The notes under the pieces are model-generated. The model was not told where the DNA came from, did not search any database, and worked only from the letters and a program-made list of their open reading frames with translations. The position numbers and the translations under genes were made by a program. DNA of 43,858 bases from Gemmatimonadaceae bacterium (lineage in GTDB: Bacteria > Gemmatimonadota > Gemmatimonadetes > Gemmatimonadales > Gemmatimonadaceae). The stretch's first letter is position 1. Each line of letters begins with the position of its first letter. The stretch spans positions 1 to 43,858 of the forward strand of contig JACCRF010000086.1 in NCBI GenBank assembly GCA_013813715.1, read 5' to 3'. Of the stretch, positions 1 through 43,858 are shown in pieces.

Positions 1-1
1 T

Positions 2-1018
2 GGCGGCACCGGTGCCGCCGGCGGACATCCGACGGGACAGAACCCGCCGTCCGGGGCAGCCATCTACTATTGGCTGAAATCGCCCAACCAAACCGTTTCG
101 CTCGATTTTCTGGACGCAAAGGGCGCGCTGATAAGGAGTTTCACCAGCGCGCAGGATCCGATCGTGGCCCGCGATTCAGTGCGTGCGGACAGCTTGCGAA
201 CGGCTCGCGCCGACAGTCTGCGGCGCGCTGGCGTACGCGCCGACTCGACCGTACGCTCCGAGACGAGGAGCGAGGAGGGCGCTGGGGGAGGGGACGGGCC
301 GCGGCGGGCCCCGCCACCGCCGCGAGTGCCCAACAAGGCCGGGCTCAACACTTTCGCGTGGAATCTCCGCTATCCTGACGCATCCACGTTCGAGAACATG
401 ATTCTGTGGGCCGGCGGAACGCAGGGACCGGTGGCCGTGCCTGGAACATATTCCGTTCGCCTACGGGTAGCCGGAACGCCCCACACGCAAACATTTCGAC
501 TGCTGAAGGACCCGCGCTCGAAGGCGACGCAGTTCGACATTCAGGAACAGTTCAGCTTCCTGCTTGCAATCCGCAACAGGACGAGTCAGGCAAACGACGC
601 CGTGAAGCTGATCCGCAGCGTGAAGTCGCAGCTCGCCGACAGGAGAAAGAAAATCCCGGCGGCACAGCAGGCAGCGTTCGCGACCGCCGCGACCAGGTTG
701 GAAACCGAGCTCTCGAACGTCGAGCAGCAGATCTACCAGGTCAGGAACCAGTCGGGTCAGGATCCACTCAACTATCCAATCCGGCTCAACAACAAGATCG
801 CGGCGCTCTCCGGCGTCGCGGCGAGCACCGAGGCGCGGCCGACGAATCAGGCACGCGAGGTATTCCGGTTACTCTCGGCCGAGCTCGATAAGGAGCTGGC
901 GAGGGTGTCGGCGGCTACTCGAACGGCTCTGCCCGAGGTAAATCGCGAATTGCGAGCGGCCGGGCTCATGGAGATCGTTCCAGCCACGACTGAGGCATCC
1001 GCGGCCACACCGCGATGA
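2..1018 (+). CDS. C-terminal part of a BNR/sortilin-like repeat protein (5' end outside window)
   Basis: The reading frame is open from the window edge to the TGA at 1016-1018, so the start lies upstream. The visible part reads ...SGAAIYYWLKSPNQ, then a low-complexity Arg/Ala/Asp-rich linker (about 200-330), then FAWNLRYPDA, GTYSVRLRV and a helical, charged C-terminal region. This pattern is that of the C-terminus of the large secreted WD40/YVTN/BNR-like (VPS10/sortilin-type) 'glycosyl hydrolase' proteins common in Gemmatimonadota and Acidobacteriota: a beta-sandwich module followed by a helical tail. The beta-propeller that would define the family is not in the window. The family call comes from recognition of the C-terminal module, and the biochemical role is unknown. 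Confidence 0.7.
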   Translation, partial: GGTGAAGGHPTGQNPPSGAAIYYWLKSPNQTVSLDFLDAKGALIRSFTSAQDPIVARDSVRADSLRTARADSLRRAGVRADSTVRSETRSEEGAGGGDGPRRAPPPPRVPNKAGLNTFAWNLRYPDASTFENMILWAGGTQGPVAVPGTYSVRLRVAGTPHTQTFRLLKDPRSKATQFDIQEQFSFLLAIRNRTSQANDAVKLIRSVKSQLADRRKKIPAAQQAAFATAATRLETELSNVEQQIYQVRNQSGQDPLNYPIRLNNKIAALSGVAASTEARPTNQAREVFRLLSAELDKELARVSAATRTALPEVNRELRAAGLMEIVPATTEASAATPR

Positions 1019-1042
1019 AGTATGCGAGCCGACTACCCGCTG

Positions 1043-1408
1043 TTATGCCACATCCGGATCCGGCTGCATCACCCCGAACCGGTTACCCTCGCAATCCTCG
1101 CAGTACGCGAGCCACCCGACGCCGGAAATTGCGACCTTGGGCGCCACGATCTTTCCTCCACGTCCGAGCACCATGACGAGTGTCGAGTCGACTGAAGGAA
1201 CCTCGATGGTGTTCGTTGTGCCGCGGTTCCAGACTTCGCGGCGGAGGAGAGCACCGTCAATTCCACGCGGATCGTCGCCGGTAGTGATGAACCAGTACTC
1301 TGCGGGTCCTTCCCACTTCGTCACCTGCCACCCGAAGACATCGCGGTAAAAGGTCGCGGCTCGCTCGGGATTGTTTGCTGATATCTCGAAATGTACTGGC
1401 CGCGGCAT
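1043..1408 (-). CDS. VOC family (glyoxalase/bleomycin resistance-like) protein
   Basis: About 121 aa. It opens with MPRPVHFEISANNPERAATF and continues YRDVFGW, the usual first beta-alpha unit of a vicinal-oxygen-chelate fold. It ends with a second module containing DCEGNRFGVMQPDP, typical of the family. The ATG at 1406-1408 is preferred over upstream in-frame codons because GAGAGGA lies about 6-8 nt before it and family homology begins there. VOC proteins bind a metal and act as lyases, dioxygenases or binding proteins; the substrate cannot be told here. The gene stands alone, convergent with the preceding gene. Confidence 0.85.
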   Translation of the reverse strand: MPRPVHFEISANNPERAATFYRDVFGWQVTKWEGPAEYWFITTGDDPRGIDGALLRREVWNRGTTNTIEVPSVDSTLVMVLGRGGKIVAPKVAISGVGWLAYCEDCEGNRFGVMQPDPDVA

Positions 1409-1536
1409 TGGTGTTCCTCTCTGGTGCATCGGTGTGTGAGCCTGCAAAGTTGAATTCGCCGCGACGGATACGCTAGGATCAGGAGGTAGCATAGCTCCGT
1501 CAGGCGTGAGCCGATCCCTCGATCAATTCTTTCCGC

Positions 1537-1570
1537 CCCTGATCCGTTCAATCCGCCCGATCGCTTTCCA
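1537..1570 (+). repeat. Dispersed intergenic repeat, copy 1 (CCCTGATCCG family)
   Basis: A 34-bp stretch beginning CCCTGATCCGTTCAATCCGC recurs at 20797-20830 with two mismatches. A diverged copy lies in inverted orientation at 20191-20222. This copy ends directly against the stop codon of the dipeptidase gene. No coding role is visible. Confidence 0.7.
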
Positions 1571-2248
1571 CTAGCGCACGACCCTGTCGAACCGCACCGG
1601 ATCCTCGATGTTGTAGCTGTAGTGCCACCACTCCTTGCTGTAGTTCTCGAATCCATGGCGCTCCATTACGGTTTTCAGTCGCTGGCGGTTCGTCGCGACG
1701 ACGCCGCGGGCGTTGGCCGTGTGAGCGGCGCGAGAGAACATGTCGAAATGCGCTCCCATCGCCAGCTCGGCGCGGCTGGCAAGATCGATCAACGTCAGGT
1801 CGACTGCGAGGCCGAGGTTGTGGCGGCTGCGGCTCGCGATGTAGCCATCGCGCAACAGGTCAGGACGGTTCATTCGCTCCGTCCACGCCACCATCGCCTC
1901 GCTAGCCCGCACCGGCCGGTAGGCGTCGAAGATCTTGAGCCCGAGCCCCTGCAGGCGAAGGTCAGCGTTCACGAGGGCTAGCGCGACGGCCGCCTCCGCG
2001 CGCAGGTAAGCGCGGTTGGCCTCGTAACCAGGCAACGGCGATCCCGTGAAATTGTTCGGGGTAGCGTATCGGATGTCCACTACGAAAGTGCTGTCGACGC
2101 GCTGCACGTCAACGAGGAGTGAATCGGCGACCGTATCGGATACCGTCGCCAGCTCGGGTGTGTTGACCGGCGGCGGCTCGGGCTTGCGAAAAGGAATGCA
2201 GGCCGCGACGAGGAGAACGACTGCGGCGAGGTAGCTTCGGAACGCCAT
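1571..2248 (-). CDS. VanX-type D-Ala-D-Ala dipeptidase (M15D), predicted lipoprotein
   Basis: 225 aa from the ATG at 2246-2248. The N-terminus MAFRSYLAAVVLLVAAC is a lipoprotein signal with the lipidated cysteine at residue 17. The zinc-peptidase core is clear: RYATPNNFTG near 60-69, FDAYRPVRA near 108-115, SRHNLGLAVD at 141-150 (His143 and Asp150 as zinc ligands) and EWWHY at 206-210 (Glu206 catalytic base, His209 third ligand). Family knowledge: these enzymes hydrolyse D-Ala-D-Ala dipeptides in cell-wall turnover or, as VanX, in glycopeptide resistance. No vanH, vanA, vanR or vanS neighbours are present, so a housekeeping peptidoglycan-recycling role is more likely than resistance. The gene is transcribed divergently from pnuC, with only 18 bp between the starts. 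Confidence 0.9.
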   Translation of the reverse strand: MAFRSYLAAVVLLVAACIPFRKPEPPPVNTPELATVSDTVADSLLVDVQRVDSTFVVDIRYATPNNFTGSPLPGYEANRAYLRAEAAVALALVNADLRLQGLGLKIFDAYRPVRASEAMVAWTERMNRPDLLRDGYIASRSRHNLGLAVDLTLIDLASRAELAMGAHFDMFSRAAHTANARGVVATNRQRLKTVMERHGFENYSKEWWHYSYNIEDPVRFDRVVR

Positions 2249-2266
2249 TCGGCTAAGATACCCCGC

Positions 2267-2851
2267 GTGACGAACGAACTGGAGATCGTTGCCGCGGTGT
2301 TCGGCGTGATCAGCGTGTTCCTCAGTGTCCGGCAGAATATCTGGAGCTGGCCGACGGCAATCGTGAATGTGGGGCTCTACAGTGTCGTGTTCTATCACTC
2401 GCGGCTATACGCTGACATGGGCCTCCAGGTCGTCTACGTGGTGCTCTCGGTTTATGGCTGGTACCAGTGGCTCTATGGAGGGAAGAATCGTACCGAGTTG
2501 CCGGTGACGCGAACGACGCCCAAGGTAGCGGCGATTCTCTTCGGTGCCGTCCTGATCTCGACGATGCTGATTGGGACATTCCTTCATCGCGGTACCGACG
2601 CTGCCCTTCCCTACATCGATTCGACGACCACCAGCGTTAGCCTCGCTGCCCAGTGGATGATGACGCGGAAGCTTCTCGAGAACTGGCTCGTCTGGGTGGC
2701 GGTCGACATCGTATACATATGGATGTTCATCAACCGATCGCTGTACGTGACCGCCGGGCTGTACGCGGTGTTCCTCGTGTTGTCCGCGACAGGCTGGTTC
2801 CAGTGGCGGCAATCCAGATCGGCGGCTGAGGCGGCGCCGGCTATCCCTTAG
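2267..2851 (+). CDS. pnuC: Nicotinamide riboside/mononucleotide transporter PnuC
   Basis: 194 aa, starting at a GTG. The protein is almost entirely hydrophobic, with about seven membrane segments and the PnuC signatures WSWPTAIVNVGLY, LYADMGLQ and SVYGWYQWLYGG, plus a second copy of the pattern near the end (SATGWFQW). PnuC proteins move nicotinamide riboside across the inner membrane by facilitated diffusion, with import driven by phosphorylation by a kinase (NadR or similar). No such kinase is seen in this window. The 3' end overlaps the convergent MFS gene by 4 bp (2848-2851). Confidence 0.92.
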   Translation: MTNELEIVAAVFGVISVFLSVRQNIWSWPTAIVNVGLYSVVFYHSRLYADMGLQVVYVVLSVYGWYQWLYGGKNRTELPVTRTTPKVAAILFGAVLISTMLIGTFLHRGTDAALPYIDSTTTSVSLAAQWMMTRKLLENWLVWVAVDIVYIWMFINRSLYVTAGLYAVFLVLSATGWFQWRQSRSAAEAAPAIP

Positions 2852-4056
2852 GCCGTGGCGCCGCGACGACTCCGAACAAGAGCGCGGATCGCCGTGATGC
2901 CGAACGCGGGGCCGAGCGCGAGAATGGCAAACGCCCACTGCCAGCCGATGAGCGAGGCCAGATACGGTACGCCCTGTATCGTCACCATCGTGAGAAGAAA
3001 TCCAAGCGACGTCTGAACCGTGAGTGCGGTGCCGACGGCATAGGGGGGGACCGACTCGGTGACGAGCGCGCTGAACTGAGCGCTGTCGGCGACAACGAAG
3101 AATCCCCACACAAGCGCGACCGGGGCGAGGAGCCACAGCGAAGCGCCGTAGAACAGTCCGACAAGAATCGAGCAGGTCCCGCTCGCGGCGAGCGCAATCG
3201 TGACGAGCCGCTCTCGGCCCGAGCGGTCGGCAACGAGCCCACCCCAGATGCAGCCCGCGCCCCCCGCTGCGATCGCGCCGAAGGCGATCAGTGATACAGT
3301 ACCCGAACCTCCCGCCGACCCGCCTCGTCGCGCCACTTCGCTCGACGCCAGGAATGCGGGAATCCACGTCCAGAATGCGTAGAGCTCGAACATGTGCCCG
3401 AGATAGCCGCCGGTCGCCAGTCTCCACTCGCGGACGCGGGAGACGGTCGCCACAAGGTTCCACGAGAAAGGCCGCGAGGCGAACGGGTACGGACCGTCAC
3501 GGTAGCCCGCCGCGACAAGCAATCCGGAGATCACCGCCCCTGCCGACGCGGTGAGAAGGACGGTGCCAGCCGACGCCCCCGGAAAAGCGTGAACCAGATA
3601 GGGGGTCGCCTTACCGATGGTAAGCGCGCCGACGATCGTGCCGATCGCCAGTCCACGCTGTTCCTGGAACCATGTGGCGATCATCTTCATCGCCGGTGGA
3701 TAAACTCCGGCCAGAAAGAATCCGGTGAAGAATCTCAGCGCGAGCGTCACCTCGTAGGTCGGCGCGAGCGTTATCGCGGCATTCGCCATTGCGCCGAGGA
3801 GCGCTGAGACCGCGAACAGGCGCCTCGAGGGGAATATGTCGGCGAGGTTGAGGATGGCCGACACAGCCGTGCCGACCACGAAGCCGAGCTGGACGATCGT
3901 TGTCAGCCATCCGGCTTCGCCGTCGCCCAGGTTCCAGCGTCCCCCGAGTTGAGGAGCGACGGCGCTTCCCGCGAACCAGAGCGACATGCCGAGCAGCTCC
4001 GCGACGGAGAGCAGGGCGAGGTTTCTCCAGCGTGCGGGGTCGGAGTCGCGCCTCAT
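2848..4056 (-). CDS. MFS transporter, 12 predicted membrane segments
   Basis: 402 aa. It begins MRRDSDPARWRNLALLSVAE and has twelve hydrophobic segments in two six-helix halves. Major-facilitator features are seen: RFFTGFFLAGVYPPAMKM after helix 4 and an MFS-A-like loop VADRSGRERL between the two halves. It resembles the cyanate/nitrate-type MFS permeases, but the substrate cannot be assigned. It is a single gene on its strand, and its stop overlaps the pnuC stop. Confidence 0.85.
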   Translation of the reverse strand: MRRDSDPARWRNLALLSVAELLGMSLWFAGSAVAPQLGGRWNLGDGEAGWLTTIVQLGFVVGTAVSAILNLADIFPSRRLFAVSALLGAMANAAITLAPTYEVTLALRFFTGFFLAGVYPPAMKMIATWFQEQRGLAIGTIVGALTIGKATPYLVHAFPGASAGTVLLTASAGAVISGLLVAAGYRDGPYPFASRPFSWNLVATVSRVREWRLATGGYLGHMFELYAFWTWIPAFLASSEVARRGGSAGGSGTVSLIAFGAIAAGGAGCIWGGLVADRSGRERLVTIALAASGTCSILVGLFYGASLWLLAPVALVWGFFVVADSAQFSALVTESVPPYAVGTALTVQTSLGFLLTMVTIQGVPYLASLIGWQWAFAILALGPAFGITAIRALVRSRRGATA

Positions 4057-4114
4057 GCGGAGAAACTAGCGCGACTGTATACAGGGTGCTCGGTACCGGG
4101 TACCGAGTACCGGA

Positions 4115-4480
4115 TCAATCCTCTTCGACGACCGCCAGCCGGTAGAGGCTCGGCACGAACGCCAGTGCGATACCGAGTCCGATCGTGCGTATGAAGCTGA
4201 ACTTCCGTGTCTCGACAGCGCGAACGCCGCTCAACGAGAGGGCGGTGCGTCCCCTTCCTTTCGTGTTGCCCCTCAAGCGCCTTCCGACAAGGCTGTCGTT
4301 CTGCAGTTGTGCATCCTTGAGGACGATCCAGCGTCTGTCGTTCATCGTGACGGCAATCGGCGAGTGATTCTGCTGAACGATGGTTTGAATCGGCCTTTCC
4401 TCGACGCGCCATGCCTGGCACGCGGTCATCGGCAGCGAAACGGATACGATAAGACTTGCTGTACGAAGAGCGTTGGTCAC
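4115..4480 (-). CDS. Small predicted lipoprotein, Gemmatimonadota-type hypothetical
   Basis: 121 aa, starting at GTG 4478-4480. The N-terminal signal MTNALRTASLIVSVSLPMTA is followed by Cys21. The middle reads RRWIVLKDAQLQNDSLVG, then a stretch ending VRAVETRKFS, and a hydrophobic C-terminal segment GLGIALAFVP. This layout ('...LKDAxxxNDSLxG...VETRxF...' plus one membrane segment) recurs in short hypothetical lipoproteins of this phylum, with no known function. Its GTGA start overlaps the stop of the methylase fragment. It has its own ribosome site, GGAG, about 6 nt upstream inside the methylase tail, so it probably depended on that gene for transcription. Confidence 0.7.
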   Translation of the reverse strand: MTNALRTASLIVSVSLPMTACQAWRVEERPIQTIVQQNHSPIAVTMNDRRWIVLKDAQLQNDSLVGRRLRGNTKGRGRTALSLSGVRAVETRKFSFIRTIGLGIALAFVPSLYRLAVVEED

Positions 4481-4930
4481 GACTTTCTCCAGATGAAAAC
4501 CGACTCGTAGAATTCGCCAGAGCAGCGGCCGGTGCGACGATTGACGTGCCGCATTACCGTGGCTTCCCCTACGACTCCGGCCATTGCCGCGATATCGCCG
4601 TAGAGATTCGCGTTGTCCGCAGCTATGACGATCAAACGCCCGCCTGACCGAATAGCGCTCAGCGCCTTCCTGAACACTTCCGCGATGTCGGCCTTGTATG
4701 CGCTTTCTGCTTTTTTGCCGGAGCCTGCCGACGCCGCGCCGATTTCACGATGTCGTCTGTCTTCGAGGCCGAGCAAATGGTATGCGTAGGCATGCTGCTC
4801 ATGATAATCGATCAGACCAACATATGGCGGGCTGGTTATCAGTCCGTCCACCTGCGGAATGGGCGCCTCCCGCGCGTCGCCGTGCTGAAGCGCAAACCGC
4901 TTCAGGAACGCTAGAGGGAATCGCCCGAAA
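4477..4930 (-). pseudogene. 5'-truncated DNA methylase (SPPY motif)
   Basis: The C-terminal half of an N4/N6 aminomethyltransferase-type DNA methylase. Visible pieces are GDAR, DGLITSPPYVGLIDYHEQ (the catalytic SPPY motif), LGLEDRRHREIGAAS, a second Rossmann strand GGRLIVIAADN, and the family tail HVNRRTGRCSGEFYESV. This combination is typical of a roughly 350-450-aa methylase family. Homology stops just upstream of GDAR at about 4885-4930. Beyond that the frame stays open to a GTG at 5014-5016 but reads unrelated sequence that overlaps a gene on the other strand. The SAM-binding N-terminal region is missing, so the product is probably non-functional. No partner restriction gene is seen. Confidence 0.75.
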
Positions 4931-4948
4931 GGGGTAACCGATGCGCCA

Positions 4949-5875
4949 ATGGCATTCAGTCTCGTCCGCCTTATACATGTAACGGAGCCTGACGAGACGC
5001 GGCAACAAACTATCACGAACGCTGAAGGGCGCTTCAGGTTTGTCAGCGTTCCGGCAGGAGACTACCAACTGCTGAGCCTGCGAATCGGGTATCAGCCGTT
5101 GCTCTCGCCCGTGCTGCACGTTAAACCGGCAGAGTCGCTGTACTACGAGCTTCGCAGTGAGCCCTTACCCATCCAGTTGCCCGCCGTGACGGTTCGCGCA
5201 GGCAAGACCTGTCTTGGAAAAGCCAACCTTGCGGAAGATTCGGAACTTGCAACACTCTGGGGCGAGGCGCGGAAGGGCGTGGAAACCCGGCGCGTCTTCG
5301 AGCTGCGATATCGATTCAATCGCAGTTTGCGTCAGGATGTGCGGACACAGTTCCGTCTGAGAAAGGATGGCCGGCAGCTCCGAGTCGATACAGTAGTGAG
5401 TGAGCCCGACTCTGTAGTCGTTCAAGAGCGACGCGACCGGGCGCGGCATGAGGCAGCAGGCTACGGCCAAGGAAACCTGTTAGCCCTGCCGAGCGAGAAA
5501 GAGTTACTCGCTGACGAGTTTCTTCAGAACCACTGCCTCGAGACCGCGATTCTAAACAAAAAAGGGGCCTTTGGCCTCCGTTTTCGTCCTATGACCGACC
5601 GACATAGCGGCTACGACATCCGTGGGACGATCTGGCTGGACTCGGCCTCGTACCAAGTAAGACGCATCGAGTACGAGCACCTCGATGGGGGCAAGCCGTT
5701 CAGTCAGGTTGGTATTGATTACGGTGACGTGCGGGTAGGGCGGACTAGTTTCCGGCTGCCCGTCAGTGGATGGGCCACACTTCGCCCGCGCGGACCGTCG
5801 AAGGTGCTGGTGAGCGGGGCGAGCGCGCCCCTCACCTACGCCTATTGGGCTTTCGAGGAAAGCCCGGCAAAGTAG
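4949..5875 (+). CDS. Carboxypeptidase-regulatory-like domain protein, N-terminus probably lost
   Basis: 308 aa from ATG 4949. Residues 1-75 are the second half of a CarboxypepD_reg beta-sandwich (TNAEGRFRFVSVPAGDYQLL, then RIGYQPLL). The rest is a domain seen in secreted Gemmatimonadota proteins: LPAVTVRAG, CLGKANL, LATLWGEARKGVE, LADEFLQNHC and a later IWLDSASYQVRRIEY. Intact relatives begin with a signal peptide and the first strands of the regulatory domain, which are absent here. The start sits beside the truncated methylase and no ribosome site is apparent. Its codon use looks less GC-biased than its neighbours by eye. It may be a decayed or silent gene. Confidence 0.6.
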   Translation: MAFSLVRLIHVTEPDETRQQTITNAEGRFRFVSVPAGDYQLLSLRIGYQPLLSPVLHVKPAESLYYELRSEPLPIQLPAVTVRAGKTCLGKANLAEDSELATLWGEARKGVETRRVFELRYRFNRSLRQDVRTQFRLRKDGRQLRVDTVVSEPDSVVVQERRDRARHEAAGYGQGNLLALPSEKELLADEFLQNHCLETAILNKKGAFGLRFRPMTDRHSGYDIRGTIWLDSASYQVRRIEYEHLDGGKPFSQVGIDYGDVRVGRTSFRLPVSGWATLRPRGPSKVLVSGASAPLTYAYWAFEESPAK

Positions 5876-5999
5876 CTAGCACTAAACCCGTCTATAGCTG
5901 GTTGGAACCCAAACATTCGCTGGCTGGAGGAGCGGGATAGGCTGCGCGAATCCGGACTGCACCGCGTTCAAAAGCATTCAGTTGACGCGGAAAGAGGGC

Positions 6000-7036
6000 G
6001 TTTGGAGGGGGCGGTTGGCCGTTCCCTGCACCGCCGGGGTACAGCAAGGTTGCCGGACAGTCGCTAGGAACACAACCCGGTTCGCGCACCGCTGATCAGG
6101 CCCGCGTTCGAGATATTCGCAAAGCGGGTCCTACAGAAAGCAGGAGGTCCTCGTCCATGTGAACGCGCTTGGCTTGACGACCCTGAAGGGCGCCCCCGTG
6201 AGTCAGCAAACGTTCGACAGGATGATGAGCAACCCGCTGTACGCGGGAATTCTGCGTGTCGATGAGTGGAACGTGAACACCGTCGGGACGTTCGAGCCTA
6301 TTGTTGAGCCTGCGATGTTCGAACCGCGCAGGACGTCATTGCCGGGCGCCGCCCGAACGTGACGAGCTACAAGTCATTCCATCCTGATTTTCCGCTGAGA
6401 CGGTTCGTTCGTTGCGGCGTGTGCGGTCAGGCTATGACCGGCAGCTGGTCGCGAGGTAAGCTTGGAGTCCTGTACGGTTACAACTGCTGTCCCCGTTCCG
6501 GATGGCGCGCTGTGAGTCTGAGAAAGGAACGTCTTGAGCGGCTGTTCGCAGAGTTTCTTGAGGGGGTGCAGCCCCGCGCCGATCTGGCGGCGCTGTTCCG
6601 TGCAGCCGTCGTCGAAGTGTGGCGCGCCAAGGAGGCCGACGCGGTTGCGCTACGTGCGGCGCGTCAGCGACAGGTCAGCGACCTTGAAGCGCGCAGGTCG
6701 AAGCTTGTCGCTGCACTGCTGGACGACAAAATTGATCAGGAGACCTACGAAGCGGAAATTCGGAGTGTCCGAACGAAGCTGGCCGAGCTTGCTGAAAACG
6801 ACATAGGCGACGTCACCGAGGCCGACCTCGAAGTCGATGCCGTCGCGCGGTTCGCCGAGTATGTCCTTGTCAACCTTTCCCGCTTCTGGTCCGGCGCTCG
6901 GCCGGACCAGAAGCAGCGCCTGCAGACCGTTTTCTTTCCCGAGGGCATCGATTTTAGCGAGGAAAAGTTTCGAACCCCCGTAAATGGTCTGATTTTCAAC
7001 GACTTGCCGAACGAAGCGCCTGAAAAACCCATCTAG
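6000..7036 (+). pseudogene. Frameshifted large serine recombinase remnant
   Basis: Pieces of one large serine recombinase lie in order in different frames. At 6012-6060 a WPFPAPPGYSKV-like stretch is readable. It is followed after a shift at about 6075-6090 by APLIRPAFEIFA (6086-6121). A shift at the AAA at 6121-6123 leads into SGSYRKQEVLVHVNALGL and NPLYAGIL (6123-6320). A shift at about 6320-6326 leads into QDVIAGRRPNVTSYKSFHPD and FPLRRFVRCGVCGQAMTGSW (zinc ribbon, 6380-6450). A coiled-coil tail then runs to the TAG at 7034-7036. The order matches the Recombinase domain, zinc ribbon and coiled coil of the family. The N-terminal resolvase catalytic domain with the active serine is not found. 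The gene ends one base before the tRNA-Lys. Confidence 0.85.
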
Positions 7037-7109
<73 letters not shown>

Positions 7110-7174
7110 TAACGGTCTGAAACTTCACCCTGCTAAACGACTTAGACAACTGATTCAGATTCAGCGCGTTGGAT

Positions 7175-7666
7175 TCAACCGGCCGATTGTGCCCGAATTG
7201 TGCCCGTCGCGAACGGAAATACACTTGGAGAGCCCACCGGGACCGCGTGCAGCACCGCCAGTTTCGCGACACCTTCCGACAAGTCGGCTGCTGAGGTGAT
7301 GGCATATCGTCGGTACACAGCCTCAGTCTTGTGCCCAGTCAACTTCATTGCGACCGATCGTGAAACGCCTGCCCGTTCAAGATTGCGAACCGCCGTACGC
7401 CGGAGATCGTGAACGAGACGCACGGAAACTCCAGCGGCCATACACGCCGCATTCCATGCTCTCGCGTATGAGCGGATTGCTCGACCTTGGCGGTGAAAAA
7501 CGGAGACGATGATGCAGCCCTTCTCCCGCTCAAGTTGAGACGTGCGCTCGCGCTGTTCGCGCAACAGATCGGCGAGCGGCGGCTGCGCGGCGAATGGAAA
7601 CTCGCGCCCCTCCCGATTTTTCGTCACGCCCGGTTCCAACCGTATGACACCGCCCGCGAAGTCCAC
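7175..7666 (-). pseudogene. C-terminal tyrosine recombinase (phage-type integrase) fragment
   Basis: 163 aa of the catalytic domain. Readable elements are VDFAGGVIRLEPGVTKN (beta-hairpin with the catalytic Lys), HDLRRTAVRNLERAGVS (the HxxR motif), and LTGHKTEAVYRRYAI (second His and the nucleophilic Tyr). The frame can be followed to about 7690 through PLGLTWAG but then loses similarity, so the first catalytic Arg and the N-terminal DNA-binding domains are missing. It ends TGTIRAQSAG* about 65 bp from the tRNA-Lys. The last codons contain the TGTGCCC pair described separately. Integrases of this type recombine tRNA-embedded sites, which fits the flanking 42-bp repeats. Confidence 0.8.
7187..7206 (+). 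promoter_or_regulatory. Candidate integrase arm-type site pair, left
   Basis: Two copies of TTGTGCCC start at 7187 and 7198, 11 bp apart (one helical turn). The block TTGTGCCCGAATTGTGCCCG matches 10721-10740 at 18 of 20 positions in the same orientation. It also encodes the end of the integrase fragment, so coding constraint is an alternative explanation. Confidence 0.4.
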
Positions 7667-7974
7667 GCCCGCCCACGTCAGCCCAAGCGGAGCCCGGACG
7701 GGCAGCCGAGGACGCGCTGCTTATCGGCTGCGTCCCGACTGGTCGATGGAGATGAAAGTGCGGCGGCCGCTCCCTGCGATTCCCCCTCTCCGGAAATGCG
7801 CCCCAGCACCGAACTCAAAGCAACACAAGATCTTATACTGGCTCCGCTTCAAGCGCCTGCCGAGTTATGCTGCGAACCGCGTGCTGCATAACCTCCGGAA
7901 CGCCGCGCGGAGATCAGAGCACCCATCGAAACCAGGCTCCCCGGTGATGCTCAACCCCAATCCCTCTCCACAAC
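7667..7974. other. Gene-free stretch inside the element
   Basis: About 308 bp between the integrase fragment and the E2 fossil. No frame on either strand shows recognisable homology beyond a few codons at the integrase edge. It is presumably decayed integrase N-terminal sequence plus unrelated debris. Confidence 0.5.
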
Positions 7975-8345
7975 CTACACCCATTTTGTCAGAAACCGAT
8001 TAGCCTGGAACCCATCGAGCACCCGATGATCGATCGTCAGAGTCACATAACACATCGGCTTAACCACCACCCGCTCATCGCTTCCCGCCCCCCTCGGCCA
8101 CCACCCTCCGCTCAAGTCTGCCAACGCCCAGGATCGCCGACTGCGGCTGATTTATGACGATCGGAGTCGCGACGAGACTCCCGCTCACCCCATGATTCGA
8201 GATCGTGAACGTCCCGTTCTGCACATCTCTCGCATCGAGAATCGCGCTCCGCGCCCGCTCGGTGAGATCCTGCAATCGCCTCGGCAATGCCGAAGAGGTC
8301 GAGATCCTGCGCCTTCGTTATCACGGGAACAATCACCCCCCCGGA
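7975..8345 (-). pseudogene. Fossil of a 2-oxoacid dehydrogenase E2 acyltransferase (C-terminal catalytic domain)
   Basis: Three minus-strand segments in different frames join into one E2 catalytic domain. GGVIVPVITKAQDLDLFGIA comes first, with a 1-nt shift at about 8268-8274. DLTERARSAILDARDVQ, GTFTISNHGVSGS and NQPQSAILGVG follow. A second shift falls in the G-run at about 8087-8095, and the end is VKPMCYVTLTIDHRVLDGFQ to a TAG at 7975-7977. The catalytic motif DHRVLDG is intact. The lipoyl and E1/E3-binding regions are absent. Both shifts are single-base, consistent with a pseudogene. No E1 or E3 genes are nearby. Confidence 0.85.
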
Positions 8346-8502
8346 CCCAAGCGCTGCAGTGCGAAGACGCGCTCAATCGGATCGGGCACGCCCTTCCAGC
8401 CGCCAGTGTCGCCGCCATTTGGTCAAATGGGTTTTGCGCCGCACCCGCTTCGGGGGAGGATAGCGCCGCACAAGACCAAATAGGAAAGTCGACGGCGGTG
8501 CA

Positions 8503-10179
8503 TCACTTTCGCGCCGCTTCCACACTCGCGGTGACTGTCGATGCCGCGCTCTGAATCGCGGGAAGGTCCAGGTAGCCCCGGCGTCTGCCGCCCCGGCGAG
8601 CCACAACCGCCCGCCCGGTTCCACGCACTTGAAACGGCTCGAACGCGCCCGTCGACTGGCTGCCTTCCCACATCATCATCCACTCGTTCCACTCAGTCGA
8701 CGGCGTGCAGCTGGTTCCCGTGTTGACGAAGATCTCCTCGACCACGTGCGGTGCAATTGTCACCATCACTCCGGGGTTCACGTCGGTTTGCTCGCAGCGC
8801 GCTTTGCCGCCGCCGCAGACGAGCCGTCCAATCCGTGGATTGAGAATCGGGATCACGGTTGCCGCGATGGTGCTTCCCGGCTGGACGCGCACTTGGTTCC
8901 GGCAGCTGCCCCGTGGGACCGCGCTCACACTCACATCCAGTGCAACCTTCTCGGAAGTGAATTTCGGCGCTCCTGGCTGAGACTGCTTTTCGTCCCATAC
9001 AACCTTCAGCATGCCAGTCCTGAATTCGGTCCTGGAAGACGAGAAAAAGGAACCGCGTCCCTGCTCAGCGTACACGTTCTCTATCTTTGACTCGACGCTC
9101 ACACGGTACTCGATCCGCTTTCCGCATTCCTGAATCTTCGAGACGTGATCCCCCGGCAACAGCTCCGGCAGATTCACTATCACCAGCAACCGGGCGGCCG
9201 AAGTCATCTTCTGGAGCTGAAAAACGGGACTCTCGTTCCGCATGCACCGCTCGTATGTGCGGTTGAACGAGTCGCCAAGCGCCTTGTAAACTTCCACCCA
9301 CGCGTTCTCCAGCGGTTCGGCGAAATCCGCCGGCGCTCCCGCCTCCCCCATCATCAGCTGCACGGTTCGCTCGAATGCTACGACCTCGCTCATCACGCAA
9401 GGCAGAAGCGAATCGTCTTTCTCCAGCTGCGCGATTACGGGCTTCAAAATGTTGTTCAGATAACTGCGCGCGAGCTCGATGAATCTCGCCGCCAGATCAG
9501 CGATGCCACTTTCATCGCCCATGAGCGCTGCTCGACGGCGGGCCGCAAAGGCCTTGTTAAGCTCGCGGAAGACGCGGTTTGCACATGCCTGAGGAATCTT
9601 CGCGTCGATCGCGCTCATCGCCGCATCGCTGCCGCTCGCAATCGCAAACCCGCTGAAATGGTTTACCTGAAACGCGGTTACCGCTGACCGTGGCATCACA
9701 GGGTGGAGATGCAGGTCGTTGCCGCTCGCATCCCACGCGATCGGGAATGCCTGCGCCGCAGAAACCGGAGAGGGGGGTTTTATCTCCAGCGTAGCGGGCT
9801 CCAGCAGGAGCAGGCCGTCGGGCTCGAGCTGCGCGCCTGCAACGACTGTTGCACCGCCTGGCAGACCGGCAATCGATGTGACTGGAGTGACGGTGATCTG
9901 TTCATCCGAGACGAGAGCGCCCTGGGGAATCGTCAGCGTGAACTGCGTGCCGTCGGCGGCTGTCGCGGTGACATTACCTCCACTGTTCGAGACAATCGCC
10001 CACCCGGCTCGCGCAGAATCCATCTGCAGCTGAACGACCGCGGGATCGGCGGCAGGCGTTGTGAACAAGCCCGGCCCAATGCTCAGCGGGACGCCGCCGC
10101 CCGTGGACTGATTCGATTGCTCATCGCTTCCGCAGGCGAGGCAAAATCCAATCACCGCAAGAACACCTGTCTTTCTCAT
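8503..10179 (-). CDS. Large lipoprotein with ZU5-like beta domain (558 aa)
   Basis: The start at ATG 10177-10179 gives MRKTGVLAVIGFCLAC, a lipoprotein signal with Cys16, and GGGAAG lies about 9 nt upstream. After a Ser/Gly linker, residues near 60-190 form a beta-rich module: GGNVTATAADGTQFTLTIPQ, GALVSDEQITVTPV, LEPDGLLLLEPATLEI and FQVNHFSGFAIA. This ZU5/autoproteolytic-like pattern is common in secreted hypothetical proteins of this phylum. A helical region with several cysteines and a C-terminal beta region follow, without a recognised domain. The frame is intact over more than 1.6 kb, unlike every other gene in the element. Function is unknown. Confidence 0.7.
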   Translation of the reverse strand: MRKTGVLAVIGFCLACGSDEQSNQSTGGGVPLSIGPGLFTTPAADPAVVQLQMDSARAGWAIVSNSGGNVTATAADGTQFTLTIPQGALVSDEQITVTPVTSIAGLPGGATVVAGAQLEPDGLLLLEPATLEIKPPSPVSAAQAFPIAWDASGNDLHLHPVMPRSAVTAFQVNHFSGFAIASGSDAAMSAIDAKIPQACANRVFRELNKAFAARRRAALMGDESGIADLAARFIELARSYLNNILKPVIAQLEKDDSLLPCVMSEVVAFERTVQLMMGEAGAPADFAEPLENAWVEVYKALGDSFNRTYERCMRNESPVFQLQKMTSAARLLVIVNLPELLPGDHVSKIQECGKRIEYRVSVESKIENVYAEQGRGSFFSSSRTEFRTGMLKVVWDEKQSQPGAPKFTSEKVALDVSVSAVPRGSCRNQVRVQPGSTIAATVIPILNPRIGRLVCGGGKARCEQTDVNPGVMVTIAPHVVEEIFVNTGTSCTPSTEWNEWMMMWEGSQSTGAFEPFQVRGTGRAVVARRGGRRRGYLDLPAIQSAASTVTASVEAARK

Positions 10180-10315
10180 CGGCTGCTTCTTCCCGCGTGA
10201 GCAATTGCCTGCAACATTCACGGACCGCGTTAGGACTACCCCAAAATATGCTCTTTTCCCACGCGTGAGTCGATCTTTGGAAAAGGTCTTAAATTGGGTC
10301 TCTTCTCCACACATC

Positions 10316-10717
10316 ATGGACTCCCGCCTCACCGCTGCGCTCGCCCACCGCTACCGCATCGAGCGCGACACTTGGCGCCGGCGGAATGGCGACCGTGTAT
10401 CTCGCTCACGACGTGAAGCACAGTCGCCAGGTTGCGGTGAAGGTGCTCCGCCCCGAGCTCTCTGCAGCGCTCGGTCACGATCGGTTCCTGCGGGAAATCA
10501 CGACCACGGCGAACCTCCGCCACCCCAACATCCTCCCACTCTTCGATTCGGGCAAGGTCGACGGTCATGTGTTTTACTTCATGCCGTTTATCGAGGGAGA
10601 ATCGCTCCGCGACCGGCTGACGCGTGAAGGGGCGCTGCCAATACCCGACGTGCTCATAATCGCCACGAAGTGGCCGACGCACTGAGCTATGCGCACGGCC
10701 GCGGTGTCGCTCATCGC
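10316..10717 (+). pseudogene. Truncated, frameshifted Ser/Thr protein kinase
   Basis: It begins MDSRLTAALAHRYRIER and is then displaced by one extra base at 10367-10370. It continues LGAGGMATVYLAHDV, VAVKVLRPELSAAL, HDRFLREI, HPNILPLFDSG and EGESLRDRLTREG. A 1-nt loss near 10667 shifts the frame again into VADALSYAHGRGVAHR. The sequence stops matching exactly where the catalytic HRD aspartate should follow (10717). Beyond that is element-end sequence. The N-lobe is clearly a Hanks-type kinase of the same broad group as the three kinases at 27-33.6 kb, but it is not a copy of them. Confidence 0.88.
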
Positions 10718-10720
10718 GCG

Positions 10721-10740
10721 CTGTGCCCAAATTGTGCCCG
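10721..10740 (+). promoter_or_regulatory. Candidate integrase arm-type site pair, right
   Basis: TGTGCCC occurs at 10722 and TTGTGCCC at 10732, in direct repeat with an 11-bp period. It matches the left pair at 18 of 20 bases and lies 116 bp inside the right 42-bp repeat. It could instead be a relic of a second integrase tail, because the minus strand reads AGTIWAQ. Confidence 0.4.
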
Positions 10741-10855
10741 CACACGCGCGAAACATCAACAAGAACGAGAGGCTCGCAATAAAGCGAACCTCTCGGAAGC
10801 CCTTCGCGCGGAGCAACTTCGTTCACCATCGCTAAACACGCGAAGTGGTCTCGGT

Positions 10856-10897
10856 CGGATTAAAAGTCCGTTGCTCTACCAGCTGAGCTACCGGGTC
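10856..10897 (-). repeat. Attachment-site repeat, right copy (5' half of tRNA-Lys only)
   Basis: Perfect 42-bp copy of 7068-7109. It reads tRNA-Lys from the acceptor 5' strand through the anticodon stem, then diverges, so it cannot form a tRNA. It marks the other edge of the integrated element. Confidence 0.9.
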
Positions 10898-11043
10898 GCG
10901 CTGCATCGCTTTGCGGCGCGATCAAGGAATCTATGCGCGGCAAAGACCCAGATACAGCGGCCATCGCAACGGCCCCGTCGCACCAAACGCCTAGGCATGC
11001 GGCCGGATCGATTCCCATCGGTGCCGTGCCCCGACCCGCCGGC

Positions 11044-12333
11044 CTAGAAGTTTCCGGTGACCCCGTCAAAGCGCGTGTTGACAACGTTGTTCAGAACAGA
11101 ACCGAACGTGTAACTCAAACCGACGCTCGCGAAGTACCGGTACGACGTCGCGAGCTGGCGCTGCCGCAACAGAATGTCCTCGTCGGTCAGGCCAGCTTTC
11201 ACGAGATACAACTGGTCACGAACCAGCGCGGCACTCGAATAGAGGTTCACGCTCAGACCCTTGATGAGCCGCACGTCGAGGCTGTTGAACAACACCAGCC
11301 GGCGCTTGCTGAAGTCGTCGAGGAAGTTGGCGGCTTCGAGCGAAGCGCTCACCGAGCCCCAGGGCTGCTTAAGCCCCAGTGAGGTGGTCAGTGAGTGATC
11401 CGGGCGCACTTCCGACAGCTTGTCAAAAATCGTCGTATCCTCATAGCTGAATGAGTTAATACCCACCGAATACAGCAACGTCAGTTGCCGCCGGGTCGAT
11501 TCCGAGTATGGAAAAACATTGTACTCGACCGCCGGAGCGAATCGCGCCGCGAGCTTCTGATTCAAAAATGTGGATGAGCTAGCCGATGCCCGTTGCCCCA
11601 CCGACCAGTGGGGACTCAGGCTCTTGACGATCAGCTCGCTGGCCCCGTAGGAGTGCGAGTAGTTCGAGAACCTGGTACCATCGCTGAACGTGAACTTGCC
11701 CTCCTCGTAACTCCCCTGAAAGCTTACGTTCAGCTTCCACGCCTCGGTCGTCCGGTTGGCGGATGTCGATCCGTACAGGTTGGCGAAGCGCTGTGACTTT
11801 TCGCCGTTGAAAAAGCCATTTGCCCTCGTTCGGAAAACCCAGTAGTTCCACGGATCCCTTGTTGCCGTCCCCTCAGGCTTCGCGGCCGATGGCACGGCAG
11901 GGAGCAGCGTTACCTCAAGGCGTTCACCGACTGGAGACCGCGCCACGTACCGAACGAGACCGAGCTTGATGGTGCGCGACAGGCCCCTTCTGATCTCGTC
12001 CTCGGTTGCCACTTGTGGCATGATGAGCTGAAGCGTGTCCGCTGATCCGGTCAGTTGCTTCTGACCGATGAAATTCAACGTGAACGCACTGGCTCCGCTG
12101 CCGGTGCGCTGGCGAGTGACAAACACATTCAGCGCCGCCTCCTGACGGTCACGTACATAGTCGACGAAAGGAATCTCAGTACGAAAGAAATCGAAGTCGC
12201 ATCCCTGATACTGGCAGTCGATGAACACCCGGAGCTGCCCGGGATCTGCGCGTGCCTGCTGCGCCGCGAGACCTCCCGGCCAGCCGGCAGCAGCGAGGGC
12301 GAAGATGCACCACGGGGACAGCGCTCGAATCAC
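11044..12333 (-). CDS. Predicted outer-membrane beta-barrel protein, function unknown
   Basis: 429 aa from GTG 12331-12333, chosen because GGAG lies 5 nt upstream and the next residues (VIRALSPWCIFALAAAGWPG, then GLAAQ) form a signal peptide. The mature N-terminus contains LRVFIDCQYQGCDFDFFRTE, then FVDYVRDRQEA, a recurrent start for a family of hypothetical proteins in Acidobacteriota and Gemmatimonadota. The second half alternates hydrophobic and polar residues in strand-length blocks (for example LNVSFQGSYEEGKFTF, SVSASLEAANF, ASVGLSYTFGS), as in a beta-barrel. No enzyme motif is seen. Its stop is about 150 bp from the right attachment repeat, so it belongs to the flanking chromosome. Confidence 0.65.
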   Translation of the reverse strand: MIRALSPWCIFALAAAGWPGGLAAQQARADPGQLRVFIDCQYQGCDFDFFRTEIPFVDYVRDRQEAALNVFVTRQRTGSGASAFTLNFIGQKQLTGSADTLQLIMPQVATEDEIRRGLSRTIKLGLVRYVARSPVGERLEVTLLPAVPSAAKPEGTATRDPWNYWVFRTRANGFFNGEKSQRFANLYGSTSANRTTEAWKLNVSFQGSYEEGKFTFSDGTRFSNYSHSYGASELIVKSLSPHWSVGQRASASSSTFLNQKLAARFAPAVEYNVFPYSESTRRQLTLLYSVGINSFSYEDTTIFDKLSEVRPDHSLTTSLGLKQPWGSVSASLEAANFLDDFSKRRLVLFNSLDVRLIKGLSVNLYSSAALVRDQLYLVKAGLTDEDILLRQRQLATSYRYFASVGLSYTFGSVLNNVVNTRFDGVTGNF

Positions 12334-12492
12334 GTTGACTCCGGAAATGAGGATGTCGTGTGTTGAAACGCCAAAACCATTCGGGAAGTGTAAGAACAGC
12401 AAAGCTCCGTCGCTTTCGTCACCCCTTTCCTCGATATTGAGCGGACTCCGACACATCCGTAGTGCAATCCCGCAACCTAAAGCCCGGTTCTC

Positions 12493-15345
12493 ATGAGCTC
12501 AAGACTGACAATTGCAACTCTACTGCTGCTCGCCGCCTCGACTGTCGCCGCTCAGCAGCCGGCGCCCAACTCCCCCGCCGCCTCGGTAGCGCTGTCGCCC
12601 GCCACACCGCTGCCTGTGGACCCGAAGGTAAAGATCGGGACGCTTCCGAACGGCATTCGCTATTACATCCGCAAGAACGCAAAGCCTGAGAAGCGTGCCG
12701 AGCTGCGGCTCGTGGTCAACGCCGGCTCTATCCTCGAGGCCGACGATCAGCGCGGCATGGCGCACGTCCTCGAGCACACCGGCTTCAACGGCACCCGCAA
12801 CTTTGCGAAGAACGACCTCATCAAGTATCTGGAGTCCATTGGCGTGCGGTTCGGCGCCGACCTCAATGCCTACACCGGCTTCGACGAGACAGTCTTCATT
12901 CTCCCCGTGCCGACTGACTCGGCCCACATCCTGGACAAGGCGTTCCTGATCCTCGAGGACTGGGCGCATGGCCAGATATTCGACTCCGCCGAAGTCATGA
13001 GTGAGCGCGGGATCGTCCGCGAAGAGTGGCGCGGCTCGAAAGGCGCCAGCGAGAGGATGCTCCAGCAGTGGCTGCCAATTGCGTTTCGCGGCTCGCGCTA
13101 CGCCGAGCGTCTTCCAATCGGTACCGAGCAGAGCATCATGTCGGTCACGCCGGCGAAACTACGGGCATTCTATCGTGACTGGTATCGCCCTGACCTGATG
13201 GCCGTCATCGCCGTCGGCGATTTCGAACCGGCCGCTATCGAAGCGAAGATCCGCAAGCACTTCAGCGGCATTGAGGCACGGCCGAACGCGCCCAGGCGCA
13301 CAGTATTCGACATCCCGGTCAACAAGGCACCTCTCGTCGCAATCGCGACCGACCGCGAAGCGACGCAATCGTCCGTCAACCTGATCTACAAGCTCCCGGC
13401 GACCACGACCCGCAATGTCGGTGACTACCGCCGGCTGCTCGCCGAGCGGCTCTACATCAGAATGATCAACGCGCGATTCGCGGAGATCGCCCAGAAGCCT
13501 GACGCGCCATTCTTGGGCGCAGGAGCCTCGAAGGATGCTTTCTTCGGACGCAATGTCGAGGCGTTCACTCTCGCCGCGGGCGTGAAGGATGGCGGCATTG
13601 AGGAGGGGGTTGAATCGCTCCTCACCGAAGCCCGCAGGGTTGACCAGTACGGTTTTCTTCAGACCGAGCTCGATCGCGCGCGGCAGGATGTCCTTCGCGG
13701 ACTGGAACGGAGCTATGCCGAAAGGGACAAGACGCTGTCGGCATCTCACGCTCAGGAATACATAGGCAACTATCTCCAGTCGGAAGCCATTCCCGGCATC
13801 GAGTACGAGTACTCTCTCGCGCGTGGAATACTCCCGCAGCTCACGCTGGCCGAGGTCAACCGGCTCGGCAGCGGGTGGATCGGCGACGAGAACCGCGTGA
13901 TCATCGTCCAGGTCCCCCTCAAGGAAGGGGTCGTGACGCCGACCGAGAAGGGAATCCTCGCCGTGTTCCAGCGCGCATCGACGTCGGCGGTTACGGCGTA
14001 TACCGAGTCCCTTTCCGGTGACGCGTTGATCGACGTCATTCCGGCGCCGGGAAAAATCGCCGGGACGCGCGCGATTCCGAGCATTGCCGCAACCGAATGG
14101 AAGCTTTCCAATGGCGCACGTGTCATTGTCAAGCCGACTGACTTCAAGGACGATGAGATCCTCTTCGGTGCCTTCAGCGCCGGCGGAACCTCGCTCGCTT
14201 CCGATCCCGACTACGTTTCGGCGTTTCTCGCGGGTCAGATAGTGCCACTGGGCGGAGCCGGCAAGTTCAGCCAGATCGACCTCGGAAAGAAGCTGAGTGG
14301 CAAGGCCGTGCGGGTTTCACCGTCAATTACAGAAGTATCGGAAGGCTTCAGCGGCCAGACCTCGCCAAAGGACGTCGAGACATTTTTCCAGCTCATCCAC
14401 CTGCAGTTCACGGCGCCGCGCATGGACACGGCGGTGTTCACCGCGTTCCGCAATCAGGTGGGTCCCTTCCTCGCGAACCGCAGTGTGTCGCCCGAGGCGG
14501 TCTTCCAGGACACTGTGCAGGTAACGATGAGCCAGCGCCACTTCCGGGCTCGCCCGTTCACGCCGGCGGTGTTCGGTGAAGCGAGTCTCGAGAAGGCCTT
14601 CGCTTTCTACAAGAGCCGGTACGCGGATGCAGGCGACTTTACCTTCGTGTTCGTTGGAAACGTCGATACGGCTTCGCTGAAGCCGCTCGTCGAGCGGTAC
14701 CTCGCCACGCTACCATCTTCGGGACGAAAGGAAGCGGCACGGGACAATGGCGGCGCGCCCCCCAAAGGAATCGTCGAGAAGACGGTTCGAAAGGGTGTCG
14801 AGCCAAAGGCGAGCACTCTCATCGCCTTCACGGGCGCATGCAGGTACTCGCCGGAGAACCGCTTCGCCCTCCGCGCGCTCGCAACGCTCCTCCAGATTCG
14901 TCTCAACGAGACTCTTCGCGAGAAGCTCGGAGGTACGTACAGCCCGAACGTCGTCGGAACGTGCAACAACCTGCCGCGCCAGGAGTACGCGATCCAGATC
15001 CAGTATGGGTCGTCTCCAGATAACGTTGACCTGCTTTCGCGCACGGTGCTCGCGCTCCTGGACACTCTGAAGACTCAGCCGGCGAGCCAGGCCGACGTGG
15101 ACAAGGTGAAGGAGCAGATAGTCAGGACTCGGGAGGTCGAGGTGAAGCAGAACTCGTACTGGGTCGCGAACATCATGTCCCGCGAGCAGGCCGGAGAGGA
15201 TCTCGCCGGATTGCTTGCGCCGTACGACAGGATGGTTTCCGGATTGACGGCCGCTCAGCTCCAGCAGGCGGCACGGACGTACTTCGATACCGGCAACTAC
15301 GCGCGTTTCGTGCTTCTGCCGGAAGCTCCAAAGACGACCCCGTAG
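12493..15345 (+). CDS. M16 family zinc metallopeptidase (PqqL/insulinase-like), secreted
   Basis: 950 aa. The signal peptide MSSRLTIATLLLLAASTVAA is followed by a Pro/Ala linker. The first peptidase half carries the inverted zinc motif HVLEH at 91-95 and the downstream glutamates of RGIVREEWR (173-180). Later regions (LREKLGGTYSPNVVG near 815) match the R/Y pair seen in the C-terminal M16 half. The length and two-half layout fit periplasmic PqqL-type peptidases, which degrade unfolded or peptide substrates. The neighbours give no pathway. It is convergent with the methyltransferase at 15352. Confidence 0.92.
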   Translation: MSSRLTIATLLLLAASTVAAQQPAPNSPAASVALSPATPLPVDPKVKIGTLPNGIRYYIRKNAKPEKRAELRLVVNAGSILEADDQRGMAHVLEHTGFNGTRNFAKNDLIKYLESIGVRFGADLNAYTGFDETVFILPVPTDSAHILDKAFLILEDWAHGQIFDSAEVMSERGIVREEWRGSKGASERMLQQWLPIAFRGSRYAERLPIGTEQSIMSVTPAKLRAFYRDWYRPDLMAVIAVGDFEPAAIEAKIRKHFSGIEARPNAPRRTVFDIPVNKAPLVAIATDREATQSSVNLIYKLPATTTRNVGDYRRLLAERLYIRMINARFAEIAQKPDAPFLGAGASKDAFFGRNVEAFTLAAGVKDGGIEEGVESLLTEARRVDQYGFLQTELDRARQDVLRGLERSYAERDKTLSASHAQEYIGNYLQSEAIPGIEYEYSLARGILPQLTLAEVNRLGSGWIGDENRVIIVQVPLKEGVVTPTEKGILAVFQRASTSAVTAYTESLSGDALIDVIPAPGKIAGTRAIPSIAATEWKLSNGARVIVKPTDFKDDEILFGAFSAGGTSLASDPDYVSAFLAGQIVPLGGAGKFSQIDLGKKLSGKAVRVSPSITEVSEGFSGQTSPKDVETFFQLIHLQFTAPRMDTAVFTAFRNQVGPFLANRSVSPEAVFQDTVQVTMSQRHFRARPFTPAVFGEASLEKAFAFYKSRYADAGDFTFVFVGNVDTASLKPLVERYLATLPSSGRKEAARDNGGAPPKGIVEKTVRKGVEPKASTLIAFTGACRYSPENRFALRALATLLQIRLNETLREKLGGTYSPNVVGTCNNLPRQEYAIQIQYGSSPDNVDLLSRTVLALLDTLKTQPASQADVDKVKEQIVRTREVEVKQNSYWVANIMSREQAGEDLAGLLAPYDRMVSGLTAAQLQQAARTYFDTGNYARFVLLPEAPKTTP

Positions 15346-15351
15346 ACTAGC

Positions 15352-16101
15352 TCAGTCTCCGTGCCCGGCGCGGAGGCTGAGCGGCCACCTGACCGATCGG
15401 CGGAACGAGGGCTCACCCCATACTTCCCTCAGCTGCTCTTCGACGGCGATAACGGGATCGCTTCCATGTTCGGAGGCGTATCGCGCGGTGGCTGACCATG
15501 TGCGCAGATAGCCGCACAGCTCGGGAAGCGACCAGCTCGATTCGAGCGTGAAGTTCGGTGGAGCGATCTCCTCGAACGGAAACGATATCGACTTGTATCC
15601 GTCGAGAACGATCCACCTCTCGGGGTGCCAGTAGCTCTCGAGCGTTCCGCGGTTGTAGCGCCGCACGATCTCGTTGGCTGCCGGGTCGTCGATGACAGGA
15701 TCACCATAGCCCCAGATCGCGATCGCGCCGCCTGCCTTCAGCACCCGCCGCGCCTCACGATAGAACTCGTCGAGGTCGAACCAGTGTGCAGCCTGAGCAA
15801 CTGTAATCAGATCTGTGGATGCGTCAGGAATACCGCTCTCGTATGCAGTCGATATCGCATACTCGACTCCTGGGGCGGGAACTGCGCAGGCGATCTGGCT
15901 CGAGCTGGCGTCGGTGGCGATCACGCGCTCAAAGAATTTCGCCAGTCCGGTCGCTGCCTGGCCATTCCCCGTCGCGCAATCCCACGCGAGCACGCGCCGC
16001 GGCGCCAGGCTCGCGAGGTACTCGAACATCTCTCGCGGGTACAGCGGCCGATACGCCGCGTACAGACTTGCGCGCTCGGAGAAGAGATCCCTGAAGCTCA
16101 C
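15352..16101 (-). CDS. Class I SAM-dependent methyltransferase
   Basis: 249 aa, GTG start at 16099-16101. It has the motif-I region VLAWDCATGNGQAATGLAKF, then ERVIATDAS (motif after strand 2), DLITVAQAAHWFD (post-II/motif IV, typical of the UbiE/TMT-like group) and ARRVLKAGGAIAIWGYG (motif after strand 5). Sequence similarity to yeast-TMT1/trans-aconitate-type methyltransferases is suggested by the AAHWFD motif, but the substrate is unknown. A palindromic element (16116-16195) lies directly upstream and probably separates it from the fasciclin gene. Confidence 0.85.
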   Translation of the reverse strand: MSFRDLFSERASLYAAYRPLYPREMFEYLASLAPRRVLAWDCATGNGQAATGLAKFFERVIATDASSSQIACAVPAPGVEYAISTAYESGIPDASTDLITVAQAAHWFDLDEFYREARRVLKAGGAIAIWGYGDPVIDDPAANEIVRRYNRGTLESYWHPERWIVLDGYKSISFPFEEIAPPNFTLESSWSLPELCGYLRTWSATARYASEHGSDPVIAVEEQLREVWGEPSFRRSVRWPLSLRAGHGD

Positions 16102-16115
16102 CCATAAACATTATT

Positions 16116-16195
16116 GACACAGAGCCCACGGCGACCAGAGAGCAGGCCGAAATGGTCGATTTCGGCTTTACTCGGGTCACCGTGGTCTCTGTGTC
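16116..16195. repeat. Nested palindromic element, copy 1
   Basis: Outer arms 16116-16136 and 16175-16195 pair at 19 of 21 positions (GACACAGAG...CTCTGTGTC). An inner perfect stem, GCCGAAAT (16147-16154) with ATTTCGGC (16160-16167), encloses a 5-nt loop. It sits between two same-strand genes and could act as a terminator for the fasciclin gene. The GACACAGA-type arms resemble those of the palindromes at 26829-26910 and 40936-41107. Confidence 0.7.
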
Positions 16196-16223
16196 CTAAG
16201 CGGCTTCTTTTCGAGCCGGAATG

Positions 16224-16784
16224 CTACATCTTCGGGAGCAGCACCCTGTCGAGCACGTGGATCACGCCGTTCGACTGGTAGACGTTGTACGTCGAGATAC
16301 GCGATGTCCCGCCGCTCTCGTCTGTCACGACGATATTGCGTGCTCCGTTCATGGATGCCGTTAGCGTGCCGCCGCTCGCGGTCTTAAGTATTGCGCGGCC
16401 GTTCCCCTTTCTGATCATTTTCTCGAGCGCCGCCGCATCGTACTTGCCGGGGACGACATGGTACGTCAGCACCTTCGCCAGGCTGGCCTTGTTCTCCGGC
16501 TTGAGCAGCGTAGCGACCGTACCGTCGGGGAGGTTCTCGAATGCGTCGTTGACCGGCGCGAAAACCGTGTACGGGCCGGCGCCTTTCAGCGTCTCGACCA
16601 GGTCCGCCGCCTTGACCGCCGCGACAAGCGTCGTGTGGTCGGCCGATTTCACCGCGTTGTCGACGATGTCCTTCGTCCTGTACATGGCTTCACCGCCAAC
16701 CATGACTGTCTGAGCCGATGCCGCGGGTGCCGCACCGATGGCAAGCGCTACGGCGAATGAGGCCGTGGAAAGAATTCTCTTCAT
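16224..16784 (-). CDS. Secreted fasciclin (FAS1) domain protein
   Basis: 186 aa. The signal peptide MKRILSTASFAVALAIGAA ends before AQ. A single FAS1 domain spans about 38-184, with the two family boxes: YTVFAPVNDAFENLP (H1) and a C-terminal NVYQSNGVIHVLDRVLLP (H2), plus TYHVVPGKY between them. FAS1 domains mediate adhesion or ligand binding at the cell surface. It follows the DUF4097 gene after 72 bp on the same strand and may be the last gene of the sigma-factor cluster. A GGAGA ribosome site precedes the ATG. Confidence 0.93.
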   Translation of the reverse strand: MKRILSTASFAVALAIGAAPAASAQTVMVGGEAMYRTKDIVDNAVKSADHTTLVAAVKAADLVETLKGAGPYTVFAPVNDAFENLPDGTVATLLKPENKASLAKVLTYHVVPGKYDAAALEKMIRKGNGRAILKTASGGTLTASMNGARNIVVTDESGGTSRISTYNVYQSNGVIHVLDRVLLPKM

Positions 16785-16856
16785 TGTCTCGCGTTCTCCG
16801 AAATGAGGTGTGTTGTCACGCCTACATACGCGGCAGTCCGCGAATCGGATTTCTGC

Positions 16857-17783
16857 TCAGCGGTCGAGACCACGCTGAATGGTTATGTTGCCGCTGAATG
16901 TCTCTGCAATGACTCGCGCGCGGCCGTTCCCGATTCTGAACTCGAATTTGTTGTCATGATGCCGGCCGCTCGTGCCCGACTGGAGAGTCACCGGGAAATC
17001 GCTATCCACGTTTCCACTGAACGTTTCCAGACTCACCGTTGCGCCCGATGCGGAGGGAAGCGCCAGCGTGAGAGTACCGGAGTGCGACGCGAACTTGTAA
17101 TTGCCCGCAGGATCGAGCGGGCTGCTGTAAGCCACACGTCCGCTGACAGATTCCGCCCTCACCGATTTCGACTTGGCACCGACGACCGTGATCCGGCCGC
17201 TGACAGACTCGGCATCGATGTCTCCGGATATGCCGGAAAGCTCGAGCCGGCCGCTCACCGACTCTACACGCAAGTCGCCGGTCAGGCGTGAAATCTCGAT
17301 TCCGCCGGAGACGCTTTCCGCGATCACCTTGCCCGCCGCATCCGCGATTGAGATTCCACCGCTCAGGCTCTCCGCCTTGACGTCTCCCTTCACACCGGCA
17401 ACAGCGACCGACGCGGAATGAGTCTCCAACACGACGTGCGTGCCGAATGGAACCGTGAGCTCGAGCTCGCCCGCACCTCTGCTTCGGCGCGCGTTGGGCT
17501 CGACCGTGATGCGCACACCCGCCGGGCTGGTTCTGAGCTCGAATCCGCCTGGCTCCACGCTGCCGCGGACTCTCACCTGCGAACCGCCCGCTCCCGCGAC
17601 CCTGACCCGGCCGGAGAACAGTGAAACATTCACCGTACCCTGCCGGTCAAGCGTCACCGCGGTATCGACCCGCTGCGTGTATTCAATTCTAGGGCGTCGG
17701 TCCTGCGCGCTCGAGATCCCCGCCGAAGCAAGGAACAGCGCACTTGCGCCAACGGCCGAGAATGATCTCAGTTTCCTGGTCAC
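16857..17783 (-). CDS. DUF4097 beta-repeat protein, secreted (downstream of anti-sigma)
   Basis: 308 aa, GTG start. The signal peptide is followed by a right-handed beta-helix-like repeat domain: many short strands of the form ESxSGxIxI (KAESLSGGISI, AESVSGGIEI, VESVSGRLEL, AESVSGRITV, AESVSGRVAY), ending AETFSGNITIQRG. DUF4097/'adhesin-like' proteins are frequent partners of ECF sigma and anti-sigma genes, but their function is not established. This gene starts 14 bp after the anti-sigma stop, so it is almost certainly co-transcribed with it. Confidence 0.9.
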   Translation of the reverse strand: MTRKLRSFSAVGASALFLASAGISSAQDRRPRIEYTQRVDTAVTLDRQGTVNVSLFSGRVRVAGAGGSQVRVRGSVEPGGFELRTSPAGVRITVEPNARRSRGAGELELTVPFGTHVVLETHSASVAVAGVKGDVKAESLSGGISIADAAGKVIAESVSGGIEISRLTGDLRVESVSGRLELSGISGDIDAESVSGRITVVGAKSKSVRAESVSGRVAYSSPLDPAGNYKFASHSGTLTLALPSASGATVSLETFSGNVDSDFPVTLQSGTSGRHHDNKFEFRIGNGRARVIAETFSGNITIQRGLDR

Positions 17784-17796
17784 CTTCTGAATTCCC

Positions 17797-18612
17797 TCAA
17801 GTGCTGGCCGGCAGCAACGCCACCGTGCGCAATAGACCCGCTTTCTTTTCGAGCGCCTTGTTCAACTGGTCAGCCAGAAAAGCGCTCGCCGGATCGGCAG
17901 CCAGCGCGGCGCGAGCCTGTCGCACCGCGATGTCGATCAGCCTGAGATTGTCCTCGACAATCTTGACTGTTGCCGGATCGAGCTCCTGTCTCCGCTCCGC
18001 GAGTACGGACTGGAGCTGACGAATCTCCGCCCCGTAGGCGAGATCAGCCGCTGCCGCTGCCGGCTCATCGCTGGCCGCAGCAAGCCGCGGCAGCCGCGCC
18101 GCCGCGCTTCCACCAATACTCCCGCGATTCGTGCCGCCCTCGGCTCCCTCCGTCCCGGAGACGCCCCCGGTCATCGCGTCGAGTGCATCGGAGGCAACGC
18201 CCCGCCGATCCATCGCCACGGCAGAAGCGGCCTGAGGAGGATTCGGCGGAGTCGCCTCAGCCACACGCCCTGCGAGCGACCTCGATGCCGCCAGCCAGGT
18301 GATGCTTGCCGTGGACACCACGAGAGCCGCTGCTGCCGCGACCATCCACTTTCGCGAGATGCCTGGCCGTGGCACGGCCGCGATCGGCACAACGGCAGGC
18401 TGGATGCGCGCCTCGATTCCCTGCCATAGATCGCGGGACGGGACCATCTCCCGGAGCGATGCAGCTTCGGTTCGTATTCCGTTGACGTCGCGAACGAGAC
18501 CGCTGCACCTCGCGCAGCTCGCGGCATGCGCCTCCAGACGGCGCCTCGCCACTTCATCGAGATCTCCCTCGAAGTACTCGAGCAGAATCCCGTCAATGTC
18601 AACGCATGTCAT
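17797..18612 (-). CDS. Anti-sigma factor with zf-HC2 domain and one membrane segment
   Basis: 271 aa from the ATG at 18610-18612, chosen because AAGGAG lies 6 nt upstream. An ATG at 18625-18627 overlapping the sigma stop as ATGA is an alternative and adds five residues. The N-terminus carries the anti-sigma zinc motif HAASCARC (His29, Cys33, Cys36). A hydrophobic segment WMVAAAAALVVSTASITWLA near 87-106 anchors it in the membrane. The periplasmic part is Ala/Gly-rich with a helical C-terminus. Known role of the family: it holds the sigma factor at the membrane until a signal releases it. It lies directly after the sigma gene. Confidence 0.92.
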   Translation of the reverse strand: MTCVDIDGILLEYFEGDLDEVARRRLEAHAASCARCSGLVRDVNGIRTEAASLREMVPSRDLWQGIEARIQPAVVPIAAVPRPGISRKWMVAAAAALVVSTASITWLAASRSLAGRVAEATPPNPPQAASAVAMDRRGVASDALDAMTGGVSGTEGAEGGTNRGSIGGSAAARLPRLAAASDEPAAAAADLAYGAEIRQLQSVLAERRQELDPATVKIVEDNLRLIDIAVRQARAALAADPASAFLADQLNKALEKKAGLLRTVALLPAST

Positions 18613-18623
18613 CGCTTTCTCCT

Positions 18624-19241
18624 TCATCGTGTAAGCGCCTCTCTCAGCAGGAGCCGGGCGCGATGCAACTGCGCCTTGCTGCCACCGGCCGTTATTCCGC
18701 ACATGTCCGCGATCTCCTCATGCTTGTATCCCTCCACATCGTGAAGCACGAAGATCTTCTTCGCTCCCGGGGGCAGCAGCGACATCGCCGCCGTCAGGTC
18801 CATGGTGTCACCGTATCGCGGAGTGCTCGATGCCTTCTCTATCAGTGATTCCCCGCCTTCCGAATCATCCTCTACCAGCCGCTTCCGGTTGCGCACCTCG
18901 TTCTTCCTGTCGGTCAGAACCACGTTCACGGCCACTCTGTGAATCCAGGTCGAGAACGCCGCGTCACCCCTGAACTGCGGAAGCTTTTCCCACACTCTCA
19001 CAAACACGTCCTGAGTCAGCTCCTCTCCCCGCGTCCTGCTCCCGCACATCCGGGCACACAACGTGAAGACCCGGTTCACGTGCATTCTGTAAAGCCGCTC
19101 GAACGCGCGCCTGTCCCCTGTCGCGGCGAGCGCCACGTCGGCCGAATCATCCGCCTGCGTGGAGGCACCCATCATTTCAGGTGCGGCGAAACGACTTTCG
19201 TCACTCTGTCCTTGCAGTGTCAGATAGCCCGTGCGCACCAA
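18624..19241 (-). CDS. ECF-type RNA polymerase sigma factor
   Basis: Up to 205 aa. Region 2 is clear: AFERLYRMHVNRVF, then GEELTQDVFVRVWEKL and FSTWIHRVAVNVV. Region 4 is MSLLPPGAKKIFVLHDVEGY followed by KHEEIADMCGITAGGSKAQL, the helix-turn-helix for the -35 element. The start is uncertain: a TTG at 19239-19241, a GTG just after it, or ATG 19173-19175, none with a strong ribosome site. The stop overlaps a possible anti-sigma start. It is likely autoregulated with the DUF4097 gene upstream. Confidence 0.9.
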   Translation of the reverse strand: MVRTGYLTLQGQSDESRFAAPEMMGASTQADDSADVALAATGDRRAFERLYRMHVNRVFTLCARMCGSRTRGEELTQDVFVRVWEKLPQFRGDAAFSTWIHRVAVNVVLTDRKNEVRNRKRLVEDDSEGGESLIEKASSTPRYGDTMDLTAAMSLLPPGAKKIFVLHDVEGYKHEEIADMCGITAGGSKAQLHRARLLLREALTR

Positions 19242-19261
19242 AGGTTTGAACGCGCGACGGC

Positions 19262-20092
19262 TTACCGGCGACGAATCGTCAGCGGCCCGTTCGTCGTTTC
19301 CGCGCGAACGGTTGCGCCTCCAGAGCCAAGATCTGTCGAGATGTTCTTGTTGATTCTCCCGACCACGGTGACCGGGAAGCCAAGGCTAATTGGGCCGTTC
19401 GTCGTGCCCGCCTCGAGATGCGCCGAATAGCCCTCCGGAATGCTGATCGTCAGTGGGCCGTTGGTAGTCTTCGCATCAAGACCTTCCCCTTCCCACCGGT
19501 TTCCGGTGAGCGAGATGCTGAGCGGGCCGTTCGTCGTGCGCGCTTTCACCGTGCCGGCAAGATCGCGGAGTGAAAGCGGTCCGTTGCGCGTCTCGAGGTT
19601 CATTTCGCCGCGCACCTGCTCAACCGACACCGGGCCATTCCGCGTGCCGACGCGAAGGTCGGAGCGCCTCGGCAGAGACACAACGAGCGATGCCGACCAC
19701 GATTCCTCATCCTCGTTGTCGCTCGGGCCCTCAGCGGTGATTGTCGATCCGTTAATGACCGTGCGAACGCGGCTGGCGAGCGCTCGTGCCGCAGCAGACG
19801 ATCGTGCCTGGGCGCGAATCCGTGTCCGCACGACCATCTGATCGCGGTCCCAGCCAGTCACATGAACCCCGCCGTTCCGAAGACCTTCCATTGTCACGGT
19901 GCCCCTCGGCGCGCGCACGCTGGCCTCACGAATTTCGCAGTGCGTCTCCCGCCTGTTATTCCAGCCCCTGTCGCTTTCACGACGGCAGTTGTCGAGCCAC
20001 TCGGCGTCGTCCGTTTGAGCGGCCGCGCGCTTGCCGGGAACCAGCGATGCGAGGACAACAAAGGCGAGGATGAATCGGATTAGTCGAGGCAT
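19262..20092 (-). CDS. DUF4097 beta-repeat protein, secreted (upstream of sigma factor)
   Basis: 276 aa from the ATG giving MPRLIRFILAFVVLASLVPG, a signal peptide. The mature part has a short Cys-containing N-terminal region (DNCRRESDRGWNNRRETHCE), then a beta-repeat domain with motif (T/R)xNGPLxI, repeated as RNGPVSVE, RNGPLSLR, TNGPLSIS, TNGPLTIS, TNGPISLG and TNGPLTIR. It is paralogous in fold to the 16857 gene, but its repeat consensus is different (TNGP rather than ESVSG). It is the first gene of the sigma cluster, 20 bp before the annotated sigma start. Confidence 0.9.
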   Translation of the reverse strand: MPRLIRFILAFVVLASLVPGKRAAAQTDDAEWLDNCRRESDRGWNNRRETHCEIREASVRAPRGTVTMEGLRNGGVHVTGWDRDQMVVRTRIRAQARSSAAARALASRVRTVINGSTITAEGPSDNEDEESWSASLVVSLPRRSDLRVGTRNGPVSVEQVRGEMNLETRNGPLSLRDLAGTVKARTTNGPLSISLTGNRWEGEGLDAKTTNGPLTISIPEGYSAHLEAGTTNGPISLGFPVTVVGRINKNISTDLGSGGATVRAETTNGPLTIRRR

Positions 20093-20142
20093 TGGCGGGG
20101 GTCGTTGATTGTTGATGGGGGTGAGACATCTACAATCGGCAG

Positions 20143-20167
20143 AACGTTTGAATCCCGCCAAAAGTTT
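20143..20167 (-). promoter_or_regulatory. Candidate ECF-type promoter of the DUF4097-sigma cluster
   Basis: On the minus strand, AAACTTTTGG (20158-20167) and AACGTT (20143-20148) are spaced as -35 and -10 elements, about 50 nt before the first ATG of the cluster. An AACTTTT-type -35 is known for some ECF groups. The assignment is by eye only. Confidence 0.3.
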
Positions 20168-20190
20168 GGAAAACGATCCGGCGGCTTGAG

Positions 20191-20222
20191 AAAACCGATC
20201 CTGCGGATTGGGCGGATCAGGG
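20191..20222 (-). repeat. Dispersed intergenic repeat, diverged inverted copy
   Basis: The minus strand reads CCCTGATCCGCCCAATCCGC then AGGATCGGTTTT, about 26 of 32 bases identical to the copies at 1537 and 20797. A partial further unit (GAAAACGATCCGGCGGCTTG) precedes it at about 20168. Confidence 0.55.
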
Positions 20223-20261
20223 ACGGAGAAAAACGATATGGCGAACGAGAACGTGCGGACT

Positions 20262-20699
20262 CTACTTCGGCGCGACTTCGAAGGTGCCCACGTAAGCCGC
20301 CGGACGGATGGCGATGCCGGAGCGGGGCGCGGGCTTTAGTCCGACCAGTCTTACCTCGTGGCCATGAAAGAGCGTTGAACGGGGATCCACCGTCGTGTTT
20401 ATGCGTTCGTCGCGCGAAGGAATTCCGGAGGCCGAAAGCGTCATCGAGGCCGCAGCGTTGCCTGCCCACACACACTGAACGTCGATCGGGCAACGCGAAT
20501 CTTCCTCGATTCCTCGGAAACGGAGGATGATACCGGTGCCACCGATCCGCGCCGAAGTTCCAACCGGAAGATCGAACTGGTCACCCACCCGCACGTTGAC
20601 GGCTGCCGCGACGTCAGACTCCGAGCCGGGCTGCGAAGGTGTTGCGCAACCAGCCATTCCAATGAATGCGATTCCGAGAACCGATACAGTTCGTTTCAT
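20262..20699 (-). CDS. Predicted lipoprotein of unknown function
   Basis: 145 aa. The lipoprotein signal MKRTVSVLGIAFIGMAGC has Cys18. The mature protein is a small beta-rich domain with GDQFDLPVGTSARIGGTGII, a central EDSRCPIDVQCVWAGNA and AIRPAAYVGTFEVAP at the end. The SRCPxDVxCVWxGNA motif, with two cysteines that may form a disulfide, marks a widespread uncharacterised lipoprotein family. It stands apart from the neighbouring clusters, separated by repeat-bearing intergenic DNA on both sides. Confidence 0.75.
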   Translation of the reverse strand: MKRTVSVLGIAFIGMAGCATPSQPGSESDVAAAVNVRVGDQFDLPVGTSARIGGTGIILRFRGIEEDSRCPIDVQCVWAGNAAASMTLSASGIPSRDERINTTVDPRSTLFHGHEVRLVGLKPAPRSGIAIRPAAYVGTFEVAPK

Positions 20700-20796
20700 G
20701 GGCTGTCTTGAATCCTACACCCTGATGCCGGGAACGGCCCGTGAGGCCGATGTCGATTGTCACGTAGTCCGCGATTCCCCGCTAATGCCCTTGCGT

Positions 20797-20830
20797 CCCT
20801 GATCCGTTCAATCCGCACGATCGCTTTCTA
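20797..20830 (+). repeat. Dispersed intergenic repeat, copy 2 (CCCTGATCCG family)
   Basis: 32 of 34 bases identical to 1537-1570 in the same orientation. It lies between a lipoprotein gene and the end of purK, in a stretch with no gene. Confidence 0.7.
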
Positions 20831-20882
20831 CCCTTCTGTCATTGGCGCCTGCGAGACTGAATCCCTCACCGAGGCTGACGCA

Positions 20883-21974
20883 TTACGCCGAAAGCGCGAG
20901 GCGGACCTGCGCTACCCGGCTCCTCACGCCATCCATGTCGTCGGCCGTGACCGTAATATGCCCCAGTTTGCGCCTCGGCGCCGGGGTCTTTCCGTACATG
21001 TGAACGTGCACGTCAGCCATCTCGCGAAGTCGGCCAAGATCAGGCTCCCGCCCAATAACGTTCACCATTCCGACGGCGCCGCTCATTTCGGTGGAGCCGA
21101 GCTTCATGCCAGCCACCGCGCGCAGGTGGTTCTCGAACTGACTGGTGTCAGCTCCTTCGATCGACCAGTGGCCGCTGTTGTGAACGCGAGGTGCCATCTC
21201 GTTCGCAAGCAGACTACCATCCATTTCGAAAAACTCGATTGCCATCACCCCGACGTATTGAAGCTCGTCGAGGAGGCGATGGGCGAACCCTTCCGCCTGG
21301 GTCTGGAGGGCGCCGGGCGATCCTGGCGCCGGAGCGAGCGAGAAGCGCAAGATCCCGTCGCTGTGGTGATTCTCGACGAGGGGATAGAATGCGGTCTCGC
21401 CGTCAATCGACCGCACCGAGATGAGTGAAAGCTCGCGCGCGAATCTGACGAGCGATTCGACGATAGCGGGGGCTCCGTTGAGAGCAACCCACGCTCGCGC
21501 GATGTCGTCGTCGTTCCGAATGACGGATTGCCCCTTTCCGTCGTAGCCGAGACTCCGCGTCTTGAGCATTGCCGGAAATCCGACGTGCTCGCGTGCGGAG
21601 CGGACGTCTCTCATGCTTCCCACGGGAACGAACGCGGGAATCGGAATGCCGAGTTTTGCGAAACATTCCTTCTCGGCAACTCTGTCCTGCGCTGTCTCGA
21701 GCGCGCCGACGGGGGGCCGCATGATGACGGTTTCGCTGACCGTTCTTACCGAACGCAGGGGGATGCTCTCGAACTCGTAGGTCGCGACGTCTAGGCCTTC
21801 CGCGAAGTGGGCGAGCGCGGCGTCATTCTCGTAGTCGGCGACGACGAGCTCCGCGATTCTGCCCGCCGGTGCCTCGACGTCGGGTGAAAGAAACCGGCAT
21901 TTCAGACCGAGCCGTGTTCCGGCATGCGCGAGCATCAGCCCGAGCTGGCCCGCACCCATTACCCCGACAATCAC
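20883..21974 (-). CDS. purK: 5-(carboxyamino)imidazole ribonucleotide synthase (PurK)
   Basis: 363 aa, GTG start overlapping the purE stop (GTGA at 21971-21974). It is an ATP-grasp enzyme: [17 protein letters not shown] at the N-terminus (pre-ATP-grasp fold), [15 protein letters not shown] in the nucleotide-binding loop, and the PurK signature [20 protein letters not shown] followed by [12 protein letters not shown]. It makes N5-CAIR from AIR, ATP and bicarbonate, the substrate for PurE. Start-stop overlap with purE indicates translational coupling. It is the last gene of the ffh-to-purK run. Confidence 0.97.
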
Positions 21975-22468
21975 TCGGTGGACGGGTCGGGTCGCTCCAA
22001 AACCGCCTGCGTCTGCGTCTCGCGAAAGGTCTCGAGTGCCGATGCGAGGTCAGGTCTACCGTCGGCGAGAATCGCCGTCGCCAGAAGCGCAGCGTTTATC
22101 GCGCCCGCTTTGCCGATGGCGAGCGTTCCCACAGGAACTCCGGCCGGCATCTGCACGATCGAGAGCAGCGAGTCTATCCCCTGCAGCGCTTTCGACTCCA
22201 CGGGAACGCCGAGCACCGGCAGGGTTGTCTTCGCGGACACCATTCCGGGAAGATGGGCCGCGCCGCCCGCACCGGCGATGATTACACGGAGGCCGCGGCC
22301 CTGGGCGTTGCTCGCGTACTCGAAAAGAAGATCGGGAGTCCGGTGGGCAGAAACCACTCGAGTCTCGCTCGGAACACCGAGCGCGTCGAGCGTCTCGACC
22401 GTATGCCGCATCGTCTCCCAATCTGATCGGGAGCCCATGATTACGCCGACGAGAGGTTGCGCCTCCAA
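21971..22468 (-). CDS. purE: N5-carboxyaminoimidazole ribonucleotide mutase (PurE)
   Basis: 165 aa. Class I PurE motifs are present: [12 protein letters not shown] (phosphate binding), SAHRTPD with the catalytic His42, and [20 protein letters not shown]. It converts N5-CAIR to CAIR in purine synthesis, acting on the product of PurK. It starts one base after the rnhB stop and overlaps purK by four bases, so the three genes are tightly packed. Confidence 0.97.
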
Positions 22469-22469
22469 G

Positions 22470-23204
22470 TCAACTCGGCGGTGCGAGCGACTCGTCGGCC
22501 ATTAGCGAATCGAAGTCAAGAACGAGCTGGCTTACGCGAACGAAAGTCCGTCTGTGATGGGCCGTGATTCCATGGGAGGCCAGCCCGCGAATGTGCGCCT
22601 GCGTCGTGTATCCGACGTTCGTCTCCCACGTGTAGGCCGGATGCCTGAGAGAGAGGCGCACCATGAGGCGGTCACGAGTGACCTTGGCCACGATCGACGC
22701 ACATGCGATGCTGAAGCAGCGGGCATCGCCGTGAACAACTGCGGTGTGCGGGATGGGCAGCGTGCGCATCGGTTTGCCGTCTATCACCACGTGATCGGGC
22801 GTAATCCTGAGGCGGCCCAGTGCGCGGCGCATAGCCAGAACACTCGCCTGATAGATGTTGAGGCGCTCGATCTCACTGACCGACGCCGCGCCGAGTGCGA
22901 AGTCCAGCGCGCGCTCTCTGATCTTTATCGCGAGCCGGGTGCGCTGTTCGGCGGTGAGCTTCTTGGAGTCGTCCACACCTGAGATGGCGCGCATGTCGGG
23001 CGGCATGATAACGGCGCACGCGACGACTGGTCCCGCGAGTGGACCGCGGCCCACCTCGTCAACGCCGGCGAGGAGCGGACCTCGCTCGAGGCGGAGGTCC
23101 CTTTCTATTTGCGTCCAGCGCTTTCGCTTGTGGTGATGCGCCCGCCTGGCTTGTTGACCACCCTCGCCGTCGTCGGCGGGCCGGTCGTCACCTGAAGTCC
23201 GCAC
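22470..23204 (-). CDS. rnhB: Ribonuclease HII
   Basis: About 244 aa from GTG 23202-23204. The start is not certain because the frame is open further upstream into rplS. RNase HII signatures are [20 protein letters not shown] (the first catalytic Asp and Glu), [22 protein letters not shown], and [14 protein letters not shown]. The N-terminal 25-30 residues are basic and Asp/Gly-rich and not part of the domain. It removes RNA from RNA-DNA hybrids, including single ribonucleotides. Its position after rplS is conserved in many bacteria. Confidence 0.95.
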
Positions 23205-23242
23205 GTTATCCGCCGATGCTGCCAAGCGGCGCGGACCCGACT

Positions 23243-23614
23243 CTACGCCTCGGCGCCCGGAACGTGAACGCGCACCTTTCGCTCCTTGATGCGTGTCGCC
23301 TTGCCGGTGAGGTGGCGCAGATAGTAGAGCTTCGCGCGCCTGACGCGCCCGCGGCGAACCACCAGGACGCTGGCGATCATCGGGCTGTGCGTCGGGAAGA
23401 TGCGCTCGACGCCGATGCCGCTCGAGATCTTGCGAACCGTGAAGGTGGCGCTGATGCCGCTTCCGCGCCGGGCCAGGCATACACCCTCGAACGCCTGCAG
23501 CCGCTCCTTCTCGCCTTCCTTGACGCGGACATTGACGCGAACGGTGTCACCGGCGCGGAAGGGCGGAATGTCTCCGCGGAGCCACTCTTTCTGGGTTTCG
23601 ATAAATGGATGCAT
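23243..23614 (-). CDS. rplS: 50S ribosomal protein L19
   Basis: 123 aa. It has the L19 features [20 protein letters not shown], the [20 protein letters not shown] core, and the basic tail [20 protein letters not shown]. It sits at the 30S-50S interface. The 137 bp to trmD hold no gene; they contain a short inverted repeat, GGTTAA/TTAACC (23651-23656 and 23675-23680), which may be a leader structure but has no recognised class. Confidence 0.98.
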
Positions 23615-23751
23615 ATAGAGCTCGGGGCGAAGGTTGACAGCCCGGCGGGTGGTTAAGTGTGGTAGAGAGCGAAGTTAACCGGCGGGCGGCGATTATGCCA
23701 GTTGACGGCCGTCGGGCTTTAGACCAGCGGAACAACCCAAATGGCGGGCAC

Positions 23752-24417
23752 CTAAGCTGACTCACTTCGCTTGTGAGTGAGCCGCACGCCTTCGTCCTCA
23801 CGCCATTTCGCGATTCTGGAATGGTCCCCGGAGAGCAACACTTCCGGCACGGAATGCCCTCTGAACTCGGGGGGTCGCGTATAGCTCGGGGCGCTTATGC
23901 CTCGATCGAAGAATGAATCCCCGCGCGCGCTATCGAGATCGGACATCGCCCCGGGAATCAGACGCACCGTAGCATCGATAATCGCCAGTGCAGCGGCCTC
24001 ACCGCCGCTCAGCACGAAATCGCCCAGTGAGATTTCCTCGGAGGCCAGATGGTCCGCGACCCGCTGATCCACATCCTTGTAGTGGCCGCATAGCAGCGTA
24101 AGCTCAGTGCCTTGCGCGAATCGCGCCGCGTCGCCGTGCGAGAACGACCGCCCGCGGGGCGACAGCAGCACTATCGGCGCCTGGGACCCGATCGACTCGA
24201 CCGCCTCAAAGAACGGCCCCGGCTTCATTACCATCCCCGCCCCACCGCCATAGGGGTAATCGTCCACCGTGCGGTGCTTGTCGTGCGTGAAGTCGCGGAG
24301 GTCGACGATGTTATACTCGACGCCGCCCGCCGCGCTCGCGCGCGCTGGTATGCTGAGCGCCAGCGGGCCCGCAAAGAAATCCGGAAACAGCGTGACCACG
24401 TTGATGCGGAGCGGCAT
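23752..24417 (-). CDS. trmD: tRNA (guanine37-N1)-methyltransferase TrmD
   Basis: 221 aa. It has the SPOUT-fold TrmD motifs INVVTLFPDFF, DDYPYGGGAGMVMKPGPFF, TLLCGHYKDVDQR, EEISLGDFVLSGGEAA and SYTRPPEFRGHSVPEVLLSG. The knot residues are conserved. CGHYKD replaces the common CGRYEG, a modest variation. It methylates G37 of tRNAs to prevent frameshifting. It starts 4 bp after rimM. Confidence 0.97.
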   Translation of the reverse strand: MPLRINVVTLFPDFFAGPLALSIPARASAAGGVEYNIVDLRDFTHDKHRTVDDYPYGGGAGMVMKPGPFFEAVESIGSQAPIVLLSPRGRSFSHGDAARFAQGTELTLLCGHYKDVDQRVADHLASEEISLGDFVLSGGEAAALAIIDATVRLIPGAMSDLDSARGDSFFDRGISAPSYTRPPEFRGHSVPEVLLSGDHSRIAKWREDEGVRLTHKRSESA

Positions 24418-24421
24418 CAGA

Positions 24422-24952
24422 TCAATCGAAGATGCCGAGATCGTTCTTCACTACGATCACCCGCGCGTCCGCATCGGTTCGATCCACCACTTCGGCGCGG
24501 TAGGGCACGAACACGCTTCCTTTCGCGGTCCGCACGTCGAGCGTCAGTCCCTGCGGAAGCTCATAGTACGCGGTCACCTCGCCAATCTCCTCCCCCGTAT
24601 CGAGCCGCACCTTCATCCCCAGCAGCTCGTGGAGGTACACCTCATCCTCGGCGGGCGGGTCGAGCTCGGCGAAGGGAGCGAGCAGATAGCGGCCGCGCAG
24701 CAGCTCGGCAGTATTCCGGTCAGTGATCGAGTCGAACTTCACCATCAGCCCGCCTTTGAACGGCCGCGAGCTCTCTACCGTGAACTGCTGCTCATTCCGG
24801 TCAGGGTTTCCCTTCGAGTCGCCCGCGAAAACACGACGGCCGGACGCGAACACCGCGTCCGGCGCGTCTGTCAACGGCTCTACGACAACTTCGCCGCGAA
24901 TACCCTGTGCATTGCGGATCAGCCCAACGATCGCCAATGCAGCGGAGTCCAT
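24422..24952 (-). CDS. rimM: Ribosome maturation factor RimM
   Basis: 176 aa from the ATG at 24950-24952, one base after the rpsP stop. The N-terminal RimM barrel has VGLIRNAQGIRGEVVVEPLT and the loop LLRGRYLLAP. The C-terminal PRC-barrel contains VYLHELLGMKVR, and IGEVTAYYELPQ then VPYRAEVVDRTD. It assists 30S head assembly by binding S19. Its place between rpsP and trmD is the standard one. Confidence 0.96.
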   Translation of the reverse strand: MDSAALAIVGLIRNAQGIRGEVVVEPLTDAPDAVFASGRRVFAGDSKGNPDRNEQQFTVESSRPFKGGLMVKFDSITDRNTAELLRGRYLLAPFAELDPPAEDEVYLHELLGMKVRLDTGEEIGEVTAYYELPQGLTLDVRTAKGSVFVPYRAEVVDRTDADARVIVVKNDLGIFD

Positions 24953-24953
24953 C

Positions 24954-25340
24954 CTATTCCGCGGCGTCGCCTGCCGTGGAGCCTGTGTCCGTCGGGGAGC
25001 CTGCGTCCGTGTGAAGCGCGAGCTCCTCTTCCTCGCTCCGCTCCGGGAGCGGAACAGCCGTCTGCTTGAGCTCGATCCCGAGCCGCTGCTCGTGGCGACG
25101 CCTGAGAACACCGGTCCGCCGAAGCAGCGACCGAACCGTGTCACTCGGCTGCGCACCGACACCCAGCCAGTAGTTCGCGCGCTCTTCGTCGACCTTGAGC
25201 CCACCCTCTGCCTGACGGGGAGCGTACTGGCCGATGATCTCGATGAACTTGCCGTCACGCGGACTCTGCGAATCGGCAACGACGATGCGGTACACGGGCG
25301 CCTTTTTCCGCCCAATGCGGCGGAGACGAATTCTTACCAT
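24954..25340 (-). CDS. rpsP: 30S ribosomal protein S16
   Basis: 128 aa from the ATG giving [40 protein letters not shown] and [19 protein letters not shown] follow, all canonical for S16. The C-terminal extension of about 35 residues is acidic and Ser/Thr-rich ([16 protein letters not shown] and onward) and is longer than in most S16 proteins. Confidence 0.97.
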
Positions 25341-25435
25341 CGGTGCTGCTCCATTTCCTGGGGTGGTCTGTGCTGCTCTCGGGCTCATCGCTCCACCGGT
25401 GTCTCCGGCGAGCACCCGGTCCTGAAGTGCGGTTG

Positions 25436-26776
25436 TTACCGCATACCAAACATACCCGGCATCGACGGCATTCCAAGCCGTCCGCCGCCCTGCGACATCT
25501 TTTTCATCATCTTCTGCATCTCACGGAACTGATCCAGCAGGCGGTTCACGTCGCTGATCGAACGGCCGCAGCCACGCGCAATCCGGGCGCGCCGCGACCC
25601 GTTGATGATGGTCGGATCCTTCCGTTCTTCCGGCGTCATCGAGAGCACGATCGCCTCGACGTGCCTCATCCGCTTCGGGTCCATCTTGGCCTGCTTAAGC
25701 ACTTTCGTGTTGACCCCCGGAAGCATCTTCAGCACTCCCTCGAGGGGTCCCATCTTCTCGATCTGCTTCATCGCGTGGAGGAAGTCGGTGAGGTCCATTC
25801 CCTCCTTCTTCACCTTTTTCTGGAGCCGCTTAGCCTCAGTCTCATCGAACGCCGCCTGGGCCTTTTCGACAAGAGATACGACGTCACCCATCTGGAGAAT
25901 TCGCCCCGCCATGCGGTCGGGATGGAACTCCTCGAGCGCGTCGGATTTCTCGCCGACACCGATGTACTTGATCGGCTTGTCGAGCACGCCGTAGATCGAG
26001 AGAGCGGCGCCGCCTCGCGCATCACCGTCCATCTTGGTGAGAATCACGCCGGTGATGTTGAGGGCGCTGTCGAAGCCCTGCGCGATCTTCACCGCCTCCT
26101 GTCCGGTCATGCCATCGGCAACGAACAGTATCTCGGTGGGCTTCAGTGCCTCCTTGAGGCGCCGCAGCTCATCCATCATCTCTTCGTCTATCTGGAGGCG
26201 TCCCGCCGTATCGACGATGACGACTCGATCACGGTCGCGCTTCGACTGCTCGACGCCAGCCTTGGCGATCTTGACCACGTCCTGCGTGGTACGGTCGGCG
26301 TAGACCGGCACATCGAGCTGATTACCCAGTGTCTCAAGCTGATCTATCGCCGCAGGGCGATACACGTCGGCGGCGACGAGCCGGGTCGGGCGTCCCTCTG
26401 CCTTGAGCTTGCGCGCGAGCTTCGCAGCGGTCGTCGTTTTGCCGGAGCCCTGGAGCCCCACCATCATCACGACGGTCGGAGGAACGGAGCTCAGCTTGAG
26501 CCCTTCCCTCCGCTCGCCGAGCATCGCGGCGAGCTCCTCGTGGACGATTTTGATGAGCTGCTGGGCCGGGGATACTGCGCTCAGCGCGGTGACACCGACC
26601 GCTTTCTTCTCCACCCGCTCGAGGAACTGGCGCGTGAGCTGGAAGTTGACGTCCGCTTCGAGCAGAACGCGGCGCACCTCGCGGAGCCCTTCCTTGATGT
26701 CGGATTCGCTGAGTGTTCCGCGCCCGCGCAGGCGGGCAAAGGTGACTTCGAGCTTTTCGCTGAGGTCTTCGAACAT
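25436..26776 (-). CDS. ffh: Signal recognition particle protein Ffh
   Basis: 446 aa from ATG 26774-26776. It has the N domain ([20 protein letters not shown]), then the GTPase domain with [15 protein letters not shown] (G1), [11 protein letters not shown] (G3), [11 protein letters not shown] (G4) and [14 protein letters not shown]. The methionine-rich M domain includes the SRP-RNA-binding loop region [20 protein letters not shown] and ends [12 protein letters not shown]. It targets ribosome-nascent chains to the membrane. It leads the run ffh-rpsP-rimM-trmD-rplS-rnhB. No SRP RNA gene was recognised in the window. Confidence 0.98.
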
Positions 26777-26828
26777 AGTGTTGAAACTTAACCGCGAGGG
26801 GTCGATTTGATTCAATCGAGCGGGACAA

Positions 26829-26910
26829 CGGAGAGAAAAGCGTTGTCGCAGATGACACCGATGTTGCACGGATGACACATCGGTGTCATCTGTGTTAACG
26901 CTTTTCTCCG
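26829..26910. repeat. Palindromic element, copy 2, in the ffh/kinase divergent gap
   Basis: Left arm 26829-26863 and right arm 26878-26910 are near-perfect inverted repeats (CGGAGA...AAAGCGTT...CAGATGACACCGATG and its complement) around a 14-nt loop. The unit CAGATGACAC recurs in the element at 40936-41107. It lies between two divergent transcription units, so it is not an ordinary terminator. Confidence 0.85.
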
Positions 26911-27020
26911 GTGGCTCGGTGTTACCGCTTTCTCCACTGCCTCCACTTCGAGTTGCTGCTGGCACCGCATCAGCCAGCCCGGTACTTTCCTGCCCGGACT
27001 CAAACCAATCGCAAACGGAA

Positions 27021-29195
27021 TTGAATCAGCAACTGGAATCCGCCCTCGCCTCGCGCTACCGGCTCGTACGCGAACTCGGCCGGGGCGGCATGGCAACCGT
27101 ATACCTCTCCGACGACCTCCGCCACGACCGGCGGGTCGCCCTGAAAGTCCTGCACCCGGAGCTCAGCTCCGCCCTCGGCCCCGACCGCTTCCTGCGCGAG
27201 ATCAAGCTCGCCGCCCGCCTCAATCATCCGCACATAGTCCCGCTGTACGATTCGGGTGAGGCCGAAGGGTTTCTCTATTACGTGATGCCCCTGATCGAGG
27301 GTGAGTCGTTGCGCGACCGCCTCCTTCGCGACGGGCACATCCCCACCGACGAATCGCTCCAGCTCGTGCGCGGGATCGCGAGCGCGCTCGACTACGCACA
27401 CCGCCAGAACATCGTGCACCGGGACATCAAGCCCGAGAACGTGATGCTTCAGGACGGCGAGGCCCTGGTTACGGATTTCGGCATCGCGAAGGCGGTCAGT
27501 GTCGCCTCGGACGACACTCTCACGCAGACCGGAATGATGATTGGCACGCCGGCATACGTGAGCCCCGAGCAGGCCGCGGGAGAAAACGTCATCGACGGGC
27601 GGAGCGATCAGTACAGTCTGGCCTGCGTCCTGTACGAGATGCTCTCTGGACGAAAACCGTTCGCTGGTAACAACGCGCAGGCGATTCTAAGTAAGCGCTT
27701 CAGCGAGCCGGTGCCCTCGATTCACGAGGTCTTTCGCGATGCGACGCCGGAGATCGAGGCAGCTCTTCAGAAAGCACTCGCGAAGTCGAGCGACGAGCGT
27801 TTCAGCACGACCATCGATTTCGCGCGAGCCCTTGTTGCCGTGCACCTTTCGACTCCTGACGGAAGCCTCCTCACGCAGGCTGGCGCTGGGAGCGCGAAGT
27901 CGATCGCGGTCCTGCCATTTGTCAGCCAGAGCGCAGACCCCGAGGGTGAGTACTTCGCCGACGGAGTGGCGGAGGAGATCATTAACGCTCTGTCCAAGAT
28001 CAAGGCGCTGAAAGTTTCGTCGCGGACGTCGTCGTTCTCGTTCAAAGGGAAGAACGAGGATATCAGGGAGATCGGGCGAAAGCTTCAGGTTGGAACGGTG
28101 CTCGAGGGCAGTGTCCGCAAGGCAGGCAAGCGGCTGCGGGTGACGGCGCAGCTCGTGAACGCCGGCGACAACTCGCAGCTCTGGGCAGAGCGCTACGATC
28201 GCGAGCTCGAGGACGTTTTCGAGATTCAGGACGAGATCGCATCGAGCATCGTCTCGGCACTCCGGCTTGTATTGACCGAGGATGAAAAGCGGGCGATCGA
28301 GCAGGTGCCGACCGCCAACGTCGAGGCCTACGAGTTCTATCTTCGGGGACGCCAGTTCTTTCACCAGCATCGCCGCCGTGCCATGGAATTCGCCTGCCAG
28401 ATGTTCGATCAGGCCATCGAGCTCGACCCTGGCTATGCTCTCGCCCATGCGGGCGTGGCCGACTGTTGCTCGTTCCTCTTTCAATACTACGATGCGTCGG
28501 CGCAATACCTGAGACGCGCCGAGTCGGCAAGCAAGCGCGCGCTGGACCTGGCGCCGCATCTGGCGGAGGCCCACGCGTCGAGGGGGCTGGCGGTCTCCCT
28601 GACTGGGCAGTTCGACGACGCGGAGAAGGAATTCCAGAGAGCGATGCAACTCGACCCGAAGTCGTTCGAGGCAGCGTACTTTTATGGCAGAGCGTGCAAC
28701 GCAGTCGGAAAGGTGGACGAAGCCGCGAAGTGGTTCGAGCGTGCTGTCGCCGTGCGGCCCGACGATTTCGCGGCTCAGATGCTGCTCGCGAACTGCTATC
28801 ATGCACTCGAGCGGACCGACGATTCCACGCGCGCGATGCGGCGGGCCTACGACTCGGCCCGAAAGCACCTGGAGCTCAATCCCGACAACCCGCGCGCACT
28901 CTACATGGGAGCGCTGGCGCTTTCGGGGCTCGGTGAGTCGGAGCGCGCTCGCGACTGGAACCGCCGCGCGTTTCAGATGGAGCCCGATGATCCTTCGGTC
29001 CTGTACAACATCGCCTGCGTGTTCGCTCGAGAGGCGCTCGCGCCCGATGCGGTCGCCACTCTGAGCAAAGCCATTGATAAAGGGTTTGGGCACTGGCAGT
29101 GGATCGAGCACGACACCGATCTCGACTCGCTTCGCAGTGAGCCTGGATTCATCGCCCTGCTCGCGCGGAAGCCCGCGGAGTCGCACGCTGTTTAG
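27021..29195 (+). CDS. Soluble Ser/Thr kinase with TolB-N-like and TPR domains (tandem copy 1)
   Basis: 724 aa from TTG 27021. The start is chosen because the next residues (LNQQLESALASRY) align one-for-one with MHKGLESALLSRY of copy 2 and give the same length, and upstream in-frame sequence runs into the palindrome. The Hanks kinase core spans 14-280: GRGGMATVYL, VALKVL, IVHRDIKPENVML, DFGIAKA and GTPAYVSPEQAAGE, all catalytic residues present. A TolB-N/adenylate-cyclase-associated module is near 290-440 (AVLPFVSQSADPEGEYFADG, then VRKAGKRLRVTAQLV). About six TPR-like helical pairs follow, ending GHWQWIEHDTDLDSLRSEPG. No membrane segment is seen, so it should be cytosolic. It is divergent from ffh. 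Confidence 0.92.
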   Translation: MNQQLESALASRYRLVRELGRGGMATVYLSDDLRHDRRVALKVLHPELSSALGPDRFLREIKLAARLNHPHIVPLYDSGEAEGFLYYVMPLIEGESLRDRLLRDGHIPTDESLQLVRGIASALDYAHRQNIVHRDIKPENVMLQDGEALVTDFGIAKAVSVASDDTLTQTGMMIGTPAYVSPEQAAGENVIDGRSDQYSLACVLYEMLSGRKPFAGNNAQAILSKRFSEPVPSIHEVFRDATPEIEAALQKALAKSSDERFSTTIDFARALVAVHLSTPDGSLLTQAGAGSAKSIAVLPFVSQSADPEGEYFADGVAEEIINALSKIKALKVSSRTSSFSFKGKNEDIREIGRKLQVGTVLEGSVRKAGKRLRVTAQLVNAGDNSQLWAERYDRELEDVFEIQDEIASSIVSALRLVLTEDEKRAIEQVPTANVEAYEFYLRGRQFFHQHRRRAMEFACQMFDQAIELDPGYALAHAGVADCCSFLFQYYDASAQYLRRAESASKRALDLAPHLAEAHASRGLAVSLTGQFDDAEKEFQRAMQLDPKSFEAAYFYGRACNAVGKVDEAAKWFERAVAVRPDDFAAQMLLANCYHALERTDDSTRAMRRAYDSARKHLELNPDNPRALYMGALALSGLGESERARDWNRRAFQMEPDDPSVLYNIACVFAREALAPDAVATLSKAIDKGFGHWQWIEHDTDLDSLRSEPGFIALLARKPAESHAV

Positions 29196-29247
29196 AACCA
29201 GACGCAGGGGGCTGCGCCCCGCAGCGACGCAGAAGGGATGATTCGCC

Positions 29248-31422
29248 GTGCATAAGGGACTCGAATCGGCTCTCCTTTCGCGCTACAATCTCGACCGCGA
29301 GCTGGGCCGCGGCGGGATGGCGACCGTCTACCTCGCGACTGATCTTCGTCACGATCGCCGCGTCGCGCTCAAAGTGCTTCACCCCGAGCTCTCCGCATCG
29401 CTCGGCCCCGACCGGTTCCTTCGCGAGATCAAGCTCGCCGCCCGGCTCAATCATCCGCACATCATTCCACTCTTCGATTCAGGCGAGGCGGGTGGATATC
29501 TCTTCTACGTGATGCCCGTGGTCGAGGGGGAATCGCTCCGCGACCGACTGCTTCGCGAAGGACAGATCCCGCTCGATGAAGCGCTGCAAATCGTCCGCGG
29601 TGTCGCATCGGCCCTCGATTACGCTCACCGCCAGAACATCGTTCACCGCGATATCAAGCCGGAGAACGTGATGCTTCAGGACGGCGAGGCGCTGGTGATG
29701 GACTTCGGCATCGCCAAGGCGCTGAGCGCGGCCGCCGGCGACACTCTCACCCAGACCGGGATGATGGTGGGGACGCCGGCGTACGTTAGCCCCGAACAGG
29801 CCGCTGGCGAAACGATCATCGACGGACGCAGCGACCAGTACAGCCTCGCCTGCGTTCTCTATGAAATGATTGCGGGCCGAAAGCCCTTCGTGGGCGCCAC
29901 CATGCAGGCGGTTCTCTCCAAGCGCTTCAGCGAACCCGTTCCTTCGCTGCGCGCAATTCACACCGAAACGTCCGAGGAGGTGGAGACGGCCCTCGTCCGC
30001 GCCCTGTCGAAAGAGGCGACCGAGCGTTTCGCGACGACAATGGAGTTCGCGCGGGCCCTCGTCGCGACTCATTTGAGAACGCCCAACGGCAGCCCCCTGC
30101 AGCAGGGCGGAAGCAGCACCGGCAAGTCGATCGCGGTGATGCCGTTCACCAACATGAGCTCCGACCCGGAAGGGGATTTCTTCGCCGACGGAATCGCCGA
30201 GGAGATCATTACCGCGCTCTCGAAGATCAACGCACTCAAGGTCTCGTCGCGCAGCGCGTCGTTTTCCTTCAAGGGAAAGAGCGACGACATCAGCGAGATC
30301 GGACGCCGGCTGCAGGTGTCGACGATACTCGAGGGAAGCATCAGAAAGGCCGGCAAGCGCCTCCGCCTCACCGCGCAGCTCGTGAACGTCGCCAACAACG
30401 AACAGCTCTGGGCGGAGAGATACGACCGCGAGCTCGAGGACGTCTTCGAGATTCAGGACGAGATCGCCCAGAGCATCGTCGCCGCCCTCCGTGTCGTGCT
30501 CAGCGACGACGAGAAACGCGCCATCGAGCAGGTGCCGACGGCCAACGTCGAAGCCTACGGTTTCTACCTTCGCGGGCGACAGTATTTCCATCAGCACCGT
30601 CGCAAAGCGCACGAATACGCGAGGCAGATGTTCGAGAGAGCGATAGAGCTGGATCCCGACTACGCGCTCGCGTACGCCGGCATCGCGGACTGCTGCTCAT
30701 TCCTGTATCAGTACTTCTACGCCTCGCCCGCGAACCTCAAGCGCGCCGACGCGGCCAGCAGACGGGCACTCGAGCTCGCACCGAGTCTCGCCGAGGCGCA
30801 CGCGTCGCGCGGGCTCGCGGTTTCGCTCAGCAATCGCTTCGAGGAGGCGGATACTGAATTCGAGATGGCGCTGAAGCTCAACCCGAATTCATTCGAAGCC
30901 GCGTATTTCTACGCTCGTTCGTGCGTTGCGCAGGGCAGAAACGAAGACGCGGCCCGCTGGTTCGAGCGGGCAATCGCGGTAAGGCCCGACGACTACGCGG
31001 CACTGGCCCTGCTCGCCACGACTTACCTCGCGCTCGGCCGGGCCGAAGAATCCATCAAGGCGTCGCGACGGTCGTACGACAGCGCAAGAAAGCACCTCGA
31101 CCTCAATCCCGACGATCCGCGCGCGCTCTACATGGGAGCAATGTCGCTGACGTCACTCGGCGAGTCGGAAAAGGCGCGGGAATGGAATCGTCGGGCACTG
31201 GCGATGGATCCCGACGATCCCTCGGTTCTTTACAACATTGCGTGCGCTTTTGCGGTCGAGGCCCAGTCGGATGAAGCCATCGACGCGCTCGAGCGCGCGC
31301 TCGCCAACGGATTCGGACACTGGCAATGGATCGAGCACGACACCGACCTCGATTCGTTGCGCGACAATCCGCGATTCATCGAGATGCTCGCACGCAAGCC
31401 AGCCGAAATGGAGGCCGAGTAG
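29248..31422 (+). CDS. Soluble Ser/Thr kinase with TolB-N-like and TPR domains (tandem copy 2)
   Basis: 724 aa from GTG 29248, preceded by AGAAGGGA. The architecture is the same as copy 1. Glycine loop ELGRGGMATVYL is at 18-29, Lys42, the catalytic loop HRDIKPEN has Asp135, and DFGIAKAL begins at Asp152. The activation segment is TQTGMMVGTPAYVSPEQA. The TolB-N-like module starts at SIAVMPFTNMSSDPEGDFFA (about 293), with TPR repeats from about 455 to 690. Copy 3 follows one base after its stop, so copies 2 and 3 must be co-transcribed. The 52-bp gap after copy 1 contains a GC-rich GGGGCTGCGCCCC palindrome. Substrates and triggers are unknown. Confidence 0.92.
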   Translation: MHKGLESALLSRYNLDRELGRGGMATVYLATDLRHDRRVALKVLHPELSASLGPDRFLREIKLAARLNHPHIIPLFDSGEAGGYLFYVMPVVEGESLRDRLLREGQIPLDEALQIVRGVASALDYAHRQNIVHRDIKPENVMLQDGEALVMDFGIAKALSAAAGDTLTQTGMMVGTPAYVSPEQAAGETIIDGRSDQYSLACVLYEMIAGRKPFVGATMQAVLSKRFSEPVPSLRAIHTETSEEVETALVRALSKEATERFATTMEFARALVATHLRTPNGSPLQQGGSSTGKSIAVMPFTNMSSDPEGDFFADGIAEEIITALSKINALKVSSRSASFSFKGKSDDISEIGRRLQVSTILEGSIRKAGKRLRLTAQLVNVANNEQLWAERYDRELEDVFEIQDEIAQSIVAALRVVLSDDEKRAIEQVPTANVEAYGFYLRGRQYFHQHRRKAHEYARQMFERAIELDPDYALAYAGIADCCSFLYQYFYASPANLKRADAASRRALELAPSLAEAHASRGLAVSLSNRFEEADTEFEMALKLNPNSFEAAYFYARSCVAQGRNEDAARWFERAIAVRPDDYAALALLATTYLALGRAEESIKASRRSYDSARKHLDLNPDDPRALYMGAMSLTSLGESEKAREWNRRALAMDPDDPSVLYNIACAFAVEAQSDEAIDALERALANGFGHWQWIEHDTDLDSLRDNPRFIEMLARKPAEMEAE

Positions 31423-31423
31423 C

Positions 31424-33586
31424 ATGCACAAAGGCCTGGAGAACGCTCTCGCAAGATCCTACCGGCTCGATCGCGAGCTCGGCCGCGGCGGCATGGCCAC
31501 AGTCTATCTCGCCCACGACATCCGCCACAACCGCAGGGTTGCGCTCAAGGTCCTCCATCCCGATCTGGGCCACTCGATCGGGCCCGATCGCTTTCTGCGC
31601 GAGATCCAGCTCGCCGCGCAACTCAACCATCCGCACATCGTGCCGTTGTTCGATTCTGGCGAAGCAGGTGGCTATCTCTACTACGTGATGCCGGTGGTGG
31701 ATGGCGAGACGCTGCGCGACCGTCTGCTGCGCGAAGGCCAGCTCACGCTCGATGAATCCCTCCAGCTCGTGCGTGGCATCGCGTCGGCACTCGACTACGC
31801 GCACCGCCAGAACATCGTGCACCGCGACATCAAGCCCGAGAACGTGATGCTGCAGGATGGAGAGGCGGTCGTGATGGACTTCGGCATCGGCAAGGCGGTA
31901 AGCGTGGCCGCCGACGATACGCTGACTCAAACCGGAATGGTCGTCGGAACGCCGGCGTACGTCAGCCCGGAGCAGGCCGCCGGCGAGACCCGGATCGACG
32001 GCCGCAGCGATCAGTACAGCCTGGCGTGCGTCCTCTACGAGATGCTTTCCGGTAGAAAACCGTTCACCGCACCTACCGCTCAGGCGGTAATCAGCAGACG
32101 GTTCAGCGATCCAGTCCCGTCGCTTCGCGCTGTTCTCGAGTCCGCCTCCGATGAGATCGAGATCGCCGTCACGAGAGCCTTGTCGAAGGAGGCCAGCGAG
32201 CGTTTTCCCACCACGATGGAGTTCGCCCGCGCGCTGGTCGCCACCCACCTTTCGACTCCGGATGGAAGTCCGCTGCAGGCGGGCGCAGGCAAATCGATAG
32301 CGGTGCTTCCGTTCACCAACATGAGCCCGGATCCGGAAGGTGACTTCTTCGCCGACGGGATTGCCGACGAGATCATCACTGCTCTCTCAAAGGTGAAGGC
32401 GCTGAAGGTGTCATCGCGCACGTCATCTTTCACTTTCAAAGGCAAGAACGACGACATCCGCGAGATCGGGCGAAAGCTCCAGGTGTCAACGGTGCTCGAA
32501 GGGAGCATCCGCAAGTCGGGCAAACGGCTGCGCCTCAACGCGCAGCTCGTGAGCGCCGCCGACAATTCCCAGCTGTGGGCCGAGCGGTACGATCGCGAGC
32601 TGGAAGACGTGTTCGCGATTCAGGACGAGATCGCGTCGAGCATCGTCGCCGCACTCCGGGTGGTTCTGACGGAGGACGAAAAGAGGGCGATCGAGCAGGT
32701 TCCAACCGCCAACCTCGATGCCTATGAATTCTACCTTCGAGGGCGTCAATTCTTTCATCAGCACCGTCGCCGCTCTCACGAGTTCGCGCGGCAGCTCTTC
32801 GAGCGGGCGATCGAGCTCGACCCGGGGTACGCTCTCGCGCACTGCGGCGTCGCCGACTGTTGCTCGTTCCTCTACCAGTATTTCGACGCGTCGGCCGAAA
32901 ACCTCCGAAAAGCGGACACCGCCAGCAGGCGAGCGCTCGAGCTCGCTCCGCAGCTTGCCGAATCGCATGCATCGCGTGGCCTTGCCGTATCGCTGACTGG
33001 GAATTTCGAGGAGGCCGAAGGGCAGTTCCAGGAGGCGATGCGTCTCGACCCGAAGTCGTTCGAAGCCGCCTACTTCTTTGCGCGCGCATGCATGGCACAG
33101 GGCAAATCCGAGGAGGCCGCGAAATGGTTCGAGCGGGCGATCGCCGTCCGGCCGGACGACTTCGCCGCGCTCATACTGCTGTCCGGGGTGTATCACGACC
33201 TCGCGCGCCCGGACGACGCCACGCGCGCGACGCGGCGCTCTTACGACGCAGCCCGGAAGCACCTCGACCTAAATCCGGACAATCCGCGAGCCCTTTACAT
33301 GGGGGCGGCCGCCCTCTCCGCGTTGGGAGAGTCGGAGAAAGCGCGCGAATGGGTGCGGCGAGCGAGAGACATGGAGCCGGACGACCCGTCGGTCCTCTAC
33401 AACGTCGCCTGCGTGTACGCGATGGAGAAAATGCCTGCTGAAGGAATCGCGGCCCTTACCAAGGCCATCGACCACGGTTTCGGCCACTGGAAGTGGATCG
33501 AGCACGATTCAACCCTCGACCCGCTGCGCTCCGAGCCCGGCTTCGATCTTCTACTGTCGCGGAAATCCGTCGACAGCCCGTCGTGA
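31424..33586 (+). CDS. Soluble Ser/Thr kinase with TolB-N-like and TPR domains (tandem copy 3)
   Basis: 720 aa from ATG 31424. An upstream in-frame extension exists but overlaps copy 2 and has no homology. The kinase motifs are intact: RELGRGGMATVYLAHDIRH, HRDIKPENVML, DFGIGKAVS and GTPAYVSPEQAAGE. The TolB-N-like block begins SIAVLPFTNMSPDPEGDFFA, and the TPR tail ends GHWKWIEHDSTLDPLRSEPG. The glycine in DFGIGKA, where the others have DFGIAKA, is a small lineage difference. The three copies are close in sequence throughout, with most variation in the linker after the kinase domain and in the extreme C-terminus. Lon follows on the same strand 84 bp later. Confidence 0.92.
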   Translation: MHKGLENALARSYRLDRELGRGGMATVYLAHDIRHNRRVALKVLHPDLGHSIGPDRFLREIQLAAQLNHPHIVPLFDSGEAGGYLYYVMPVVDGETLRDRLLREGQLTLDESLQLVRGIASALDYAHRQNIVHRDIKPENVMLQDGEAVVMDFGIGKAVSVAADDTLTQTGMVVGTPAYVSPEQAAGETRIDGRSDQYSLACVLYEMLSGRKPFTAPTAQAVISRRFSDPVPSLRAVLESASDEIEIAVTRALSKEASERFPTTMEFARALVATHLSTPDGSPLQAGAGKSIAVLPFTNMSPDPEGDFFADGIADEIITALSKVKALKVSSRTSSFTFKGKNDDIREIGRKLQVSTVLEGSIRKSGKRLRLNAQLVSAADNSQLWAERYDRELEDVFAIQDEIASSIVAALRVVLTEDEKRAIEQVPTANLDAYEFYLRGRQFFHQHRRRSHEFARQLFERAIELDPGYALAHCGVADCCSFLYQYFDASAENLRKADTASRRALELAPQLAESHASRGLAVSLTGNFEEAEGQFQEAMRLDPKSFEAAYFFARACMAQGKSEEAAKWFERAIAVRPDDFAALILLSGVYHDLARPDDATRATRRSYDAARKHLDLNPDNPRALYMGAAALSALGESEKAREWVRRARDMEPDDPSVLYNVACVYAMEKMPAEGIAALTKAIDHGFGHWKWIEHDSTLDPLRSEPGFDLLLSRKSVDSPS

Positions 33587-33670
33587 GAATCAGGTCCCGG
33601 CGCTCCGCCGATTCCGTCAGAGCCTCAAGCGAAAACGTGGCGACCCCGCCGGCTCCCTGTAACTTGGAGC

Positions 33671-36145
33671 ATGCCCAGCCCCAGGCGTAAAGACGAAATC
33701 CTGAAGTCGGAGATCCCCGCGGCGCTTCCGCTGATGGCGCTCCGCTCCACGATCGTCTATCCGCTGGGAACGATCGCCGTCCAGATGGGGGCCGCAGAGA
33801 ACCTCGCCCTGCTCCGCGATAATCCGGGTGCCGGCACAATCGTCGGGCTCGTCATCGCCGCCGGTGATCACGACGAGCCGCTCGATCTCGACGGCTTCGT
33901 CGGTCGCGTGGGCGTAGCAGCGCGGGTGCACGAGCGCATCAACCTTCCGGGGGAAACGATCCAGATCACTCTCCAGGGGCTGCGCCGGATCGTCATCGAC
34001 AGCATCACGCAGAAATCTCCCTACCCCATCGCGAAGGTGAAGCCGGCAAAGGAGATTCCGCCCGCGGCGAATGAAGTTGACGAGCTCGTGAGCCGGGTCG
34101 TGAGCGCGTCGGAGACTCTCGCGCAGCTCGTCGACCGGATCCCCGATGAGGTACCCGCAATCCTGCGAATGAACGTTTCCGATCCGGGTCGGTTTGCCGA
34201 CCTCGCAGCGACCAACATGAACTTCAAGATCGGGGACAAGGACGAGATCGTTCAGCGCCTCAACATCGGACAACGACTGCGCTTTCTCCTCACACGGCTC
34301 GAACGCGAGGTGGGTCGGGCACATGTCGTCGAGGACGTCAAGCGCCAGACGGAGATCAAGATCGAGCAGCACCAGCGCGAATTCTATCTGCGCCAGCAGT
34401 TGCGGGCGATTCAGGCCGAGCTGGGCGAATCCGATCCGAGTGAGAAGGAAGCTGTCGAGACTCTCAGGAAGATCGGGGCGACAAAGCTTTCCGAGCGGGC
34501 GGCGCAGGAGGCGCGCCGCGAGACGGAACGCATGCGGATGCTCTCTCCGGCGTCGAGTGAGTATCAAGTCATCCGTACGTATCTCGACTGGTTACTCTCG
34601 TTGCCGTGGGAGAAGCGCTCCGGGAAGGAGGAGATCGAACTTGCAACAGTGCAGAAATCGCTCGACGAGCGTCACTACGGGTTGAACGAGGCGAAAGAGC
34701 GAATCATCGAGTTCCTCGCCGTGCGCAAGCTGCGTGGGAACGACCCGCACGGACCCATCCTCTGCCTTTCAGGCCCTCCGGGCACCGGCAAGACTTCGCT
34801 CGGGGAGGCCATCGCGACAGCCATCGGGCGCGAGTTCTACCGTATTTCGGTGGGCGGGGTACGCGACGAGGCTGAAATCCGGGGCCACCGCCGCACTTAC
34901 GTCGGCGCGCTCCCCGGGCTTCTCATTCAGGCACTGCGCCGCGTGCAGGTAAAGGATCCTGTCTTTATGATCGACGAGATCGACAAAATGAGCGACGGCG
35001 GCGCGTCCGGCAATCCAACCGCGGCGATGCTCGAGGTACTCGACCCGTCGCAGAACGACAATTTCGTGGATCACTATCTGAATGTTCCGTTCGACCTGTC
35101 GCAGGTTCTCTTCATCTGCACGGCTAACAACCTCTACGACATTCCGCCTCCCCTGCGCGACCGGATGGAAATCATCGGCATCGCCGGATACACAGTCGAA
35201 GAGAAAGTCGAGATCGCGTGGAGGTACATGCTGCCCCGGCTGCTCGAGGAGCACGGCATCACCGACAAGGACATCCAGTTCACCGACGAAGTGCTGGGCT
35301 TCATCTCCAGCCGCTACTCGCGCGAGGCCGGACTCAGGAATTTCGAACGCGACATCGCCGCGATTCTGCGCCGCCGCGCGCGCCGCAAGGCTGAGGGAGA
35401 GGAAGGCGCGTGGGTCGTCGACAACGCGCGCGTCAGCGACATCCTCGGCAATCCCCGCTTTCCGCTCGAGTCGGCGGAGCAGGAGCCGGAAGTCGGTGCG
35501 GTGACAGGACTCGCGTGGACGTCCACCGGCGGCGATCTGATGCTCATCGAAGCCCTCCGCATGGCCGGCACCGGAAAGCTCACCGTCACCGGACAGCTCG
35601 GCAGCGTGATGCGCGAATCGGTGGACGCGGCATACTCGTACGTGCGGTCGCGTGCTGACGTGCTGAGCATCGAGCAGCAGGAGTTTCGGGAGACCGACCT
35701 GCACGTTCACTTTCCCGCCGGTGCGATTCCAAAGGATGGACCGAGCGCGGGAGCGGCGATCACGCTCGCCATCGCAAGCGTCCTCAGCCGGCGACCGGTC
35801 CGGCGGGACGTGGCGATCACCGGCGAAGTGACTCTGCGTGGCAAAGTGCTCGAGATCGGAGGCGTCAAGGAAAAGGTGCTGGCGGCGTACCGCGCCGGAC
35901 TTCGACAGGTAGTGATGCCGGCGACGAACGAGAAGGATCTTCGCGACATCGCCGAGGAAGTCCGCGGAGCGATGGCGTTCACGTTCGTGTCCACGATGGA
36001 CGAGGTGCTCCACCTGATGCTGATGCGGACGCCCCAGCCGCTGCTCGCCGACGGCCCGCGGCGACGCGCCCCCGCCCGGAAGAGGGAGCAAACTTCACCC
36101 ACGGCGGAACGTAGTGACGATACGGTCTCAATAGCGAAGGACTAG
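33671..36145 (+). CDS. lon: ATP-dependent Lon protease
   Basis: 824 aa. The N-terminal LON substrate domain begins LPLMALRSTIVYPLGTIAVQ. A coiled coil precedes the AAA+ module with Walker A GPPGTGKT at 368-375 and Walker B VFMIDEIDK. The Ser-Lys protease domain has PKDGPSAGAA with Ser692 and GGVKEKVLAAYRAG with Lys735. The length and order match bacterial LonA. It degrades misfolded and regulatory proteins. The C-terminus has a basic, disordered extension of about 35 residues. No heat-shock operator was recognised upstream, and no clear ribosome site precedes the ATG. Confidence 0.98.
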   Translation: MPSPRRKDEILKSEIPAALPLMALRSTIVYPLGTIAVQMGAAENLALLRDNPGAGTIVGLVIAAGDHDEPLDLDGFVGRVGVAARVHERINLPGETIQITLQGLRRIVIDSITQKSPYPIAKVKPAKEIPPAANEVDELVSRVVSASETLAQLVDRIPDEVPAILRMNVSDPGRFADLAATNMNFKIGDKDEIVQRLNIGQRLRFLLTRLEREVGRAHVVEDVKRQTEIKIEQHQREFYLRQQLRAIQAELGESDPSEKEAVETLRKIGATKLSERAAQEARRETERMRMLSPASSEYQVIRTYLDWLLSLPWEKRSGKEEIELATVQKSLDERHYGLNEAKERIIEFLAVRKLRGNDPHGPILCLSGPPGTGKTSLGEAIATAIGREFYRISVGGVRDEAEIRGHRRTYVGALPGLLIQALRRVQVKDPVFMIDEIDKMSDGGASGNPTAAMLEVLDPSQNDNFVDHYLNVPFDLSQVLFICTANNLYDIPPPLRDRMEIIGIAGYTVEEKVEIAWRYMLPRLLEEHGITDKDIQFTDEVLGFISSRYSREAGLRNFERDIAAILRRRARRKAEGEEGAWVVDNARVSDILGNPRFPLESAEQEPEVGAVTGLAWTSTGGDLMLIEALRMAGTGKLTVTGQLGSVMRESVDAAYSYVRSRADVLSIEQQEFRETDLHVHFPAGAIPKDGPSAGAAITLAIASVLSRRPVRRDVAITGEVTLRGKVLEIGGVKEKVLAAYRAGLRQVVMPATNEKDLRDIAEEVRGAMAFTFVSTMDEVLHLMLMRTPQPLLADGPRRRAPARKREQTSPTAERSDDTVSIAKD

Positions 36146-36151
36146 CGTATC

Positions 36152-37111
36152 GTGCAGTTCTCGATGGAAAACGAGTGGGTCAAGTTCGCGGTTCACGTCT
36201 TCATCGGCACGATGGCAGGCGGTCTTTCGGACACCGTCGCGGTATGGATGCTCTTCAACCCGAAGCAGAAAAAGTTCGGCTTTCAGGGAGCCATTCCGAA
36301 GAATCAGGCGCGGATGGCTCGAAGCCTGGGGCGCACCGTCGGCGAACGGTTGCTTACGCCAGGCGACCTGCAGAGCGAGCTGGGACGCCCCGAGCTTCGC
36401 GCGGCCTTCGAAATAAAGCTGGCCGAGGTTATCGACTCGATCATCGCATCACGCGACCCGTTGATCGACAAGGTGCCGCCAGCGGTGGTCACAGCGCTCG
36501 AAGAGGCGATGAGCTCCTATCTGCCCATCGCGATGGGAAAGCTGGGATCCTTCCTCGGCCAGCCGACGACGCGGATAAAGCTCCGCGCCGCGCTTCATGG
36601 AATGTTCAACCGCTTCGTCGAGGACCTGAAGTTCCACGAGAAGGTTCTCGCGAAACTCATGATGTCGGAGCGGAAATTCGAAGTGGCCCTGGATACGATC
36701 GAGTCGGAAGGAGTTGACCAGGTGGTGACTCTCCTCGACGAACCGGAGATCCGCGAAGAGATCACACGCACGATTCACGATGCATTGCTGACATATCTGC
36801 AAAAGCCGATCGCCGAGATCGTAGGCGGCTTTGACGCGACCCATGAGCCGGACGCGGGAAAGCGCCTCGCCCACGCGACCGCTCCGCTCATCTGGGAATG
36901 GATTCACGCGCAGCTCCCCAGCCTCGTCCAGCGCCTCGATGTGCAGGCGATGGTGGAGCGAAAGGTAATGGCGTTCAGCGTTGACCGGGTAGAAGAGATC
37001 CTGCGCTCGGTGATCGACAACGAGCTCCGGCTGATCATCACCACCGGCTATGTGCTGGGTGCCCTCATCGGGGTCTGCACCTTCTTCATTGCGCGTGCGC
37101 TCGGACTGTGA
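36152..37111 (+). CDS. DUF445 family membrane protein
   Basis: 319 aa from GTG 36152, six bases after lon; an ATG 12 bp downstream is an alternative. The N-terminus reads FAVHVFIGTMAGGLSDTVAVWMLF, then NPKQKKFGFQGAIPKNQAR, and the protein ends with a hydrophobic segment, ITTGYVLGALIGVCTFFIAR. The GGxxDxxAVxMLF...P...GxxPxN pattern is the DUF445 signature. Between these segments is a long helical region. Function is unknown; members are predicted inner-membrane anchored. Likely co-transcribed with lon. Confidence 0.88.
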   Translation: MQFSMENEWVKFAVHVFIGTMAGGLSDTVAVWMLFNPKQKKFGFQGAIPKNQARMARSLGRTVGERLLTPGDLQSELGRPELRAAFEIKLAEVIDSIIASRDPLIDKVPPAVVTALEEAMSSYLPIAMGKLGSFLGQPTTRIKLRAALHGMFNRFVEDLKFHEKVLAKLMMSERKFEVALDTIESEGVDQVVTLLDEPEIREEITRTIHDALLTYLQKPIAEIVGGFDATHEPDAGKRLAHATAPLIWEWIHAQLPSLVQRLDVQAMVERKVMAFSVDRVEEILRSVIDNELRLIITTGYVLGALIGVCTFFIARALGL

Positions 37112-37134
37112 AGTTTCGGAATGCTCCGGAGTGT

Positions 37135-38460
37135 CTATTGCTTCAACTCGAGTTTCGAAACATCGAGCACCGAGGTGCTCCCCCCCACCGGGACATCGAC
37201 GTAGGTGACGACCGGCCGTCCGCCCACCTCCTGCGTCGTGATCTGAAGCGAGCGGCCGCTCGCCGAGTAGCTTCGGGACACCGAGCCGGGCGCTGAAGCG
37301 GCGGTCACGTCATAGCGCTTCCTGATCAGCCGGTCGAGGATGTCGAAGAACTCGGACGCCTCGACGCGTGAATCCCAGACACTCGCCCACGCGAGACCCT
37401 GTCCGCCGGCCGCATTGAACAGCACGTAGCGATCGCCGTCCCATCCCGCCGCACCGCGCACAGCTTCGTTCTGGTCGTTGAGATGCTGGAACAGAAACAG
37501 CCGGGTCTCGAACTCGCCGAGCGTGTTCTGATAAACCGGCGTCGCTCCCGATAGCGGGGGCAGCGTTATCGCAGTCGGATCATCGCGCTGCCCGAAGTAC
37601 GCGGTTGGATGCAGAATCTGCTCCGTCGATACAGGTATCGACTCATATAGCGGCTTCCCCGCATCCCGCTCCTTGAAATTCCGGACGAACTCGGCCCCGC
37701 TCAGATATGGAAAGATGAGCGTCTCCTGGATCACCACGGGCGCGGCCGCGAACACCGGCATGGAGCTCTGGTTATCGCGAATCATGTCGCGCACCCTGTC
37801 CCATCCGCCGGGCAGATTCATCGCCACGTTCGTGCCGCCGAGCATCGCCGAGATCTGCTCGTAGACGGCCTGGCCTTCGAACACCGCCTGCGCGGCGGAT
37901 TGCCTGTCGTTCTGGCCTTCGATCTGCTGCGTCGAATCGAGACTGATGTATTGATCCTGCAGCGCATGCACCAGTTCGTGGGTAATCGTGATGCCGACTG
38001 CGTCCTTCGGTGCGTCGTCGACCACGTACAGAACCTTCGTTTTCGGATCGTAGTACCCGACGATCTGCTCTTCCAGCAGGTCCACCAGAAACTTCTCCAG
38101 ATCGAGTGTATCGGGTAGCATCCCAAGCCGCTTGTACGCCGCGGTGATGCCGGCGAACTCGCGCGCCGCGCGGGGTTCGGTCACCTGACGGGTGACGAAC
38201 TCGCGGACCTGAGCTTTGGACCGGGACTCGACCCGCGGCGGACGCTTGAACTTGAGCCCGATGGCAGCCTCGATTTTCGGGATGGCTTCGCTCACCTCGC
38301 GCCCGAAAGGACCTTCGTACGCCGATTCTTTCTCGGCGCACGCTGCCGTCATGGCAGCGAGTAGCAGCGCGGCGGCGATGATACGCGCCCGGCTGCCGGC
38401 ACTCGCGCGGACGGCTTTCCGCGATTCTTTAGTTCCTTCTCTGCTCCTCTCTCTTTCCAT
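37135..38460 (-). CDS. Predicted zinc-metallopeptidase lipoprotein (HELVH motif)
   Basis: 441 aa. A basic N-terminus is followed by a lipoprotein signal ending AAMTAAC with Cys41. The centre has YYDPKTKVLYVVDDAPKDAV and then THELVHALQDQ, giving the zinc motif HELVH at 161-165, and AVFEGQAVYEQ with Glu195 as a plausible third ligand. The C-terminal half is mixed beta with W/D-rich segments and no known domain. This layout recurs in unassigned lipoproteins of several soil phyla. Peptidase activity is inferred from the motif only. It is 13 bp from the prepilin peptidase gene on the same strand. Confidence 0.75.
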   Translation of the reverse strand: MERERSREGTKESRKAVRASAGSRARIIAAALLLAAMTAACAEKESAYEGPFGREVSEAIPKIEAAIGLKFKRPPRVESRSKAQVREFVTRQVTEPRAAREFAGITAAYKRLGMLPDTLDLEKFLVDLLEEQIVGYYDPKTKVLYVVDDAPKDAVGITITHELVHALQDQYISLDSTQQIEGQNDRQSAAQAVFEGQAVYEQISAMLGGTNVAMNLPGGWDRVRDMIRDNQSSMPVFAAAPVVIQETLIFPYLSGAEFVRNFKERDAGKPLYESIPVSTEQILHPTAYFGQRDDPTAITLPPLSGATPVYQNTLGEFETRLFLFQHLNDQNEAVRGAAGWDGDRYVLFNAAGGQGLAWASVWDSRVEASEFFDILDRLIRKRYDVTAASAPGSVSRSYSASGRSLQITTQEVGGRPVVTYVDVPVGGSTSVLDVSKLELKQ

Positions 38461-38473
38461 TTCAGTCAGGATG

Positions 38474-39295
38474 TCAGAGGCCCGAGTAGCGCCTGTACGT
38501 GGATATCAGCGCGTCGCCCCAAAGCAAAGCGATCATTGCGGCAGGCGCAAGAAAAACGCCGAAAGGAACGAGTGGCGGGTCGAAATCGCGCCTGGCGGTG
38601 CGCGCGCGCAGCCACGCTATCGGGTACACCACGCCGATGAAAAGCACGGCGCCGAGGAGCGCGCCGAGGAAGACCGTGATCAGTGCCCGCTGGGGGCCGA
38701 CCGCACCGCCGACGACCGACATCAACGTCACGTCGCCGAATCCCATTGCCTCTTTCTTGAGAGTGACTTCACCGAGCCACCCGGCGATCGCTATCGCGCC
38801 CGCGCCCACGCACGCGCCGATCAGCGCTTCGTAAAGCCCGACGAAGGGCTCATGTCCGCCGGTGAACAGCGCGATCATCGCGGTTCCGATCACCCACACC
38901 AGCCCGAACACGGTGAACCCGTCGGGAATCAGGTAGTGCTTCGCATCGGTAACCGCGATTCCAAGCAGAACCGTTGCGAACATCGCGACGCAAAGTCCGC
39001 TGAACGAGAGGCCATAGTGCAGGAACGCGGCGAGCCAGATGAGGCCGACAATGAGCTCGACAAGCGGGTACTGGAAGGAAATCGGGAGTGCGCAGCCGCG
39101 GCATTTGCCGCGGAGCGCGAGCCAGCTGACCAGTGGGATGTTTTCCAGCACTCCGATCTGTCGCTCGCATCTCGGGCATCTTGATCGCGGTCGAACTACC
39201 GAGAGGCCTTCGGGCCATCGCGAGATGCAGACATTCAGGAACGATCCGAAGCAGGCGCCGATGACGAAGCTGTAGAGCGCCCAGAGAGTGCGCAT
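38474..39295 (-). CDS. Prepilin peptidase / N-methyltransferase (A24 family)
   Basis: 273 aa. The N-terminal hydrophobic segment FVIGACFGSFLNVCISRWPE leads into a cytoplasmic zinc-binding domain with Cys40, Cys43, Cys65 and Cys68 (CPRC...CRGC). The peptidase part has TDAKHYLIPD with Asp117 and GFGDV with Asp188, the two catalytic aspartates. Eight membrane segments are predicted by eye. It cleaves and N-methylates type IV prepilins or type II pseudopilins. No pilin or secretion genes are in the window. The ATG overlaps the stop of the TrmH gene (TAATG), suggesting coupling. Confidence 0.95.
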   Translation of the reverse strand: MRTLWALYSFVIGACFGSFLNVCISRWPEGLSVVRPRSRCPRCERQIGVLENIPLVSWLALRGKCRGCALPISFQYPLVELIVGLIWLAAFLHYGLSFSGLCVAMFATVLLGIAVTDAKHYLIPDGFTVFGLVWVIGTAMIALFTGGHEPFVGLYEALIGACVGAGAIAIAGWLGEVTLKKEAMGFGDVTLMSVVGGAVGPQRALITVFLGALLGAVLFIGVVYPIAWLRARTARRDFDPPLVPFGVFLAPAAMIALLWGDALISTYRRYSGL

Positions 39296-40053
39296 TATTT
39301 CGCGAGCTGATAAAGGAGGATTCCCGCCGCCACGGCAACGTTGAGTGATTCGACCTCACTGGCGATGGGCAGCGAAACCGTCTCAACCACGGCCTCGCGC
39401 ACAGATGACGACAGACCCGCTCCCTCGTTTCCTACGGCGAGCGCGAGCCGCGCCGCCGGTTTCATTTTGTCGACAGGGGTTCCAGCGCTATCTGCGCCCC
39501 AGAGGGGGATGCCTTCGTCGCCAAGGAACGCAAACACCTGTGTCGTGGTACTATGAAAAGCGGGGTGATGGAAGAGCGCTCCCATCGCACCGCGCACGAC
39601 TTTGGGGTTCCACAGATCAACGGTGCCGGGAAGCGCGATGGTCGCGTCGGCGCCGAGGGCGGCGGCGGTACGGACGATGGTGCCGACGTTGCCCGGATCC
39701 TGAACTGCGTCGAGGATGAGGATGCGAAGTCGCGCGCGTCCCCTGAAATCCTCGAGCTTGTGATCGGGAACAACTCCGATCGCGAGCACGCCCTGAGGCG
39801 ACTCGGTTTCCGCTGCGCCGCGAAACTCGGCCTCGGTCACCGATGCGATGTCGATGCCGAGCTCGGCGATTTTTGCGCGCAAGGCAGGGCCGCGCGGGGC
39901 GCCGTCGAGCTGTGGGGCAGTAAGAATACCCCGGACGGAAACCGGGGAACGAAGCAGCTCTTCGACTGACCGGACGCCTTCGGCGACGAAGAGCGATTGG
40001 CGCTCTCTCGATTTCCTGCGCTTCAGGTCACGCGCCAGTGTAAGCAGTTTCAA
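39295..40053 (-). CDS. TrmH/SpoU family RNA 2'-O-methyltransferase
   Basis: 252 aa. The N-terminal RNA-binding substrate domain begins RQSLFVAEGVRSVEELL. The SPOUT catalytic domain contains LILDAVQDPGNVGTIVRTAA (motif 1), ALAVGNEGAGLSSSVRE (motif 2) and LPIASEVESLNVAVAAGILLY (motif 3). It is a 2'-O-ribose methyltransferase of 23S rRNA or tRNA; which one cannot be told from sequence. It is the first gene of a three-gene minus-strand unit with the prepilin peptidase and the HELVH lipoprotein. Confidence 0.95.
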   Translation of the reverse strand: MKLLTLARDLKRRKSRERQSLFVAEGVRSVEELLRSPVSVRGILTAPQLDGAPRGPALRAKIAELGIDIASVTEAEFRGAAETESPQGVLAIGVVPDHKLEDFRGRARLRILILDAVQDPGNVGTIVRTAAALGADATIALPGTVDLWNPKVVRGAMGALFHHPAFHSTTTQVFAFLGDEGIPLWGADSAGTPVDKMKPAARLALAVGNEGAGLSSSVREAVVETVSLPIASEVESLNVAVAAGILLYQLAK

Positions 40054-40124
40054 GCAGCGGTGATGGACAGGGTTGGAATAGGATTTGCCTTTGTGGCAGT
40101 CGGCAATTTACGGCGGGAGCCCTC

Positions 40125-40928
40125 ATGAAACGAATATTTGCGTCTTTGGCAATTGTCATTTCCACAACAGCGTGCGGAATCTCACAGCAGCAGGAAGTGG
40201 AGATGGGAACGGATTACGCGCGCCAGATAAATGCGCAGCTACCAATCGTCAGCGATCCGGAGCTGAACCGTTATGTCAACGTCCTGGGAGATGCCATCGC
40301 CCGGCTCACGAGCCGCGCCGATCTCGATTGGCGCTTCTTTATCGTTGACAGTCGCGAGGTGAATGCATTCGCCGTTCCCGGCGGATTCATTTACGTCAAC
40401 CGCGGACTGATCGAGCGAACCGACAACATGTCGGAGCTGGCCGGAGTGCTCGGCCATGAGGTGGGGCATGTCGTGCGCCGGCACAGCATCGAGCAGATGG
40501 AGAAGGCGCAGGGTGCGAACATTGGCGTCACGCTGGCGTGCGTGCTCACGAGCATCTGCAACAGCGATATCGCTCAGGCAGGGATCAACATCGCCGGCGG
40601 TGCGGTGTTCGCGCGATTCAGCCGCCAGGACGAGCTCGAGGCGGATCAGGAAGCCGTGAACAATACCGTCCGCGCCGGCATCACCCCGCGGGGCATCGTT
40701 ACGATGTTTCAGACGCTGATCGCCGAGCGGAGGAGCCGTCCGGGGGGCGTCGAGGCATGGTTCGCCACGCATCCGCTGGAAGAGGATCGAATCCAGGCGG
40801 CGCAGGCGATGATCAGCCGCATCCCGGCGGGGACTTTGAGCTCGCTCAACACCAATACGTCGAATTACAACAGCTTCAAGTCGCGGCTGCGCTCGCTTCC
40901 GCCGTCCCCGGCGCCGAGAAGGCAGTAA
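40125..40928 (+). CDS. M48 family zinc metallopeptidase, predicted lipoprotein
   Basis: 267 aa. The signal MKRIFASLAIVISTTAC gives lipidated Cys17. The mature protein starts EVEMGTDYARQINAQLP, a usual M48B opening. The peptidase core has NAFAVPGGFIYVNRGLIERT, HEVGHVVRRH (His111, Glu112, His115) and RQDELEADQEAV carrying the third zinc ligand Glu. It resembles LoiP/BepA-like outer-membrane-associated quality-control peptidases but lacks the long TPR tail of BepA. A large palindromic element starts 8 bp after its stop. Confidence 0.93.
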   Translation: MKRIFASLAIVISTTACGISQQQEVEMGTDYARQINAQLPIVSDPELNRYVNVLGDAIARLTSRADLDWRFFIVDSREVNAFAVPGGFIYVNRGLIERTDNMSELAGVLGHEVGHVVRRHSIEQMEKAQGANIGVTLACVLTSICNSDIAQAGINIAGGAVFARFSRQDELEADQEAVNNTVRAGITPRGIVTMFQTLIAERRSRPGGVEAWFATHPLEEDRIQAAQAMISRIPAGTLSSLNTNTSNYNSFKSRLRSLPPSPAPRRQ

Positions 40929-40935
40929 CCGGACG

Positions 40936-41107
40936 ACAAAGCTTTACCACAGATGACACAGATGGACGCCGATGACAAAGATGAAAAACGAGCGGTACTA
41001 CAACTGATTTAGGGGGAACGACGGACCGTCGTTGCGTTCCCCCCTAAAGCGTTTGCTGTCATCTGTGTCATTAGGGTACATCTGTGTCATCTGTGGTAAA
41101 GTTTTGT
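40936..41107. repeat. Nested palindromic element, copy 3 (172 bp)
   Basis: Outer arms 40936-40964 and 41079-41107 are inverted repeats identical at 28 of 29 positions (ACAAA.CTTTACCACAGATG). Inside lies a second palindrome, 41009-41047, with TTAGGGGGAACG and its complement around a core AACGACGGACCGTCGTT. Three direct ATCTGTGTCA-type units occur on the right side. The element fills most of the gap between the M48 gene and thiD, on the same strand, so it may end transcription of the former. Size and symmetry also fit a miniature mobile element or a BIME-like composite. Confidence 0.9.
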
Positions 41108-41157
41108 GGTGAAGGTCTGTCGTCTCGTTGTCGGCGAGCGCCGCGCATCTTTTGCTC

Positions 41158-41973
41158 ATGCAAGTCGCACTTACCATAGCTGGCTCGGATTCCGGCGGCG
41201 GAGCCGGTATTCAGGCCGACCTCAAGACGTTCCACCAGTTCGGGGTGTTCGGGACGTCGGCGATAACGGCGGTCACGGCACAGAACACGATAGGTGTAAC
41301 GCAGTGGCAGGCGATCCCCACCGATCTCGTGCGTGCGCAGATCGACGCGGTTGCTTCCGACCTCCGGCCCGCCGCCGTGAAAAGCGGTATGCTCGCGAAC
41401 CTCGCCATCGTCATGACGGTCGCCGCGGCGGTGCACGACCACGCACTCCCCAACTACGTCCTCGACCCGGTGATGGTCGCGACGTCGGGTGACCTGCTCA
41501 TCGAGCGGGAAGCCATGTCGGCGATCCGCGACCACCTCATACCGCTCGCCGCCCTTATTACGCCGAATGCGCACGAAACCGCTGTCATCACGGGAATCAC
41601 CCTGCGCGGTGAAGCGGACATGCGACGCGCTGCCGAAGTAATCCTGCGCTTGGGCGCGAAGGCGGTGCTCATCAAGGGAGGCCACCTCGACGATGGCGAG
41701 GCCCGCATCACCGACCTGTTCCACGACGGCGAGGTCACTGTTTTCTCGCATTCGCGCATCAGGACCACGAGCACGCACGGCACCGGATGTACGCTCTCAG
41801 CGGCGATCGCGGCCGCACTCGCAAAGGGTGCCGGGCCAGTAGACGCTGTCGCCTCCGCGATAGACTTTGTGCACGCAGCGATCGAGACGGCCCCCGCGCT
41901 GGGCGCCGGACACGGCCCGCTAAATCATTTCGCGCGGGACAGCTCAGCGACAAAAGCTCGCACCAGCGACTGA
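41158..41973 (+). CDS. thiD: Bifunctional HMP kinase / HMP-P kinase
   Basis: 271 aa from ATG 41158 (MQVALTIAGSDSGGGAGIQA). It is a ribokinase-fold enzyme with GVFGTSAITAVTAQNT, VLDPVMVATSGD, TPNAHETAVITG and STHGTGCTLSAAIAA, where the GTGC segment is the anion hole and catalytic region. It phosphorylates 4-amino-5-hydroxymethyl-2-methylpyrimidine twice in thiamine synthesis. No other thi genes or TPP riboswitch are visible nearby. Its last 49 bp overlap the 3' end of punA on the other strand. Confidence 0.96.
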   Translation: MQVALTIAGSDSGGGAGIQADLKTFHQFGVFGTSAITAVTAQNTIGVTQWQAIPTDLVRAQIDAVASDLRPAAVKSGMLANLAIVMTVAAAVHDHALPNYVLDPVMVATSGDLLIEREAMSAIRDHLIPLAALITPNAHETAVITGITLRGEADMRRAAEVILRLGAKAVLIKGGHLDDGEARITDLFHDGEVTVFSHSRIRTTSTHGTGCTLSAAIAAALAKGAGPVDAVASAIDFVHAAIETAPALGAGHGPLNHFARDSSATKARTSD

Positions 41974-42764
41974 AATCCGCTCGCGGAACGGGTGGTCACG
42001 TCGAGCACATCCGCGTGAAGGACCGCTTTGCCGTCCAGTTTTGCGGCGGCGTTGGCGATGCAGCTCATTCCGGCGACGCGCATTCCGATTGCGCGCGCGA
42101 CGATCACTTCGGGAACCGTCGACATTCCAACCGCGTCCGCCCCGAGCTGCGCGAGCATCCGCACTTCCGAGGGAGTTTCAAACGACGGCCCCGGAAGGCA
42201 CGCATATACTCCTTCCTTCACTGCGATGCCGAGCTTCTCTGCACACGCGCGCAGAATTGCGCGCAGCCCGGAGTCGTAGGGGGCGGTCATATCGGGGAAT
42301 CGCTGATCTCCCTCTTCCACGGGGCCTGTCAGCGGATTCGTTGACGAAAGGTTCAGGTGATCCCCAATGATCATCAGGTCACCGGCGACCAGGTCGCCCC
42401 TGATTCCCCCCGCTGCGTTCGACGCAAAATAGATCGTCGCGCCAAGTGCGTGCATCACGCGCACCGGAAAGGCCGCGAGCTGCGGCGGATGCCCTTCGTA
42501 CATGTGAAATCGGCCGGCGAGCGCAACGACGTTACGCCCGGAAAGCGTGCCGCTCACGAGTGTCCCGTTGTGTCCCTGCACTGTAGCACGCGGAAACCCA
42601 GGCACTTCGGAGAATGGCATGTGCACTGCATTCTCGATGTCGGAAGCGAGTCCTCCAAGACCCGATCCGAGTACGATGCCAACGTCTGGCACCGCATCGC
42701 CGATCCGTTCGCGTACCGCCGCGGCTGACCGTTGTGCAGCCGCCGCTCCGTACGGCGAAGTCAC
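41925..42764 (-). CDS. punA: Purine nucleoside phosphorylase I (inosine/guanosine type)
   Basis: 279 aa from GTG 42762-42764, which overlaps the add stop (GTGA). It has motifs of the trimeric PNP family: VGIVLGSGLGGLASDIENAV, TVQGHNGTLVSGTLSG, ASNAAGGIRGDL, GPSFETPSEVRMLAQLGADA and VGMSTVPEVIVARA. It phosphorolyses inosine and guanosine, and is directly coupled to adenosine deaminase, which makes inosine. Together they form a purine salvage pair. The 3' end overlaps thiD tail-to-tail. Confidence 0.95.
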   Translation of the reverse strand: MTSPYGAAAAQRSAAAVRERIGDAVPDVGIVLGSGLGGLASDIENAVHMPFSEVPGFPRATVQGHNGTLVSGTLSGRNVVALAGRFHMYEGHPPQLAAFPVRVMHALGATIYFASNAAGGIRGDLVAGDLMIIGDHLNLSSTNPLTGPVEEGDQRFPDMTAPYDSGLRAILRACAEKLGIAVKEGVYACLPGPSFETPSEVRMLAQLGADAVGMSTVPEVIVARAIGMRVAGMSCIANAAAKLDGKAVLHADVLDVTTRSASGFQSLVRAFVAELSRAK

Positions 42765-43798
42765 GCGGCCTCGCCCATCATGCGATCCATCTCCGCCGAC
42801 ACTTCCGTCAGCAGCTCTACTCGCTTCTCCCACGGGAGGAACGCGCTCTCGAACCCGTTGAGAGCGATCGTGCACAGCTCGTCGAAGCTGAATCCGAGGT
42901 GTCGCGCGGCAAACACGTACTCGTCGGTGAGTGTTGTGTCGCTCATCAGCCGGTTATCGGTGTTGAGCGCGACGTTCATCCCGCGGTCGAAATACGCGCG
43001 GAGAGGGTGTTCTTCATACGATGCGGCGGCGTGAGTCTGCACGTTGCTTGTGAGGCATATCTCCAACCCGATGCGGCGGTCGTTCACGTACTGCGTGAGC
43101 TCCAGGTCCTCGATGAGACGCGTCGCGTGGCCGAGGCGATGGGCTCCGCACGAATGCACTGCGTCCCACACCGAACGCGCGCCATCGCCCTCGCCCGCGT
43201 GCACGGTCACCGCAAGATTGTGGCGCCGGGCGTATGCGAACGCCTCGGCGTGACTCGATGCGGGAAATCCGGCTTCGCCTCCCGCGAGGTCGAACGCAAC
43301 GACACCGCGCTGCCTGTACTCTACCGCGAGGCGGGCGAGGTCGAGCGATTTCTCGGGGGGAAGCTGTCGCAGCGAGCATACGATGGAACGCGCTGTTATC
43401 CCGTAATCGCGCTCGGCGCGCTCGAGACCCCTGATCTGCGCTTCGAGCGCTTCCTCGGGCGGGAGGCCCCGGCGGCCGTTGAGGATGGGCGCGTTTCTCA
43501 CCTCGATATAGCGCACGCCGTCGTTCGCCGCGTCCTGGCCCAGCTCATACGCGATACGCTCGAGGGCCTCCGCCGTCTGCATTACGGAGACGGTCACGTC
43601 GAAGCGTTGAAGATAGTCCTCGAGCGTGCGTGCGTCGCTCACCCGCATGAACTCGCGCAACTCCTCAGCCGTCTGCCGCGGCATCTCCACACCGTACTCA
43701 GCGCCGAGCTCGAGGAGCGTTGCGGGGCGTACCGAGCCGTCGAGATGGCAATGAAGCTCGGCCTTGGGAAGGCTTCTCAATCGTTCAGCAGTCAGCAT
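42761..43798 (-). CDS. add: Adenosine deaminase
   Basis: 345 aa from ATG 43796-43798; a TTG nine codons upstream is an alternative, and neither has a clear ribosome site. The zinc-hydrolase motifs are KAELHCHLDGSV (His16 and His18 ligands), VTVHAGEGDG (His ligand and catalytic Glu), SCGAHRLGHATRL, and ALNTDNRLMS (Asp ligand; NTDN where many members have NTDDP). It deaminates adenosine or deoxyadenosine to inosine, which PunA then cleaves. Translation of punA is coupled to its stop. Confidence 0.95.
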   Translation of the reverse strand: MLTAERLRSLPKAELHCHLDGSVRPATLLELGAEYGVEMPRQTAEELREFMRVSDARTLEDYLQRFDVTVSVMQTAEALERIAYELGQDAANDGVRYIEVRNAPILNGRRGLPPEEALEAQIRGLERAERDYGITARSIVCSLRQLPPEKSLDLARLAVEYRQRGVVAFDLAGGEAGFPASSHAEAFAYARRHNLAVTVHAGEGDGARSVWDAVHSCGAHRLGHATRLIEDLELTQYVNDRRIGLEICLTSNVQTHAAASYEEHPLRAYFDRGMNVALNTDNRLMSDTTLTDEYVFAARHLGFSFDELCTIALNGFESAFLPWEKRVELLTEVSAEMDRMMGEAA

Positions 43799-43858
43799 CC
43801 ACGATGATATCGCATTCGATTCCAAAGCAGAAGCGGGATGGCCGCCGGACGCATGCTG

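Follow-up and report, generated by a model that had tools for sequence, protein, structure and literature searches.

A dispersed palindrome in a Gemmatimonadaceae genome is most likely a gene-less partner of GxxExxY-bearing palindromic elements

A nested palindrome located between a peptidase M48 gene and a thiD-type gene in a Gemmatimonadaceae bacterium raises the question of what kind of element it is and how it came to occupy this site. The window analysed here is a stretch of 43,858 nucleotides, corresponding to contig C157 of a source genome (G000) that comprises 3.73 Mb in 183 contigs and is 96.6% complete. An earlier note, made from the letters of the window alone, had described outer arms of 29 bp with 28 matches that enclose a second palindrome and short direct repeats. 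These components are confirmed, and they form part of a larger arrangement of nested inverted repeats with the following features:

40933 to 41110, unstranded: whole palindromic element, a gene-less copy, with 52-nt inverted arms and a fold z-score of −11 to −12
40936 to 40964, plus strand: outer left arm, closing with two CACAGATG units (ACCACAGATGACACAGATG); 28 of 29 positions are complementary to 41079-41107
41079 to 41107, minus strand: outer right arm, partner of 40936-40964
40965 to 40984, plus strand: two further arm units (GACGCCGATGACAAAGATGA), offset by about 19 nt from the two in the outer arm; direct and inverted repeat
41001 to 41055, unstranded: core palindrome, CAACTGATTTAGGGGG...CCCCCTAAAGCGTTTG, with a small stem at its centre; inverted repeat, also seen in a half-element alignment of seven copies from the same genome
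26829 to 26910, unstranded: second, shorter copy of the family that lacks the G-rich core, with arms at 26833-26864 and 26877-26908; profile E values of 0.012 and 0.071
40125 to 40928, plus strand: left neighbour, peptidase M48 gene (PF01435, E 1.2e-33)
41158 to 41973, plus strand: right neighbour, phosphomethylpyrimidine kinase (thiD-type) gene (PF08543, E 1.9e-91), whose likely ATG start at 41158 was picked from a reading of the sequence

Structurally, the longer inverted repeat pairs 40933-40984 with 41059-41110 (45 of 52 positions matching), and the inner palindrome pairs 41001-41016 with 41040-41055 at 81% identity. Each arm is composed of CACAGATG-like units, with ACCACAGATGACACAGATG followed by GACGCCGATGACAAAGATGA at a spacing of about 19 nt, and the direct repeats CATCTGTGTCAT at 41060-41071 and 41079-41090 are likewise 19 nt apart. 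The left arm carries three phased matches to CNCNGA (at 40948, 40957, and 40967), which recur in inverted form in the right arm. A palindrome scan of the whole window (12-nt exact seeds with starts no more than 300 nt apart, minimum arm length 24 nt) returned only this element and the pair 26833-26864 / 26877-26908, and the same scan of 20 shuffled windows returned none.

The folding energy, a check proposed in the earlier note, places the palindrome beyond chance, since none of 200 shuffles folds as well as the element either as RNA (z −11.1) or as DNA (z −12.4). A scan of 40850-41200 for a G+C-rich stem with a short loop and a T run found no sites, and copies of the family also occur between divergent genes, so an intrinsic terminator was rejected. 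The remark that such layered symmetry is more than a terminator needs is borne out. An Rfam scan of the window detected only a tRNA gene (RF00005, minus strand, 7037-7109), and the element itself matched no known RNA family.

To assess dispersal, a sequence-only profile (R1) was built from 14 half-elements of seven copies in the same genome, the window copy being one of these sources. This profile matches at least 39 halves at no fewer than 25 places in the source genome at E<=0.1, and at least 22 places at E<=0.01. These are lower bounds, with places counted by hand, because the search scored 150 of 746 first-look candidates. A BLAST search of the element against the genome gave 24 matches at E<=0.001 and 43 at E<=10, some of which are due to chance. 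Among 19 genomes of the genus, R1 matches occur in eight, and in six of these at E<=0.01. The genome-wide count proposed earlier has thereby been made, and it refutes uniqueness of the sequence in this genome and its relatives. The suspected kinship with the palindrome at 26829-26910 is real, albeit weaker, as judged from the R1 E values listed above. The 16 copies that were inspected are intergenic according to a crude codon-usage gene call, and three of these extend over the end of a predicted gene by 2-31 nt. They lie between four convergent, nine codirectional, and three divergent gene pairs, which reveals no convergent bias. Two loci (L072 and L073) were left out of the count as single 17-nt matches inside genes that were taken as chance. 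Across the phylum, the arm word with at most one mismatch is present in only 6 of 298 drawn genomes, so this type of arm is patchy. At one locus in a congener (L199; G127:C1:64569), ACCACCGAGACC-like units arranged in inverted order form one more layer outside the arms, such that two arm codes are nested.

The site itself offers a comparison with relatives. The M48-thiD gene pair is present in 15 of 18 other genomes of the genus, and the remaining three have M48-like matches without thiD. In all 15, the spacer between protein alignment ends is 50-145 nt, a span that in some relatives includes the end of the M48 gene, compared to 203 nt here. None of the 15 orthologous spacers contains the element when read by eye. 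Because it is missing from every relative with the same gene pair, the element was evidently inserted at this site. The window palindrome is one copy of a dispersed, apparently mobile DNA element. In one relative (L214, G303), the spacer carries a different short tandem repeat of GCAGTTAGTTCGTAGTCC units in the same place.

Arms of this style might enclose genes for GxxExxY proteins, and the sequences flanking such genes were tested accordingly. Matches to the corresponding family, PF13366, are present in 38 of 121 phylum genomes; within the genus, 11 of the 19 genomes carry 31 such matches, many of which are partial. For each gene, the upstream 450 nt were aligned with the reverse complement of the downstream 450 nt. 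Scored against 812 mismatched pairs, whose 99th percentile is 37, the inverted flanks of 16 of 29 GxxExxY loci in the phylum set lie above that percentile. Among the 24 loci of the genus set, 19 score at least 35, whereas none of 16 M48 control loci exceeds 23. Only one of these 24 loci exceeds the null of its own set, because related copies share arms and thus inflate that null. From the mismatched-pair test, L243 was dropped for its short flank, and L229, L233, L244, L249, and L253 were excluded as contig ends or duplicates. When flanks were instead compared with a cross-family null (2349 pairs, 99.9th percentile 45), 12 of 25 GxxExxY loci were above it, as opposed to none of 29 PIN-domain genes, whose maximum score is 29. 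The other 13 GxxExxY loci do not exceed this null, which indicates either that the gene does not need the arms or that the arms decay. This test excluded L258, L263, L266, and L282, and dropped L291, L312, and L340, which are cut by contig ends.

Several of these loci can be tied directly to the window family. The R1 search covered 52 of 68 GxxExxY loci, with 52 control loci (30 PIN and 22 four-helix-bundle) giving no match at E<=1. The best match, E 2e-8 and restricted to the arms, is at L227 of the congener G127, where five R1 matches at E<=0.012 lie on both sides of the only GxxExxY match in that genome. Two further loci share the core of the window family in addition to the arm code. One is L238 in G304 (E 7e-5, model positions 20-83), and the other is the GxxExxY locus on contig C33 of the source genome itself (L226, the same place as L253; E 6e-4, positions 13-80), which in the genome-wide search matched weakly at E 0.018 and whose arms read CACAGAG rather than CACAGATG. 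Weaker matches were found at L276 (E 0.003) and L262 (E 0.008). The left inner core of the window element (ACTACAACTGATTTAGGGGGAACGACGG) aligns with the core of the GxxExxY element in the same genome (ACTGCAACGGATTTTAGGGGCAACGGCGG) better than any of 500 shuffles, in a series of 28 core comparisons of which only two attained a level of 1 in 500 or better. Furthermore, all six genus genomes with R1 at E<=0.01 have a GxxExxY match, compared to 5 of the 13 others (Fisher p 0.017, uncorrected for descent). The family link to GxxExxY elements is fairly well supported. Arms are shared with L227, and arms plus core with L238 and L253, GxxExxY being a candidate rather than a proven transposase. This link is a better one than those proposed in the earlier note, which had not foreseen it.

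The window copy can only be a gene-less relative of such elements, because the 74-nt spacer between its 52-nt arms is too short for the GxxExxY domain of about 115 residues. Gene loss inside elements of this kind is visible in another genus genome (G016), where copies of one 28-codon GxxExxY remnant are enclosed by CACGGAG arms at three loci (L250-L252). Further partial remnants are present at L245 and L246.

The arms also appear to be specific to the gene they enclose. Genes for a four-helix-bundle protein (23S_rRNA_IVP, PF05635) are found in 64 of 121 phylum genomes, with up to 14 per genome, and 15 of 28 such loci have inverted flanks above the 99.9th percentile of the cross-family null. 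At least two phased CNCNGA units on both flanks are present at 11 of 31 GxxExxY loci, but at none of 28 four-helix-bundle and none of 29 PIN loci. The four-helix-bundle arms, when read by eye, instead have units of a different make-up, frequently 7 nt long (such as GGAGTCA and AGGTATC) and in some cases 8-9 nt. The arm code thus differs between the two types of element. The four-helix-bundle loci include L283-L312 in the phylum as well as C88:1557-1874 and C122:11394-11702 in the source genome. These palindromes are probably intergenic counterparts of the intervening sequences (IVSs) of 23S rRNA.

According to the literature (PMC4990558), 23S IVSs likewise have long inverted arms that form a stable stem-loop, with a small ORF in the loop that encodes an S23p/four-helix-bundle protein described as having no known function, and a mobile or selfish origin has been proposed for them without proof. 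The window element differs from these in being intergenic and gene-less and in carrying the GxxExxY arm code, whereas the four-helix-bundle elements of this phylum use another. A 23S IVS was also considered for the window copy and rejected, given that it lies between M48 and thiD-type genes and not in a 23S rRNA helix.

To our knowledge, the GxxExxY family (TIGR04256) has no assigned function. All 18 aligned members belong to TIGR04256, and two that were tested match PF13366 of the PD-(D/E)XK nuclease superfamily. Residues G18, G20, E23, Y26, D63, K75, Q87, Y91, and N104 are invariant in the 18 sequences, and E73 is nearly so. The set D63/E73/K75/Q87/Y91 corresponds to the D-ExK-QxxxY pattern of Cas4/RecB-type nucleases. 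When the L161 member was modelled with AlphaFold (pLDDT 82, from an alignment of only four sequences), the best Foldseek match of the model was lambda exonuclease (E 6.3e-4), and its best structural match was SSO0001, a Cas4 (Z 8.7, Foldseek E 8.2e-4). Other exonucleases, restriction enzymes, and Holliday-junction resolvases score Z 5.5-7, and the tool itself notes that Z scores of this size are unspecific. No solved relatives were found by sequence at E<=1. One report notes a GxxExxY gene where another program had called cas4 (PMC8934634).

On balance we favour, with moderate confidence, the view that the window element is a gene-less, non-autonomous mobile relative of GxxExxY-bearing palindromes, one that would be recognized by the nuclease and moved in trans. 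Under this scheme, arms built of tandem 8-10-nt units of the C-N-C-N-G-A type (here CACAGATGA) would define the family, and its gene-bearing members would hold a GxxExxY gene for a PD-(D/E)XK nuclease (TIGR04256/PF13366) between them. As a hypothesis for the enzymatic mechanism, the arms on single-stranded or supercoiled DNA might form an extruded hairpin or cruciform that the GxxExxY nuclease could recognize and cut. The excised or copied hairpin would then be joined into another intergenic site without target duplication. For gene-less copies such as that in the window, the open GxxExxY frame on contig C33 may serve as the trans-acting source. In its design, such a pair would resemble REPIN and RAYT (PMC3116915), with a nuclease of another fold. 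The window palindrome is real, dispersed, and mobile-looking, and is most likely a gene-less partner of GxxExxY palindromic elements.

A different possibility, which we consider unlikely, is that the family is a MITE derived from an ordinary DDE-type transposon with terminal inverted repeats and target duplication, with GxxExxY as a mere passenger. The window element shares with classical MITEs the short length, the lack of a gene, the inverted ends, and the kinship to a longer gene-bearing element. However, it shows no target duplication, has no known DDE transposase, and is palindromic over nearly its whole length. None of 17 copies (in G000, G127, and G016) has a direct repeat of at least 7 nt within 40 nt outside its matched ends, and 29 other GxxExxY and four-helix-bundle palindromes lack one of at least 6 nt. 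The ends in both tests were set by alignments, such that a repeat hidden by wrong ends would escape. Family copies carry neither conserved ends nor a target duplication that would define a transposition unit, and the lack of duplications in the 17 copies speaks against a classical MITE. Of the proposal in the earlier note, the dispersed repeat family has stood (at least 25 places), and the MITE label, like the BIME-like one discussed below, has not.

What does resemble a transposon is a composite of 176-389 nt in G016 (for example at L246, L251, L252, L354, L360, and L401), which has GTAGTGGGTCAGTTT ends, CACGGAG arms and, in some cases, GxxExxY remnants. There are 25 GTAGTGGGTCAGTTT half-sites in that genome, and six of eight complete copies of the composite have 8-10-nt direct repeats at most 2 nt from their ends when read by eye. 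No GTAGTGGGTCAGTTT ends were seen on copies of the window family. The composite behaves like a separate type of transposon, and the target duplications found with it cannot be credited to the window family. At L370, one composite end abuts what reads from the sequence as an IS110-like C-terminus; this reading was not confirmed by Pfam.

Similarly unlikely is a structure that serves the host, such as a bidirectional terminator, an mRNA stabiliser, or a site for RNase III or for gyrase/IHF, that has spread by selection and not by transposition. The hairpin is very stable, and 8 of 53 arm pairs are altered on both sides, compared to 4.2 in shuffles, of which only 5 in 500 reach eight. However, the RNAalifold covariation term is unfavourable (+2.91), there is neither a terminator-like site nor a bias towards convergent genes, and the element is missing from 15 of 15 orthologous spacers.

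Less probable still is a hairpin repeat of the REPIN/BIME type whose movement depends on a RAYT (HuH tyrosine transposase) gene at another place. The window element is an intergenic inverted pair that forms a long hairpin and, like REPIN/RAYT systems (PMC3116915), combines a non-autonomous hairpin with a single-gene nuclease family near the repeats and with some compensatory arm changes. It differs from them in that its arms consist of tandem units of 8-10 nt and not of a single REP, and in that the linked gene encodes a PD-(D/E)XK rather than a HuH protein. A REP carries a GTAG or CGTC tag at the foot of its hairpin (PMC3733652). Read by eye, the copies here show no such tag at a shared place; their feet are AAGCTTTACC, AAGTGCGNTTTACC, or AAAGCGTTAACAC-like, and the GACG just left of the arm in the window copy is not common to them. 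The source genome has no PF01797 match, and the element is therefore hardly a REP/BIME, although at 96.6% completeness this absence is not absolute. In the genus, PF01797 is found in only 3 of 19 genomes, and is missing from four of the six with R1 at E<=0.01 (present in two of those six compared to one of the 13 others). A RAYT connection does surface in Verrucomicrobiia bacterium 5_bin.36, where each of two loci has a Y1_Tnp gene (PF01797, E 4e-10 and 2e-10) whose end is 45 nt away from a CACAGATGACACAGATG word:

L142, 1307 to 2353: Y1_Tnp (RAYT-type) gene beside the arm word (PF01797)
L164, 6865 to 7911: Y1_Tnp (RAYT-type) gene beside the arm word (PF01797)

Other enzymes may therefore use or abut similar arms.

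It is very improbable that replication template switching made a quasi-palindrome symmetrical and that words are shared through local homogenisation of arms, which would fit arm-specific changes common to both arms, such as CACAGATGCACAGATG at L063, and the copy-specific inverted flanks seen at some copies, such as AAGTGCGGATTTACC / GGTAAATCCGCACTT at L063, but cannot explain an arm word and core that recur at many places and in relatives. Template switching may nevertheless act on the arms after insertion. ERIC/IRU elements are also imperfect intergenic palindromes of about 127 nt for which a transposase is not known. They differ from the window element in sequence and hosts, and have no known linked gene.

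The preferred reading, a gene-less partner of GxxExxY palindromes, can also be viewed against other phyla and replicons. Across GTDB genomes, 70 stretches with 42 shortened source names contain the 19-nt arm word without mismatch, compared to about two stretches expected by chance (257 billion bases, even base use). Going by these names, the sources include Bacteroidota, Verrucomicrobiota, Planctomycetota, Chloroflexota, Omnitrophota, Alphaproteobacteria, Nitrospinota, Spirochaetota, and others. An inverted arm within about 400 nt scores above the 99th percentile of shuffles in 25 of 68 stretches (two of the 70 were dropped), whereas only two exceed the 95th percentile when the null consists of mismatched pairs taken from other genomes, in which the arms resemble each other. 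Proximity to GxxExxY is weak, with a match within 1 kb at only 3 of the 70 stretches, and most are thus gene-less as regards GxxExxY.

Of eight plasmid records with GxxExxY, three have arms of this style on either side of the gene, namely Gemmatirosa (score 127), Bacteroides finegoldii (45; TTCACCACAGAGGACGCAGAGGACACGGAG), and Bernardetia (36), whereas scores in the remaining five are 22-26. Relative to the cross-family threshold of 45, the Bacteroides score is only at it and that of Bernardetia is below. The Gemmatirosa kalamazoonensis match is located at 993807-994150 of plasmid NZ_CP007129.1. By eye, the Treponema and Fusobacteria plasmids show short inverted words, and that of Sphingomonas an upstream half-arm. 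In the latter case (L347, Sphingomonas parapaucimobilis plasmid NZ_CP155749.1), the GxxExxY gene is located between fabD and fabG, with only the upstream half-arm. Viral contigs yielded one confirmed GxxExxY relative, with an arm score of 48. Titles and opening lines of abstracts in the open-access literature revealed nothing on such palindromes, 23S intervening-sequence papers aside, and the arm words appeared there only in papers unrelated by title.

The recurrence of these arms and core around GxxExxY genes suggests that bacteria harbour a type of paired mobile element that has not been described to date. A wider reading, which we put forward tentatively and hold to be possible rather than probable, is that GxxExxY proteins are Cas4/Holliday-resolvase-like enzymes of an undescribed class of mobile elements. 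Such enzymes would recognize phased CNCNGA arms in the shape of a hairpin or cruciform, and would spread both their own gene and gene-less palindromes across many phyla. A parallel S23/IVP sister class with another arm code would then be the source of the intervening sequences in 23S rRNA, which have long lacked an explanation. Arms that are specific to their cargo offer a concrete candidate substrate for both the GxxExxY and the S23p/four-helix-bundle families, and open the proposed mobility of IVSs to direct tests. The same arms would also explain why CACAGATGACACAGATG-type palindromes are present in the genomes of many phyla.
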